Below the pieces are notes generated by a model, which was given only the letters and a program-made list of their open reading frames with translations, was not told the DNA's origin and ran no database searches. Position numbers and translations under genes: made by a program. A DNA stretch of 64,000 nucleotides, from assembly GCA_022652545.1 (NCBI GenBank), contig JALCRM010000001.1:124001-188000 (forward strand), written 5' to 3'. This document shows, in pieces, positions 1 to 64,000 of this stretch; position 1 is the first letter of the stretch; the number at the start of each line of letters is the position of its first letter. The DNA is from Lachnospiraceae bacterium (GTDB lineage Bacteria > Bacillota > Clostridia > Lachnospirales > Lachnospiraceae).

Positions 1-181
1 CTGTTTCACTGACGTTTGATACAGCCGCGGTTGCGTTGACGGATGTACTTTCAGTACCAGTCTGAGCAGGAACCGTATCACCGCCGCAGCCGGTTGTGAA
101 AATTGCTGCAGCAAGAGCGACAGAAGCGATTGCAGCGACAGCAGGGTTGGATCTCTGCGACTTATTGTTATGATTTCTCAT
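1..181 (-). CDS. Putative lipoprotein, N-terminal part only (truncated by window edge)
   Basis: Reverse complement reads MRNHNNKSQRSNPAVAAIASVALAAAIFTTGCGGDTVPAQTGTE...; hydrophobic signal peptide with lipobox-like TTGC; open to the left edge. Confidence 0.6.
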   Translation of the reverse strand, partial: MRNHNNKSQRSNPAVAAIASVALAAAIFTTGCGGDTVPAQTGTESTSVNATAAVSNVSET

Positions 182-302
182 TTCAGGACCTTTCCCGGAC
201 TTACAGCGAGTCCGATGACTTAACGATATCTATTGTAACTCACAATGCCAAACTGCAAATCCGATAAGTTATATTAATTCAAATAACAACTGCTGTCTGT
301 GG

Positions 303-308
303 TATATT
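303..308 (+). promoter_or_regulatory. Possible -10 element (TATATT) upstream of the structured leader
   Basis: GGTATATTAA about 20 nt before the structured leader; no clear -35. Confidence 0.3.
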
Positions 309-327
309 AAAAAAGTAAGGATCATTT

Positions 328-416
328 AGGGCAAAGGTTATCGCACATATTACCAAGAAACTCGCGACGGTATCCCAGTAGAGTCGCAATACCGACGGTT
401 ATGAAGCGGGTGCCCT
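328..416 (+). ncRNA. Structured 5' leader, possible c-di-GMP-I (GEMM)-like riboswitch
   Basis: Closing stem AGGGCA(328-333)/TGCCCT(411-416), hairpin GGTTAT..ATATTACC, motifs GGGCAAA ... GTCGCAATACC ... TATGAAGCGGGTGCCC resembling GEMM GGCAAAC...GACGCAAAGC...UAUGNNNGCCGGGUUGCC; precedes a surface protein gene. The match is imperfect. Confidence 0.35.
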
Positions 417-445
417 GACGGCACATTGCAGAAAAGAGAAATTCC

Positions 446-1276
446 ATGCATATCAAAGACAGATCCAGGACTTTCGGTGTTTTGGCAGCATTGCTTTCGG
501 CGATGGTTATGGCGGCAGGTGTGCCGGTCAATGCGGCATCGGCTTCCCAGGGTACGCCGATCATCGGTCTCACACCCGGAGCGGGTTTTGAGGAGGAGAG
601 CGGGGGTATAGGCTGGAAACTGGCGGACGGGAGCAGCGCCAAAGACAGCTGGCTTTCCTTCGGAGGTCATGAGTATTATATAGACCCGGATGGATACATC
701 CGGACAGGTACATATACCCTGGATCATGAGACATATCAGTTCCTGGCGGAAGGCAGGGCTGTTCCGGTCGGTACAGACAGCACACAGCCGGTGACGGAGG
801 ACCGGGATCGCGCGGCACTCAGGCAGAAATGTGACAGGATCATCGCTTCGGTGACAACGCCGGATATGAGCAAAGAGCAGAAACTGCGTGCAGTATATGA
901 CTGGGAGATGAAGGCCTGCGGCTATAAAAGAAATTCACAGATACCGTCAGGAGATTTCACGCCGTCCTACGCGTTGCAGATACTGACCTCGGGGCGCGGC
1001 AACTGCTTCAGGTTTTCCTCTGCCTTTGCCTATCTTGCAAAAGATCTGGGCTTTGAATCCGTGATGATCACGGGCAAGTGCGATTCTCTTTCGAGAAGAG
1101 GCACCGTAGCGCCGCACGGATGGCCCATGGTTTATGATACGGACGGCTGGTACATCTTTGATCCGGACATGGAGGATGGCACCAGCAACGGGCACGCAAG
1201 TTTCTGGAAACGCACATACGATAATTATCCGCTGCGGAAACTGTATCCTGAAAAGCGGTATGAGATCTACTTTTAG
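446..1276 (+). CDS. Secreted transglutaminase-like domain protein
   Basis: Signal peptide; cell-wall-binding-like repeat (GGHEYYIDPDGYIRTGTYTLDHETYQF); transglutaminase-like core GRGNCFRFSSAFAYLAKDLGF...HGWPMVYDTDGWYIFDPDME. Confidence 0.8.
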   Translation: MHIKDRSRTFGVLAALLSAMVMAAGVPVNAASASQGTPIIGLTPGAGFEEESGGIGWKLADGSSAKDSWLSFGGHEYYIDPDGYIRTGTYTLDHETYQFLAEGRAVPVGTDSTQPVTEDRDRAALRQKCDRIIASVTTPDMSKEQKLRAVYDWEMKACGYKRNSQIPSGDFTPSYALQILTSGRGNCFRFSSAFAYLAKDLGFESVMITGKCDSLSRRGTVAPHGWPMVYDTDGWYIFDPDMEDGTSNGHASFWKRTYDNYPLRKLYPEKRYEIYF

Positions 1277-1405
1277 CAGATGAACTTCGCCCGGGCAGTC
1301 CAGGAAGGCAAAACGAACATGTAACTTAGACAGTGCGTCCCACGCAGCAGTTGGTGTAAAATAAAATCGGCAATAAATGTAAATGTCAGGGAAGGGAGAA
1401 ACCGC

Positions 1406-4400
1406 ATGGCTGAGCCGGGCAACCACAACGGGATGATCACGGATCATGAGGCACTGAACCGGATACCCTCAGGGGTCGGTGTCTATGATCTGAAAGACAA
1501 TATTATCGAGATGAAATATCTGAACGACGGTTATTACCAGATGATCGGATCGAGGCGTGAGGACCGCAGCTGCTATTTCGGAAATGCTGCAGCGCGTGCT
1601 ATACATCCGGAGGATCTGGTAAAACTGCTGGAGGAAGCCAATTCCTCTGTCCGCGAAAAACGCCTTTTTGACATACGTTTTCGTGTTCTGAACGGATCCG
1701 GTGACTATATCTGGATCGGAATACGGGCAAATCATGTTTCACTGGATGACAGGACGGAACGCTTTTTTGCCGCCTATTATAATGTCGATGCCCTGGTCAG
1801 CAGGCAGAAGATGCTGGAGACGCGCGAAGATGAGATGAATTCCGTCATCGGAAGCGTGCCGGGCGGCGTGGCTGTTTTTTCATGCTGCGGCGAAAATATA
1901 AGGATGGAATATGCCAACAACGGGTTCTATGAGCTGCACCACGGGAGCCGTGAATACTGGCGGAGGATGGATCCTGATCCGACGGGCTGGCTTTTACCGG
2001 AAGACCGCAATCTGTTTTGGAATGAGTTCACCAAGGTAAGGGATGGGATACAGAAACTGGGCAATGCCGCGTACCGTATCATCGGGGAAGACGGTGATCT
2101 GCACTGGGTCAACAACCAGTTCCGTTTTGCATACAGAAAAGGGGATACTTCCTACTACTATGCCTCTTTCACGGATCTCGATGCGCTCAAGGCAGCGGAG
2201 CAGTCAAAGAATGAGATCCGCAGAATGTATGAGAGTGCCGTTGAGGAAGCAAAACTTGTCGTATGGGAATACGATCTCATCAACCACCGCATCATCATGG
2301 CGGAAAATGAATTCACGAAATATGACTATCGGAAATTCGGGCTCCCTAAAATAACCGAGAATGCGCCGCAGGCTCTGGTACCTTACATCGACGACGCCAG
2401 TGTCGATGTTTTTCTTGAAATGTACAGGAAGATAGAGTCCGGTGAACCGGAGGCATCCTGCGAAGTCTGGTACAAGCTGAATACCGCGAAAGAACCGCGG
2501 TGTGAGCGGATCTTTTACATGAATGTGTTTGACGCCGCCCACAAGCCGGTAAAGGCGTATGGGATAGGACAGAATATCACACAGCAGAAAATGGCGCAGG
2601 CTGAGTACAACCGGCTGCGGGCACAGCTGACCGGAAATCTGAAGGACATTGTCAGCAGTACGCAGCTGAATATTACCAAAAATGAGTTTATCAGTTCCTA
2701 CAGCCCTTATCCGGGGGTCGCGGAATCTCTCACACGCAGGACGGCCGATGAACATTTTGAAGCGGCAGCATCGGCCATTGCCAATGAAAAACTGCGCAGG
2801 GAGGTAGTGGACGAATATGTCTGCTCGAAGCTGCTTTCGCTGTTTAAAAACGGGACAATGCAGCTTGAAAAGACTTACCCGGTGAGAACGTCAACGGGCG
2901 GTATCATGTGGGTGCATACCATTACCCAGCTGATGCAGAACCCCGGCACGGGGGACGTCGAGGCGATCACTTTTTCGAAAGATATTACCGAGGAGAAACG
3001 GACGCACGAGATCGTCAGCCGACTTTCCGTTACCAGCTGCGATTTTATCGGGATCATTGATGTCAGTGAGAAGTCATTTATCATACATACCGAAAACTGG
3101 GACTGCACGGATGTCACAACAGGAAATAAATATGATTATGAGACAGTAAGGCAGCTTCTTGCGGGCACCTACATCGCTCCGGAAAGAAAACAGGGCTTTC
3201 TGGCTGAAAGCGATCTGGAAAAGCTGGCAGCTTCGCTGGAGGAAAAAGGACAAAGCATCATCGCCTATGACTATCTCGATGCTTCCGACGGCAGTGGACC
3301 GCTGAAGAAACAGATCGTTTTCAACTGGCTGAATGATGAGCGGAGAGAAATGCTCTGTATCCAGCAGGACGTCACTGCCGCGTATCTCAAAGAGCAGGAA
3401 CAGATCGCGGCCCTGGAAAAGGCAAAACTGGAAGCGGATAAAGCCAACGAGGCGAAATCCGTATTCCTTTCCGGCATGAGCCATGACCTGCGTACGCCGC
3501 TCAACGGTGTGCTCGGCTTTACGTCGCTGGCGCTGAAAGAGAATGATCCGGCCAGAAAACAGGAACTTCTTCAGAAAGTCGATACGTCGGGCAGGCTTCT
3601 GCGCGATCTTATCAATGATACGCTGGACCTTTCAAGGATAGAGAGCGGGAAGGCCCGGGTCGAAGCGGAAGCGGTCATGCCGGACGACCTGATACCGGCT
3701 GTAACGGTTGCACTGAAGGCCTCGGCCGAGCTAAAAAACATCCGGTACAACACGGACTTTGATATCGACACCGCCTCTCCGGTATGGTGCGACAAGCTGA
3801 AGGTGCAGAAAATCGCGCTGAACCTGATTTCAAACGCTATCAGGTACACACCGAAAGGGGGAACGGTCAGCATCGCTCTCCGCTCGGAGAAGAGGAATGA
3901 AACGGCCAGCTGCTATATTCTGACAGTCAGCGATACCGGGATCGGTATGAGTGAACAGTTCCTGGAGCGTATGTATGAGCCTTTTGCACAGGAAAAGAGA
4001 TCCGAACTGATCATGGAACCCGGCACCGGACTGGGACTCTCCATAGTGAAAAGCTACGTGGACCTGATGGGAGGGACGATCAGAGTCGCAAGTAAAGTGC
4101 ATGAGGGCACATGTATAGAGGTTACGATACCTTACAGTACGGAAGACAGGCAGCCGGATCAGGCAAGAGAGAATGACGCGGCTGCGGGGACCCTTGCAGG
4201 CAAAAGGATCCTGTTATGCGAAGACAATCAGATGAATACCGAAATAGCCGTTATGCTGCTGAAGGAACAGGGAATGCTGGTGGAAACCGCTGAAAACGGA
4301 AAAGCCGGCCTGGAAATATTTTCGGCTTCTGAGGAAGGCTGTTTTGACGCCGTTCTTATGGATCTGCGCATGCCGGTGATGGACGGCTATGAAGCCGCCA

Positions 4401-4588
4401 GACGGATACGAAAACTTCCGCGGAAGGATGCACAGCTGGTCCCGATCATTGCCCTGACGGCGGACGCGTTTGAAGAAAGCATACGGGAGTCCAGGGAAGC
4501 GGGTATGAATGCCTATGTGACAAAACCGGTCGAACCGCAGGAACTGTACAGTAAACTTCTGCAGTGCATCGGCGGGAAAGAACAATAG
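1406..4588 (+). CDS. Hybrid sensor histidine kinase/response regulator with multiple PAS-like domains
   Basis: HisKA box FLSGMSHDLRTPLNGVLGF, HATPase N/G boxes (NLISNAIRYTPKGG, DTGIGMS, GTGLGLSIVK), C-terminal REC (LCEDNQMN..DAVLMDLRMPVMDG..ALTADAF..KPV). Confidence 0.93.
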   Translation: MAEPGNHNGMITDHEALNRIPSGVGVYDLKDNIIEMKYLNDGYYQMIGSRREDRSCYFGNAAARAIHPEDLVKLLEEANSSVREKRLFDIRFRVLNGSGDYIWIGIRANHVSLDDRTERFFAAYYNVDALVSRQKMLETREDEMNSVIGSVPGGVAVFSCCGENIRMEYANNGFYELHHGSREYWRRMDPDPTGWLLPEDRNLFWNEFTKVRDGIQKLGNAAYRIIGEDGDLHWVNNQFRFAYRKGDTSYYYASFTDLDALKAAEQSKNEIRRMYESAVEEAKLVVWEYDLINHRIIMAENEFTKYDYRKFGLPKITENAPQALVPYIDDASVDVFLEMYRKIESGEPEASCEVWYKLNTAKEPRCERIFYMNVFDAAHKPVKAYGIGQNITQQKMAQAEYNRLRAQLTGNLKDIVSSTQLNITKNEFISSYSPYPGVAESLTRRTADEHFEAAASAIANEKLRREVVDEYVCSKLLSLFKNGTMQLEKTYPVRTSTGGIMWVHTITQLMQNPGTGDVEAITFSKDITEEKRTHEIVSRLSVTSCDFIGIIDVSEKSFIIHTENWDCTDVTTGNKYDYETVRQLLAGTYIAPERKQGFLAESDLEKLAASLEEKGQSIIAYDYLDASDGSGPLKKQIVFNWLNDERREMLCIQQDVTAAYLKEQEQIAALEKAKLEADKANEAKSVFLSGMSHDLRTPLNGVLGFTSLALKENDPARKQELLQKVDTSGRLLRDLINDTLDLSRIESGKARVEAEAVMPDDLIPAVTVALKASAELKNIRYNTDFDIDTASPVWCDKLKVQKIALNLISNAIRYTPKGGTVSIALRSEKRNETASCYILTVSDTGIGMSEQFLERMYEPFAQEKRSELIMEPGTGLGLSIVKSYVDLMGGTIRVASKVHEGTCIEVTIPYSTEDRQPDQARENDAAAGTLAGKRILLCEDNQMNTEIAVMLLKEQGMLVETAENGKAGLEIFSASEEGCFDAVLMDLRMPVMDGYEAARRIRKLPRKDAQLVPIIALTADAFEESIRESREAGMNAYVTKPVEPQELYSKLLQCIGGKEQ

Positions 4589-4640
4589 ATTCTCGAAGAT
4601 TCTGAACAGCGATCCGATATCGCCGGCAATCGGCAGTCAG

Positions 4641-6422
4641 ATGGGGAAGAACGCTATGTGTAAGATCATTCAGTATCTGTTTGGAAAAGAACGTCCTTTT
4701 CGACAGCTGTTGTTCAATATTATTTCCGTGATCGGTTTTGCGGGCGGGCTGATCTCCTTCATAGTATCGCTCATTACAAAACTGCCGGTACTGCAGGATG
4801 TGATCGTATTTACTGCGCTGCTGGTACTGATCCTGTGCATTTACCTGGCCAATGCGAAGGGAAAACTTCAGCTGGCGTCGACTGTGATCATCGTCATGAT
4901 CACCATGCTGCTCATGCCTGCCATGTTTTTTACCGGCGGCGGGGTTTACAGCGGCATGCCGTCCTGGTTCATCATGGGGATGGTCTTCACGTTTCTCCTG
5001 ATAGAAGGAAAGCTCTGCTATATATTGCTGGCACTGCAGGGCGTAATTTATACCTTGTGTTTTCTGGCGGCATATTATCATCGCGAATGGGTGCAGCCTT
5101 TTCCGTCTGAATCCGGTGTTTATCTTGACGCGGTGCAGAGCATGTTTGTCGCTGCCATGGTCATAGGTCTGATCATTCGTTTCCAGACCAATACCTATGA
5201 AAGGATGCTCCGTCAGAGCATCGAGCAGAACCGGCAGCTGGAAGAGGCCAAAGACACGGCAATGCGTGCCAATTCCGCAAAAACACAGTTCCTGTCCCAT
5301 ATGTCCCACGATATCCGCACGCCGATCAACGGGATCATCGGTATGCTGGATATTGCGGAAGACAGTCCGGATGACCTTAAGAAGCAGGCGGAATGCCGCG
5401 AGAAGATCAGGATCTCTTCCAACCATCTGCTTTCCCTGATCAATGATGTACTGGACATCAGCATGGTCGAGAGCGGTAAAGTAGAACTCTCCGATGAGGT
5501 TTTCGATATCCGCACTCTCGTAAAGGACTGCATAGCCATCATGGGAGACACGGCCAGGGAACGCGGCATCTCCCTGGAGGTACAGCTCGGGAAGATCGGG
5601 CATCCTTATCTGTATGGCAGCCCGCTGCATCTGCGCCAGATCATCATCAATATCGTCGGCAATGCACTGAAATACAACCAGGAAGGCGGCAGGGTCGCGG
5701 TGAGCCTGGAGGAAACGGGCAGCACGGAGGAAAGGGCAGAGATGAGGCTCTGTGTCAGGGATACCGGCATCGGCATGTCAAAGGAATTCCTTGCACACAT
5801 CTTTGAGCCGTTTACGCAGGCGGACAACGGAGCACGGACAAAATACAGCGGCTCAGGCCTTGGTATGTCGATCACAAAGGGCTTCGTGGAGCGGATGGGC
5901 GGAACGATCACAGTAGACAGTGCAGCGGGCGTCGGCAGTACTTTTACGGTCCTGCTTCCTTTCCGTATTTCCGAGGAGCCTGCAAGGGTCGAAGAGAGCA
6001 AGCCGGAGAGCGATTCGATCGATGGAATGGAGATCCTGCTCGTCGAGGATAACGATCTCAATCTGGAGATCGCGCAGTATATGCTGGAACATGCCGGCGC
6101 GCACGTCACCTGTGCCCGGAACGGCGAGGAAGCGATCAGACTTTTTGCTGCTTCGGAGGAAGGAAAGTTTGACTGCATACTGATGGACATCATGATGCCG
6201 GTCATGGACGGCCTGGAAGCGGCCCGCAGGATCCGCGCCCTGGGGAGGACGGATGCGGGAAAGGTCGCGATCGTTGCCATGACCGCAAATGCGTATGTTG
6301 AGGATGTTAAAAAGACACGCGACGCAGGTATGGATGAACATCTGGCAAAACCCATCGAAAAAGCCACAATGTATCATACCCTGTCTGTTTTATACCGCCG
6401 CAGACATCCGGAGCAGCACTAG
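4641..6422 (+). CDS. Membrane-anchored hybrid histidine kinase/response regulator
   Basis: N-terminal transmembrane segments; FLSHMSHDIRTPINGIIGML H-box; DTGIGMS, GSGLGMSITK; REC domain DCILMDIMMPVMDG. Confidence 0.93.
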   Translation: MGKNAMCKIIQYLFGKERPFRQLLFNIISVIGFAGGLISFIVSLITKLPVLQDVIVFTALLVLILCIYLANAKGKLQLASTVIIVMITMLLMPAMFFTGGGVYSGMPSWFIMGMVFTFLLIEGKLCYILLALQGVIYTLCFLAAYYHREWVQPFPSESGVYLDAVQSMFVAAMVIGLIIRFQTNTYERMLRQSIEQNRQLEEAKDTAMRANSAKTQFLSHMSHDIRTPINGIIGMLDIAEDSPDDLKKQAECREKIRISSNHLLSLINDVLDISMVESGKVELSDEVFDIRTLVKDCIAIMGDTARERGISLEVQLGKIGHPYLYGSPLHLRQIIINIVGNALKYNQEGGRVAVSLEETGSTEERAEMRLCVRDTGIGMSKEFLAHIFEPFTQADNGARTKYSGSGLGMSITKGFVERMGGTITVDSAAGVGSTFTVLLPFRISEEPARVEESKPESDSIDGMEILLVEDNDLNLEIAQYMLEHAGAHVTCARNGEEAIRLFAASEEGKFDCILMDIMMPVMDGLEAARRIRALGRTDAGKVAIVAMTANAYVEDVKKTRDAGMDEHLAKPIEKATMYHTLSVLYRRRHPEQH

Positions 6423-6428
6423 CAGGCG

Positions 6429-6457
6429 TTGAGTTTTTTATGCTGCGAGTTTAGAAT
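6429..6457 (+). promoter_or_regulatory. Sigma-A-type promoter TTGAGT-N17-TAGAAT
   Basis: Hexamers with 17-bp spacer upstream of the coiled-coil gene. Confidence 0.5.
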
Positions 6458-6521
6458 ACTTGTAAGAAAAATGCGATCAACTGCATTTATTGAAAATGCA
6501 CTGTAATCGGAGGATATCACT

Positions 6522-8438
6522 ATGGGGCTGTTTGGTTTTGGAAAAAAGAAAAAAGCGGATGATGAGGAAGACGAAATGTCGACCATGGAATTTGCCCCTT
6601 TGGACAGTACGGAAAAAACCGGATCGGATGAGAAACAGAATAGTACGGAGGAGGGATCCTCCCCCGCTTCTTCTGAATTGAATCTGGATGCGCTGAAGGA
6701 TGCTTTGACCGGGATGGCGGACAAAGAAGACGAAGAAGACGAGGAAGATGGCAAAGAGTCGGATTCCGATGAGGAGAAAGAGCCGGCTGCCGGGGTAAAG
6801 GAACTTACCGAAGCGCAGGAACCCGCTGCAGAGGAAAAGAAGTCTGCTGAGAAGGAGCCGGCTGAAGAGCCCGCTGCCGAAGCGGAAGAACCGGCAGCAG
6901 CGGAGCAGAAGCCCGCTGAGAAGATGCCGGCAGAAGAACCCGCTGCCGAAGCGAAAGAATCGAAAGCAGATGAAGAGGAGAAGCCTGCCGTTTTGTCTGC
7001 ACAGGATACGGCAGATCTGGAAAATGAAGTGGCAGATGCCGTCGAAAACGGGGCAAAACAGCCGCTGCGGGAGACGGAAGAGCAGCCGTCGCAGCCGGCT
7101 GTCCGGTCAGATGACGGCGGGGAGCAGGAGGACAAGTATCTGCTCAGGGCAGGGAAGGCCGCCGAAGGGCTGGTTGCTCAGTCCGAGCAGGATATACCGG
7201 CCAAAGAACACAGCAGCAGGGAACTGAAAAAGATGTCCCGGCTGGAACTGATCGATGTCATCTATGCGCTTGCACAGAAAAACAAGACTCTTGCCGCTGC
7301 GGCGAAGGACAGTGTTTCCGCTGCGGGAAGCGCCGGAGGAAAGGGAGCTGTCACAAGGCAGCTGACGCTGGATGCGGAAGCGGCGAAGCGGAAGCATGCA
7401 GAAAATGAAGCGCTGGCAGCGCAGGCGGATGCTTCCAGGCTGAAGGAAGAGAACGCTTCTTTAAAGGAACGCCTGGAAAGCGTGACGGCAGAGCTGCAGA
7501 AGATAGAGGAAGAAGTAGTCAAGCAGAAGACGCGCCAGGGACGTGTCGCGGAAGCGGCCGCGGAACAGGCGCGGGCAGATTGTATAACGGCCAGAAACGA
7601 TGCAGCCGCAGCACGGAATGAGGCTGCAGAGGCCAAAGGAGAGGCGGCCGCCGCGAAGGCGGAAACGGCAAAGGCACAGGAAGAGGCGGCCTCCGCGAAG
7701 GCGGAAGTGGGGAAAGCGCAGGAAGAGGCAGCTTCCGCAAAGGCGGAACTGGCGAAGTCACAGGAAGAGGCGGCCGCCGCGAAGACGGAAGCCGGGAAAG
7801 CGCAGGAAGAGGCAGCCGCCGCAAAGGCGGAAGCCGGGAAAGCGCAGGAAGAGGCAGCCGCCGCGAAGACGGAAGCCGGGAAAGCGCAGGAAGAGGCAGC
7901 CGCCGCAAAGGCGGAAGCCGGGAAAGCGCAGGAAGAGGCAGCCGCCGCAAAGGCGGAAGCCGGAAAAGCGCAGGCAGAGACAGCTGCCGCAAAGGCAGAA
8001 CTGGAGAAAGCTCAGGCGGAAGCCGACAGAGAGAGGGAAGCACTGAAGGCGAGCAGACTGAGTGCGGAAAGCATGTACCAGGAAGTTCTTAAGAAGCGCG
8101 ACGAGGCAGAACAGCTGATCGCGTCAGCCAGGCAGAAAATCACAGATGCCGACAGCGAGATGGCCTCCGTACGTGAAAAGAACGCTGCGGCGGCACAGGA
8201 ACTGCAGAGTGCGATCGAGAAGAGACAGAGCGCTGAACAGGAACTTAAGTCGGCTCGGGAAGAGCATGAGTACGCAAAGCGCGAGTTTGAAGCGGTGAAG
8301 AAGAAACAGGAGGAACTCAGCGCAGAGGCATCAAAGTATGAAGGCCTCAGCCAGGAAGAGATATTCCGCGGAAAACTCAAGGAACTTTCCAACATGGTGC
8401 GGGAAAACCCGGAGCTGAAGCAGTATCTGCATCGCTGA
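6522..8438 (+). CDS. Large acidic/Ala-rich coiled-coil repeat protein
   Basis: SD ggagg upstream; acidic low-complexity N-terminus, then tandem 14-aa repeats (EEAAAAKxEAGKAQ) and a continued coiled coil. Confidence 0.85.
   Translation: MGLFGFGKKKKADDEEDEMSTMEFAPLDSTEKTGSDEKQNSTEEGSSPASSELNLDALKDALTGMADKEDEEDEEDGKESDSDEEKEPAAGVKELTEAQEPAAEEKKSAEKEPAEEPAAEAEEPAAAEQKPAEKMPAEEPAAEAKESKADEEEKPAVLSAQDTADLENEVADAVENGAKQPLRETEEQPSQPAVRSDDGGEQEDKYLLRAGKAAEGLVAQSEQDIPAKEHSSRELKKMSRLELIDVIYALAQKNKTLAAAAKDSVSAAGSAGGKGAVTRQLTLDAEAAKRKHAENEALAAQADASRLKEENASLKERLESVTAELQKIEEEVVKQKTRQGRVAEAAAEQARADCITARNDAAAARNEAAEAKGEAAAAKAETAKAQEEAASAKAEVGKAQEEAASAKAELAKSQEEAAAAKTEAGKAQEEAAAAKAEAGKAQEEAAAAKTEAGKAQEEAAAAKAEAGKAQEEAAAAKAEAGKAQAETAAAKAELEKAQAEADREREALKASRLSAESMYQEVLKKRDEAEQLIASARQKITDADSEMASVREKNAAAAQELQSAIEKRQSAEQELKSAREEHEYAKREFEAVKKKQEELSAEASKYEGLSQEEIFRGKLKELSNMVRENPELKQYLHR
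7636..8020 (+). repeat. Tandem 42-bp (14 aa) coding repeats, about 9 copies
   Basis: gcggaagccgggaaagcgcaggaagaggcagccgccgcaaag-type unit repeated in frame. Confidence 0.9.
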
Positions 8439-8478
8439 TGTCACTGCGCTTTCATAAGGTCACCGGAGGTACCGTAGC

Positions 8479-8694
8479 ATGAGTTCAGACAGCAGAGGAA
8501 ATGATCAGGATATCGAGCTTCCTTCCCTCGAAGAGATCGAGGAAGAGAGAAAACGTATCCTGCATACAATGAACCGGAGAAAAACAACGATACTGGCAAC
8601 AGCCGTTGCCATTGTCGTTGCGATCGATGTTCTGTTAGCGTGCCTTCTGACAGGCGTACTCAGCTGGAGCAGCCTGTTCGGTCATTTTGCCTGA
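8479..8694 (+). CDS. Small single-pass membrane protein of unknown function
   Basis: 71 aa, charged N-terminus, one TM segment (TTILATAVAIVVAIDVLLACLLTGVL). Confidence 0.6.
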   Translation: MSSDSRGNDQDIELPSLEEIEEERKRILHTMNRRKTTILATAVAIVVAIDVLLACLLTGVLSWSSLFGHFA

Positions 8695-8700
8695 TCAGGA

Positions 8701-9147
8701 TCACAGGAACGCGTCTGCGTCGTTTTCTTCGTATTTTACATCGCAGTATTTACAGCGGTAGATCTCGCGTGCTTCGTCTGCCAGGTAGAAAATGTGCGGA
8801 AGTTCCGGCTCCACAGCCGTGATGCAGCGCGGATTCGTGCAGCGGATGACACCGCGGATCTCTTTGGGCAGTGTGAGCACTTTCTTTTCCACGATCTCGC
8901 CGTCCTTGATGACGTTGACGGTAATATTGTGGTCAATGAAAGCCAGGACATCCAGGTTGAGCGTATTGATGTCGCATTCGACTTTCAGGATATCCTTCTT
9001 TCCCATCTTTTCACTGCGCGCATTTTTGATGATCGCCACCGGGCAGTCGGCCTTGTCCAGGCCCAGGTGACGGTAGATGGACATTGCTTTGCCGGCCGGA
9101 ATATGGTCCAGAACAAAGCCTTCTTCGATCTTGCCTACATTCAGCAT
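8701..9147 (-). CDS. pyrI: Aspartate carbamoyltransferase regulatory subunit
   Basis: MLNVGKIEEGFVLDHIPAGKAMSIYRHL..., zinc-binding CTNPRC...YRCKYCD; adjacent to pyrB. GGAGG precedes ATG 9147; an in-frame ATG at 9159 lies inside the repeat element. Confidence 0.93.
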   Translation of the reverse strand: MLNVGKIEEGFVLDHIPAGKAMSIYRHLGLDKADCPVAIIKNARSEKMGKKDILKVECDINTLNLDVLAFIDHNITVNVIKDGEIVEKKVLTLPKEIRGVIRCTNPRCITAVEPELPHIFYLADEAREIYRCKYCDVKYEENDADAFL

Positions 9148-9447
9148 ACATACCTCCATGAGGAGAATCTTCAGATTCTCCGAAATGGGCGGCCGGTGCG
9201 AAGCACCGTTGCCGCGATTCGAAAGTGGAGCATCAGCGACACTTTCGGATTAATGCCTCCATGAGGAGAATCTTCAGATTCTCCGAAATGGGCGGCCGGT
9301 GCGAAGCACCGCTGCCGCGATTCGAAAGTGGAGCATCAGCGACACTTTCGGATTAATACCTCCATGAGGAGAATCTTCAGATTCTCCGAAATGGGCGGCC
9401 GGTGCGAAGCACCGTTGCCGCGATTCGAAAGTGGAGCATCAGCGCCT
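9148..9447 (-). repeat. Three tandem copies (103-bp period) of the dispersed structured element, in the pyrB-pyrI intergenic region
   Basis: cctccatgaggagaatcttcagattctccgaaatgggcggccggtgcgaagcaccg... starts at 9153, 9256 and 9359; hairpins GGAGAATC/GATTCTCC, CGGTGC/GCACCG and CGAAAGTG/CACTTTCG. Confidence 0.95.
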
Positions 9448-9453
9448 GAAAAC

Positions 9454-10374
9454 TCAGTGCACCGTAATGTCCAGAAGCGTGAGTATCGTGGCCATGCGGA
9501 TCATGACGCCGTAGTGCACCTGCAGAAAATAAGCGGCACGGGGATCGTTGTCCACTTCGGGCGCGATCTCGGTGATGCGGGGAAGCGGGTGCAGAATGTA
9601 GCAGTCGCTCTTTGCCATGGCCAGCTTGCGCTCGTCCAGTATGTAGAAATCCTTCAGGCGTATATAGTCCTCTTCGTTGAAAAAGCGCTCTTTCTGTACG
9701 CGTGTCATGTACAGGATATCCAGTTCGCCGATACTGTCTTCGAGCATCGTGACTTCCTTGTAGGGAATGCCGCGGTCGCGGAGCACGTCGGTCACGTAGT
9801 CCGGCATGCGCAGCTCGGGTGGAGAGATGAAGACAAAACGGATATTTTCATAGCGGCACATCGCGGATACGAGGGAGTGCACCGTGCGGCCGAACTTGAG
9901 GTCGCCGCAGAGGCCGATCGTCAGGTTATCGAGCCCGCCCCGCAGTTTACGGATCGTGGTCAGGTCCGTCAGCGTCTGTGTGGGATGCTGGTGGCCGCCG
10001 TCCCCCGCGTTGATGATGGGGATCGTTGCATACTGCGCAGCTACGGTTGCCGCGCCTTCCTTGGGGTGGCGGATCGCGGCGATGTCGGCAAAATTCGAGA
10101 TGACGCGGATGGTGTCTGCGACGGTCTCTCCCTTGGCGGCGGAAGAACTGTTTGCATCCGCGAAGCCCATCGTCCGGCCTCCGAGGTTCAGCATGGCTGT
10201 CTCTATGGACAGCCTGGTACGTGTACTCGGCTCGTAAAACAGTGTGGCGAGTTTCTTGCCCTCGCAGGCGTGCGCGTACTTTTCGGGGTGTGCTTCAATG
10301 TCGTCCGCGAGCAGGAACAGCCTGTCCAGTTCCTCCTTGGAAAAATCCAGCGGTGTCAGCAGATCGCGTTTCAT
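9454..10374 (-). CDS. pyrB: Aspartate carbamoyltransferase catalytic subunit
   Basis: [54 protein letters not shown]. Confidence 0.97.
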
Positions 10375-10398
10375 GAAAACTCCTTTCTTTACCGGGGT

Positions 10399-10908
10399 TC
10401 AGACCGGGATGTCGAAGTCTATTTCTTTTTCCTGCAGGAACCGTATGACCGCACGGTCCCAGATGCCTTCTTCGCTTTTATCGAGGGTGAAGGCGGAATG
10501 GCCGACGCCCGTGAGGATATCGGCCTCCTGCCCGTCATAGCGGATCGTGAGGACGAGCGAAGAGACGGAACCTGCGGAAGGCCCGGCGCCGGATCCGGCG
10601 GTCAGCGTTGCGGCGATGTACTCCGGCTTCAGGTGCAGCACGAGGCAGAAGCGGACAGGCGCGCGGCGGCCTTTGATGAGTTCGCGGCAGAGCGGACGCA
10701 CTTCGCTCCAGGGGACCATTTCCCACGGGCGCACTGTTTTGTCATTCCATTCCTCTTCGGTGTAAAAGTCACGGTTCAGGCGGCCGTTCAGTTCCCAGGC
10801 GACGGCGGTCGTGATCGAGGCTTCCTCCAGCAGGAAGGAGTCAAAACATTCTCCGGACAGGAGTTTTCCCATAAAAGGTCCTAATTGTCGGATGCGGATC
10901 TTGATCAT
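10399..10908 (-). CDS. Conserved hypothetical protein (DUF5721-like)
   Basis: MIKIRIRQLGPFMGKLLSGECFDSFLLEEASITTAVAWELNGRLNRDFY...; coding between LytTR and pyrB genes. Start chosen at ATG 10908 rather than the longer ORF overlapping LytTR. Confidence 0.6.
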   Translation of the reverse strand: MIKIRIRQLGPFMGKLLSGECFDSFLLEEASITTAVAWELNGRLNRDFYTEEEWNDKTVRPWEMVPWSEVRPLCRELIKGRRAPVRFCLVLHLKPEYIAATLTAGSGAGPSAGSVSSLVLTIRYDGQEADILTGVGHSAFTLDKSEEGIWDRAVIRFLQEKEIDFDIPV

Positions 10909-10918
10909 GCGGGGAACC

Positions 10919-11665
10919 TCACTCTGACAGCCACTGCATCTGTTTTCGCACCAGGCCCGCGTAGTGCGGGGTGGTGCGGACTGCAGTGCCGTCATCCATT
11001 TCTATGCGGAACGGGGACACTTTCTTCACATGCGCCGTGTTGACAAAGCCGTTGGCGTCGTGCGTCGGGACAAAATACGGATTGCCGGTCACGGACATGA
11101 AGGTGACGTAGGCCTGGCCGGGCACGACGATCTCGCTGCGCCCTTCGAGGGAAAGCCTTACTCTCGTGTTGTAGCTGTCGCTTGTTGCACAGATGATATC
11201 GTGCGGCTGGACATAGACCGTTTCGCCGAGCGCCAGACTGCGCAGTTCGATCAGCGGTACCTTTTTCATGGCCAGCGGGCCGATCTCGTCGATCATGGTG
11301 CGGAGTTCCTCTACGAGGATGGGCTTGCGCAGAGTGCGGAGATGGCGCGGGTACGGGATGCTTTCCCGGCGCTTTTCGATCTCGGCTTCGTAATCGATCG
11401 AAGAGGAACACAGGACGAACCAGCCTGCGGCACCGGATTTCTGCAGCTCGCAGACCAGATTCAGCCCGTCGTTCTCCGGGTCGGAGGTCATGTCTATGAA
11501 GAAAATATCGTACATGGAAGCCGACGGCATGATGGCTTCCCTGCTGCCGTAGGAATCTATGTAGTAGGCCTCGTCCTCTGTTTTGCGCCGGTCCGATTCG
11601 CGGCTGAGCAGTCGCTCGGACTGGTGCCGGTCGGCAATGTTGTCATCACAGATGGCTATATGCAT
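10919..11665 (-). CDS. LytTR-family response regulator
   Basis: REC-like N-terminus (MHIAICDDNIADRHQSERLL...DIFFIDM) and LytTR-type DNA-binding C-terminus. Confidence 0.85.
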   Translation of the reverse strand: MHIAICDDNIADRHQSERLLSRESDRRKTEDEAYYIDSYGSREAIMPSASMYDIFFIDMTSDPENDGLNLVCELQKSGAAGWFVLCSSSIDYEAEIEKRRESIPYPRHLRTLRKPILVEELRTMIDEIGPLAMKKVPLIELRSLALGETVYVQPHDIICATSDSYNTRVRLSLEGRSEIVVPGQAYVTFMSVTGNPYFVPTHDANGFVNTAHVKKVSPFRIEMDDGTAVRTTPHYAGLVRKQMQWLSE

Positions 11666-11768
11666 TCTTCTACTCCATGAGGAGGATTTTCAAATCCTCC
11701 GAAACAAACATCGGCGACACTTCGTGCCGCTGCTGCAGCCGGTGCGTCAGCACCGATGCCACTGTCCG
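11666..11768 (-). repeat. Dispersed structured element, single copy upstream of the LytTR regulator
   Basis: Minus strand: CATCGGTGCTGACGCACCGGCTGC...GGCACGAAGTGTCGCCGATG...TTTCGGAGGATTTGAAAATCCTCCTCATGGAG; fills the 103-bp intergenic gap. Confidence 0.9.
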
Positions 11769-12062
11769 TCAGTTGATGAAACTGACAGAGAAGGACCGCA
11801 GGCAGATTACCAGCAGTAAAACCTGGCCCAGCAGGATCGCCGGGATGCCGATGAAGAATGCGGGCTTCCGGTTCTTGTGGCGCAGGATGAACATGGCGGC
11901 AAGCGCCCCTGCAGAGCCGCCGAGGAGTGCCAGGATGAAAAGTACAGCCTCAGGTACGCGGAATTCGTGGTTGACGGCTTTCTTCTTATCGAGCGCAAAA
12001 ACGCCGAACGTTATGAAATTGAGAAGCAGGAAATAGCATATAAGAAACAGCCTCACGCTCAT
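11769..12062 (-). CDS. DUF1294 family membrane protein
   Basis: NFITFGVFALDKKKAVNHEFRVPEAVLFILALLGGSAGALAAMFILRHKNRKPAF. Confidence 0.85.
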   Translation of the reverse strand: MSVRLFLICYFLLLNFITFGVFALDKKKAVNHEFRVPEAVLFILALLGGSAGALAAMFILRHKNRKPAFFIGIPAILLGQVLLLVICLRSFSVSFIN

Positions 12063-12071
12063 GCGGACTCC

Positions 12072-12111
12072 TAAAAAACGACCTCTTACGCAGAGAGTGC
12101 ATAAGAGGTCG
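12072..12111 (-). terminator. Rho-independent terminator downstream of argG
   Basis: Minus strand CGACCTCTTATGCACTCTCTGCGTAAGAGGTCGTTTTTTAG. Confidence 0.8.
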
Positions 12112-12157
12112 CGTAATCTATGTGCTATTGTATAGCAGGTCGCCGTTTTTTTGAAGT

Positions 12158-13411
12158 TTATTTCAGGCTCTGCATCTTCATGGCGCGGATCTTGCTGGAA
12201 AGGCCGAAGAGGTTGATGAAGCCTTCCGCGTCATGGTGGTCATAAAGTTCGCCGGTCGTAAAGGATGCGATGCTTTCGTTGTACATGGAGTAAGGAGAAG
12301 TTTCGCCGGCCTTGATGATGTTTCCTTTGTAAAGGTAGAACTTCACTTCGCCTGTCACGTACTGCTGGGTGGACTCGATGAAAGCCTGCTCTGCTTCGCG
12401 CAGCGGGGTGAACCATTTGCCTTCATAGACGAGGCTCGCGAATTTGGAGCCGATCTCGTTCTTGAGGGCGTAGGTCTCGCGGTCGAGGATCAGTTCCTCG
12501 AGCTGCTGGTGCGCGGCATAGATGATGGTGCCGCCGGGAGTTTCATAAACACCGCGGCTCTTCATACCGACCACGCGGTTCTCCACGATATCCACGATGC
12601 CGATGCCGTTGGCGCCGCCGAGCTTGTTGAGCTTGCGGATGATGTCGGAAAGCTTCATCTTTTTGCCGTTTACCGAGGTCGGGAGACCTTTTTCAAACGT
12701 CATGGTGACGAGCGTCTTTTTGTCGGGAGCCTTTTCGGGCGTCGTGCCGAGCACGAGCATGTGTTCATAGTCCGGGCCGTTGGCAGGATCTTCCAGTTCC
12801 AGGCCTTCGTGGGAGATATGCCAGAGGTTGCGGTCGCGGCTGTAGCTGTTCTTGGCGGAGAAGGGAAGATGAATGCCTTTCTCCTTGCAGTACGCCATCT
12901 CGGATTCACGGGAATCGAACTGCCACTTGGGATCGCGCCATGCTGCGATGATCTTCAGATCCGGTGCGAGTGCCTTGATGCCGAGTTCAAAACGCACCTG
13001 GTCGTTGCCCTTGCCGGTAGCGCCGTGGCAGATGGCTGTGGCGCCTTCCTTGCGTGCGATCTCGACGAGTTTCTTGGCGATCAGCGGGCGGGCCATCGAG
13101 GTGCCGAGAAGATACTTGTTTTCATAGACAGCGTGTGCGCGGATGCAGGGAGCAATGTATTCGTCGCAGAATTCGTCGATGACATCCAGTTCGTAGAGCT
13201 TGGAAGCGCCTGTTGTCTTGGCTCTCTCCTCGAGATTCTTCAGCTCGGAATCCTGCCCGACGTTGATGCAGACGGCGATGACTTCATAATTATAGTTTTC
13301 CTTCAGCCAGGGGATGATGGCGGTGGTGTCAAGGCCGCCGGAATAGGCGAGGATGATCTTTTCCTGTTTTGCTGCGCTTTTGGTGCCCGATGCGGATTTC
13401 TTTGCTGTCAT
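12158..13411 (-). CDS. argG: Argininosuccinate synthase
   Basis: ILAYSGGLDTTAIIPWLKENY, ATGKGNDQVRFELG, SYSRDRNLWHISHEGLELEDP. Start at ATG 13411 preceded by GGAGG. Confidence 0.96.
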   Translation of the reverse strand: MTAKKSASGTKSAAKQEKIILAYSGGLDTTAIIPWLKENYNYEVIAVCINVGQDSELKNLEERAKTTGASKLYELDVIDEFCDEYIAPCIRAHAVYENKYLLGTSMARPLIAKKLVEIARKEGATAICHGATGKGNDQVRFELGIKALAPDLKIIAAWRDPKWQFDSRESEMAYCKEKGIHLPFSAKNSYSRDRNLWHISHEGLELEDPANGPDYEHMLVLGTTPEKAPDKKTLVTMTFEKGLPTSVNGKKMKLSDIIRKLNKLGGANGIGIVDIVENRVVGMKSRGVYETPGGTIIYAAHQQLEELILDRETYALKNEIGSKFASLVYEGKWFTPLREAEQAFIESTQQYVTGEVKFYLYKGNIIKAGETSPYSMYNESIASFTTGELYDHHDAEGFINLFGLSSKIRAMKMQSLK

Positions 13412-13534
13412 TGTGTTTTCCTCCATGCAGTGCTGTGTGCCCCTGAAGCAGTGTATAGTATTGGCAGGGGCTGTCACATCTTCCTGTGTTCTGTGTGTGA
13501 AATGACTATACAACAGCAAATATGCAAATGCAAG

Positions 13535-13624
13535 TGAAAATTTATACATTTTTACCGGATTTTTGAAGCAGTATATGTGCAAATAAAAGAACCGTGCTAA
13601 AAAATCATGTTGCATAATATGCAA
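13535..13624. promoter_or_regulatory. argG/argC divergent regulatory region with ArgR-box-like sequences
   Basis: AT-rich palindrome TTGCATAATATGCAA (13610-13624) and TGAAAATTTATACA (13535-13548) between divergent arginine genes. Confidence 0.45.
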
Positions 13625-13676
13625 ATAGGATGTATATTCTAACGAAAAGCTGACGAAGAACGGGAAAGGACAGACC

Positions 13677-14798
13677 ATGGTAAAAGCAGGGATCATAGGG
13701 GCAACAGGGTATGCGGGTGCCGAGATACTGAGACTTCTGGCAAAACATCCGCAGGCGGAGATCGCCTGGATCGGCAGCAGGAGCTGTGCCGGTCGGAACA
13801 TTGCGGAGGTGTACGGAAATCTGGCAAAACAGGTCGATCTTGTCTGTATTGACGACGACACGGAAACAATGAAGGAACAGATCTCGGAACTGGCCGGGCA
13901 GGTGGATGTGATCTTCACCGCGACGCCGCAGGGCACATGCTGCTCGCTCGTTTCGCCACAGCTGCTTTCCCATACGAAGGTCATCGATCTTTCGGCGGAT
14001 TTCCGCCTGTCCGACGTGCAGGTCTACGAAAAGTGGTACAGGCTGCAGCACAAAGCCCCCGGGCTGCTGCCGCAGGCGGTCTACGGGCTCACGGAACTGT
14101 ACAGGGAAAAGGTGAAGAACACGCAGCTGCTGGCAAATCCGGGATGCTTTACGACCTGTTCGATCCTGACGGCGTATCCGCTCGTAAAGGACGGACTGAT
14201 CAGACCCGAAACGCTCATCATCGATGCCCTGAGCGGCGTGTCCGGTGCAGGGAGGGGAGCCAAGGTGGCCGACCTTTACTGCGAGGTCAACGAAAATGCC
14301 AAAGCATACGGCGTCACGACGCACAGGCACACGCCGGAGATCGAGGAGCAGCTGGGGAGAGCCGCGGCAGCAGGCGCGGACGGGAACATCGCGGACGTTG
14401 CGAAGGGCGAGGAGAAGAAGCTGGCGCTGCAGTTTACGCCGCATCTCGTGCCGATGAACCGCGGCATTCTCGTAACGGCGTATGCGGACCTTGTGCCGGA
14501 CGCGGACGGCAATTTCCCGGAGGAGGAAAAACTGCGCGCTGTCTATGAGAAATACTACGCGGGCGAGAAATTCATACGTCTGCTGCCGGAGGGCGCCGTG
14601 CCGGAGACACGTTTCACAGAGGGCAGCAATTACGTGGACATAGGCATCAAAGAGGATCTCCGGACGCACAGAGTGATCATGATGGGGGCGCTCGACAATC
14701 TTGTGAAGGGCGCTGCGGGGCAGGCGGTGCAGAACATGAACGTGATGTTCGGACTGCCGGAGGATGCAGGCCTCGACATTGTACCCTGTTTTCCGTAA
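13677..14798 (+). CDS. argC: N-acetyl-gamma-glutamyl-phosphate reductase
   Basis: VKAGIIGATGYAGAEILRLLAKHP, NPGCFTTCSILTAYPL, GVSGAGRGAK. Confidence 0.97.
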   Translation: MVKAGIIGATGYAGAEILRLLAKHPQAEIAWIGSRSCAGRNIAEVYGNLAKQVDLVCIDDDTETMKEQISELAGQVDVIFTATPQGTCCSLVSPQLLSHTKVIDLSADFRLSDVQVYEKWYRLQHKAPGLLPQAVYGLTELYREKVKNTQLLANPGCFTTCSILTAYPLVKDGLIRPETLIIDALSGVSGAGRGAKVADLYCEVNENAKAYGVTTHRHTPEIEEQLGRAAAAGADGNIADVAKGEEKKLALQFTPHLVPMNRGILVTAYADLVPDADGNFPEEEKLRAVYEKYYAGEKFIRLLPEGAVPETRFTEGSNYVDIGIKEDLRTHRVIMMGALDNLVKGAAGQAVQNMNVMFGLPEDAGLDIVPCFP

Positions 14799-14822
14799 GG
14801 GAAGAAGGCCGGGAGATCCGGC

Positions 14823-15338
14823 ATGGAAAAGGAGCGGCAGTCAATGAATGGAGTCAGGATCTGTCCGATGGAGATCTCGGACTATGACCAGGTATATAAA
14901 CTCTGGCAGTCGATCGACGGCTTCGGGATCCGGAGCATCGACGATTCCCGCGAAGGAGTGGAACGGTTTCTCGGACGGAACCCGGGCCTCAGCGTAGTCG
15001 CAAAGAGCGGCGAAGACGGGAGGGTCGTGGGGGCGATCCTGTGCGGAGAGGACGGCAGGCGCGGCTGTCTTTACCATGTGTGCGTGAACAGGAGCTGCCG
15101 CCTTGAAGGCATCGGCACCGCCATGGTCACGCAGTGCATGCACAGTCTGCGGGCGCGGGGCATCAACAAGGTGTCGCTGATCGCGTTTACGCGCAACGAC
15201 ATCGGCAACACGTTCTGGAAACAGATCGGGTGGACAAAGCGGGAAGACCTGAACTATTATGACTTTACGCTGAACAGCGAAAACATAACGCGTTTCATCA
15301 ATGCGGGCGCGGCCTCGGAAAACCGCAGGGAGAACTGA
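14823..15338 (+). CDS. GNAT family N-acetyltransferase
   Basis: VVGAILCGEDGRRGCLYHVCVNRSCRLEGIGTAMVTQCMHSLRARGINKVSLIAFTRN. Confidence 0.85.
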   Translation: MEKERQSMNGVRICPMEISDYDQVYKLWQSIDGFGIRSIDDSREGVERFLGRNPGLSVVAKSGEDGRVVGAILCGEDGRRGCLYHVCVNRSCRLEGIGTAMVTQCMHSLRARGINKVSLIAFTRNDIGNTFWKQIGWTKREDLNYYDFTLNSENITRFINAGAASENRREN

Positions 15339-15340
15339 AG

Positions 15341-16630
15341 ATGCAGGATACGGACAAAACAGCGAAGGATACAGGCTTTTCAAATGGAACGGCTGTCAGG
15401 ACGGAAGGCGGCGTCACGGCGGCAAAGGGCTTTTCCGCAGCCTCCGCGGCGGCGCATATCAAATACGCCGGGCGGGACGACATGGCGATGATCTACAGTG
15501 AAGCGCCGTGCACGGCTGCCGGCACCTATACGAGCAATGTCGTCAAGGCAGCGCCCGTACTGTGGGACAGGGCGATCACGGCTTCCGGGAAACCGGTGCG
15601 TGCGGTGGTCGTGAACGCGGGCATTGCAAATGCCTGCACCGGGGAGGAAGGCATGCGCATCTGCCGTGCGGAGGCGGAAGCGGCCGCAGGCCTGCTCGGC
15701 ATTCTGCCGGGAGAGGTGCTGCTCGGATCCACCGGCGTCATTGGCATGCAGATGCCCGAGGACAGGCTGCAGCAGGGCATAGGGCAGCTCGCAGGCGCAC
15801 TTGCGCATACGCAGGAAGCGGGCACGGCGGCGGCTCGAGCGATTATGACGACGGATACGGTGAAAAAGGAACTGGCCGTTACGTTCAGGACGTCGGACGG
15901 CGCCCTTGTCACGCTCGGCGGGATGAGCAAGGGTTCCGGCATGATCATGCCGAACATGTGCACGATGCTGTGCTATGTGACGACGGATGCGGCGATCGAG
16001 GCTCCCCTGCTCGACAAGGCCATGCATGCGGTCGTGGCCGATACCTTCAACATGATCTCGGTAGACGGCGACACTTCGACCAACGATACGTTCCTGTGCC
16101 TCGCAAACGGTCTTTCCGGAAATGCGGTGATCAGCGGGGAGAACGGGGACTACTTCGCCTTTGAAAATGCGCTGCGGGAGCTCTGCACGGAACTCGCGCG
16201 TACGATGGCGGGCGACGGCGAAGGAGCCACGAAGCTGATCGAGGCGAAAGTCGTGGGCGCCGATACCGTGGAACATGCCAAAACACTGGCAAAATCAGTC
16301 ATCTGTTCCAACCTTACGAAGGCGGCGATCTTCGGAGGCGACGCGAACTGGGGCCGTATCCTGTGTGCCCTCGGGTATGCGGGCGTGCCGTTTGATCCGG
16401 ACAAAACAGATCTCCGGTTCATGGATCCGAAGGATCCGGAATATGCCGGTCTCCTCCTGTTCACGAAAGGCGCGCCGGCGGACTACAGCGAGCAGACGGC
16501 GGCATCCCTTCTTTCCGGAAAGGAAGTCGATATCGTCTGCGACATGCACATGGGCGAAGCAGAAGCCGTGGCCTGGGGCTGCGACCTGACATACGATTAT
16601 GTGAAGATCAACGCGGATTACAGGAGCTGA
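15341..16630 (+). CDS. argJ: Bifunctional glutamate N-acetyltransferase/amino-acid acetyltransferase
   Basis: GGVTAAKGFSAAS..., autoproteolysis-type motif AVTFRTSDGALVTLGGMSKGSGMIMPNMCTMLCYVTTDA, DPDKTDLRF; arg cluster. Confidence 0.95.
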   Translation: MQDTDKTAKDTGFSNGTAVRTEGGVTAAKGFSAASAAAHIKYAGRDDMAMIYSEAPCTAAGTYTSNVVKAAPVLWDRAITASGKPVRAVVVNAGIANACTGEEGMRICRAEAEAAAGLLGILPGEVLLGSTGVIGMQMPEDRLQQGIGQLAGALAHTQEAGTAAARAIMTTDTVKKELAVTFRTSDGALVTLGGMSKGSGMIMPNMCTMLCYVTTDAAIEAPLLDKAMHAVVADTFNMISVDGDTSTNDTFLCLANGLSGNAVISGENGDYFAFENALRELCTELARTMAGDGEGATKLIEAKVVGADTVEHAKTLAKSVICSNLTKAAIFGGDANWGRILCALGYAGVPFDPDKTDLRFMDPKDPEYAGLLLFTKGAPADYSEQTAASLLSGKEVDIVCDMHMGEAEAVAWGCDLTYDYVKINADYRS

Positions 16631-16633
16631 GGC

Positions 16634-18097
16634 GTGACAAGCATCTCGCTGCATGCAGTGTTCTATAAGAAAGAGGATCCCGGCGGGACAAAGCCCGGCC
16701 GGATCTTTCTGCTTGCCTTCTGTCTGGGTCTCGCCGTCTGGCTGCCGTGGTTTCTGTGCTTTTATCCCGGCGTGCTGACGCCGGATTCCGTCTGGCAGAC
16801 CGGGCAGGCCATGCGTGTGTACACCTACCAGGACCAGCATCCCTTCCTGCACACTCTCATGATCCAGCTGTTCTGGCAGCTCGGCAGCCGGGTCTTTGCC
16901 GGCGCGGGATTTTCGGTGTCCGCGCAGCAGATGACGAATGCCCAGATCAATGCGGGCGTCGGCACTTACATTGCGGCACAGCAGATCCTGCTTGCCGCAT
17001 GTTTTGCGTACATTCTGATGCTCTGTGCAAAACACGGCGTACGCAGGGCGTGGCGCGTTTTCCTCTGGCTCTTTTTCTTCGCGGTGCCGTACAACGCGCT
17101 CTATTCCGTCACGGTCGTCAAGAATGTACCGTTTACCGCGGCGGTGCTGACTTTTGCGGCTTTTCTGTACGAACACACGGAGAGCGGGCAAAGGTGGACG
17201 GCACGCGGCAGGGCTGTGCTGGCGGCGCTGGGCTTTCTGTTTTGCCTGCTGGCATCGAACGGTTTTCCGGCCTTTGTGTTTTTTGCGGTATGTTTTGCGA
17301 TTGCAAAGCCCCGGGAATTCCGTAAACTTGCGCTCACCTTTGCCTTGACGGCCGCCCTGGCGCTGGTTTTCAAGGGGCCTGTCGAGAGAGCGTGCGGCGT
17401 CGAGAAGGCGGATGTGAGCGAAGCGCTGTCCGTGCCTCTGCAGCAGGTGGCGGCCGTGATTTTCTTAGACGGGAAGATCTCGGAGGAACAGCTTGCGGAA
17501 GTGAATGAGATCTTTGACACGGCGGTCGTGAAAGACGCGGAACACGGGTACAGGCCGGAACTGGCGGATCCGATCAAGGACGCGGTGAAGGCAAAAGGAA
17601 ACAGCGCGCAGCTTACCGCGCACCCGCTGCGCTACCTCGGGCTCTGGTGGGAGATCGGCACGGCAAACCCCGGGATCTACGCAAAGGCCTGGCTCGGACA
17701 GACGGAAGGCTATCTGTGGCCGCACATCGGGGCAAAACAGGATTATTCCACCGAGGTCATGCAGAACAGCCTCGGGATCACACGGAACAACTTATGGTCG
17801 AACAAAGCCATCATTGTGCTGTATAATTTCCTTACGAACTTCACGAAGGTCTACGTGCATCTGTGGAGCACGGGATCTTCCGTGTGGGCTGTGCTGGCGG
17901 GGGTTGTCATCGCCGCCGCGCGGAAAAGACCGCGGTATGTTTTTGCGCCGTTCCTCGGCGTCTGGCTGACAGTGCTTGCATCGGCGCCGGTCTCGAGCGA
18001 TCTGCGGTACATCTACTGTATGTTCCTGGGGTTCCTGCCGCTGCTCTTTGAGGCCTGCGGCGGGTCGGAAAATTCTGAATCGCAGCAACGGTGCTGA
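16634..18097 (+). CDS. Polytopic membrane protein (DUF6020-like)
   Basis: GTG start; FYPGVLTPDSVWQTGQAMRVYTYQDQHPFLHTLMIQLFW; many TM segments. C-terminal ESQQRC-stop lies inside the structured element. Confidence 0.75.
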   Translation: MTSISLHAVFYKKEDPGGTKPGRIFLLAFCLGLAVWLPWFLCFYPGVLTPDSVWQTGQAMRVYTYQDQHPFLHTLMIQLFWQLGSRVFAGAGFSVSAQQMTNAQINAGVGTYIAAQQILLAACFAYILMLCAKHGVRRAWRVFLWLFFFAVPYNALYSVTVVKNVPFTAAVLTFAAFLYEHTESGQRWTARGRAVLAALGFLFCLLASNGFPAFVFFAVCFAIAKPREFRKLALTFALTAALALVFKGPVERACGVEKADVSEALSVPLQQVAAVIFLDGKISEEQLAEVNEIFDTAVVKDAEHGYRPELADPIKDAVKAKGNSAQLTAHPLRYLGLWWEIGTANPGIYAKAWLGQTEGYLWPHIGAKQDYSTEVMQNSLGITRNNLWSNKAIIVLYNFLTNFTKVYVHLWSTGSSVWAVLAGVVIAAARKRPRYVFAPFLGVWLTVLASAPVSSDLRYIYCMFLGFLPLLFEACGGSENSESQQRC

Positions 18098-18255
18098 CGC
18101 ACCGGCTGCCTGTTTCGGAGAACCTGCGGTTCTCCTTATAGAGGTGTAAACATGACGCTGTGCGCCGATGCGCCCATCGTCATGTCGCAGCAACGGTGCT
18201 GACGCACCGGCTGCCTATTTCGGAGAACCTTCGGTTCTCCTCATAGAGGTGTAGA
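18078..18255 (+). repeat. Dispersed structured element, one partial and one full tandem copy upstream of argB
   Basis: CGCAGCAACGGTGCTGACGCACCGGCTGCC...GGAGAACC-TGC/TTC-GGTTCTCC at 18081 and 18186 (105-bp period); ATGACG...CGTCAT hairpin at 18152-18183. Confidence 0.93.
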
Positions 18256-19167
18256 ATGGCAGAAGCAACGCATTTGAGCAAACAGCAGGAAGAGGCGCAG
18301 GCCAAGGCAGAGGTCCTGATCGAAGCGCTTCCCTACATACAGAAGTACAACCGCAAGATCATTGTGGTAAAATACGGCGGGTCGGCGATGAAGGACCCGG
18401 AGCTGCAGCGCAATGTCATACAGGATGTGACGCTGCTCAAGCTGGTCGGCTTCAAGCCGATCATCGTGCACGGCGGCGGCAAGGCCATCAGCAACTGGGT
18501 GGAAAAGACCGGCGGCGAGGCTAAATTTGTGAACGGCCTGCGCGTCACGGACGAGCAGACGATGGAGATCGCGGAGATGGTGCTCGGCCGGGTCAGCAAA
18601 CAGCTGGTCACAATGGTGGAAGAGCTCGGTACGCGCGCGGTCGGCATCAGCGGCAAGGACGGAAGGCTCCTCCACTGCGTGCGCAAGTATTCGGACGGGC
18701 AGGACATCGGCTTCGTCGGCGACGTGGACCGCGTGAACCCGAAGATCCTGCACGATCTCATCGACAATGACTATCTGCCGATCGTCGCGCCGATCGGCCT
18801 GGACGACGATTTCAACACGTACAATATCAACGCGGACGACGCGGCCTGTGCGATCGCCAAGGCTGTGCACGCCTACAAGCTGGTCTTCCTCACGGATGTC
18901 GGCGGGGTGTACCGCAATTTTGAAGACAAGAGCACGTTCATTTCAAGGATGTCGGTGGCCGAGGCGGATGCGCTGATGGGCAGCGGCGTCATCGGAGGCG
19001 GCATGCTGCCGAAGCTGGCCAACTGCACCGATGCCGTGCGCGCGGGCGTGGACAGGGTGCATATTCTGGACGGCAGGATCCCGCACTCCATGCTCCTCGA
19101 GATCTTTACTGACAAGGGCATCGGCACCATGTTTTACAACACGGACAGGAAAGAGGCAAATTCATGA
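18256..19167 (+). CDS. argB: Acetylglutamate kinase
   Basis: [46 protein letters not shown]..., [11 protein letters not shown]. Confidence 0.97.
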
Positions 19168-20399
19168 CAGCAGACAGGAATACGGATGCGGAAACCGGAA
19201 AAATGGCAGCGCTCATTGAAGAGGCTGAAAAGGACCTGCTGCATACCTACAACAGGTACCAGATCGTGCTCGACCGCGGCGAAGGCATGTATCTTTTCGA
19301 CACCGACGGGAAGCGCTACCTGGACTTCATGGCCGGTATCGCCGTCTTTGCCTTCGGATACGGGGACAGGGATTTCAACGATGCACTGAAGGCACAGATC
19401 GACAGGATCATCCACACTTCGAATTATTTTTACAACGAGCCGGCGATCTGCGCGGCAAAACACCTCAAGCAGGTTTCCGGTATGGACCGCGTGTTTTTCA
19501 CCAACAGCGGCGCGGAATCCGTGGAAGGCGCGCTCAAGGCGGCCGTCAAGCATGCCTACCTGAAAGACGGCAGGCACGACCATGAGATCATTGCGATGGA
19601 GCATTCCTTCCATGGAAGGACCTACGGGGCGCTTTCGGTCACCGGCAATGAAAAGTACCGGGACCCGTTCGGCCCGATGCCCGGTGATGTAAAGTTTGCC
19701 CGCATCAACGACATCGACTCTGTGAAGGCCTGCATTTCGGACAAAACATGCGCCCTCATCATGGAAGTCGTGCAGGGCGAAGGCGGCGTCATTCCCGCGA
19801 CTTCGGAATTCCTGCGCGAAGTGCGCTCTCTTGCGGATGAGAGAGGCTTCCTGCTGATCTTCGACGAAGTGCAGTGCGGCATGGGCCGGACAGGGAGCAT
19901 GTACGCATGGCAGAAATACGGCGTGAAGCCGGATATCATGACGACGGCAAAGGCGCTGGGGTGCGGCGTGCCGGTCGGCGCGTTCCTGATGACGGAGCAG
20001 GTCGCCGGGAGTTCCCTTGCAGCCGGAGACCACGGCACGACCTACGGCGGAAATCCACTGGCCGCGGCTGCGGTCTGCAAAGTGCTCGATCTTTACGAAG
20101 AGCGGCACATCGTGGAACATGTACAGGAGATCTCGCCTTATTTTGAAAGCAGGCTGGATGAACTGAAAGCGGAGTTCCCCGGCATCATAGACCGGCGCGG
20201 GGCGGGCCTGATGCAGGGCCTTGTGTTTGACAGGCCGGTAAAGGGCATCATTGCCGATGCGATGGATCACGGCCTCATTCTGATCAACGCGGGCTCAGAC
20301 ATCATACGTTTTGTGCCGCCGCTCATCGTATCCCGGGAGAATATCGACGAAATGCTGCGTATACTCAGACCCTGCATTGAGAAGGAGTATTCCAGATGA
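19164..20399 (+). CDS. argD: Acetylornithine aminotransferase
   Basis: Class III aminotransferase: [61 protein letters not shown]. Confidence 0.93.
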
Positions 20400-21772
20400 A
20401 TCTGCGGACACGCATTCTGTCAGGACTGATCGTACTTGCGCTCCTGGCGGGCCTCATCTATATTGCGATCGCGTTCAATACCTCAGAGGAAGACAACTCT
20501 CCGGAGCCGCTCTTTTCCACCAAGACGACGCTGAATCTGTGGTACAACGACGACGCCCTCACGGACTATCTCAACGAGATGGCGGTGCAGTACAACGAGT
20601 CCCAGAATGACTACCGCGTGGTGCCGCAGCTCCAGGACGGTGTGGACTACCTGGACAGCATCAACAAGACTTCCATTGCGGGCACGGACTATCCGGACAT
20701 GTACGTTATTTCCAACGATCAGCTGGCCAAGGCGAGCCTTGCGGGCCTTGCGACGGAAGTGACGGACCGTCAGAGTTTCGCGGATAACGTCATCTTCCCG
20801 CAGACCGCCATCAACGCAGTGACATTTGACGGCCAGGTCATCGCCTATCCGTTTTATTTTGAGACGGCAGCCCTGCTCTACAACTCCACATACCTGAAGT
20901 CGATGGCCGATTCTCTCGGACAGTCGCTTTCCGACACGGTTCCGGTGACGGTGCAGGATATCATCAAACTGGCCAACAACTACAATGCGCCCGAAGGCGT
21001 TACGGACATTTTCACCTGGGACGTCAGCGATATTTTCTACAATTATTATTTTCTCGGCAGCTTCATCGATGTGGGCGGCGCAGCCGGCGACGACCCGAAA
21101 ACGATCGACATCTACAATGCCGATGCGATCCAGGCCCTGGCGGTCTACCAGCAGCTCGGCCAGTATTTTTCGCCGGACACCAAAACAAAGTACGAAACGA
21201 TCCTCGACAACTTCTGCAGCGGCAAGGTCGTCTTCACCACGGCGACGACGGACGCGGTGGAGAAGATCAAACAGGCCGCGGATAAAGGCACTTTCACGGG
21301 AGATTACGGCGTGACCAAGGTGCCGGACATCACGGACAGTCTGAAGACAAAGGGCCTTTCAGTGACGCAGTGCATTGCCGTGAACGGCTATTCGGAGCAG
21401 CAGGATGCCTGCAACAGCTTCATCCGCTATATGATCTTCGATCACAATACCGATTTTTATGACCGGACAGGCAAGGGGATCGCGCAGAACGGCTACAAAT
21501 ACAGCGACAGCCATATGACGGATTTCTTCAATGCGTATGCGGACTCCACGCCGATGCCCAAGATGCGGCAGACCGGGAACTTCTGGATGTTCATGGAAAA
21601 CACGTTCGCACAGGTGTGGGACGGCGCGGATCCGAACGATTCGCTGAAGAGCCTCTATGAACAGACCATGGTACAGATCACGGGCAATAACGACTTTACC
21701 TGTGAAAAGCTTGCGGATCCCGCAAAGATCGATCTGAACGAAGGACTTACGAACGACGGAAGCGGCGACTGA
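20396..21772 (+). CDS. Extracellular solute-binding-protein-like protein with N-terminal membrane anchor
   Basis: ATGA overlap with argD; family-1-type SBP pattern (LNLWYNDDALTDYLNEMAVQYNESQNDYRV...YPFYFETAALLYNSTYL); no lipobox Cys. Confidence 0.75.
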   Translation: MNLRTRILSGLIVLALLAGLIYIAIAFNTSEEDNSPEPLFSTKTTLNLWYNDDALTDYLNEMAVQYNESQNDYRVVPQLQDGVDYLDSINKTSIAGTDYPDMYVISNDQLAKASLAGLATEVTDRQSFADNVIFPQTAINAVTFDGQVIAYPFYFETAALLYNSTYLKSMADSLGQSLSDTVPVTVQDIIKLANNYNAPEGVTDIFTWDVSDIFYNYYFLGSFIDVGGAAGDDPKTIDIYNADAIQALAVYQQLGQYFSPDTKTKYETILDNFCSGKVVFTTATTDAVEKIKQAADKGTFTGDYGVTKVPDITDSLKTKGLSVTQCIAVNGYSEQQDACNSFIRYMIFDHNTDFYDRTGKGIAQNGYKYSDSHMTDFFNAYADSTPMPKMRQTGNFWMFMENTFAQVWDGADPNDSLKSLYEQTMVQITGNNDFTCEKLADPAKIDLNEGLTNDGSGD

Positions 21773-21895
21773 GACATTTCCGGTGTAAAAAGGATGCCGG
21801 ATTTAAATTCCCGTTTTCCCGGCAGAACAAATCTGCTATGATGAAACTGCACACGGCGGGGTCCTCCCGATGCCGGCAAGGCGAAGGAGGAGCGT

Positions 21896-22765
21896 GTGAA
21901 GATAGCGGATACATTTCATACAATGGCAAAAATATTTGCGGGCAGACCTGGGAAAACGGCAGGTCTGCTCGTTGTTGTTCTGGCGGTGGACCTGCTGTTT
22001 CCGGCGTGCGGAGATGCCGGGGAGATCAGCCTTTCGGAGTATACGGCGGCGTCCGCGTCAGCTGCATCCGGCACAAGCCTCTCCGGCGGATCGGCAGGCC
22101 GTGGCATTCCGCAGGCAGCGGCGGGAGAAACTGCGCAGGCAGCCGCCGGTGAAAATCCGTCGGTATCAGCGGGCGGCAACGTACCGGCAGCGGCAGCGGG
22201 AAGCGCTTCGTCTTCGGAAGGAGACACTGCGGCGGACATCAAGGTCTACGTCTGCGGCGCGGTCATGAAGGAAGGCGTCTACGAGCTGCCGGCGGACGCC
22301 CGCGTCTGCGATGCGATCGGGATGGCAGGCGGTTTCCGGGAGGATGCGGAGAAGTCGTACATCAATCAGGCCATGCTCCTGCACGATGCGGATCAGATCC
22401 GCGTGCCGACGGTGCAGGAAGCCGCACAGGAATCCGGTCAGGCGGCAGGAGCGGCTGCCGGTTCGGGAACAGGGGGAAATGCCGGCCTGTCGGCGGGGCA
22501 GGAAAGTGGGGCAGCAGCCGGCGGCGTGTTGCCCGGTGACGATTCCGCTGGCTCTTCGGGTTCCGCGGGGCAGAAGACAAACCTCAATACGGCAACCTCC
22601 GAGCAGCTGCAGCAGATCCCCGGCATCGGTCCCGCAAAGGCAGCCCTGATCATCGCCTACCGTGAGCAGCACGGGTCCTTTGCCTCGCCGGAAGAGATCA
22701 TGAAGATCAGCGGGATCAAGGAAGGCCTGTATACAAAGATCGAGCCGTTCATCTCAGTGAATTGA
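21896..22765 (+). CDS. comEA: ComEA-like helix-hairpin-helix DNA-binding protein with SLBB-type domain
   Basis: GTG start; DIKVYVCGAVMKEGVYELPADARVCDAIGMAGG; C-terminal HhH LNTATSEQLQQIPGIGPAKAALIIAYREQHGSFASPEEIMKISGI. Confidence 0.9.
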   Translation: MKIADTFHTMAKIFAGRPGKTAGLLVVVLAVDLLFPACGDAGEISLSEYTAASASAASGTSLSGGSAGRGIPQAAAGETAQAAAGENPSVSAGGNVPAAAAGSASSSEGDTAADIKVYVCGAVMKEGVYELPADARVCDAIGMAGGFREDAEKSYINQAMLLHDADQIRVPTVQEAAQESGQAAGAAAGSGTGGNAGLSAGQESGAAAGGVLPGDDSAGSSGSAGQKTNLNTATSEQLQQIPGIGPAKAALIIAYREQHGSFASPEEIMKISGIKEGLYTKIEPFISVN

Positions 22766-22785
22766 AGGCTTTTATCGCCCGCCCC

Positions 22786-22814
22786 TTGCCCCCGTCCTGC
22801 CGGTTGTCTATAAT
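22786..22814 (+). promoter_or_regulatory. Sigma-A-type promoter TTGCCC-N17-TATAAT
   Basis: Consensus -10 with 17-bp spacer, upstream of the response regulator. Confidence 0.65.
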
Positions 22815-22861
22815 TGAGAAAGGCGTAAAGCCTGAAAAAGAAAGGAAAAGGCGGTTCGATC

Positions 22862-23578
22862 ATGGCAAAGATTCTGGTCGTGGATGATGAAAAACTGATC
22901 GTAAAGGGTATCCGTTTCAGCCTGATGCAGGATGGCTACGAGGTGGACTGCGCATACGACGGGAAAGAAGCGCTGGAAAAGGCCAGGACCGGGAATTACG
23001 ATACGATACTCCTTGACGTCATGCTGCCGGAAATGGACGGTTTTGAAGTCTGCCAGCAGATCCGGGAGTTTTCGGATGTACCGATCATCATGCTGACGGC
23101 CAAGGGCGAGGATATGGACAAGATCCTGGGACTCGACTACGGCGCCGACGATTATATCACCAAACCATTCAATATCCTCGAAGTCAAAGCACGCATCAAG
23201 GCAATCATGCGCCGTACGGAGGCCGTGAAAAAGGCCGGTGAGAAGCTGGCTCAGCAGGAACATGCCAAGGAAGAATACCTGGAAAACGGCGACATGAAGC
23301 TCGACTGCGACAACCGCAGGCTCTATGTGGCCGGCCGCGAGGTCAACCTTACCTCCAAGGAATTTGAACTGCTCGAACTGCTGGTCCGCAACCCCGGCAA
23401 GGTATATGGCCGTGAAAAACTGCTGAATGATATCTGGGGCAGCGATTTCCCGGGCGATGTCCGCACCGTGGACGTGCATATCCGGAGACTGCGTGAAAAG
23501 ATCGAGTCCAACCCTTCCGAACCTAAATATGTACAGACAAAGTGGGGCATCGGCTATTATTTCCACAACCAGGCCTGA
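22862..23578 (+). CDS. OmpR-family response regulator
   Basis: AKILVVDDEKLIVKGIRFSL..LLDVMLPEMDG..ADDYITKPFN + winged helix (VRTVDVHIRRLREKIE..YVQTKWGIGYYF). Confidence 0.95.
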   Translation: MAKILVVDDEKLIVKGIRFSLMQDGYEVDCAYDGKEALEKARTGNYDTILLDVMLPEMDGFEVCQQIREFSDVPIIMLTAKGEDMDKILGLDYGADDYITKPFNILEVKARIKAIMRRTEAVKKAGEKLAQQEHAKEEYLENGDMKLDCDNRRLYVAGREVNLTSKEFELLELLVRNPGKVYGREKLLNDIWGSDFPGDVRTVDVHIRRLREKIESNPSEPKYVQTKWGIGYYFHNQA

Positions 23579-23623
23579 CAGTACGTGCGCCGGGGCTGAG
23601 CCGCCTAGAACGAAGGATCCTGT

Positions 23624-25390
23624 TTGAAAGAAAAAATCTTACGGTTTTACCAAAATTCACATTTTCTGCGCAGCATGAAGACGCGGATCTTTTTCATTAT
23701 CTTCTTTGTCGGCATGATCCCCTGCATCATCCTGCACTACAGCATCGTTTCCAGTTATGAGAGCCGCGCCGTCAGCGTCCGCACTTCCGATGTCAAGCTG
23801 CAGATGAAGGTGCTGGCCAACCATCTCATTACCTACGGCTTTCTGGAAGATTCGGAATCCGATACGATCAATGCGGAACTTGCGCAGTTCTCTTCACTCA
23901 ACGACGGGCGCGTCCTTGTCATCGACGACAATCTTAAGGTCATCAAGGACACGTACGGCATTTCGGAAGGGAAGACGATCATCACCGAGGAAGTCGTAAA
24001 GTGCAGGCAGGAAGGCTCCAAAGCCATTGCATCCACCTATGACAAAACAGACGGCTATATCGAATGCATCACGCCGATCATCGAGACCACTTCCCTGGAA
24101 TCGGGCGATTATACGGACAGCGGCACACAGGAAGAGAACGTGAAGGGCGTCCTGCTCACTTCGGTTTCTACGGATTCCATCATGGCCACGAAGGAAGTCC
24201 TGAGCCGGCAGGCGCTGCTGCTGGAGATCATCATGCTGCTCTGCGTGCTTTCGCTGGCGATGGTCCTGTCGCAGGTGCTAGTGCGTCCGTTCGACCGTCT
24301 TTCCCATTCTGTCAGCGAAGTCAAGGCGGGCTTCCTGACGGAGATCCCTCCGGAGAATACTTACCTGGAAACGGAAAACATCATAGAAGCCTTCAACAGG
24401 GTGCTGGCCCGCGTAAGATCGCTTGACGACAGCCGCGAGGAATTCATATCCAACGTTTCGCATGAGCTGAAGACGCCGATGGCTTCCATGAAGGTACTGG
24501 CGGATTCCCTGCTGTCGGAGGAGAACGTTCCGCCGGAAATGTACCGGGAATTTCTTACGGACATCGACACGGAGATCGACAGGGAAAACAAGATCATCGG
24601 CGATCTCCTCAGCCTTGTTCGTATGGACAACCGCGATGCCAGACTGGTCATTACGAACGTGGATATCGGCGCACTGACGGAGATCATCTGCCGCAGGGTG
24701 AGGCCGCTGGCGCGGATGCGCGATATAGAGATCACGCTGGTCTGTGAGCGCAGCATTACGGCGGAAGTGGATGAACTCAAACTGACAATGGCGCTCACGA
24801 ATCTTATTGAAAATGCGGTGAAGTACAATCGTGATCACGGAAAAGTCCTGGTGACCGTGGATGCGGACCATCAGAATTTCATGATCCGCATAGAAGACAA
24901 CGGCGTCGGCATGCCGGCTGATTCACTCGAACATATCTGGGAACGCTTTTACCGTGTGGACAAGTCGCGCTCCAGGGAAGTGGGCGGGAACGGCCTGGGC
25001 CTGGCCATTACCAAGAATGTGGTGCTCCTGCACCGCGGAACGATCTCAGTCTCCAGCAGGCAGGGCGAAAATTCCGGATCGACTTTTGTTTTGACGATCC
25101 CGCTCAAGAACATCGACAATCCGCAGGAATCCGCAGCGCTCGGCATGAAGGGCGCGGTGCCGGGAAAGGCGGCGCGCACCGAACTGCCGAAACAGCGGAG
25201 CCATCACAGGAAAAAGGACGCCGGCAGGAAAAAGGTCAGCTCCGACACCAGGGAATTCACGCAGCAGGAAATACGTGAGATCGAGGCGGCAGTCACAAGT
25301 GCCGCCGCATCACAGCCGTCGGAAGGACAGCAGAAGGCAGACAAGGCGGAGAAGGCGCACAATGAACAGCAGACTTCGAAAAAAAAGTAA
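23624..25390 (+). CDS. Sensor histidine kinase
   Basis: TTG start; two TM segments with extracytoplasmic domain; FISNVSHELKTPMASMKVLADSLL; VGGNGLGLAITKNVVLLHRG; charged C-terminal tail. Confidence 0.93.
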   Translation: MKEKILRFYQNSHFLRSMKTRIFFIIFFVGMIPCIILHYSIVSSYESRAVSVRTSDVKLQMKVLANHLITYGFLEDSESDTINAELAQFSSLNDGRVLVIDDNLKVIKDTYGISEGKTIITEEVVKCRQEGSKAIASTYDKTDGYIECITPIIETTSLESGDYTDSGTQEENVKGVLLTSVSTDSIMATKEVLSRQALLLEIIMLLCVLSLAMVLSQVLVRPFDRLSHSVSEVKAGFLTEIPPENTYLETENIIEAFNRVLARVRSLDDSREEFISNVSHELKTPMASMKVLADSLLSEENVPPEMYREFLTDIDTEIDRENKIIGDLLSLVRMDNRDARLVITNVDIGALTEIICRRVRPLARMRDIEITLVCERSITAEVDELKLTMALTNLIENAVKYNRDHGKVLVTVDADHQNFMIRIEDNGVGMPADSLEHIWERFYRVDKSRSREVGGNGLGLAITKNVVLLHRGTISVSSRQGENSGSTFVLTIPLKNIDNPQESAALGMKGAVPGKAARTELPKQRSHHRKKDAGRKKVSSDTREFTQQEIREIEAAVTSAAASQPSEGQQKADKAEKAHNEQQTSKKK

Positions 25391-26315
25391 TTGCTTCATC
25401 CTGCTCCTGGCTGCGGTGCTGATGCTTGCAGGCTGCGGCGGGCAGCAGGAACAGACGGATACGCCGACGATCGGCGACACGCGCAGCGACGGCACGTACG
25501 AGATCTACTATATCAACAAGGATACGACGTCCATCGTGGCGAAGGACTATATGCCGACTGCCAAGACAAGCGGCGCACTGATCGACGAGCTGGTCGAACA
25601 GCTTTCCGCTTCAAAGGAGCCGGTGAACTTTCAGCCGCCGATCAGCGGCTTCGGCCTCCTTGGTCACAATATGGACAACGGTGCCCTGACGCTCGACGTT
25701 TCCGACACCTTTTCCACGCTGGAGGACCTGCGGAGTATTCTGGTGCGGGCAGCGCTTGTCGATACGCTCTGCCAGATCCCGGGCGTAAAAAGTGTTTCGA
25801 TCACCGTGAACGGCAGCGTGCTCAAGGACGCTGACGGAAACGCGGTGGGCAGCATGACGCCGAACATGTTTGTCGTAAATCTCGGCAAAGACATCAATTC
25901 GTATGAAAAGACGAGGCTCACGCTCTATTTTGCCAACAAAGAAGGCGACGGGCTCATGGCCGTAGGGCGCACTGTCGTTTACAACAGCAACATTTCCAGG
26001 GAAAAACTGATCGTGGAGGAACTGATCAAGGGGCCGAACGGCGACAACATCTATCCCACGATCAACCCCGCAGCCAAACTGGTCAGTGTGACGAGCCGTG
26101 ACGGCGTCTGTTACGTGAACTTCGACAGCGCTTTTCTCGATGAACCCTACAGCATCAAACCGGAGACGGCGATCTATTCGCTCGTGGACTCCCTGACGCA
26201 GGTGGCCGGCATCAGCAAAGTACAGATCTCGGTAGAAGGCGGCACATCTGACAGCTTCATGGACCAGATCCCGCTGCAGACCGTGTTCGAACGCAACCTC
26301 AATATCGTGGAATGA
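25362..26315 (+). CDS. GerMN domain lipoprotein
   Basis: MNSRLRKKSNCFILLLAAVLMLAGCGG lipobox; two GerMN-like repeats (TLYFANKEGDGLMAVGRTVVYNSNISREKLIVEELIKGP). Confidence 0.85.
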   Translation: MNSRLRKKSNCFILLLAAVLMLAGCGGQQEQTDTPTIGDTRSDGTYEIYYINKDTTSIVAKDYMPTAKTSGALIDELVEQLSASKEPVNFQPPISGFGLLGHNMDNGALTLDVSDTFSTLEDLRSILVRAALVDTLCQIPGVKSVSITVNGSVLKDADGNAVGSMTPNMFVVNLGKDINSYEKTRLTLYFANKEGDGLMAVGRTVVYNSNISREKLIVEELIKGPNGDNIYPTINPAAKLVSVTSRDGVCYVNFDSAFLDEPYSIKPETAIYSLVDSLTQVAGISKVQISVEGGTSDSFMDQIPLQTVFERNLNIVE

Positions 26316-26379
26316 AAGGCATCGTGACGTAGCCGGCACCGCAGCATAACAAGCACTTCCTTTTCTTTCAAACGCGCCT

Positions 26380-28674
26380 ATGAGAAGACCAGTCTGTTTT
26401 GCTTCTCTGATCGTAGCGGCGGTCGTCTTTCTTTTTCTCAGGGCCTTTCCCGTACAGCAGCTGTCATATGAAAAATACGACGGGCAGGTCATCTTCCTCA
26501 CAGGGAGAGTCACTTCAAAAGAATATCGCAGGAATGCGGCGGGTACATGGACCCTGGCCGTTGCGCTGAAAGAGATCGGCACCGGAGAGGCGCCGGACGG
26601 CTTTCCGTTCCCACAGGATCATGCGGAATACCGCGTGCTTTGCGTACTCGAGTCTGAAGCGGAGCAGCTGCGGCAGACCGACGAGCGCACAGCGATCGGT
26701 TCCCGCATCCGCGTCTGCGGTACGCTGCGGTCTTTTCCGAAAGCGACGAACCCCGGTGAATTCGACAGCCGGCTCTACTATCAGATCCTTCAAACGGAGT
26801 TTCGCCTCCTGCATATCAGGATCCTCGGGACCACGCAGGGCGCAGACCCGTTCGCAGACCGGCTGTACCGGCTGAAGCGGGGGCTCTGCGCGGTGCTGGA
26901 CCGATGCTGTACGCAGCGGGATGCGGGCGTGCTCAAAGCCATGCTGCTCGGAGAGAAGGGCTTTCTTGACACAGATCTGAAGGACCTCTACAGCCAGGCC
27001 GGTATCGTGCATATTCTCGCGATCTCCGGGCTGCACATCACTCTGCTCGGGATGGGACTGTTCAGGATCCTCCGGAAGATTCGGCTGCCGCTGCCTGCCG
27101 CCGCTGCGGCGGCTGTCACTGCGATGGTACTGTACGGCCTCATGACGGGGATGGGAGGATCGGTTTTCCGGGCTGTGTTTATGTTCGGCATGCGCCTGAC
27201 TGCCAGGCTCCTCGGGAGGACGTACGACCTGCTGACGGCCGTGACGCTGGCAGGCCTCCTCCTTCTGCTTTCCCAGCCGCTGTATCTGTATCACAGCGGA
27301 TTCCTGTTTTCCTTCGGCGCAGTGCTGTCCATAGGCCTGCTCCTTCCGGCGCTGCCCGGGAAGGCCGGCAGGGCGTGTGCCGTACCTCTGGTGAACCTCC
27401 CTGTCTATCTGTCCTTTTACTATACGTTCCCGCTGTATTCGATCCTGCTCAACCTGGCAGTGATCCCGCTCATGAGCCTCCTGATGGTGTCCGCACTGGC
27501 GGCACTGGCCGCCGGGAGCCTGTGGATCCCGGCCGGCAGAGCCGCGGGCCTCGGCGCGCACGCTCTGCTGTACTGCTTTGAAAGTCTCTGCAGGCTGACC
27601 TCTTCCCTGCCCGGCAGCAGTCTGATCCTCGGAAAGCCGTATACACCCGAAATGATCCTCTATTTTGCCATGCTTGTCCTGCTGGTCCTGTTCTCAGAAC
27701 GCTTTGAAGGAAAAATATATGATGGGCTGCGCCGGGGCGGGCGTGACCTGCGGGCTGACCGCCGGATGCGGCGGAGGATCGCAGCCGCCAAGACAGCCTG
27801 GACAGCGCTGGCCGTTGCAGTGCTTACACTGCGTTTTTCAGGAGGACTGACGGTCAGCTTTCTCGATGTGGGGCAGGGCGACGGCATCTATATCGAAAGC
27901 GACGGTTTCCGGATCACCATAGACGGAGGAAGCTCGAGCAAAACACAGCTCGGGAAGTACCAGCTCATGCCGTTCCTGAAGTGCAGAGCCGCCGGCACGG
28001 TCGATCTGGCCGTCCTGACGCACGACGACAGCGACCACTGCAGCGGGCTCATTTCACTGCTGGAAAGCGGATACCGGATCCGGCAGGTGGCGCTGCCTTT
28101 TGTCGCCGAAAACCTGAAGGGAGAAAACTACCGGAAGATCGAACAGCTGGCGGCGCAAAGAGGGATCCCGGTCCTGTATCTGCAAAGGGGCGAAAAACTC
28201 GAAAGGGGCAGGCTCACGCTCTGTGTCCTGCATCCCGCGGTCAAAGACGGGAAGGCAGAGGCTTACGAAGACCTGAATGAATCCTCGCTGACACTGCTGC
28301 TCACCTACGGCAGATTCAGCGCCGTTCTGACGGGAGACCTGGAAAAGGAAGGCGAAGAGGAGTGCCTGCGGTTTATCAGGGAAGAGTCGGCAGCAGGCAG
28401 CCTTCCGGGCCTTGCTTCGCACCCGGTCGACGTTCTGAAGGTCGGACACCACGGCTCGAAAAATGCCACGTCCGAAGCCTTTCTGGAGGCTCTTGAGCCC
28501 TCCTTTGCCGTGATCTCCTGCGGAAAAAACAACCGCTACGGGCATCCTGACCCGACGGTCACGGAACGCCTTGAAGAGAGCGGCGCAAGGATCCTCGACA
28601 CGAGGGAAAGCGGCGAGATCGAGTTCCGGACAGACGGGGAAAGACTGAAAGTTACAGAATTTCTGCAAAAATAG
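26380..28674 (+). CDS. comEC: ComEC/Rec2 DNA internalization protein
   Basis: GIVHILAISGLHITLLGMGLFRILRKI; metallo-beta-lactamase part SFLDVGQGDGIYIES...LTHDDSDHCSG...LKVGHHGSKNATS. Confidence 0.95.
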   Translation: MRRPVCFASLIVAAVVFLFLRAFPVQQLSYEKYDGQVIFLTGRVTSKEYRRNAAGTWTLAVALKEIGTGEAPDGFPFPQDHAEYRVLCVLESEAEQLRQTDERTAIGSRIRVCGTLRSFPKATNPGEFDSRLYYQILQTEFRLLHIRILGTTQGADPFADRLYRLKRGLCAVLDRCCTQRDAGVLKAMLLGEKGFLDTDLKDLYSQAGIVHILAISGLHITLLGMGLFRILRKIRLPLPAAAAAAVTAMVLYGLMTGMGGSVFRAVFMFGMRLTARLLGRTYDLLTAVTLAGLLLLLSQPLYLYHSGFLFSFGAVLSIGLLLPALPGKAGRACAVPLVNLPVYLSFYYTFPLYSILLNLAVIPLMSLLMVSALAALAAGSLWIPAGRAAGLGAHALLYCFESLCRLTSSLPGSSLILGKPYTPEMILYFAMLVLLVLFSERFEGKIYDGLRRGGRDLRADRRMRRRIAAAKTAWTALAVAVLTLRFSGGLTVSFLDVGQGDGIYIESDGFRITIDGGSSSKTQLGKYQLMPFLKCRAAGTVDLAVLTHDDSDHCSGLISLLESGYRIRQVALPFVAENLKGENYRKIEQLAAQRGIPVLYLQRGEKLERGRLTLCVLHPAVKDGKAEAYEDLNESSLTLLLTYGRFSAVLTGDLEKEGEEECLRFIREESAAGSLPGLASHPVDVLKVGHHGSKNATSEAFLEALEPSFAVISCGKNNRYGHPDPTVTERLEESGARILDTRESGEIEFRTDGERLKVTEFLQK

Positions 28675-28787
28675 TTGTTTTGACAGGGAAAAGACTATCC
28701 GTTTGGCTAGTTCCATTGTTGATGAGTTTTTAATATCATAGAAGCATTTAGGAGATGTCTCACCAATATAAGACACGGAGGATCGAG

Positions 28788-31517
28788 ATGAAAAGGTTAC
28801 TGAAAGTTCACGGAATGCAGATGGCTGCCGCTTTCCTCATGACGCTGGCATTCATCCTTCTGCCTGCAATGCCGGCGAAAGCTGCGGCTGATACGGTGAC
28901 TAATGTTCCAGTTCCAGCCGCTAATCCTATCTTTACCGTGACCGGCGGGAAAGCGGGGGATGATTACTCTTTTTATAATAATACTTTATGGCTGACACCG
29001 AATGAACCGCTTGAGATCTCCATGGCACCGGGAGTCAGCAATACAGCCGCCAGTATAAAGGAAGACACCTCGTCCGGAAGCAAGAATATCACAGTCACGT
29101 TGAATGACATCCACCTCTCGGGCGACGGAAGCATGTTTTACCTTGGAAGCGGGACCAATACCGTAGTCCTTAAGGGAAATTCAGATATTGAAAATACACA
29201 TGGCGGCACGCAGGGCGTATTCTATTCAAACGGACCTCTCACCATCAAAGGCACGGGATCGCTGACACTGACAGATTCCACTTCCGATGTATCTGCAGTG
29301 CAGTGTGGCGACGCGCTGCAGATCGGCACAGATACGGATGCACCGCATATTACTGTGACCAATACGCAGGGCACCTGTATCGGAGGAGGCTTCAGTGACA
29401 GCAGCATAAGTATCTCCGGCGGAAAAATCGACTGCAGCGGCGTACGTGCCATTAATTCCGCCGGCAGCGTGAGTATTTCCGGCGGCATGCTCAAACTCAC
29501 TTCGGATTATTCGGAAATTCAGGGGAATACGGTTTCCATTACCGGAGGCCTGTTCGCTGATGGTGATCCCGCCGGGGTTATCGAAACAATGCCAAGAGGA
29601 CGGATAACAGCCGACAAGACGCCGGACGAAGGGCATTATGTGTTTATAAATACGGATGCTGCCACAAAAGACACCTATCCTGTAAGAGTGGCCGAAGGTT
29701 TTATGATTACGCTGGACCAGCAGGGGGCAACTGTTTCCGGTACGACTTCGGTGCCGTCAGAGAAAGGATCTCTGATATTGCCGGACATCCCGGACATCCA
29801 ATATCGGCCCAGTAAAACAAAATGTAGATTCGGCGGGTATTATGCCGGAACTGACGGCAGCGGAAAACAATATTACAATGCGGACGGGACACCGGCCGCA
29901 AAAAACGATCTTACTCAGGATACTACGCTTTATGCGTACTGGATGGAAGACTCGGTCCCTGTATTTACGACCCAGCCTTCGGATCAGGTAGTAGACAAAG
30001 GGGATACGGCAACCTTTACAGTGGCTGCTTCCGGAATTCCGGCACCGGATTTTTATCAGTGGGAGTATAAGTTGGCTGGAACTGATAAATGGCTAATCGT
30101 AATGGAGGGCTCAGGTCGGAATGATACAACGTACACCACGCCGAAAACGAAGCCTATCATGGACGGTTGCCTGTACCGTTGCAGAGCCCACAATTACGTT
30201 GGCTCGACATACAGTGAACCGGCGAAGCTGTCGATCCGCATGGCTGTACATCTGGACCCGGGCACAGACTATACTTTCAGAAGTGAGGAGGAAGGCTATA
30301 CCGCCCAGGAGGTCCTTACGGAGAATGTCATTAATGACGGAGGCCAGTCAACAGGGAAACTGCAGATCAGCCTTTCCGGACAGGACAGCTCGGCCTTTGA
30401 ACTTTCCACGACAGAGATAGAAGATATTTCGCTGGGCGGAAGTACGGATTTCAGTGTACAGCCGAAATCAGGGCTTTCGGCAGGAACCTATACCGCTACC
30501 GTTACGGTAAGCGGGACCGGTATTCCTGATCGGAGTTTTAATGTCAGTTTTACCGTCAGTACAGGGTACACGATCACGCTTGATCAACATGAGATCACGA
30601 TGGAAGCAGGCGATTCCTGGCACCTGAACGCAACGGTTACTCCATCTTCGGCAGCTTCTCTTCAGATAGTTTGGGGATACTCCGATGATAGAATTGCAAC
30701 GGTTGACGATAACGGTAATGTAAAGGCAATTGCTGAAGGTGAAGCAGAAATAGCAGCTATTTTATTTGACAACAATGTTCGAAAGGCAATTGATACCTGC
30801 AAAGTAACTGTTAAACCATCTTCCGGCCCGGGTAAAGATATTCCTTCCGGAACAGTTGGAAAGGAATACAGCGTGACTCTTAAGGCAGACGGCACAGGGC
30901 CGTTTACATGGTCACTGGAAAGCGGTAGCCTTCCCGATGGACTGACAATTGACGGGGATACCGGCGTGATCAGCGGTACGCCCGCTGCAAAAGGAACCTA
31001 CACATTTACAGTGAAAGCGACCGATTCTACCGGTGCTGTCACGGAGATCCCCGTCACCATTACTGTGGCGGCAAAGACTGCCGATGTCACACCGGCTCCG
31101 GCCGCGCCCGTATGCACACACCCGAATATTGCATGGGAAACGACGAAGGAAGCAACGGCAACGGATGACGGCGAGATAGCATACCGCTGTCCGGACTGCG
31201 GCTATGTGGAGCAGAGGCTTCCGGTTTCCGGCTATACCGTGTTCATTGCGAACGCCTGCAGGAGCATAAAGGATGCCAAGGCCAACGCGACCGTAAAGAT
31301 CACCACGGACCGCTGGATGAGTTTTCACCGTTCGGTCATTGAGCAGCTCGCAAAACGTCCGGACGTCACGGTGGACCTTACATACAGATACAAAGGGAAG
31401 AACTACGGGATCACGATCCCGGCGGGGACGGACCTCGGCAGCTGCCTCGACAAAAACGGCTACATCGGTTTCCTGTATCTTGCGGCCAGGCCGGGTGTAA
31501 CGCAGAGTGCAAAATAG
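28788..31517 (+). CDS. Secreted multidomain surface protein (Flg_new/InlB-type repeat, Ig-like, BIG2-like, He_PIG-like domains)
   Basis: Signal peptide; CRFGGYYAGTDGSGKQYYNADGTPAAKNDLTQDTTLYAYW; ITLDQHEITMEAGDSWHLNATVTPSSAA..; GPFTWSLESGSLPDGLTIDGDTGVISGTPAAKGTYTFTVKATDS. GGAGG before ATG 28788. Confidence 0.85.
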   Translation: MKRLLKVHGMQMAAAFLMTLAFILLPAMPAKAAADTVTNVPVPAANPIFTVTGGKAGDDYSFYNNTLWLTPNEPLEISMAPGVSNTAASIKEDTSSGSKNITVTLNDIHLSGDGSMFYLGSGTNTVVLKGNSDIENTHGGTQGVFYSNGPLTIKGTGSLTLTDSTSDVSAVQCGDALQIGTDTDAPHITVTNTQGTCIGGGFSDSSISISGGKIDCSGVRAINSAGSVSISGGMLKLTSDYSEIQGNTVSITGGLFADGDPAGVIETMPRGRITADKTPDEGHYVFINTDAATKDTYPVRVAEGFMITLDQQGATVSGTTSVPSEKGSLILPDIPDIQYRPSKTKCRFGGYYAGTDGSGKQYYNADGTPAAKNDLTQDTTLYAYWMEDSVPVFTTQPSDQVVDKGDTATFTVAASGIPAPDFYQWEYKLAGTDKWLIVMEGSGRNDTTYTTPKTKPIMDGCLYRCRAHNYVGSTYSEPAKLSIRMAVHLDPGTDYTFRSEEEGYTAQEVLTENVINDGGQSTGKLQISLSGQDSSAFELSTTEIEDISLGGSTDFSVQPKSGLSAGTYTATVTVSGTGIPDRSFNVSFTVSTGYTITLDQHEITMEAGDSWHLNATVTPSSAASLQIVWGYSDDRIATVDDNGNVKAIAEGEAEIAAILFDNNVRKAIDTCKVTVKPSSGPGKDIPSGTVGKEYSVTLKADGTGPFTWSLESGSLPDGLTIDGDTGVISGTPAAKGTYTFTVKATDSTGAVTEIPVTITVAAKTADVTPAPAAPVCTHPNIAWETTKEATATDDGEIAYRCPDCGYVEQRLPVSGYTVFIANACRSIKDAKANATVKITTDRWMSFHRSVIEQLAKRPDVTVDLTYRYKGKNYGITIPAGTDLGSCLDKNGYIGFLYLAARPGVTQSAK

Positions 31518-31547
31518 TCTGCATACATTTACAGTGTCGAAAGACAG

Positions 31548-31575
31548 GACCTGCCGGGACACCGGCAGGTCTTTT
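31548..31575 (+). terminator. Rho-independent terminator
   Basis: GACCTGCCGG-GACA-CCGGCAGGTC-TTTT after the surface protein gene. Confidence 0.9.
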
Positions 31576-31602
31576 CTGTCTGCCGGAGGACCCGGATCCG
31601 CA

Positions 31603-31630
31603 TTGACTTGAATCTTCCATCAGGTATAAT
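31603..31630 (+). promoter_or_regulatory. Sigma-A-type promoter TTGACT-N16-TATAAT
   Basis: Start of the glycan-type locus; just downstream of a terminator. Confidence 0.7.
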
Positions 31631-31665
31631 AACGATAGAATTTTTCAGCTTTTTCGGAGGCGGCA

Positions 31666-33183
31666 TTGACGGATACAGGCGAAAAAAGAAGAAACGGCAT
31701 ATGTCATTTCCTGATTGTGTTCGCCATTCTGTTTGCCGGCTACTGCGTGTTCCTGAACCAGTCCATCACATCTGACAATGTGACGGATTATATGCTGGGG
31801 TACGGGACGCTGCACAGCACCGGACTGATGAGCTTCTGGCGATTTACGGACGACGGAAGGTTTGCGCTGTACCTTTTTCAGTTTTTTTCCTGGTTCACAC
31901 AGATCTTTCATGTTTCCAAATATGAGAACCAGTGGGTCCTGCAGCTTTTACTGCTGCTTATGATGACGTGGGCGGTAATGGTGGAAGAGCAGATCTTCGG
32001 CCGTTTTTTCCGCGGCAGGACAGCTTCGGCCGCAGTCACGGCATTCTGCATCCTGTTTTTCCTCAATCCCATGTTTCTGGAACTGTTCATCTATGTGGGC
32101 TATGAGCATGGTGTGGCGATCCTGCTGGCCCTCTATGCGGTAAAGGCATATCTGGACCGCCGGTACCGGCGCTGTGCGCTTTTTCTGTTTCTCACAGTCA
32201 TCAATTGTCAGATGTACGTGGAATTTTTCCTGATCGTTCTCGTCGGGGCACTTTACCTGCAGTCATGCCGGGATACACGGCAGCATGACATATTCAGAGA
32301 AGGCGCGGGGGCAGTCGCGATCGCAGGGGCAGTATCTGCAGCGGATCTGCTGCTGATCAGGCTGGCTGTTCTCACAGGGAACATCAGGGGTGAGAAAAAC
32401 GTGATCCATGTCGGGAAAAGCCTGGCAGATCGCCTCTATAACGCGATCGTATGTACGAAGATCACGCTGGTGGACGGTTTCGGCTTCTTTCCGGAATGGA
32501 TGCTGGCCGCCGTCATATTACTGCTTTTCATACTGTCTGCGATGGTAATGATCCGCCGGAAATGCACCTGCAGACAGGTGGCGGGTCTCGTCCTGTTCTA
32601 TGTCTTTGAGATCCTGCTTGCCGCAGCCATTTACATGATCTCTGACAGATGGGCCACACCCCGCATATCGCTCGCGTTTTTTGCAGCCCTGTCGATGTTT
32701 TTCCTCGTTGCCTGTTATCAGGCATCGCAGGCAGGGCCGCTGCCGGGCAGGGCACTTACGGTATTGTTTGCGGTGCTGGCAGCAGCGGATATCTATGCCA
32801 CCCATACCAAGACGATGGATGTATACATTTCCAACAAACTGGACATGCAGGTGATCTCCCAGACGGAAGCAGAGATCGAACGGTACGAGAAGAAGAGCGG
32901 CATCAAGGTAAAATATGTCGCGATCTGCAGCTCGGCGCAGGTGCATTACTATTCCCCGCTGCTGAATATGCCTTCCACCGGCTACGCGTATGACCGGACG
33001 ATCCTGTACGATTCCTGGGGACGCGTCGATACGCTCAACTATCTGACAGGCAGGGATTATACGGAGACCGCAGTCAGTGAAGATGAGTACCGGCAGCTTT
33101 TCGGAGACAAAACCTGGGATACCTTTATCCCGGAGGAACAGCTGATCTTTGAGGGAGACAGATTGTACTGGGCGCTGTACTGA
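31666..33183 (+). CDS. Polytopic membrane protein, possible glucosyltransferase (GtrII-like)
   Basis: TTG start; many TM helices; QSITSDNVTDYMLGYGTLHSTGLMSFWRFTDDGRFALYLFQ. Confidence 0.6.
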   Translation: MTDTGEKRRNGICHFLIVFAILFAGYCVFLNQSITSDNVTDYMLGYGTLHSTGLMSFWRFTDDGRFALYLFQFFSWFTQIFHVSKYENQWVLQLLLLLMMTWAVMVEEQIFGRFFRGRTASAAVTAFCILFFLNPMFLELFIYVGYEHGVAILLALYAVKAYLDRRYRRCALFLFLTVINCQMYVEFFLIVLVGALYLQSCRDTRQHDIFREGAGAVAIAGAVSAADLLLIRLAVLTGNIRGEKNVIHVGKSLADRLYNAIVCTKITLVDGFGFFPEWMLAAVILLLFILSAMVMIRRKCTCRQVAGLVLFYVFEILLAAAIYMISDRWATPRISLAFFAALSMFFLVACYQASQAGPLPGRALTVLFAVLAAADIYATHTKTMDVYISNKLDMQVISQTEAEIERYEKKSGIKVKYVAICSSAQVHYYSPLLNMPSTGYAYDRTILYDSWGRVDTLNYLTGRDYTETAVSEDEYRQLFGDKTWDTFIPEEQLIFEGDRLYWALY

Positions 33184-33214
33184 CAGGGACGGACAAAAGA
33201 CAGATGGAGAAGGT

Positions 33215-34750
33215 ATGAACGAAAACGTGATGTCGTACAAAATAACAGACAGCCTGCCCCGCTGGATCGTCAGACTCATGTACGCAGTCGGGGCGGTGAT
33301 CTTTGTTTTCTGCCTCATTGCCCTTTGCGTATACAAAAAGAACTATCTTGCGCTTCCCATTGCTGCACTGCTGATGCTGTGCGCACGCCGTGCAGCCTCC
33401 GCGGTCCGTACCGACAGCGATGCCGCGGCGCTGCGCATCGTGATCCTGGCCTCGCTGGCCGTCTATACACTGTATGACATCCTGGTCCCGGCCGTACCTG
33501 ACAACGACTACAGACTGATGATGGAGAGCGTGTCTTCGCTGCATGACGGCACCTTCTGGAACCGCTGCAGGGACATCACGGATTATTTCTATTATTACAA
33601 TTATCAGATAGGGTACATGCTGTACATGTATCTCATCGATCTTGCGGCACGCGGGAACCTTGTTGTGTTCAGGGGAGCGGAGGCGCTCGTCCTGACACTT
33701 ACGAACGTCGTTTTCTATAAGCTTGTACGGACAGCCTGGCCCGTGAGGAAATCTCTTTTCTGTGCGCTGGCCTGGCTGTTTTTCCTACCGGTCATACTGG
33801 GGTGCGGTGTCATCAACAATCAGCATCTGTCGGCTCTGTTTCTTATGCTTTTCCTGTATCTTCTGGCGAGGAAGGAACACCGTCTGTCCGGCTGTATCCT
33901 GGCGGGCGTCTGCATCGCATTTTCCGTTATTTTCAGGCCCAGTGCGCTGGTAATGATCTACGGATATGCTCTGCTCATGGGCGTGATGATCCTGACGGAC
34001 CTGACGGTACGAAGGGGACAGAAAGGGCACGACTGGAAAAGAAAACTGGCGGAGCTGGCGCTCGTTGCCGCTTCCTATGCGGTCGTCTATTACGGATTCA
34101 ACGCCATACTGATCCTGGGTTTCGGAACGCCGTACGGGGTAGGCTCCAACCCCTCGGATGCGGTCAAGTTTGTGGAAGGGCTGAACAACACCCGCGGGAC
34201 TGTGACAGGGTATGACGGACCGGGCGATGCGCTGTATTATGATCTGCAGTCCATGGGTTTCGACTATGAGAAGTACCGTATCACCGCTAAAGAATTCCTC
34301 CTGTCACCCGGCGGCATAAAGCCGGCATTTATCCTGAAGAGACTGCTCTATTATTTCGGGGATGTGGACAACATGTACGGCGCCATAGGAATACTGGGCA
34401 AATACACCGAGCCCCGGACACTTTTCGTGCTTGTGCTGGCGGTGGCCGGGATCGCCATGTACATGATCTCCCTGGTATTTACAGCCGTTTCGGTCTTTGC
34501 GCACAGAAAAATGAGCGGGGCATTCTACTATTACCTGCTGTTCTCCGGCGCGCATATCTTTATCGAAAGCCAGACACGGTACAGGTACGAACAGTATATC
34601 TTTCTCTATCTGATGGCCATGCCTGTCCTGTATGACTGGTGCACCGGCAGGCGCGGGACTGCCCTGAAGGAGCGCTTCGTGTCCTGGCGGAGCTTCTGCA
34701 GGGAGAGGACACTGCCGGACAAGAAGACAGCAGGAGAGGAGAAAAACTGA
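33215..34750 (+). CDS. Polytopic membrane glycosyltransferase-like protein (GT39/PMT-like)
   Basis: PDNDYRLMMESVSSLHDGTFWNRCRDI...YNYQIGYMLYMYLI; many TM segments. Confidence 0.65.
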   Translation: MNENVMSYKITDSLPRWIVRLMYAVGAVIFVFCLIALCVYKKNYLALPIAALLMLCARRAASAVRTDSDAAALRIVILASLAVYTLYDILVPAVPDNDYRLMMESVSSLHDGTFWNRCRDITDYFYYYNYQIGYMLYMYLIDLAARGNLVVFRGAEALVLTLTNVVFYKLVRTAWPVRKSLFCALAWLFFLPVILGCGVINNQHLSALFLMLFLYLLARKEHRLSGCILAGVCIAFSVIFRPSALVMIYGYALLMGVMILTDLTVRRGQKGHDWKRKLAELALVAASYAVVYYGFNAILILGFGTPYGVGSNPSDAVKFVEGLNNTRGTVTGYDGPGDALYYDLQSMGFDYEKYRITAKEFLLSPGGIKPAFILKRLLYYFGDVDNMYGAIGILGKYTEPRTLFVLVLAVAGIAMYMISLVFTAVSVFAHRKMSGAFYYYLLFSGAHIFIESQTRYRYEQYIFLYLMAMPVLYDWCTGRRGTALKERFVSWRSFCRERTLPDKKTAGEEKN

Positions 34751-36906
34751 CGGGAGCGGTCCTGACAACTGTCATTCTGGCGGCTTTTACAGCCGGTGTG
34801 GCGGCATTCCTTTCATCCGGGCGCAGAGAAACGATGCCGGATATAGAGATCTGGGCGCTGTCTTTGGCTTCGGCAGTCAGTCTGGTTATTTTTTGTGCCT
34901 GCGCGCTTACCATGCTGCAGCACGGATCTTTCGGCGGCACGGCTGCGCTGTCGGCTGTCATGACAGCCCTGCTGTGGGGGGGACTCCTGCACAGGAAGAC
35001 GATCCGCTGCCCGCGTCCTGTTTTTTCGAATATCGACAGGGCGGCGATCCTGATCGCGCTTGCAGCTTCCCTGTTCGTCGCTTTTCAGAAACCGCTGCAG
35101 TATATGTGGGGCACGCGGGACTTCGGCATTTACATCATCGACGCGGTGCATATAAGCAAAACAGGGTCCATGCAGTATCTTTCCGACGCTGAGCTGGACG
35201 CGCAGAACGGGGAACTTTCGGGATTTGTGCAGCAGGGCTATCCTGCCCTGTTTTCTTCCGAAGCGGACGGCATCAGTGAAAGCAGCAGCCGGCTGAATCC
35301 GCAGTTTCTGCCGATGTACCCGGCAGCTCTTTCGCTGGGATATGAGATCGCAGGCTTTGACGGCCTGTTTCGTGTCAACGCATTTCTGGAGTTCTTTTCC
35401 CTGCTGCTGTTTTACTGTCTGCTGCGAAGATTCGCAAAAGAACGGTTTGCCCTGGCAGGCCTGCTTTTCCTTACACTGAATCCCGGGCAGATCTGGGCTG
35501 TCCGGAATACGGGGAGCGAGATCCTTACGCAGCTGCTCTTTCTTTTTGCGGCCTCTCTTTTTTACGCGGGAATGCAGGAAAATGACAGACTTCTGGCGGC
35601 GTTCTCCGTCGCGGCCGCAGCGTCTTCCTTCTTCTGCCGCATAGACTGCTATCTGTTCGGGATCGCATGGTGCGCTGCGGCTGTCCTCATGATAGCGTAC
35701 AGGAAAAGCAGGGCAGGGGAACTGGTACTGCAGTCGGTCTTTATCGCAGTGGCGGCAGCCCTGTCTCTCTGGTACGGATTTACCTTTCACTATCATTATT
35801 TCTGGGAACACTGGTATATGAAGCAGGTGCTGATGTGGCTGATCCGGGGCTATGCGGCCGTGCTCGTGTTCACACTGGCCGCGGCTGCGCTGACCGGGTG
35901 CGGGAAGAAGGCGGTTATCAGGCGTGCGGCGCCGATCCCTCGGGGTCTGGCCCATTTGGCTGCTTCGGCTGCGGCACGGCTGCGCGCCGGAAGGAAAAAC
36001 CGCCGGTTACTGATGGCGTTTACGGCGCTCACGGTCCTTTACCTGTATTTTGTCAGGCCTCTTTGGATTCCGGATTTCAGGGGTGACAGTCTGCGGGAAT
36101 ACGGCTGGTATTTCTGCGCGCTTCTGCTGATCCCTGCGGTCCCGGGCTTCGCAGACCTTGCGGCAGCAAAGGGAAAACAGGCGGAAGGGGTCCTGTTTTT
36201 TGCGATCGCAGGCACGGCCAGTGTGCTGATGTATACGATCGATCCCGCGATCGGGAGCGATCAGCCCTGGGCCAGCCGCAGGTGGGTCCCGGTGAATTTC
36301 CCGTTCATCGCTTTCCTCGGGGCATTGGGCTTTCGGACGGTATTGTGCTATCATATTGGAAATCGTGTGCAACTGGCGGGCAGGATCCTGCACGCAGCGG
36401 GAGCGGTTCTTCTCGGAGCTGTGTATGTGTGTCTGCTGTGGCAGGGCAGGCTGCTGGATATGCACCCTTTTCTTACGTCACTCGATGCACAGTATGCAGA
36501 GAGGGCGGATTCCCTGTCTTCGGGAGAGCTTTATGTTACGAACAGTAAACAGACGGCTTCCGTGCTCCGCTTTGTTTATGACAAAAAGGTTCTGCTGACC
36601 TCCCTGGCGGATACGCCGTCTGCGGAAGCGGACGACGAAGCCTGGCAGGCAGCGCTGAGATCCTATCTTGACGGGCACGGCAGCCTGTATTTTCTCGGCA
36701 GGCCTCCTGCGGTCGAAGGCATCGAGGCAGAGCAGATCGATACCTTCGTGATCGGCGGCGAATATACGGATCCGGTGGTCGGGGCCTACCCGACCGGAAT
36801 ACAGGACTGGTCTGCGGACTGCTCCCTGTATCGTCTGACACTTTCCGGAAAGGAAGCCGGGGATGCCATGTCTGAGACCGGAAAAACAGAAAAAGGAACG
36901 GAATGA
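34747..36906 (+). CDS. Polytopic membrane protein (glycosyltransferase-like); start codon uncertain
   Basis: In-frame CTG at 34747 overlapping the upstream stop (CTGA) with GGAGAGGAG upstream; TM N-terminus; WGTRDFGIYIIDAVHISKTGSMQ. Confidence 0.65.
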   Translation: MTGAVLTTVILAAFTAGVAAFLSSGRRETMPDIEIWALSLASAVSLVIFCACALTMLQHGSFGGTAALSAVMTALLWGGLLHRKTIRCPRPVFSNIDRAAILIALAASLFVAFQKPLQYMWGTRDFGIYIIDAVHISKTGSMQYLSDAELDAQNGELSGFVQQGYPALFSSEADGISESSSRLNPQFLPMYPAALSLGYEIAGFDGLFRVNAFLEFFSLLLFYCLLRRFAKERFALAGLLFLTLNPGQIWAVRNTGSEILTQLLFLFAASLFYAGMQENDRLLAAFSVAAAASSFFCRIDCYLFGIAWCAAAVLMIAYRKSRAGELVLQSVFIAVAAALSLWYGFTFHYHYFWEHWYMKQVLMWLIRGYAAVLVFTLAAAALTGCGKKAVIRRAAPIPRGLAHLAASAAARLRAGRKNRRLLMAFTALTVLYLYFVRPLWIPDFRGDSLREYGWYFCALLLIPAVPGFADLAAAKGKQAEGVLFFAIAGTASVLMYTIDPAIGSDQPWASRRWVPVNFPFIAFLGALGFRTVLCYHIGNRVQLAGRILHAAGAVLLGAVYVCLLWQGRLLDMHPFLTSLDAQYAERADSLSSGELYVTNSKQTASVLRFVYDKKVLLTSLADTPSAEADDEAWQAALRSYLDGHGSLYFLGRPPAVEGIEAEQIDTFVIGGEYTDPVVGAYPTGIQDWSADCSLYRLTLSGKEAGDAMSETGKTEKGTE

Positions 36907-38045
36907 TGAACAGACCTGAACATATTGTCATAATCGGTCCGGTATATCCGTATAAGGGCGGCATTGCCCAGTATACCGGAATGATGTACAGGAACCTTTC
37001 AAAACAGCACGACGTCCGCATGATCTCCTTTTCCAGGCAGTATCCGAAGATCCTGTTCCGCAAGGAACAGAAGGACCCTTCCAGCGATGCTTTCAAGGTG
37101 GAGCCGGTCGAGTATATGCTCGATACGGCGGATCCGGGAAGCTGGGCAAAGTGTGCGGAGAGCATACGCAGCCGCCACCCGGACCTCGTGATCTTCCAGT
37201 GGTGGCATCCGTACTTTGCTCCCTGCTACCAGAGCATTGCAAAACATCTCGGGACGGCGAAGATACTTTTCGTCTGCCACAATGTTTTTCCCCACGAAAG
37301 ATTTCCGATGGACCGCGTGCTCACGAGAAATACCCTGCAGCACGGCGATATGTTCATCGTACATTCCGCGCAGGACGGAGAGGATCTCCGCACGATCCGG
37401 AAAGATCCCCTGTACCGCGAAGCGGTGCACCCCACCTATGCGACGTTCCGGCAGTCAGGGATCACCCGCAGCGCGGCGAGAGAGAAACTGCACCTGCCTG
37501 CGGACGCGGAACTTCTGCTGTTTTTCGGACTTGTCCGTCCCTATAAGGGACTCGGCTACCTGATCGATGCGATGCCCCGTATCCGCGAGGCGAGACCGAA
37601 GGTAAGGCTCCTGATTGCCGGAGACTTCGGAAAATACGGAGATCAGTACAGAAAGCAGATCGCGGACAGAGGCATTGAAGCTGTGACAGACGTGCATGGC
37701 GGTTATCTGCAGGACAGTGAGGTCGAAGATGTCTTTTCAGCGGCCGATCTCGTGGTACTGCCGTATACATCCGCGACGCAGAGCGGGGTCGTACAGACTT
37801 CGTTCGGATTTGAAAAGCCGGTCGTCGTGACGAAGGTAGGCGGACTCCCGGAAGTCGTGGAAGACGGCAGGACCGGCTACGTGGTGCAGCCGGAGAATGC
37901 GGATGCGATCGCCGATGCTGTCATACGCTTTTTCAGCGAGGGCAGGGCAGATGAATTCATGACCGCGATCCGCCAGGGCGCGGGGCGCTTTTCGTGGGAC
38001 AGGATGACGGAAACGATCGAAGAACTCTGGGGAGCGGTGAAATGA
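36903..38045 (+). CDS. GT4-family glycosyltransferase
   Basis: VYPYKGGIAQYTGMMYRNLS..., LLFFGLVRPYKGLGYLIDAMPRI, SAADLVVLPYTSATQSGVVQTSFGFEKPVVVTKVGGLPEVVEDGRTGYVV. Confidence 0.92.
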   Translation: MMNRPEHIVIIGPVYPYKGGIAQYTGMMYRNLSKQHDVRMISFSRQYPKILFRKEQKDPSSDAFKVEPVEYMLDTADPGSWAKCAESIRSRHPDLVIFQWWHPYFAPCYQSIAKHLGTAKILFVCHNVFPHERFPMDRVLTRNTLQHGDMFIVHSAQDGEDLRTIRKDPLYREAVHPTYATFRQSGITRSAAREKLHLPADAELLLFFGLVRPYKGLGYLIDAMPRIREARPKVRLLIAGDFGKYGDQYRKQIADRGIEAVTDVHGGYLQDSEVEDVFSAADLVVLPYTSATQSGVVQTSFGFEKPVVVTKVGGLPEVVEDGRTGYVVQPENADAIADAVIRFFSEGRADEFMTAIRQGAGRFSWDRMTETIEELWGAVK

Positions 38046-39037
38046 AGAGATTGGTGGCAGTGACCGGTGCGACCGGTTTTATGGGAAAACGTCTTGTGCA
38101 GGTGCTTCTGGACAGGGGATGCGAGGTCAGGGTATTCGTACGCGACCGCACCAGGGCAGTCGAGGCCTTTGGCGAAAAATGTGAGATCGTCACAGGGGAT
38201 ACGACAGATCCGGATTCTCTGAAAGGTGCTTTCGACGGCGTCGATACGGTCTATCACCTGGCGGCGCTGATGGGGCACGACCTCCCCGGCGAAGCGGCAT
38301 TCAAAAAGTTCCGTGCGGTAAATGTCCAGGGGACGAAGAACGTGGCAGCCGAATGCCGGAAAGCAGGCGTGAAGCACTTTATTTTCATCAGCAGTACGGC
38401 GGCGATGGGACTGATCGAAGACGTTGCCGTGGTAAATGAGGATACGCCCTGCAAACCGTATACGCCTTACCAGGTTTCCAAGTATGAATGCGAGCAGTAT
38501 CTGCTGCAGGAATTCCGGACCGACGGGTTCCCTGTCATTATCGTACGCCCTTCCATGGTCTACGGACCCGGGTACAAGGGCGACTTTCTCACGATGGCAA
38601 AACTCTGCAAAAAAGGTTTCTTCCCGGAGATCGGGAAGGGGCAGAATCTTTCGCCGGCCCTGTATATCACGGACGAGATCGAAGGTCTTGCCCTGCTGCT
38701 GGACAAAGGGGAGCCGGGGCAGATCTACCTCCTGTCTTCGGAGAAATCCTACTCCCTGCACGAAACGGGGGAGATCATAGGGAAGGCACTGGGCAAAAAA
38801 ATACATTTTGTTCCGGTCTCCACGGGTTTTATGCTGTTTTGCGCAGGAGCCATGGAAAAGATCTGCGGACTTGCAGGGAAACATTCCCCCGTAACGCGCA
38901 GGAATATCCGTTCCGTGGTCACCGACCGCGTGTTCAGCACGGAGAAGATCCGGGCCCTCGGCTTTCGCCAGAAGGTCGGCCTGGAGGAAGGCCTTACGAA
39001 TGCGGTGCACTATTTTGTCGAACAGCATTATCTGTGA
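38042..39037 (+). CDS. NAD-dependent epimerase/dehydratase
   Basis: LVAVTGATGFMGKRLVQVLLDRGCEVRVFVRD..., ISSTAAMG, YQVSKYECEQYL. Confidence 0.92.
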   Translation: MKRLVAVTGATGFMGKRLVQVLLDRGCEVRVFVRDRTRAVEAFGEKCEIVTGDTTDPDSLKGAFDGVDTVYHLAALMGHDLPGEAAFKKFRAVNVQGTKNVAAECRKAGVKHFIFISSTAAMGLIEDVAVVNEDTPCKPYTPYQVSKYECEQYLLQEFRTDGFPVIIVRPSMVYGPGYKGDFLTMAKLCKKGFFPEIGKGQNLSPALYITDEIEGLALLLDKGEPGQIYLLSSEKSYSLHETGEIIGKALGKKIHFVPVSTGFMLFCAGAMEKICGLAGKHSPVTRRNIRSVVTDRVFSTEKIRALGFRQKVGLEEGLTNAVHYFVEQHYL

Positions 39038-39076
39038 TGCTGCCGGCCTGTGATTTGTGATAAGGAGTCTGTTCTT

Positions 39077-39877
39077 ATGGGAGAAGAAAACAAGCAGCGC
39101 CAGGAAGTGGAAGTTTTCGGCGTCAACTATGAGCGCTATGCGCTAGGGAATGTGAACCGGAAACTGGCGAAACAGCTGTCCGTGAAGACCGTTGCCGAAC
39201 TGCCGGCTATGGGGCAGAAGGCCTGTCCGAGCCTTTATTCGCTGGGATTCGGCATGGCAGGGTGCGATGTGACGCTGATCAACGGGGACGAAAAGTACAA
39301 GAAAGAGTGGGATAAACTGGGGATCGGCGACCGTGTGCGCTTTGACCATTTTGACGATATCGCACATACCGGCTATGCGGATAACAGTTTTGACTATGTA
39401 TGGAACGATGTCTATATCCCCATGGACAAGGACCCCGAAGCTCTGATCGATGAAATGAAGCGCATCTCGCGCAGGTATGTGGCTATCTTTTCCGTCAACG
39501 CGGGGAATGTGGGCTTCCCGATCCATTCCACCCTGCATAAGATCGAGAAGATCCCGTGGACACACGGAGACAAGCATTATGACCGGCGAAAATTCGTCGC
39601 GAAGAAGATGGAAGAGCACGGCCTGAAGATCGTGAAGCGCGGTTTTGTCGATACGCCGGTGTGGCCGGATTCCCTGGGCTTCAGGGACATGCGGCTGCAC
39701 AAGAACAACATTCGCTTTGACAATGTCGACTGGGTGACGCCTTATACGGATATGATCGCGAATGACAGCGTGCTGCCCTGGATGAAGCGTATGTACGGCA
39801 TCTGGGAGTGTATGCCGATGGTACCTGGCATTAAAACGCTGTACTCACATCTTTTCTATATTATCGGGGAAAAATAA
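39077..39877 (+). CDS. SAM-dependent methyltransferase-like protein
   Basis: AELPAMGQKACPSLYSLGFGMAGCDVTLINGDE...FDDIAHTGYADNSFDYVWNDVYIP class I MTase-like pattern. Confidence 0.7.
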   Translation: MGEENKQRQEVEVFGVNYERYALGNVNRKLAKQLSVKTVAELPAMGQKACPSLYSLGFGMAGCDVTLINGDEKYKKEWDKLGIGDRVRFDHFDDIAHTGYADNSFDYVWNDVYIPMDKDPEALIDEMKRISRRYVAIFSVNAGNVGFPIHSTLHKIEKIPWTHGDKHYDRRKFVAKKMEEHGLKIVKRGFVDTPVWPDSLGFRDMRLHKNNIRFDNVDWVTPYTDMIANDSVLPWMKRMYGIWECMPMVPGIKTLYSHLFYIIGEK

Positions 39878-39889
39878 GGAGCAGCGCAG

Positions 39890-40894
39890 ATGCCGGTCAC
39901 TGTCGGAACGGACGGAACAGAAGAAAATGGGAAAGACGGGAAAAAAGGCGGCAGGAGTCGGCTCATTAAGGCTGCCGGCACGGTCATTACCCTGCTGGTG
40001 ATCTTTTTCATCGTCCGCCGGCTTCTGAGTTTCAGGATCGATTACCGGAGCCTTTTCAGCGGCAGCAATGTGCTGTACATTATCCTCTATTCGCTGCTTT
40101 TCGGACTCAATATGTTTGTGATCTGTATCCCCTGGCTCACTTTTCTCCGCATTATTACGGGGCGCAGGATCTCTTTTCCGGACGCCGCCTGGATCTTCAA
40201 TAAATCCAATATGATGAAATATCTGCCCGGCAATGTTTTCCAGTTCGTGGGGCGGGATGAGATCGCACTGCGCTACGGCCTGAGTCATGTGGACGTTTCC
40301 TTCGCGACGGTCTGCGATGTACTGCTGATCGTGCTGGCGGATGTGATACTGGCGCTGCTCATGTACTGGCGCGGAGTGGTGAGATGGGTGGAAAAATACG
40401 GCGGAAGAGGATTATTCTCGATTTCCGTCGTCGCGGCAGTCATTTGTGCTATATTTATCATTGTATATTTGAAATGGAAAAGAAAAGTGAGGAGCTATCT
40501 TGCCAAGCTCAGGAAGCTGTTCCTGAACAGGAAGGCTGCGCTTGAAGTAGCCGGCTGCCTGGTGTTTTATCTGGTCCTGAACACGCTGGTGTCTGTCCTG
40601 TATCCGCTGGTGCTCACACATATCGTCGGTATCGATGTGCCCGAAGGCAGTCGTATCATTACGATGGGAGCCTACCTTCTTTCCTGGGTAGCGGGATTTA
40701 TCGTACCCGGCGCACCGGGCGGCATCGGCATACGTGAAGCGACCATGACGCTGCTTCTGGACGGTGTCATCCCGACTGATCAGGCGCTGCTGGGATCTGT
40801 GATCTTCAGGTTTATCAATGTACTTGGGGATTTCGCAGGCGTATTCCTGTCCTTTTTCCTGATCAAATTACAGAAGGGAAACACACATAAATGA
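39890..40894 (+). CDS. Lysylphosphatidylglycerol synthase TM-region/flippase-like membrane protein
   Basis: Polytopic; PGNVFQFVGRDEIALRYGLSHVDVS, AGFIVPGAPGGIGIREATMTLLL. Confidence 0.8.
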   Translation: MPVTVGTDGTEENGKDGKKGGRSRLIKAAGTVITLLVIFFIVRRLLSFRIDYRSLFSGSNVLYIILYSLLFGLNMFVICIPWLTFLRIITGRRISFPDAAWIFNKSNMMKYLPGNVFQFVGRDEIALRYGLSHVDVSFATVCDVLLIVLADVILALLMYWRGVVRWVEKYGGRGLFSISVVAAVICAIFIIVYLKWKRKVRSYLAKLRKLFLNRKAALEVAGCLVFYLVLNTLVSVLYPLVLTHIVGIDVPEGSRIITMGAYLLSWVAGFIVPGAPGGIGIREATMTLLLDGVIPTDQALLGSVIFRFINVLGDFAGVFLSFFLIKLQKGNTHK

Positions 40895-42027
40895 ATAAGC
40901 AGGATTTTATCAGGTACCTACTGCCGAGGATCACGCTTTATAAAATGAACCGGAACTGGAGCAGTCCTTTTACGCTGACCTATTCGGTGACGGCAGCCTG
41001 CCAGTCAAGATGCAAAACATGTCAGATCGGCCATATGTACATGGAACATCCGGAACGCGCCGAACAGGATCTGAAGATCGATGAAATCGAGAAAATCTTC
41101 GCGTCGATGGATCCGGTATATTTCTTCAATATGAGCGGCGGCGAGCCGTTTCTCCGCAAAGACCTTCCCCAGATCGTCGAACTGGCCTGCAAATATCTGA
41201 AACCGCGTGTGATCCACACGCCTACGAACGGCATCCTTTCCGAAAAGATCGAAGCCAACACAAGAGAGATCCTCAGGATCGTGAACGCATACGACCCGAC
41301 GGTTCCTTTTACCGTAAAGCCGTCGATCGACGGCGTCGGAAAACTGCATGATGAAGTGCGCGGTGTGCCCGGAAATTTTGAAAAACTTACCGATACGATC
41401 AACCGGCTGAAAAAGGTGGAGGAGGATTATCCGAATTTTCATCTGGAACTCGGCACGGTCATTTCTAAATTCAATATCGATCATCTGGATGAGATCGAAA
41501 ATTACGTACATTCGCTCGGTGTCGAGAGCTACCGCAATGAAGTCGCGGAGCGGCGCACGGAATTCTTCAACCTGGAGGATGACATTACGCCGGATGCCGA
41601 AACCTACAGGCGCCTGATCACGGAGTTTGCCCGCAAGATCGAGGAAAATGTCGGGAAAAAGAAGGATCTTGCCAAAATGACGGAAGCACTGCGCGTGGTA
41701 TATTACGACCTGGCATCGCAGATCCTTAAGGAAAACAGGCAGGTGATACCGTGCTATGCCGGGACGAGCAATGCCCATATCAATTTTGACGGCGGGGTGT
41801 GGCCCTGCTGTGTGCACGGTTATTTCAGCCAGATGGGGAATCTGCGCGACTATGGATATGATTTCAAAAAACTCTGGCATTCGGAGAAGGCCGCGGAGGT
41901 ACGTAAGTCGATCGCAGCCAAAGAGTGCGCCTGCCCGCTGGCAAATCAGGCTTATTCCAATATCATCATGGATCCCGGCATGCTGATGAAGGCTTATAAG
42001 AAGATGCGTGAGTTCCAGAAACAGTAG
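40891..42027 (+). CDS. Radical SAM protein with C-terminal Cys-rich (SPASM-like) region
   Basis: CQSRCKTCQIG (CxxxCxxC), NMSGGEPFLRKDLPQIV; C-terminal CYAGTSNAHINFDGGVWPCCVHG...KECACPLA. Confidence 0.92.
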   Translation: MNKQDFIRYLLPRITLYKMNRNWSSPFTLTYSVTAACQSRCKTCQIGHMYMEHPERAEQDLKIDEIEKIFASMDPVYFFNMSGGEPFLRKDLPQIVELACKYLKPRVIHTPTNGILSEKIEANTREILRIVNAYDPTVPFTVKPSIDGVGKLHDEVRGVPGNFEKLTDTINRLKKVEEDYPNFHLELGTVISKFNIDHLDEIENYVHSLGVESYRNEVAERRTEFFNLEDDITPDAETYRRLITEFARKIEENVGKKKDLAKMTEALRVVYYDLASQILKENRQVIPCYAGTSNAHINFDGGVWPCCVHGYFSQMGNLRDYGYDFKKLWHSEKAAEVRKSIAAKECACPLANQAYSNIIMDPGMLMKAYKKMREFQKQ

Positions 42028-42042
42028 TAGGGGGAAAGCAGA

Positions 42043-44736
42043 ATGATCGGCAGTCTGAAAAGCAGGACAGCCCTCTCTGAACTGCCAGGGAGGATCAGGG
42101 ATACGCTACGGAACGCATACCGGAGACTGACGGAAAATACCGGACTCAGTGCTTTTTTCCTGTTTTTCCTGACCTTTTCGTTTACAGCTTTGCTGACATG
42201 GTTCCTCCCGTATCCCTACCTCAGCGACGAATATGTGACGATGGGGGAGGGCATTTCCCTTTTAGTCAAAGATTTCAATGTAGACCTCAGTGTCGGCGGG
42301 ATGCAGATGATGCAGTCCTACTATGGCTACGCGACTCCTCTCCTGTACGGATGGGTGTACGGGCTGACACATGACATCATTACGGTCTATCGCGTCGCTC
42401 TGCTTCTGAATGCTGTCTTTGCGGGCGGTATGGCCGTCCTGGCCTACCGCATTGCGGGCCGCCTGAAACTGACGCCGGACAGGGCCTTTATCATCAGCCT
42501 GGTGACAGGCCTGTACCCTGCCTACATCACCCAGTCCATGCATGCCTGGGATGAGACAGCGCTGTATTTTGTCAACTGGCTGATCCTCTATCTGCTCGTT
42601 CTGTATGGTTCACAGACAGAGACCGGGAAGCAGGTGCTGACTGCGGTCCTGCTCGCCGTGTCCTCGATGCTGGCATACATGATCCACGGACGCGGCATTG
42701 CGCTTCTGATCGCGTCGGGCGCCGTATTCCTTGTGATGACAGTCAGAAAGAGGGATAAGCGCAAAGGGGCGCTGTGTCTTGCGGCCTTTCTCCTGCCGAT
42801 CGTCTGTATGTATTTTGCAAATGCGGCGGTCAGGCAGTACATTATCAAAGATGTTTTCAAATACGGAAATTCCGTCGTCAGGAATACCGGCACACAGATC
42901 GCCACATACAATGCAATGGATTTTTCCTTTACCGCTATGGTGGCATATGTGCGCACGATCCTCGGACAGCTGTACTATTCTGTCTGTGCCACCTTCGGAT
43001 GCATATCCTTCTGTTTTGTGGAGACGGTACGGGAATTCAGGAGATCGCGCCGTGAAAAGGACAAAACGGAATTAAATACCAGCCGGATCATTATAACTTA
43101 TATGTTTCTGATGTCGGTTCTGACGGTCATTATCGTGACGGCCTTCTTTTCCACTACGATGGTCTCTGCTTCCGCGAAAAGACTGGAATACTATTTTTAC
43201 GGACGTTACGCCGAGATCTTCTGCGGTATGAGCGTGTTCTTCTGCCTGGCCAGGATGGCCGGGCCGGAGGAGAGCGGAAAAACAGCCGCCGCCGGAAAAG
43301 TACGGAAGGCGGGCAGGGAAGAAGCATGGGGCATCGGTATTTCCCTGCTGGTGCTGGCAGCGGGTTTTGTCATCAACGGACGTACCGCCACGGACCGGCA
43401 CATGCTGCAGAACTGCTGCCAGATCCAGGCGATCGCTTCGTTCAGCCTGCTGGATAACCACACATATATGTCTCTGCGACGCCTTGCACTGTTCACGCTG
43501 CTGATCATGTTTATGATCGTGATCCTGCGCCGGATCCTCAGGAAAAGGCCGGGACTGGCTTATATGATACTGTGCTGTCTGTTCATTTACTCGAGCCTGT
43601 ATGCCGCCGTGAGATGGGAGTATCCCGCCAGCGAGGCGAGTTATGACCGCGTCAGCAATTTCCGGAGTTTTATTTATAAGGCGGACGGCGCAGGCATTGA
43701 CATCGGGCAGATCTATGCGCTGGATTACGGACAGCCGAAATACGATGCTCCTTTTTCGATCCCGAATCACAGCATACGTTTTCTGGAGACAGAAACGATC
43801 GGCTATGAAGGACTCAGCGGGCTGCAGGACGGGAGCATTATCATTTCGGGAGATGACAGGGGGCTCGACAAGCTGTTTTCAAACTGCTATGCAGTGAATA
43901 TCAGGGGCGAGATCATGATGTGGGCTGTAGGCGACAGCCTGGCCGAAGAACTGCGCAGTGCGGGCTGGAAATGCTATCAGAGAGAAGACACGATAGAGAC
44001 CTACAACGGAGACAGCCTGAAGCTGGAAGGCAGCAGGGTGACCGGAAACCTGAAAGCGTGTCTGCTGGCACCGGGAAGTACACAGACAGGACCCTATGAT
44101 CGGCTGTATCCGGGCACTTACAAGGTGACTGTCAGAGGGAAAAACCTGGACGTCCTGAGCTATTCGGCGGGGTATTTCGGCGGCAGGATCCCTCTTACGA
44201 TCTCAGACCTGTCTGTTTCGGATACAACTGCCGAATATACGCTCCATGTCCCGTTTATCTGCTCGGACGTAAATATGGATGCGCAGAACAACTCCCAGGA
44301 ATATGCGGAAGTGGAGAGCCTGACGACGGAAAAGACAGGCGGAACGCAGAGAATACCGCTTTCGGAGGCGGGGACGCTGGAAATTGCCGTTAACAGGTAC
44401 AGGGTAAGCAATTACAGTTCTCTGTTTTACGACAACCTGTCGGGGGATAACGTGCTGATCGGACAGATGAACGCGGTGATCGGCGCGGGCAGCACGCTTA
44501 CGGAAACCGGGCTTCGCCTTTGCAAAGGGAATTCGACGATCCTGGTGTATGTGAATGACCCGGATCACACCGAGGTCAATGTGGAAGGACATGCGGCGAT
44601 ACAAAAACGGACAACAGACAGTGCCGTGGAGATCGACGTGTCCTGCAGCGAGTCCTGTAATGCGGACGTGACGATCAGAAACAGCGGCTCTTCCGCGCTG
44701 TGGTTCGGCGAACTCGATGTCGTAAGAAAAGAGTAA
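42043..44736 (+). CDS. Large polytopic membrane protein, GT39-like, with soluble C-terminal domain
   Basis: FLPYPYLSDEYVTMGEGISLLVKDF; paralogous in its N-terminal half to the 56319-58187 protein. Confidence 0.7.
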   Translation: MIGSLKSRTALSELPGRIRDTLRNAYRRLTENTGLSAFFLFFLTFSFTALLTWFLPYPYLSDEYVTMGEGISLLVKDFNVDLSVGGMQMMQSYYGYATPLLYGWVYGLTHDIITVYRVALLLNAVFAGGMAVLAYRIAGRLKLTPDRAFIISLVTGLYPAYITQSMHAWDETALYFVNWLILYLLVLYGSQTETGKQVLTAVLLAVSSMLAYMIHGRGIALLIASGAVFLVMTVRKRDKRKGALCLAAFLLPIVCMYFANAAVRQYIIKDVFKYGNSVVRNTGTQIATYNAMDFSFTAMVAYVRTILGQLYYSVCATFGCISFCFVETVREFRRSRREKDKTELNTSRIIITYMFLMSVLTVIIVTAFFSTTMVSASAKRLEYYFYGRYAEIFCGMSVFFCLARMAGPEESGKTAAAGKVRKAGREEAWGIGISLLVLAAGFVINGRTATDRHMLQNCCQIQAIASFSLLDNHTYMSLRRLALFTLLIMFMIVILRRILRKRPGLAYMILCCLFIYSSLYAAVRWEYPASEASYDRVSNFRSFIYKADGAGIDIGQIYALDYGQPKYDAPFSIPNHSIRFLETETIGYEGLSGLQDGSIIISGDDRGLDKLFSNCYAVNIRGEIMMWAVGDSLAEELRSAGWKCYQREDTIETYNGDSLKLEGSRVTGNLKACLLAPGSTQTGPYDRLYPGTYKVTVRGKNLDVLSYSAGYFGGRIPLTISDLSVSDTTAEYTLHVPFICSDVNMDAQNNSQEYAEVESLTTEKTGGTQRIPLSEAGTLEIAVNRYRVSNYSSLFYDNLSGDNVLIGQMNAVIGAGSTLTETGLRLCKGNSTILVYVNDPDHTEVNVEGHAAIQKRTTDSAVEIDVSCSESCNADVTIRNSGSSALWFGELDVVRKE

Positions 44737-44743
44737 TATGTGA

Positions 44744-44867
44744 TCATGGAGGAAGTAACATGACGCTGTGCGCCGATGCGCCCATCGTCATGTCGCAGCA
44801 TCGGTGCCGGAAAACGGCCCCGGCTGCCCATTACGGAGAATCTGAGGATTCTCCTCATGGAGGAAGT
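44744..44867 (+). repeat. Dispersed structured element (full copy plus leading tail) upstream of GT2 gene
   Basis: TCATGGAGGAAGTA direct repeats at both ends; ATGACGCTGTGCGCCGATGCGCCCATCGTCAT identical to 18152-18183; GGAGAATC-TGAG-GATTCTCC. Confidence 0.92.
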
Positions 44868-45878
44868 ATGAAACTGATCATTCAGATACCCTGCTACAAC
44901 GAGGCAAAAACACTGGAGATCGCATTGAATGATCTTCCGAAGCATATTGACGGGATCGATACGATCGAGTACCTGATCATCAATGACGGCAGTGTGGACA
45001 ACACCGTTGAAGTCGCCCGCAGGTGGGGCGTTCAGCACGTCGTGGATTTCAAGAAGAACAGGGGACTTGCGAAAGGGTTCATGGCCGGTCTGGATGCCTG
45101 CCTGGGATACGGTGCGGACATCATCGTCAATACGGATGCTGACGATCAGTACAACGGGGAAGACATTGAAAAGCTGGTGCGGCCTATTCTCAACGGCGAG
45201 GCAGATATTGTGATCGGCGCAAGGCCGATCGACGACATTCCACATTTTTCAAAATTCAAAAAGAAAATGCAGCATCTGGGAAGCTATGTTGTCAGCAGGG
45301 CAGCCAGCATCAGTGTGCCGGACGCGCCGAGCAGCTTTCGGGCCTTCAGCAGGGAAGCGGCTTTCCGTCTGAATGTGACCAATGACTACACCTATACCCT
45401 CGAAACGATCGTGCAGGCAGGGCGTGAAAAGATCCCGCTGATCTCGGTCCCTGTCCGTACGAACCCGGAGCTGAGGCCTTCCAGACTGTTCAGCAGTATC
45501 GGCAGCTACATGAAAAAATCCATGGTCACGATCATCCGGGCCTATATCATGTACAAGCCGCTGACCTTCTTTACTTATGTCGGGCTCGTGCCGTTCCTGA
45601 TCGGCCTGATCCTGTATATCAGGTACCTGTGCTATCTGACGGCAGGGCATACCCAGTCTCTCATCCTGGGGAGCACGCTGATGATCATGGGATTCATTAC
45701 CTTTATGATCGGGATCTGCGCGGATACGATCGCTTCAAACCGGAAGATCCTGGAAGGTATCCAGGTGGAGAACCGAAGGGCACACTTCGGATGGATGCTG
45801 CAGAAAGAGCAGGATGAGATCAGGAATGCCGCAGCCGGTGCTTCCGCAGCAGAAAACAGAGCAGACAGACAAGCGTAG
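44868..45878 (+). CDS. GT2-family glycosyltransferase (dolichol-phosphate-sugar-synthase-like)
   Basis: MKLIIQIPCYNEAKTLEIALNDLPKHI...IINDGSVDNTVEVA...NTDADDQYNGEDI; two C-terminal TMs. Start at ATG 44868 after GGAGGAAGT. Confidence 0.93.
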   Translation: MKLIIQIPCYNEAKTLEIALNDLPKHIDGIDTIEYLIINDGSVDNTVEVARRWGVQHVVDFKKNRGLAKGFMAGLDACLGYGADIIVNTDADDQYNGEDIEKLVRPILNGEADIVIGARPIDDIPHFSKFKKKMQHLGSYVVSRAASISVPDAPSSFRAFSREAAFRLNVTNDYTYTLETIVQAGREKIPLISVPVRTNPELRPSRLFSSIGSYMKKSMVTIIRAYIMYKPLTFFTYVGLVPFLIGLILYIRYLCYLTAGHTQSLILGSTLMIMGFITFMIGICADTIASNRKILEGIQVENRRAHFGWMLQKEQDEIRNAAAGASAAENRADRQA

Positions 45879-48453
45879 CGCACACGGCACTGACGGCCGC
45901 ACCTGCAGACAGTCCCGGCGGGACAAAGCGGAGATCCACAGTGGCCGTGCCGGAGCCGGACGGCGTTTCTGCAGGGAGTGAAAGACAGATCCAGGCACCG
46001 GCTGCCTGGATATTCTTTATTCTCTTTCCGTTAATTTCAGCGACCCAGCCTTTTTCAAAAGGAATTGCCAGGATGAGACTGCCGCTGTCTGCCGGCACTT
46101 CGATCTTCAGATGGGAGGACGAAAGCTTTGTGATGCGTCCGGCCCTGTCTTTCAGTATCTCCGCATCTTCTTCCAGCACGTCAGTATTTTCCGTCACGAG
46201 GGAAACGGAACCGAAATCGGCGCTTTTCATATCCGAACCGTGCGCGTCGATCCGCAGGCTGATCGGATCTCCTTTGCTGAAACGGCCGAGACAGAGCACT
46301 TTGATATTCGAGGCGTTTCCATATCCTCCGACTTCCCGTTCTCCGCAGGTCACTGTCATATCCTGTGCGCGGTCCCTGAGTCCGTCCAGATAGAAATAGA
46401 CAAGGCCGGAAGCAGCGGCACTGGCGCTTATGTTCTCGGTCACAGTGCGGGACGCCGTATCCTGTGTCACCTCCTGGGTGGAGATGAAGGCGGGCGTAAA
46501 CAATGCGCCGTCTTTTGCAAGCGTTTCCTCCGCCGAGGACGGCATATCGGCATTTGTCAGCATGTCCGCGATCTTCTGCTGGAAACGGAACGGGTCGTCG
46601 TCAGAAGAAAGAGAACTGTCCGCGCTTCTTGCGATCGTGTCAGCCGATGCGAAGGAAGTGACGGCGATCGGAAAAGCATTGCCGTTTGTTTTGACATCAC
46701 CGTTCTGTAAAATGTACTTTATGCCCAGGATGCTGTCTGCCGTCTTCGTGTCAGAGCCGTCATAGTCCGTGTAAAGCCCGTTGTAGTCGAAGCCGAGATG
46801 CTGAAGGAACAGACGCGTCGAGTAGCGGTCTTCGGAACCGTAGTGGACGATGCCGTTATAGGCAAACTGCATACTGTCGTTCTGTTCGCGGGGCATCAGG
46901 CTGGCGATGCGGTAAAAACCGCTGTCAGCTGTCTTTACCTTATCGACGAGGCTGCCAAGTTGCGTGACGGAGGCGATAAAGGCTTTCCGGCCGGTCATGC
47001 GGATCGATTCATTGCGGTATACGAGCGCGCTGTTGGCACAAAGATCCAGTGCGTGCAGGAGCAGCAGCGCCGTCAGTGCGACAGCCGCGGCGCGGCGCCG
47101 GGAGCACCGGGCAAAGCCGCCGGTCAGCGCGCGGCGCAGCAGCAGGAGACCTCCCGAGAAAGCCGCCGCCAGGACAAGGTTCCAGACCTTGCGGACGGTC
47201 GGGAGCCAGGGCGCCGGATAAAGGAGAGCCGCGGCAAGCAGGAGAAGCACCGGCAGCAGCCGCGGTTCGGGGTTCAGGGATGCCGTGAAGGCAGCCCGGC
47301 AGGCGCAGCAGACGAGAAGGAAAACAAAGAGGAAAGCATAGCGGTACGGATAGCCGAGTGGCGCTGTGCCGCCGTGCCATAAGAGGTCGAGCGGGACAAA
47401 ACAGAAGCTCAGGAAAAGAAAGGCCAGCAGGATGCCGGCGGCAGCTCTTTCCCTGCGCGGGATACGGCGGGAACAGAAGTACAGACAGGCGAACAGCAGG
47501 ACAGCTGTGCCGCAGAAAAGGTGAGGCTGTCCGTCCATGACCTGGGAGGCATCAAAACTCAGTGAAAACAGGCGGGAGAGCATGGGACGTGGATCCCGGA
47601 AGGCCGCGCCGGTGAAAAGTGCCCGGAAGGTATTCCCGGACACGTTTTTATTGCTCGCGCGCAGCTCCAGGTAAGCCGGCAGCATGACAGCCGCGGTGAG
47701 CCCTCCGCCAAGTACCGTGGAAGCACACCAGGCGGCAAAGCGGCGCAGGGAGACAGTCCGCAGAAAAAGCAGGCGGAGGAGCATGCACAGGCCGGTGAAC
47801 AGCAGGACCATACAGGCAATGTAATAGTTGACATATACGGTAGCTGCCGTCAGCAGGACCGTGCGCAGGAAGGCCTTCCGGGAGCTGCCGCTAAACCGCA
47901 GGGCGGCATCGAGCAGCAGGGGAAACAGGACCACGGCATCGATCCACATACTGTTGGCTGCGTTGGCCGACATCCAGGCGGACAGGGCAAAGGCTGCGGA
48001 GAAGGGGATCGTGCAAAGGAGAGAGATGCCGGAGGCGCTCCCTGCCGCATGGCGGCGCAGGAAAAAATTGACGGTGGCTGCAGCCAGTGCCTGTTTTGTG
48101 ATGAGAAGCCAGGTGACAGCGGACGGCAGCAGAGTGCGCGGCACGAAAATAAACGGCAGCAGCAGAGGACTTGTCAGGTAGTACGCAAAAAAGCCCGGCA
48201 TTCCGCCGCCGAGTCCCTTGCTGAAGGAATAGAGAAGATCGTTGCTGGTAAAGAACACCTGGCGGTAGTAGGAATAAAAATCGACGTACTGCCGCTTCAT
48301 GTCGTTATAGAGAAAAGTGCTGTCCCCGAACGGCGCGATGTGCAGAAGGACAGCAAGCAGCAGAAGACAGAGGAAGGCAGTCAGGAAAGCCGCCGCATCC
48401 TGTACCGCAGGACGTGAAGCCGTTTTTTTCAGAGAAGTTTTCATGTCTTTCAA
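45820..48453 (-). CDS. YfhO-family membrane protein
   Basis: LYNDMKRQYVDFYSYYRQVFFTSNDLLYSFSKGLGGGMPGFFAYYLTSPLLLPF typical of YfhO family; many TMs. Confidence 0.88.
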   Translation of the reverse strand: MKDMKTSLKKTASRPAVQDAAAFLTAFLCLLLLAVLLHIAPFGDSTFLYNDMKRQYVDFYSYYRQVFFTSNDLLYSFSKGLGGGMPGFFAYYLTSPLLLPFIFVPRTLLPSAVTWLLITKQALAAATVNFFLRRHAAGSASGISLLCTIPFSAAFALSAWMSANAANSMWIDAVVLFPLLLDAALRFSGSSRKAFLRTVLLTAATVYVNYYIACMVLLFTGLCMLLRLLFLRTVSLRRFAAWCASTVLGGGLTAAVMLPAYLELRASNKNVSGNTFRALFTGAAFRDPRPMLSRLFSLSFDASQVMDGQPHLFCGTAVLLFACLYFCSRRIPRRERAAAGILLAFLFLSFCFVPLDLLWHGGTAPLGYPYRYAFLFVFLLVCCACRAAFTASLNPEPRLLPVLLLLAAALLYPAPWLPTVRKVWNLVLAAAFSGGLLLLRRALTGGFARCSRRRAAAVALTALLLLHALDLCANSALVYRNESIRMTGRKAFIASVTQLGSLVDKVKTADSGFYRIASLMPREQNDSMQFAYNGIVHYGSEDRYSTRLFLQHLGFDYNGLYTDYDGSDTKTADSILGIKYILQNGDVKTNGNAFPIAVTSFASADTIARSADSSLSSDDDPFRFQQKIADMLTNADMPSSAEETLAKDGALFTPAFISTQEVTQDTASRTVTENISASAAASGLVYFYLDGLRDRAQDMTVTCGEREVGGYGNASNIKVLCLGRFSKGDPISLRIDAHGSDMKSADFGSVSLVTENTDVLEEDAEILKDRAGRITKLSSSHLKIEVPADSGSLILAIPFEKGWVAEINGKRIKNIQAAGAWICLSLPAETPSGSGTATVDLRFVPPGLSAGAAVSAVCATLVCLLCFLLRKHRLRHS

Positions 48454-48502
48454 TATAGCGTATCCGGTGCGGGATTGCGAGAGAAAGTATTATACTGTAC
48501 GC

Positions 48503-49183
48503 ATGGAAAACATATACGGCTGGATACCGCAGCACCTGGGAAACAGAGTGCTGCTCCATACTTTTGAAGCGCTACGGCGGGCGGGGGCGGCAGCCGCAGT
48601 TCTGCCGTCCGTGAAGCGGCGCAGGATGCGGAACGGGCAGGCGCATTTTGAGGCAAATACACACACGGCGCAGACACTGGCGGCCGGGTACCTGGAACAC
48701 CAGCGGCAGCTGTCGGGTTTTGTCTACGGAAAAACAGATCTCGCAGCTGCGGGCTGCGAGATCATCGCCATGTACGACCTGCTGCTGCACCTCGGGAGGA
48801 AGGAGCCTCTGCCTGCGCTGATCCGCGAGGCGGAGAGCGCCGGTATGGTGCGCGGCGCCCTCTGGGGCACTTCGCCGAAGGCGGTTGTCAAGGCACTCTC
48901 AAAGCGCGGACTGACCGTACACTGCGCGGTGAAGGAGCCGGACTTTGACGAAACGCTGAAAACGTATGACAGTTTTCTGCTTACTCTGTATAATGATGAA
49001 AAAGATCTGCGCCGCATGGTCCATACGGTACTGGTGACCAGGGAAGGCGACGGCCTGTTCTGTATCCACAATGCGCAGTGCGACGGCGCCCTCACAGCAA
49101 AGGCGCAGAATATCAGACAGCTTATGGCAGCGTTTCCGGGCGGCCGCGCCAAAGCCATACTGCTGGCAGGAGTGCGTATCTGA
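48503..49183 (+). CDS. Hypothetical protein, possible C39-like cysteine peptidase fold
   Basis: GCEIIAMYDLLLHLG ... MVHTVLVTREGDGLFCIHNAQ resembles C39-like Cys...His arrangement; ATGG junction with holA. Confidence 0.5.
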   Translation: MENIYGWIPQHLGNRVLLHTFEALRRAGAAAAVLPSVKRRRMRNGQAHFEANTHTAQTLAAGYLEHQRQLSGFVYGKTDLAAAGCEIIAMYDLLLHLGRKEPLPALIREAESAGMVRGALWGTSPKAVVKALSKRGLTVHCAVKEPDFDETLKTYDSFLLTLYNDEKDLRRMVHTVLVTREGDGLFCIHNAQCDGALTAKAQNIRQLMAAFPGGRAKAILLAGVRI

Positions 49184-50250
49184 TGGCCTATCAGGGTTTT
49201 CACGGCGACAAGGGAAAAAACGATTTTCTCGACAGGCAGAAAAAACTGAATGACGAGATCGCAGCGGGCAGGTTCAGGGGCGCTTATCTGTTTTACGGCG
49301 CGCAGGACTACCTGCGTTTCCAGAACCGCGACAAGCTGAAAAAGGCATTGCTCGGGGACGGCGATGTCTCCATGAATTTTGCCGAGTTCCGCAGTGACAG
49401 CTTCACCGTGCAGCAGGTCGTCGAGGCAGCGGAGACGGTGCCGTTCTTTGCCGACCGCCGCGTGATACTGCTGGAGAATACGGATCTATGGACGAAGGAT
49501 AAAAAAGCCGAAGGCGAGCGCCTGGCCGCTTATATCGGCACGCAGCCGGAGACCACCGTGATCATTATGTCGGAGCCTTCCGTGGACAAGCGCCAGAAGC
49601 TTTTCCTGTCGTTCAGGAAGAACGGGGAGGCCTTCGAGTGCGGAGAACTGTCGGACCGGGACTACCGTTCCTGGGTCGTGAGAAGATTTGCCGCGGAAGG
49701 AAAGGCGATCCGCGAATCCGCATTTGAACTGCTGCTTGCCTACGCAGGCAGCGATATGCTGAACATGTCTTCCGAGATCGCCAAGGCGGTCAGCTATGTG
49801 GGCGACAGGAAAGAAGTGACGGAAGAGGACATCCGCGCGATCTGCTCCCGGCAGCTGCAGGACCGGATCTTTGACATGATCGCGGCGATCGGCCGCAGGG
49901 ACAGGGACGGCGCATTTTCGTGCTACATGGATCTGGTGGCTCTGCAGACGCCTCCGCAGGTCATTCTCTCCCTGATGGAACGGCAGTACGGACAGATGCT
50001 GAAAATGAAGGAAACTCTGCAGAAAACACCGGGCATGTCCGTTTATGACGCTGCTGCGGCAGACGGCGTCCCCTACGGAGCTGCCAGGCAGTATGCACCG
50101 TTGCTGCCGTCCGTATCGGCTGCCGTTCTCAGGGCCGCGCTGGAACGCTGCGTGAACGCCGATGCCGCGTATAAAAACGGAAAGTATACCGACCGCCTGG
50201 CAGTAGAGAAGACGATCGTGGAACTTACAGCCCCTGTCCGGAAAAGATAA
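49183..50250 (+). CDS. holA: DNA polymerase III subunit delta
   Basis: GAYLFYGAQDYLRFQNRDKLKKALL..., ETVPFFADRRVILLENTDLW, SAFELLLAYAGSDMLNMSSEIAKAVSYVGDRKEVTEEDI. Confidence 0.92.
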   Translation: MAYQGFHGDKGKNDFLDRQKKLNDEIAAGRFRGAYLFYGAQDYLRFQNRDKLKKALLGDGDVSMNFAEFRSDSFTVQQVVEAAETVPFFADRRVILLENTDLWTKDKKAEGERLAAYIGTQPETTVIIMSEPSVDKRQKLFLSFRKNGEAFECGELSDRDYRSWVVRRFAAEGKAIRESAFELLLAYAGSDMLNMSSEIAKAVSYVGDRKEVTEEDIRAICSRQLQDRIFDMIAAIGRRDRDGAFSCYMDLVALQTPPQVILSLMERQYGQMLKMKETLQKTPGMSVYDAAAADGVPYGAARQYAPLLPSVSAAVLRAALERCVNADAAYKNGKYTDRLAVEKTIVELTAPVRKR

Positions 50251-50275
50251 AGGACCGGGCGCAGGAAGGATCGGA

Positions 50276-50854
50276 ATGGAGAACAGAGAACCGAAGCCGG
50301 GTGAGCAGTACAGGCATTTCAAGGGAAAACGGTACCGTATCGTGACGCTTGCGGAGGATGCGGAGACCGGCGAACAGGAAGTCGTCTACCAGGCCCTGTA
50401 CGGCGACGGCAAAGTGTGGGTGAGAAATCTCAGCGAGTTCACGGAGAAACTGGACAGATCCGTATACCCCGCAGCGACCCAGGAATACAGGTTTGAAAGA
50501 GAAGAACCGGCGGAAGGGTCTGCAGGGCCGGAGGAAGCAGTCCGGCACGGTTCCGGGGATGGAGCTTCCGCCGCGGCTGCCGCGGACAGCAGCGCTGTCA
50601 CAGCCCCGGAAGAGGGAACATCGGGTCTCGACCCCCTCGTCGAGGAGTTTCTGGACGCGGGAAGCACAGCCGAAAAGCTGAATATTCTGTCAGCACTGCA
50701 CTCCCGCATCACAGATGACATGATCGATACCATGGCTATGGCTTCCGGCCTGGAGATCGATCGCGGTGACCTGGAATCGCGCTGGGGAGATCTGCGCGAA
50801 TGTCTTCTGACGATAGAAAAGTATGAGCAGAGCAGAGACCGTTACAACAGCTGA
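50276..50854 (+). CDS. DUF1653 domain protein
   Basis: REPKPGEQYRHFKGKRYRIVTLAEDAETGEQEVVYQALYGDGKVWVRNLSEFTEKLD. Confidence 0.88.
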   Translation: MENREPKPGEQYRHFKGKRYRIVTLAEDAETGEQEVVYQALYGDGKVWVRNLSEFTEKLDRSVYPAATQEYRFEREEPAEGSAGPEEAVRHGSGDGASAAAAADSSAVTAPEEGTSGLDPLVEEFLDAGSTAEKLNILSALHSRITDDMIDTMAMASGLEIDRGDLESRWGDLRECLLTIEKYEQSRDRYNS

Positions 50855-51920
50855 GCTTCAGGCAGAGCTGGCGGCCTGGTACAGGAAAAACAGGAGAAGT
50901 CTGCCCTGGCGGGAAGATCCCACGCCCTATCACGTGTGGGTGTCGGAGATCATGCTGCAGCAGACCCGCGTGGAAGTGGTCAGGGATCACTATCTGCGTT
51001 TTATCGCGGCGCTTCCGGACCCCGCCGCCCTGGCGGCAGCCGGAGAAGAGCAGTATCTGAAGCTCTGGGAAGGGCTCGGTTATTATTCCCGCGTGCGCAG
51101 TCTTCACAAGGCAGCCTGCCGTGTCATGGAAGTGTTCGGCGGCCGCATTCCCTCCGGAATCGCAGAGCTGCGCAGTCTGGAAGGAGTCGGCCCCTATACC
51201 GCGGCGGCGATCGCTTCGATCGCTTTCGGTGCGGAAACGCCGGCAGTGGACGGCAATCTGCTTCGGATCTTTGCGAGGCTGACCGCCTACGCGGACAACA
51301 TCCGGACGCCTGCGGCCGGAAAGAGCGCGGAAGCTTATTACCTGCAGCTGATGAAAGCTTCCGATCAGCTTGCGGGGGGCGACTGCAACCAGGCGCTGAT
51401 GGATCTGGGCGCGTGCGTCTGTGTGCCAAACGCCAGGCCGAAATGCGCACAGTGCCCGTTTGCAGCTGTCTGTATGGCGCATCTTTCCGGACGTGAGGAA
51501 GAGTATCCCAGGGAACCCGGCAGGAAAGCGCGGCGCATCGAAGACAGGACCGTGTTCGTGATACAGACAGACGGCAGGACACTGCTGCATAAACGCCCGG
51601 CCAGGGGCCTGCTGGCCGGCATGTATGAGCTTCCCAACACTGCAGGGCATCTGGCCGGAACGCAGGCGGCTGCCTACGTCAGGTCGCTGGGCTTCGAGCC
51701 TGTCCGCATGCGCGGGCTGGGAGAGGCAAAGCATGTCTTTACGCATCTGGAATGGCATATGACGGGGTATGCGGTGTTCGTGGACGAGGCGTGCACGGAT
51801 ACACTGCAGCTGCCTCCGGACCTGCTGCTGGCGGACAGCGCCGAGATCCGCGACAGATATTCCATCCCTTCGGCATTTTCTTATTTCACCGCTTATGATA
51901 ATATTAAAAAGCCCGGGTGA
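50823..51920 (+). CDS. mutY: A/G-specific adenine glycosylase
   Basis: RRSLPWREDPTPYHVWVSEIMLQQTRVEVV, LEGVGPYTAAAIASIAFG, VDGNLLRI; Fe-S CxxxxxxCxxCxxxxxC region. Confidence 0.95.
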   Translation: MSRAETVTTAELQAELAAWYRKNRRSLPWREDPTPYHVWVSEIMLQQTRVEVVRDHYLRFIAALPDPAALAAAGEEQYLKLWEGLGYYSRVRSLHKAACRVMEVFGGRIPSGIAELRSLEGVGPYTAAAIASIAFGAETPAVDGNLLRIFARLTAYADNIRTPAAGKSAEAYYLQLMKASDQLAGGDCNQALMDLGACVCVPNARPKCAQCPFAAVCMAHLSGREEEYPREPGRKARRIEDRTVFVIQTDGRTLLHKRPARGLLAGMYELPNTAGHLAGTQAAAYVRSLGFEPVRMRGLGEAKHVFTHLEWHMTGYAVFVDEACTDTLQLPPDLLLADSAEIRDRYSIPSAFSYFTAYDNIKKPG

Positions 51921-51984
51921 AGCTGTATCATTCAAAACACGGCAACGGCCTTCCGCACATACTGCCCGGCCTTCGGAGGAACAA

Positions 51985-52090
51985 GTTTGAAAGTGCCGCT
52001 GATGCAGCACTTTCAAACCGCAGCATCGGTGCTGACGCACCGGCTGCCCATTTCGGAGAACCTGACGGTTCTCCTCATGGAGGAACTGAA
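51985..52090 (+). repeat. Dispersed structured element, complete copy upstream of GT2 gene
   Basis: GTTTGAAAGTGC-CGCTGATGCA-GCACTTTCAAAC (51985-52018); CGGTGC-TGAC-GCACCG (52027-52042); GGAGAACC-TGAC-GGTTCTCC (52055-52074); TCATGGAGG then ATG 52091. Confidence 0.95.
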
Positions 52091-53122
52091 ATGAAATTAC
52101 TTTCCGTTACGATTCCCTGCTATAATTCGGCAGCGTATATGAGCAAATGCATCGACTCCCTCCTGATCGGCGGAGAAGACCTGGAGATCATCATCGTGGA
52201 CGACGGTTCGACCGACGACACGGCAAAGATCGCCGACAGGTACCAGGTGCTTCATCCCAACATCGTGCGCGTTATTCACAAGGCCAACGGCGGCCACGGC
52301 TCAGCGGTCAATGCGGGCATCGAGAACGCCACCGGCCTGTATTTCAAAGTGGTGGACAGCGACGACTGGGTGAACAGCGCTTCCCTAATGAAGATCCTGA
52401 ACTATCTGCATACGGCTGCCGGTACGTTTCCCCAGCTCGATATGCTGATCTCCAATTATGTTTATGACAAGGTAGGGGAAAAACGTCACAAAGTGATGCA
52501 GTACCGCCAGGCGCTGCCGATCGAGACACTGTTTACCTGGAATGACATCAAAAAGTTCCACAAAGGGCACTATATCCTGATGCATTCCGTCATTTACCGC
52601 ACGGGTCTGCTGCACGAGTGCGGCGTAAAGCTACCCGAGCACACCTTCTACGTGGATAACCTGTATGTGTTTATCCCGCTTCCCTATGTCAAGAACCTGT
52701 ATTATATCGATACGAATTTCTATCACTATTTCATAGGCCGTTCCGACCAGTCGGTGAACCAGAATGTCATGATCTCGCGCCTGGACCAGCAGGTTCGTGT
52801 GAATAAACTGATGGTGGATTACTATACGGAGAAGGAGACCAGGAACAGACTGACGATGTATCCCCGCCTTTCCGATTACATGTATAACTACCTGGAGATC
52901 ATCACAGCCATTTCCTCGGTGCTGGCGCTGTGCTCCTATACAGAGGACGACATGGAGAAGAAGGCGGATCTTTGGGAGTATATCAAGAGAAAAGACTTCT
53001 GGCTGTACCGCCGGCTGCGCACGGGAATTTTCGGCATTTCCATGAACCTGCCCGGAAGGGGCGGCAGAAACCTGACGGTAAGCGGCTATAAGGCCGTCCG
53101 GCATTTCTTCAATTTCAACTGA
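52091..53122 (+). CDS. GT2-family glycosyltransferase
   Basis: MKLLSVTIPCYNSAAYMSKCIDSLLIGGEDLEIIIVDDGSTDDTAKIAD...VDSDDW. Confidence 0.94.
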   Translation: MKLLSVTIPCYNSAAYMSKCIDSLLIGGEDLEIIIVDDGSTDDTAKIADRYQVLHPNIVRVIHKANGGHGSAVNAGIENATGLYFKVVDSDDWVNSASLMKILNYLHTAAGTFPQLDMLISNYVYDKVGEKRHKVMQYRQALPIETLFTWNDIKKFHKGHYILMHSVIYRTGLLHECGVKLPEHTFYVDNLYVFIPLPYVKNLYYIDTNFYHYFIGRSDQSVNQNVMISRLDQQVRVNKLMVDYYTEKETRNRLTMYPRLSDYMYNYLEIITAISSVLALCSYTEDDMEKKADLWEYIKRKDFWLYRRLRTGIFGISMNLPGRGGRNLTVSGYKAVRHFFNFN

Positions 53123-53126
53123 TACC

Positions 53127-53909
53127 TCAGTCGGCTTTATCGAACTGTATGCCGCTTTCGGCTGATATAGCGGCTTTACCGTAATTCTTCGTAAAGGTAA
53201 AACCGAAGCGGAAGCATGCGATCGCAGTGGGGACCGCCATCAGGCAACCGCACATCACGTCAAAAACGGAATGCTGCTTGATGAATATCGTGGAAAGAAT
53301 GATCGCTGCAGCGAGCACCACCGCAAAACTGCGGATTGCCGCGGGATGTTTCATACGTGCATTCGTATGCAGTGCACCGGCAGCGATGATGATGGAATAG
53401 TAAACGTGGATGCTGGGGCAGACATTGGTCGGCGTGTCCGTCGCGTAGAGCGCCTGTATCATTCTGGTGAAGATATTGTCACGCGGCATGACTGTCGGAC
53501 GAAGGTACAGGATATTGGGCCATATGGTCGAGAGTACCAGGAAAAACAGGGAGCCCATGACCATCATGGCTGCACAGCGGTGATAGGTCTCGCGGTCATA
53601 CAGATATAGCAGCACCATCCCCGCTACGACGAAGGCAAACCAGCAGAAATACGGCAGTACGAATACTTCAATAAAAGGGATTCTGTCATCGAGAGCCGTG
53701 TGGATGACCGTATAATGCAGGCGGTTCACATGCTCAAGCAGATAGAACCAGACAAAATAGACCACGGTATACAGAAAGAGCGGGCGGGCATCTCTTGTGT
53801 AATCGATCACATAGGCAAGCTTTTCGCGAGGTGTTCCGCGGCCGCGCAGCCCGTGCGCTTCTGAAGCCTTTACGGCTGTTATGTTTTTCTTGCCGGAAGA
53901 ATGCAGCAT
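53127..53909 (-). CDS. PAP2-superfamily membrane phosphatase
   Basis: NVCPSIHVYYSIIIAAG ... FIKQHSVFDVMCGCLMA; TM segments. Confidence 0.85.
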   Translation of the reverse strand: MLHSSGKKNITAVKASEAHGLRGRGTPREKLAYVIDYTRDARPLFLYTVVYFVWFYLLEHVNRLHYTVIHTALDDRIPFIEVFVLPYFCWFAFVVAGMVLLYLYDRETYHRCAAMMVMGSLFFLVLSTIWPNILYLRPTVMPRDNIFTRMIQALYATDTPTNVCPSIHVYYSIIIAAGALHTNARMKHPAAIRSFAVVLAAAIILSTIFIKQHSVFDVMCGCLMAVPTAIACFRFGFTFTKNYGKAAISAESGIQFDKAD

Positions 53910-54098
53910 ATTGCCCGTTCCCTTTTCTTTCGCTGCCGTATGGCAGGCGGAACGAAGATCTTTTCCGGGATCCCCGGATCTCCATGAATCTTTGATCTGA
54001 CGGTGGCTATTTTAAAGCCGGCAAAATCTTTTTACAATGAGGAAAGTGCCGAAAACAGGCGATTTAAGAGAAATTTTATATACAATCTGAGCAGGAAG

Positions 54099-54716
54099 TC
54101 ATTTCTCAGCCGCTGCGGCTTTGCGCGCGGAGCCGGAGCGGTCAATGATGCGCATGGGGTTTCCCACGACCAGGCAGTCGTCCGGCACATCCTTGTTTAC
54201 GACGGCGCCGGCGCCGATCTCGACGCGGCTGCCGACCCGGATGCCGCCGAAGACGATCGCATTGGTGTGGATCTGCACATCGTCTCCGAAGACCGGGTCC
54301 TGGATCTCCGGGTGCCCGGGCATGGCATGACCCAACCCGATCGTTGCCCCCTGGTGCACGGTGAAGCGTTCACCGGCGGTATACGGATGGATCACGGCAT
54401 AGTTGTGATAAATGCGAAAGCCTCCGCCGATCCGCCCGTGGATCTCAATGGTATCCAGAGGCCGTACAAACCAGCGGCTGATGTGCCGCAGAACGGTGGA
54501 GCGCTCCGTTCTGTAATAGAATACATTGCGGAACGGTTTTACATAAAGCAGGCTGTAGTTCAGTGCGCCGACGCCGGTATGGCTGCAGGGGATCTCTTCC
54601 AGAACGCGGGAGAGATCGCTGTCGATCGTTTTCCGTTCCGGCGAAGAGACATAGAGGAGATCGGCCGGCAGGAGCCGCAGAAACTGTATGTAGGAAAAGA
54701 GCACATTTTTATTCAT
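54099..54716 (-). CDS. Serine-acetyltransferase-like hexapeptide acetyltransferase
   Basis: GGGFRIYHNYAVIHPYTAGERFTVHQGATIGLGHAMPGHPEIQDPVFGDDVQIHTNAIVFGGIRVGSRVEIGAGAVVNKDVPDDCLVVGNP. Confidence 0.9.
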   Translation of the reverse strand: MNKNVLFSYIQFLRLLPADLLYVSSPERKTIDSDLSRVLEEIPCSHTGVGALNYSLLYVKPFRNVFYYRTERSTVLRHISRWFVRPLDTIEIHGRIGGGFRIYHNYAVIHPYTAGERFTVHQGATIGLGHAMPGHPEIQDPVFGDDVQIHTNAIVFGGIRVGSRVEIGAGAVVNKDVPDDCLVVGNPMRIIDRSGSARKAAAAEK

Positions 54717-54785
54717 ATCAGCTCCGGATCCTCCGGAATGAACATCGGAAACACCTCGTACCGATGCCGCAGCCGGTGTTGTTTC
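54717..54785 (-). repeat. Degenerate copy of the dispersed structured element upstream of the acetyltransferase
   Basis: Minus strand GGCTGCGGCATCGGTACGAGGTGTTTCCGATGTTCATTCCGGAGGATCCGGAG parallels the 11666-11768 copy. Confidence 0.7.
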
Positions 54786-55018
54786 AGGAAAGAACGGAAC
54801 GCCGTGTGCGGGACGGAGAACGGTTTCATTATACTAAATCGGGTCTCTGTTTTCCATCCGCGCCGGGAAGGAATATCCGGCCGGCACAGACCGGAAAAGA
54901 AAAGTTACGGCTGCCGGGGCTCCCAAATATGGTATTTTTATGAGTTGCAGGCACAAGCCTCAGATGTTAAACTGATGGGCGACGGTGCATTAACGGCTTG
55001 AAAAACAAGGAGGCAGCG

Positions 55019-56269
55019 ATGTATTCATTGGATGAGGTGAGGAAGGAAGACCCCGAGATCGCGCAGGCTATTGCGGACGAGATCGGACGGCAGAATGACC
55101 ATATCGAACTGATCGCATCGGAAAACTGGGTGTCCAAGGCAGTCATGGCGGCCATGGGCAGTCCGCTGACAAACAAGTATGCAGAAGGCTATCCCGGACA
55201 CCGTTATTACGGCGGCTGCCAGTTTGTGGATGTTGTGGAAGACCTGGCCCGTGAACGTGCAAAAAAACTGTTCAACTGCGAATATGTCAATGTACAGCCC
55301 CACTCCGGCGCACAGGCCAATCTGGCCGTGGAATACGCCGTTCTCCAGCCGGGTGACACGCTGATGGGTATGGATCTCAGCCAGGGCGGTCACCTTTCCC
55401 ACGGCAGCCCGGCAAATATTTCCGGCTCCTATTTTCATGTTGTGCCCTACGGCGTGGACGCCAACGGCTTCATCGATTATGACAAGCTGAGGGAACTCGC
55501 TATGGAAGCGCAGCCGAAGATGATCATTGCGGGTGCATCCGCGTATGCCCGTACGATCGACTTCGGAAAATTCCGCGAGATCGCAGATGCCTGCGGCGCA
55601 GTCCTTATGGCAGACATCGCCCATATTGCCGGTCTGGTGGCTACGGGGCTGCATCCGAGCCCGATCGGCGTGGCAGACATTGTCACGACCACGACGCACA
55701 AGACGCTGCGCGGACCGCGAGGCGGCATGATCATGGCCAACCAGGACGCCGCAGACCGTTTCAAACTGAACAAGGCTATTTTCCCCGGTACGCAGGGCGG
55801 TCCTCTCGAGCATGTCATTGCAGGCAAGGCAGTCTGCTTCAGGGAAGATCTGCAGCCGGAGTTTGCAGTGTACCAGAAGCAGATCCTCAAAAATGCGCAG
55901 GCACTCTGCAAGGGACTGCAGAAACGCGGCATTTCGATCGTTTCAGGAGGCACGGACAACCATCTGATGCTGCTCGATCTGACGAACTTCGATCTCACGG
56001 GCAAAGAAGTGGAAAAGTGGCTGGACGATGCCCACATCACCGCAAATAAAAATACGATCCCCAATGAACAGAGGAGTCCTTTCGTTACGTCAGGCATCCG
56101 TCTCGGTACACCCGCAGTCACGACACGCGGCCTGAAGGAAGACGATATGGACCGCGTTGCGGAAGCCATATCTCTTGTTATCACAAAGAAGGAAGCCGGT
56201 GTCCCGGAGGCACAGGAGATCGTAAAAGGCCTGACGGCGAAATATCCGCTGGACAGTTTCCTGGAATAA
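55019..56269 (+). CDS. glyA: Serine hydroxymethyltransferase
   Basis: [67 protein letters not shown]. Confidence 0.97.
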
Positions 56270-56318
56270 GGTGAGAGGCTGCTCCGGATCAGGTCTGCTG
56301 CAGTCAGGTGATCTTGGC

Positions 56319-58187
56319 ATGCGTCTTTTCCAAAACACAATCGGCAGGTTTGAAAAGCTGTCGGACCGGTGCATCTGTGTGATCATGTATTTTACACAGC
56401 TGGTCCTGCAGCTTATTCCTGTTGCTTTCATGAAATATCCCATTCTTTCGGATGAGTACGCAACTCTGGCGGAAGGCGTTTTCCTGAACAACGGGAAAAA
56501 CTGGGCACTGACACTGCATGCTGCCGGTTTTGACAGATATTACGGATACGGCTATGCGGCATTCACCTGCCTGGCTTATCACTTTACGCAGGACATGCGG
56601 GTCATCTATCTGCTGACTCTGTGCTGCAATGCGGTCCTGGTCTCTTTTATCCCGCTTATCTGCTACCGGATCGCCGGGCATTTCCTGCTCCTGCCAAAAA
56701 AGGAAGCGTGCACTGCGGCTGTTCTGACCGGCATGTATCCGGCTTACTGGGTGCTTACAAAGTACGCGATCAATGAGTCTCCGCTTTACCTGCTTGTATG
56801 GGTCATCCTGCTGCTTCTGCTGGAGATCCGGGAAACGGGCAGCCTGCGGAAGCAATGTGCATACAGCGCACTGACAGGCCTTCTCTGTATCTATTCCTAC
56901 ACCGTACACGGCCGCGGGCTGGCGCTGATCGCAACGGGTGCACTGGTACTCGTCATCATACTGTCCGCAAAAGGGCATATGGCGAAGCGTGTACCTGCCC
57001 TGTTGTGCTATCTGCTTGTCGTACTGGCAGGCTACGCCGTACATGACGGTATCCTGCACCATCTTGCAGCTGACCTTTTTGGCAAGAAAATTACGGAACT
57101 TTACAACACCTTTGCCAACTATGTGGCGAACTTTGAACTGCCTCCCGTGACGCCGGGAGCAGTGGGCCGCGTTTTTGCGGCGGCAGGGGGCATGTGTTTC
57201 TATATGGTCTGTGCCACGTACGGACTTTTTCTGCTGTTTTTGATCGTTTTGTTCAGGAAACGCCGGGAGATGTTCAGGATAGCAAGGGCCTCCGAGGAAG
57301 AGCAGCCCGAACTTGTGATGTACTGGTATATTCTTATACTGTCCGTTGTCACGGTCGGCCTTACCCTGCTGTCCTTTCTTCTGATGTACATGAAAGACCG
57401 GGTGTATTCCGGAGAGTTCTGGTTTTACGGGAGATACTGCGAAGTGTTCTGCGGACTTCCGGTATTTGCCGGTCTGGTGCTATTACTCCGTGGGAAAGAC
57501 ACCTTCCGGAAAGGCGATACGGCAGCAGTTGCTGTGATGACCGGCATCCCCTCTGTACTGATGCTTGCTTATACAGGACCCAAGATTCTTTCCATGAAGC
57601 GGAAGTATATCAGCTATTCCATGACGACCGGGGCTATGCCGTTCGGAGGTTTTCAGGCAGGGGAAGATCCCGCATACGGCAATTTTATTGCACTTGTGGC
57701 CTTTACGGCGGGGCTGGCGATCCTTGTCTGGGCTCTGGTCTTCCGGAATAAAAAGAAGATACTGTGCGTTCTGCTGGCGGCTCTTTCCGTTTACTCTTCA
57801 CTGTATTCCTGGAATCGCTTTGTGTACCGGGCCAGCAGCGAATACTATGAATATTCCGCATTCCTGGACAGGTACGGGCGGGAGGAAAAAGAACTGGGCG
57901 CGGAGTATCCGCGCGTGTATGTCCTGAATTCGAAGACCCCCAGACTGCGGATCAAGTTTGCACTGGCAGACTGGGATGTGATCTATACGACAGACAGGAG
58001 TGAGGTCAGGGAGAACAGCATCGTTGTATGCGACAGGCAGACCGATCTCGGAAAGAAATTCCGTTACATCCGCAAAGTCAATACGGGCAATGCCGGGAAT
58101 GAGCAGGACTATGTCTGGGTTTACGGCCGCGAACTGATCGGGCAGTTTAAAAACAGGGGGTATGAGCTCTACAATGTGAAAAAGTGA
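56319..58187 (+). CDS. Polytopic membrane glycosyltransferase-like protein (GT39-like)
   Basis: AFMKYPILSDEYATLAEGVFLNNGKNWALTLHAAGFDRYYGYGYAAF; paralog of 42043-44736 N-terminal half; alternative GTG start 56271. Confidence 0.68.
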   Translation: MRLFQNTIGRFEKLSDRCICVIMYFTQLVLQLIPVAFMKYPILSDEYATLAEGVFLNNGKNWALTLHAAGFDRYYGYGYAAFTCLAYHFTQDMRVIYLLTLCCNAVLVSFIPLICYRIAGHFLLLPKKEACTAAVLTGMYPAYWVLTKYAINESPLYLLVWVILLLLLEIRETGSLRKQCAYSALTGLLCIYSYTVHGRGLALIATGALVLVIILSAKGHMAKRVPALLCYLLVVLAGYAVHDGILHHLAADLFGKKITELYNTFANYVANFELPPVTPGAVGRVFAAAGGMCFYMVCATYGLFLLFLIVLFRKRREMFRIARASEEEQPELVMYWYILILSVVTVGLTLLSFLLMYMKDRVYSGEFWFYGRYCEVFCGLPVFAGLVLLLRGKDTFRKGDTAAVAVMTGIPSVLMLAYTGPKILSMKRKYISYSMTTGAMPFGGFQAGEDPAYGNFIALVAFTAGLAILVWALVFRNKKKILCVLLAALSVYSSLYSWNRFVYRASSEYYEYSAFLDRYGREEKELGAEYPRVYVLNSKTPRLRIKFALADWDVIYTTDRSEVRENSIVVCDRQTDLGKKFRYIRKVNTGNAGNEQDYVWVYGRELIGQFKNRGYELYNVKK

Positions 58188-58224
58188 TTGACGAAGAGCC
58201 CAGTTGTGTACACATACGGATACA

Positions 58225-58296
58225 ATACAGGCAATTTGCATATATTTAGCGAAAATACAGACAATTTAGATATTATAAGAAAAATTATTGACAATT
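58225..58296 (+). repeat. 30-bp-spaced direct repeats upstream of the ncRNA promoter
   Basis: ATACAGRCAATTT at 58225 and 58255 (22/30 identity between 30-mers); GRCAATT core at 58230, 58260 and 58290, the last overlapping the -35. Confidence 0.8.
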
Positions 58297-58316
58297 ATCG
58301 AGCCGCAGGCTATTAT
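58288..58316 (+). promoter_or_regulatory. Strong sigma-A-type promoter TTGACA-N17-TATTAT
   Basis: Perfect -35, 17-bp spacer, 5/6 -10. Confidence 0.85.
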
Positions 58317-58322
58317 CTAGTT

Positions 58323-58780
58323 AAAGAAAGGTCAGTGGAATTCCTGAAGAGGAAACCAAAGGACTGACGAAGCGACTCGCAGGTCGCAACCAAAGAGGAA
58401 AGGAAGGTACACTCCGCCGGCACACAGAATGTTCCAAAGCATTATAACAAAGGTTCAGTCAACAGATCGTTATTCTGACTCAAAGACGTGATGAAGATCG
58501 TGACCGGATCGTCTGAAAAGCAGCAGGGACTGAAGATCGAGGAAGCGAGTTCAATGGGATCTCTGAGGAGATCACCGGGATGAGGACCTTCCGAAAGATG
58601 AACAGTCGGAGCTCCGCCACAGCGGTACCGCGTCAGACATCACAAGTACATAACGTACAAAGGTAAATGAGGCTGAATGACGAGAAGAAAAACGGAGGTG
58701 CACTCCATTGGAAAGTGAGTCCTTGGAAGCAGTAAAGTAGGAGGCCATTGCGACGAGAAAGCAATGGCCTCCTGCTTTTA
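58323..58780 (+). ncRNA. Large structured non-coding RNA, family not identified
   Basis: ORF-free region; promoter directly upstream; hairpins GCGAC/GTCGC (58372-58387), GATCTC-TGAG-GAGATC (58558-58573), CCGC-CACA-GCGG (58614-58625), GTAC/GTAC (58646-58658); ends in a strong intrinsic terminator. Confidence 0.8.
58739..58780 (+). terminator. Intrinsic terminator of the ncRNA
   Basis: AGGAGGCCATTGC-GACGAGAAA-GCAATGGCCTCCT-GCTTTTA, 13-bp perfect stem. Confidence 0.92.
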
Positions 58781-58883
58781 CTGTGGGGCTTTTGTAGTGG
58801 GACGCAGCGGATTATGCTATATTATGTTCAACAGAAGGCGCCGCTGCTGACATTCGGGCCGCCTGACCTGCGGAGGTTCTCAG

Positions 58884-60407
58884 ATGACCAGGTTCTTTTC
58901 CGGAATATCGGAACGCTTATCGCTGCACCGGCTTGCAGCTGCTGCAATTCTGTTCCTTGTCCTGTCTCTGTGCCCCATTCTGTGGATCTCTTTTTACGGA
59001 TACGCATCCGGTGACGATCTCGGATACGGTTTCTACGTAAAGCACGTCCTGGAGGAAGGCGGAACGCTGCTCCAGGTGCTGTCTTCCGTATGCGGCGAGA
59101 TCCGCAATGCCCGCATCAGCTGGCAGGGCACCTGGTCATCGATCTTTCTGTTCTGCTTCGAACCGAGCGTTTTCGGGGAACGCTTTTATACGCTGGTTCC
59201 CTGGATCGCAGTCTTTTTCTTTCTGGCCGGAACAGGCGCATTCCTGCATACAGTCCTGGTCAGGCATGCCGGGATGGGCAAAGATGCGTTTGCAGTCCTC
59301 TTCTCGTCGCTTGCTGTTTTTTCTCTCCAGTATCTTCCTTACATGCGCGGAGGGATCTTCTGGTACACTTCGGTCGTTCACTATACCGTGCCCTATGGAG
59401 TGGCGCTGCTTTGTCTGTCGGCGGCATACGGCTGTCTTTATAAAGACAGGAAAATGGTACCGCTGTGCATCGGCGCCGCCTACCTGGGAGGCGCAGGGTA
59501 TCCGCCCATAGTACTGCTGGCGGAAGGCCTGTTCTTCCTTATCCTCTACGGACTTTACAAGGCTTCGCACGGCATGGCGGAAATGCGGACGCGTGCGCTC
59601 CGGCTCCTTCTTCCTCTTGCGCTGCTGCTCACCGGGTTTGCAGTGAGCGCTACCGCACCCGGCAACCGCGTACGCGGAGGCAGCGGCTTCGGACTGAATG
59701 CCGGAAGTCTCCTGAAGACACTGACGGGGTCAGCCGCGGAAGGGATCACCGGGAGCCTTTGCGAGTTCCGGAGAGTGCCGGTCCTGTTTTTCCTTGTCAT
59801 CATGATCGTTTTTGTGACAGTGCGCGATGCGGAAAACTGTGAAAGTGACCGCAGGACCGGTCCGATGCAGCCGGCTGTTGCCACGGTGCTGTGTTATCTT
59901 TGCACCGCCGGCGTCTATGCACCGGGCATTTTTGCGGGGACATCCGTATCGGGCGGACTGCCCGATACGGTGTGGTTCGTATTTCTCCTTATGCTCACAG
60001 TATGGCTTGCTTCCGTGACGAGGTGGCTGGTTGCGCGGGGAGATCTGAAAGGCCGGCTGCCGGCCGCCGTCAGGGTCCCGGCGGTATTCGTTTCGCTTGC
60101 GGTCTGTCTGCTGTTTGCAGGAAGAGTGACAGCCGGCAGCGTGGATGCCGTCTGCGTACGCTTTGCGGCCAGCGGGGAACTGGCCGATTATTCGGCGCAG
60201 ATGAAGGAAAGGATCGCACTTCTGACTGACCCTTCCGCAGAGGACGTGACGGTACCGGAGATGAATGACCAGCAGGGGCCTTTCATGTGCATGCCGCTGG
60301 TGCGCGATACCGAAAATTTCGTAAATAAAAGCACGGCTGCCTTTTACGGTAAAAATTCCGTGACAGCCGTGCCGAGAGACGAATATGAAAAGCAGAATCA
60401 CAGTTAA
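58884..60407 (+). CDS. Polytopic membrane protein (DUF6056-like)
   Basis: ISFYGYASGDDLGYGFYVKHVLEEGGTLLQVLSSV...SWQGTWSSIFLFCFEPSVFGERFY; many TMs. Confidence 0.7.
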   Translation: MTRFFSGISERLSLHRLAAAAILFLVLSLCPILWISFYGYASGDDLGYGFYVKHVLEEGGTLLQVLSSVCGEIRNARISWQGTWSSIFLFCFEPSVFGERFYTLVPWIAVFFFLAGTGAFLHTVLVRHAGMGKDAFAVLFSSLAVFSLQYLPYMRGGIFWYTSVVHYTVPYGVALLCLSAAYGCLYKDRKMVPLCIGAAYLGGAGYPPIVLLAEGLFFLILYGLYKASHGMAEMRTRALRLLLPLALLLTGFAVSATAPGNRVRGGSGFGLNAGSLLKTLTGSAAEGITGSLCEFRRVPVLFFLVIMIVFVTVRDAENCESDRRTGPMQPAVATVLCYLCTAGVYAPGIFAGTSVSGGLPDTVWFVFLLMLTVWLASVTRWLVARGDLKGRLPAAVRVPAVFVSLAVCLLFAGRVTAGSVDAVCVRFAASGELADYSAQMKERIALLTDPSAEDVTVPEMNDQQGPFMCMPLVRDTENFVNKSTAAFYGKNSVTAVPRDEYEKQNHS

Positions 60408-60433
60408 CCGAAGGATCCCGGTTACTTCAGATT

Positions 60434-60469
60434 ACGAAGAACCTTCCGGTCACGAAGAACCTTACGGTT
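60434..60469. repeat. Two tandem 18-bp repeats between convergent genes
   Basis: ACGAAGAACCTTMCGGTY at 60434 and 60452; the second overlaps the stop codon of the minus-strand gene. Confidence 0.7.
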
Positions 60470-63400
60470 CCATGGCGGTTTCAGGCGACTGAGTCCCGCC
60501 TCCGCGGCCTGCTTTTTCCGCAGCCAGATTCTTCTGCGCCGTGGAAAGCAGAAGCTTGATACGGTTCAGCTGATTGACTTCCGAAGCGCCGGGGTCGTAG
60601 TCGATCGCCGCGATGTTGGCGTTCGGATAGAAACGCCTGATCTTTTTGATGACCCCTTTGCCGATGATATGGTTCGGCAGGCAGCCGAAAGGCTGGATAC
60701 AGACGATGTTCGGCGTGCCGCCTCTGATCAGTTCGATCATTTCTCCTGTCAGGAACCAGCCCTCGCCGGTCTCGTTGCCGATGGAAACGATCTGTTTTGC
60801 ATATTTTACAATGACGTCTATCGGGACGAAGGGCTCAAAGCGGGCGGACTTTTTCAGGGCGCGGTTGATCGGAGAAAGAAACAGCTGCACCACGTTGATG
60901 CCGAAGCGGCTCCACCGTGCCGTACGCTTGCTTGTTCCGAGTTCCTTTGCCTTGAAGATCTGGTTGTAGAAGCAGTAGAGCATGAAGCCCATAAGATTCG
61001 GTACTTCTACTTCCGCACCTTCCTGTTCCAGCAGATCGACCAGATGGTTGTTGGCAGCCGGGGCATATTTTACCAGGATCTCCCCCACGATGCCGACGCG
61101 CGGTTTCCGCTCTTCCCGGATCGGCAGCGCGTCGAAATCACGGATGATCTCGATGCACATACGGTGTACGGCGGCGACATTCGGGCCTTTTACCCGTGTC
61201 AGGAAGTCGGTGCACTTTGCCACCCAGCTCCGGTGCAGCTCTTCCGCGGAGCCTTCCTTCAGTTCATAGGGGCGGACACGGTACAGACACTTCATGAACA
61301 CATCGCCGAAAACGCAGGCAAAGGCTACGCGTACCAGTGTTTTAAGATCCAGGCTGAAGCCCGGGTTGCTTTCGAGCCCGGAGAGATTGGCCGAGATGAC
61401 AGGTACCTGTTCGAGGCCGGCCTTTCTCAGTGCGCGGCGGATGAATCCGACGTAGTTCGAGGCGCGGCAGCCGCCTCCGGTCTGTGTCATGAGGATGGCT
61501 GTTTTGTTTGGATCGTACGCACCGGATTCCAGAGCGTACATGATCTGTCCGACGACATAGATGGAGGGATAGCAGGCGTCGTTGTTCACATAGCGCAGCC
61601 CGCAGTCGATGGCCTTCCGGTCGTCGCCGCCGAGAATGACGAAATTGTAGCCGCAGGAGCGCAGAGCCACCTCGATCAGTTCAAAATGGATCGGCGACAT
61701 CTGCGGGCAGATGATCGTATATTTTGCGTCGTGCATCTCCTTTGTGAAAGGCACCTTTTTAATGGCGGAGGAGCGTACGGTGCGCTGTGCGTGTTCCCTT
61801 TCGCGGATACGGATCGCAGCGAGCAGGGAGCGCACGCGGATGCGGGCGCTGCCCAGGTTGTTGACTTCGTCGATCTTCAGGCAGGTGTAGATCTTGTCGG
61901 AACCGGACAGGATGTCGTTCACCTGGTCGGTCGTGACGGCGTCGAGGCCGCAGCCGAAGGAATTCAGCTGTATGAGGTCCAGGTCGTCGCGCGTCCTCAC
62001 GAAACTGGCCGCCGCGTACATGCGGGAGTGGTACATCCACTGGTCGAGCACGGTGAGCGGACGTTCCGGCAGGGCAAGGTGCGAGATCGAGTCCTCGGAC
62101 AAAACAGCGATATCGTAGCTGTTGATCATCTCGGGGATGCCGTGATTGATCTCGGGGTCGATGTGATAAGGTCTGCCTGCCAGCACGATGCCATGGATAT
62201 GATGTTCTTCCATGTATCGGAGCGTCTCTTCGCCTTTGGCCTGTATATCCCGGCGGCAGGCAGCCATTTCTTCCCAGCCGGCGGCTGCTGCGGCTTTGAC
62301 ATCCGCGGCAGGTATGGAGGAAAATTCATTGACGAGCGCTCCGGTCACCGTGTCCAGCGATTCAAAGGACAGGAACGGGTTGCGGAAGTCCACCTGCCCC
62401 GAGGTGATCTCATCCATGTTGTTCCGGATGTTTTCCGAATAGGAAGTCACGATCGGGCAGTTGTAGTGGTTGTCGGCGCCCTGCACCTCCTTCCGCTCAT
62501 AGAACAGGGCGGGGTAGAAGATGAAGTCGACCTTCTGGTGGATGAGCCATTCCACGTGGCCGTGCGCCAGCTTGGCCGGGTAGCACTCCGATTCGCTGGG
62601 AATGGATTCGATGCCCAGTTCGTAAGTGGCGTGTGTGGAAAGCGGGGAAAGCACGACCCGGTAGCCGAGTTTCCGGAAAAACACCGCCCAGAACGGATAA
62701 TTCTCATACATGTTGAGGACGCGGGGGATACCGACGGAACCGCGAGGCGCCTTGTCGGCTTCCAGCGGCTCATAGTCGAAGATACGCTTCAGCTTGTATT
62801 CGTAGAGGTTCGGAATGCCCTTGGAATTGCGTTCCTTACCCAGGCCGCGTTCGCAGCGGTTGCCGGAGATGTACTGGCGGCCGCCTGTGAAGCGGTTGAT
62901 GGTCAGGCGGCAGTTGTTGGTGCAGCCCTTGCACTTGGCCATGGAAGTCTCGAACTGCAGGTCTTCGATCTGCCTGAAGGTGAGCATCGATGTTTTGACA
63001 GGGAAGCCGTTGTTCTCTTCGACAGCCTGGCGGTAGCGCTCGCGTGCGATCAGGGCCGCACCGAACGCGCCCATGATGCCTGCGATATCGGGGCGCACGA
63101 CGTTCGCGCCGGAGATGCTTTCGAAAGCGCGCAGCACGGCGTCGTTATAGAAAGTACCGCCCTGCACGACGATGTTGCGGCCGAGCATGGAGGCATCCGA
63201 GACCTTGATGACCTTGAAAAGCGCGTTTTTAATGACGGAGTAGGAGAGGCCGGCGGAAATATCCGCGACGGAAGCGCCTTCCTTCTGCGCCTGCTTGACT
63301 TTGGAGTTCATAAAGACCGTGCAGCGCGTGCCGAGGTCGATCGGATTTTTGGCAAACAGCGCGGCCTGTGCGAAATCCTGTACGGAAAGATCCAGGGATT

Positions 63401-64000
63401 TGGCAAAGGTCTCGAGGAAGGAACCGCAGCCGGAGGAGCAGGCTTCGTTCAGGGTGACCGAATCCACCGCGTGGTTGCGCAGGCGGATGCACTTCATGTC
63501 CTGCCCGCCGATGTCCAGGATACAGTCCACCTCCGGTTCAAAGAAGGAAGCGGCATAGTAGTGGGCGATCGTCTCCACTTCGCCGTAGTCGAGCATGAAG
63601 GCGGCTTTGAGCAGCGCCTCGCCGTAGCCTGTGGAACAGCTGCTGACGACGTGCACGTCTCTGGGGATGATGGAGTCGATCTCGCGGATCGAACGGATGG
63701 CCGTACGCAGCGGCGAGCCGTTGTTATTGTCGTAGAACGAGTAAAGGAGGGAACCGTCTTCTCCGACCAGTGCCAGCTTGGTCGTCGTGGAACCGGCGTC
63801 GATGCCGAGATAGCAGTTGCCGTGATACTTTTTGAGGTCGCCCTTGGTGACCTGGGCCACGGAATGGCGTTTCCTGAATTCCTCATAGTCCGCTTCGGAT
63901 GCGAAAAGAGGCTCCATCCGCGCCACTTCAAAGCGGAATGAGAATTCCTTTGACAGGCGTTCCTCCAGCGAAGGCAGGGAAAGGGCGCCTTCGGGTCCGG
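60462..64000 (-). CDS. 2-hydroxyacyl-CoA dehydratase activase/BadF-type ATPase fused to dehydratase-like (DUF2229-type) domains; 5' end beyond window
   Basis: CYLGIDAGSTTTKLALVGEDGSLLYSFY, DIGGQDMKCIRL, NEACSSGCGSFLETFAKSL, ISGNRCERG; frame stays open to position 64000 (..EGALSLPSLEERLSKEFSFRFEVARMEP). Confidence 0.93.
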   Translation of the reverse strand, partial: GPEGALSLPSLEERLSKEFSFRFEVARMEPLFASEADYEEFRKRHSVAQVTKGDLKKYHGNCYLGIDAGSTTTKLALVGEDGSLLYSFYDNNNGSPLRTAIRSIREIDSIIPRDVHVVSSCSTGYGEALLKAAFMLDYGEVETIAHYYAASFFEPEVDCILDIGGQDMKCIRLRNHAVDSVTLNEACSSGCGSFLETFAKSLDLSVQDFAQAALFAKNPIDLGTRCTVFMNSKVKQAQKEGASVADISAGLSYSVIKNALFKVIKVSDASMLGRNIVVQGGTFYNDAVLRAFESISGANVVRPDIAGIMGAFGAALIARERYRQAVEENNGFPVKTSMLTFRQIEDLQFETSMAKCKGCTNNCRLTINRFTGGRQYISGNRCERGLGKERNSKGIPNLYEYKLKRIFDYEPLEADKAPRGSVGIPRVLNMYENYPFWAVFFRKLGYRVVLSPLSTHATYELGIESIPSESECYPAKLAHGHVEWLIHQKVDFIFYPALFYERKEVQGADNHYNCPIVTSYSENIRNNMDEITSGQVDFRNPFLSFESLDTVTGALVNEFSSIPAADVKAAAAAGWEEMAACRRDIQAKGEETLRYMEEHHIHGIVLAGRPYHIDPEINHGIPEMINSYDIAVLSEDSISHLALPERPLTVLDQWMYHSRMYAAASFVRTRDDLDLIQLNSFGCGLDAVTTDQVNDILSGSDKIYTCLKIDEVNNLGSARIRVRSLLAAIRIREREHAQRTVRSSAIKKVPFTKEMHDAKYTIICPQMSPIHFELIEVALRSCGYNFVILGGDDRKAIDCGLRYVNNDACYPSIYVVGQIMYALESGAYDPNKTAILMTQTGGGCRASNYVGFIRRALRKAGLEQVPVISANLSGLESNPGFSLDLKTLVRVAFACVFGDVFMKCLYRVRPYELKEGSAEELHRSWVAKCTDFLTRVKGPNVAAVHRMCIEIIRDFDALPIREERKPRVGIVGEILVKYAPAANNHLVDLLEQEGAEVEVPNLMGFMLYCFYNQIFKAKELGTSKRTARWSRFGINVVQLFLSPINRALKKSARFEPFVPIDVIVKYAKQIVSIGNETGEGWFLTGEMIELIRGGTPNIVCIQPFGCLPNHIIGKGVIKKIRRFYPNANIAAIDYDPGASEVNQLNRIKLLLSTAQKNLAAEKAGRGGGTQSPETAMEP

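Follow-up and report, generated by a model that had tools for sequence, protein, structure and literature searches.

Stand-alone RNAs of the CsrB/RsmZ type, which serve as sponges, carry a repeated short G-rich binding motif. Other small RNAs are connected with the ribosome itself. In Staphylococcus, SprF1 contains a purine-rich stretch resembling a Shine-Dalgarno (SD) sequence, which has been proposed to act on the ribosome, and it lowers mRNA loading (PMC8938821). Minigenes, or mini-ORFs, described for axe-txe and for the LEE4 and ler leaders, are composed of a strong SD, a start codon, few codons and a stop, two to six codons in all, and ribosomes bound at a mini-ORF reportedly protect the transcript (PMC8708949). 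In vitro, the 16S rRNA of 30S subunits is protected against RNase R by an SD oligonucleotide (PMC10901742). OLE RNA, a ~600 nt RNA of the Bacillota, contains an SD/anti-SD mimic that binds the ribosomal protein bS21 (PMC12054373).

The locus described here was found in a Lachnospiraceae genome, in a stretch of 64,000 nucleotides that is referred to as the window. It is predicted from sequence to be a free-standing, intergenic transcription unit with its own promoter and terminator. We propose, at a rough probability of 0.45, that it belongs to a previously undescribed RNA gene family of the Lachnospiraceae whose transcript engages ribosomes and docks 30S subunits on non-productive sites.

The RNA gene and its relatives in the same genus

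The features of the locus are listed in Table 1. The original prediction of an orphan, stand-alone RNA gene holds: the promoter it named was confirmed, and the gene is conserved and falls into no Rfam family. The terminator stem, which had been put at 13 bp, measures 18 bp once A/U base pairs are counted. Both of the similar GGTRCACTCC motifs that had been noticed exist, the second at 58697 and the first beginning at 58406 rather than 58407. As claimed, the + strand of the body lacks any ORF of at least 60 aa, but this overlooks the TTG-initiated ORF of 10 codons, which is conserved in relatives. The letters of a proposed GTCAG...CTGAC pairing are present (58331-58335 and 58364-58368), but the pairing is absent from the minimum-energy fold.

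Table 1. Positions of the RNA gene, its parts and its neighbours in the window
Feature	Position	Strand	Remarks
Transcription unit	58323-58780		promoter and terminator, predicted from sequence
Sigma-70-type promoter TTGACA-N17-TATTAT	58288-58316	+	11/12 consensus bases; transcription start expected ~58323
5' (start-less) module AGGAAAGGAAGGTACACTCCGCCG	58396-58419	+	own-genus conservation; module model 58397-58419, 10.3 bits
Variable body between modules	58420-58690	+	
GTGATG facing CATCAC	58488-58493 / 58638-58643		in body
Hairpin GTAC/GTAC	58646-58649 / 58655-58658		in body; compensatory changes in relatives
3' (start-bearing) module AACGGAGGTGCACTCCATTG	58691-58710	+	module model 58685-58717, 18.6 bits, top match in window
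Tiny ORF TTG GAA AGT GAG TCC TTG GAA GCA GTA AAG TAG (MESESLEAVK*)	58708-58740	+	stop at terminator base
Intrinsic terminator, stem AAAGTAGGAGGCCATTGC / GCAATGGCCTCCTGCTTT, loop GACGAGAAA, T-rich tail	58734-58784	+	18-bp stem
glyA	54998-56269		wider flank
638-aa ORF	56271-58187		immediate flank; no Pfam family
DUF6056 gene	58884-60407	+	immediate flank

The 5' module of the window consists of an SD-like stretch, which departs from the perfect SD as GGAAGG, followed by a conserved spacer and by CCG at the position of the start codon. In the 3' module this position is occupied by TTG, which opens the tiny ORF. A module model ranks the two motifs first and second across the 64-kb window, with the qualification that one of its 40 training sequences, which come mostly from other genera, is the window's own 3' module. 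The RNA gene is present as a single copy in its genome. The other match to the model in this genome, AAGGAGGTATAATCCAATGAAAACAGTTAAGATC (G000 contig 3, 138806-138830 (-), locus L231), resembles, judged by reading, the beginning of an HPr (ptsH) gene; the extended ribosome-binding site may thus be shared by one or more ordinary genes.

Comparison by blastn with 60 genomes of the same genus returned short patches only, mostly at the two GGTRCACTCC motifs, and the true homologs hold both motifs in order. In these, the 5' part is composed of the promoter, RGAAAGGAAGGTACRSTCC-ACC-GGAA and a variable body, and the 3' part of ACATCACA-GTAC-N5-GTAC, GGAGG-N4-8-CC-ATT-GGAC, a very short ORF that begins with TTG or GTG, and the terminator. 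The body between the motifs ranges from ~45 nt to >400 nt, and the minimal relatives (L017-L020, L060), ~145-150 nt long, contain almost only the two motifs. Locus L044 (G040 contig 27, ~4140 and ~5000) has the complete gene twice in tandem, at a distance of ~0.9 kb; the tiny ORFs of the two copies differ slightly (MDSEY and MDNEY).

Wherever the flanks are present in these genomes, the RNA gene lies between glyA and a convergent CoA-enzyme activase gene, as it does in the window, where the latter encodes 1154 aa. The 638-aa ORF and the DUF6056 gene are usually absent from this interval in the relatives, and the window locus therefore appears to have acquired genes on both sides of the RNA. 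The neighbourhood also bears on whether the RNA is a leader-peptide attenuator, in which a ribosome translating the tiny ORF as far as the stop would disable the terminator, so that transcription would continue into a downstream gene. The stop codon at the base of the terminator fits such a device, but no regulated gene is conserved on the same strand downstream: the DUF6056 gene that follows in the window is not conserved there, downstream genes differ between genera, and in own-genus relatives an attenuator would have nothing to read into because the next gene is convergent. An attenuator is thus very improbable.

The window RNA folds better than 100 shuffles (z = -6.2), to which the terminator contributes part. 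Within the genus, compensatory changes are seen in the hairpin GUAC-N5-GUAC, which also occurs as GUUC/GAAC and AUAC/GUAU, and in GGUGA-CGAGAAGN-UCACC; in the GUGAUG/CAUCAC pairing, a single compensatory change was seen (L055), and L053 and L057 have A-C mismatches. RNAalifold gave no consensus fold for the 5' core. The sequence GACGAGAA recurs as a hairpin loop in the window (58679-58687 and 58752-58760), in the terminators of L008, L046 and L075 and in the 5' hairpins of L003, L005 and L021, and this loop may be a separate recognition element. The two modules of the window RNA are predicted to pair strongly with each other, which could mask the second SD. As a general mechanism, such pairing was rejected, since it is absent in most relatives (mean 0.76 pairs).

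An architecture like that of the large ornate RNAs ROOL, GOLLD and OLE had been suggested for the locus, and the low folding energy and the two short hairpins with compensatory changes would suit a purely structural non-coding RNA in which the ORF is incidental. What relatives conserve is not a fixed ornate fold, however, because they retain the two motifs around a body that is conserved neither in length nor in sequence; minimal relatives such as L017 and L060 are almost nothing but two modules, and the frame of the ORF is strongly conserved. A covariance scan of the whole window against Rfam 15 gave no match at the gathering score, be it to ROOL, GOLLD, OLE or raiA, and permissive filters gave chance-level hits only. 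The models of RNase P, tmRNA, 6S and SRP RNA found no match in the window either, in keeping with the absence of RNase P and tmRNA features that had been reported from reading. Scans of ten relative loci gave nothing but a tRNA, with two deeper scans at chance level. We therefore consider it scarcely credible that the RNA is purely structural. A search of the open-access literature on non-coding RNA of the Lachnospiraceae, tandem ribosome-binding sites, decoy SD sequences and RNA motifs of gut genera found no description of this RNA, and the class is new relative to Rfam 15 and the literature searched.

Tandem modules across the Lachnospiraceae

With a model of the 5' motif (R1), relatives were detected in further Lachnospiraceae genera, frequently as paired matches ~50 nt apart. 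These relatives repeat GGAGGTAYRGWCCACCRGA in tandem and then have a single copy with ATTG or AATG. The two-copy pattern is present in at least 120 stretches of GTDB species genomes, nearly all from Lachnospiraceae; among the matches listed are Roseburia, Blautia, Anaerostipes, Pseudobutyrivibrio, Butyrivibrio, Anaerobutyricum, Coprococcus comes, Eubacterium ramulus, Lachnoclostridium, Diplocloster, rumen lineages and a few other Clostridia. Of 298 genera of the family, 21 contain the strict two-module pattern; none of 400 genomes drawn across the phylum does, and the reversed pattern, used as a control, had no matches. Module model R3 (42 positions, 40 training sequences, E <= 0.01) matches 164 of the 298 genera, compared with ~4 of 196 genomes outside the family, which is near chance. 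Pattern matches in Clostridium punense (L113) and Flavobacterium (L168) were set aside as chance. A phage or mobile element was rejected, since none of the viral contigs searched had the two-module pattern and the chromosomal locus is syntenic within the genus. Three genomes (G015, G789, G896) have eight to ten module-model matches each, so some species may hold several or very long arrays.

Each module is composed of a strong SD and a conserved spacer, GGAGGUACRGWCCA, followed by a codon position. Across the family, one to eight upstream modules are followed by one NTG module with an ORF of 5-16 codons. The upstream modules have CCA, CCG, AAG, ACA or ATC at the codon position, or else ATG with an ORF of 2-3 codons, and the last module of an array mostly has ATG or TTG. 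Among 364 modules, the triplet is ATG in 97, CCA in 96, AAG in 59, TTG and CCG in 27 each, ATC in 21 and ACA in 19, with few others. Spacing between modules clusters at ~51-72 nt (median 55), which is not a multiple of three. The modules as parts of one long ORF (RRYSPPE-like) were rejected, since indels in the spacers break the frame and a spacing of 100/89/66 is not a multiple of three. The 5' modules often deviate from the perfect SD, a point against 30S docking. A promoter of the sigma-70 type, with up to 2 mismatches allowed and no more than 250 nt between it and the first module, precedes 101 of 110 arrays and is found in 7% of control windows.

Within the 60 nt examined after each module, an in-frame stop occurs in 358 of the 364, at the fourth triplet in 219, and the other two frames show nothing comparable in stop placement. 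ATG-type upstream modules yield MK*, MR*, MA* and MKT*. After start-less modules, a UAA mostly stands at a fixed distance, with the A at +12 as the best conserved base of the triplet (82%); it may serve as an RNA motif and not as a codon, and the window's own 5' module lacks it. In some lineages (L149, L104, L183), ATG stands in a large share or almost all of the upstream modules, which then encode two or three codons each (MG*, MGR*, MK*, MR*) and so form tandem minigenes. The architecture, the repetition of the module, its position after a promoter, the frame of the ORF and the family-wide spread are all demonstrated by computation, and the anatomy of the RNA gene family is well supported.

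Predicted 16S pairing and the terminal ORF

The 16S rRNA of the family ends with GGCUGGAUCACCUCCUUUCUA in all seven complete genomes. Against UGGAUCACCUCCUUUCU, two helices are predicted for the module, AAAGGAGGU with ACCUCCUUU and CCA with UGG. The mean predicted duplex energy is -16.8 kcal/mol, compared with -13.2 kcal/mol when the nine spacer bases are shuffled, so that the conserved spacer adds 3.6 kcal/mol, and 98% of modules pair better than their own spacer shuffles. For ordinary genes, the median is -7.8 kcal/mol and 3% reach the median module, a rough comparison because their starts are simple first-ATG calls. Computation thus supports a two-part pairing of the modules with the 16S 3' end that would be far stronger than at ordinary ribosome-binding sites. 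The UGG lies at the foot of helix 45, which the second helix would therefore have to open. Pairing does not explain every conserved base, because A, which does not pair, is nearly as frequent as U at spacer position W. On average, the SD positions are predicted to be nearly as accessible as the other positions of the RNA (unpaired 0.45-0.47 vs 0.50).

Conservation spans ~30 nt (GAAAAGGAGGUACRGWCCANNNRRAANNUAA), more than SD pairing requires, and the copy number of the arrays varies, as it does in sponges. Both would be expected if the module were bound by some other partner, an RNA-binding protein or a C-rich small RNA, which the array would soak up. This is unlikely in view of the conserved spacer, which does increase 16S pairing, and of the start codons, which stand with an ORF on the last copy and, as ATG, on upstream copies of several lineages.

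The terminal ORF was analysed in 114 NTG modules with a terminator behind them, and its peptides in 99 ORFs. The first in-frame stop ends -2 to +7 nt from the base of the terminator stem in 85 of the 114, whereas the same test on the other two frames gives 12 and 6; these counts take no account of kinship among the sequences. The RNA is stand-alone, as had been claimed, but probably not purely non-coding, because the last motif provides the ribosome-binding site of a tiny ORF, whose end coincides with the terminator in the great majority of relatives. Half of the peptides (50/99) are pentapeptides, and the second position is Asp in 73 and Glu in 6. A helix GUCC/GGAC around the start codon was dismissed as the cause of this Asp, since, by reading, modules with GACC keep the partner unchanged. 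Loci from the module model, which were not selected for an ORF, independently repeat the order of start-less modules followed by MDxxx*, with MDSIV, MDHEI, MDAIV, MDSIQ, MDNSM and MDNMF as their peptides.

These regularities raise the question of whether the RNA is chiefly an mRNA for a functional micro-peptide of 5-16 aa, similar to MDSIV or MDEIV, with the upstream modules as standby or decoy sites that tune ribosome loading. The ORF is in frame and ends at the terminator, Asp predominates at the second position, and MDSIV (16) and MDEIV (7) recur with different codons. Nearest-neighbour codon changes are synonymous in 15 cases and non-synonymous in 19, where 17% synonymous would be expected, a count that ignores kinship and transition bias; the excess is a weak sign of selection on the peptide. 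The peptides are too short for any known domain, however, and vary widely in length and sequence (MDKNH, MGSNFRGGIS, MVLDFKSEQK, MESESLEAVK), and the separate, strong conservation of the upstream modules would be needless for such an mRNA. A micro-peptide as the main product is therefore regarded as doubtful.

Proposed function and comparison with known systems

The function that we infer for the family starts from the start-less upstream modules, which would hold 30S subunits in non-productive complexes. By this means, the RNA would titrate, store or sense free 30S subunits, and at the terminal start-stop ORF a ribosome would load and leave at the 3' end, thereby reporting on or resetting the complex, while the peptide itself may matter little. 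The full account, which we offer tentatively and at less than even odds, is that of a new class of bacterial RNA whose mostly start-less tandem 30S-docking arrays capture subunits through two-part 16S pairing and tune or sense the translation capacity of Lachnospiraceae, with the mini-ORF at the terminator as an exit or sensor.

A related role would be the storage or protection of ribosomes. Idle 30S subunits would have their 16S 3' end covered by SD-type pairing and so kept from RNase R, or else the RNA would be guarded against nucleases by the ribosomes bound to it. An SD oligonucleotide does shield 16S rRNA from RNase R in vitro (PMC10901742), and binding to a strong SD at a six-codon mini-ORF is described as sufficient to stabilise a leader against RNase E (PMC8708949). 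This role, which would call for an RNA made at the right time and in amounts sufficient for many ribosomes, is considered improbable. Lachnospiraceae are among the commonest gut bacteria of humans and ruminants, and the RNA gene is found in over half of the genera sampled. If the modules hold 30S subunits, the RNA would be a counterpart of ribosome hibernation and titration factors, as well as a natural case of ribosome-binding sites retained without start codons.

The precedents of SprF1, minigenes, RNase R protection and OLE indicate by analogy that such a role is possible, and none of them establishes membership. CsrB/RsmZ sponges are similar in that a short G-rich motif is repeated in a stand-alone RNA, but the CsrA motif is GGA in hairpin loops, whereas here an SD is joined to UACRGWCCA and codons, in positions predicted to be, on average, about as unpaired as the remainder of the RNA. 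OLE is likewise an RNA of the Bacillota with an SD/anti-SD mimic (PMC12054373), but there is no sequence or covariance match between the two, and the OLE fold is fixed and ornate, unlike that of the present family. The nearest functional precedent is SprF1, with other ribosome-associated ncRNAs (rancRNAs), in which an SD-like purine-rich stretch is also carried by a small RNA (PMC8938821); SprF1, a type I antitoxin, has a single stretch of this kind, while the Lachnospiraceae RNA, whose ribosome binding is predicted, combines tandem modules, each with its fixed spacer and codon position, with an ORF at the end. The nearest coding precedent is the minigene, since the terminal modules combine a strong SD and a start with a stop after few codons (5-16), and the window ORF, with its 10 codons, exceeds the classical length of two to six. 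Known minigenes occur singly, in the leaders of longer genes, whereas here up to eight modules, most of them start-less, stand in tandem in a stand-alone RNA between promoter and terminator, with a convergent next gene in own-genus relatives.
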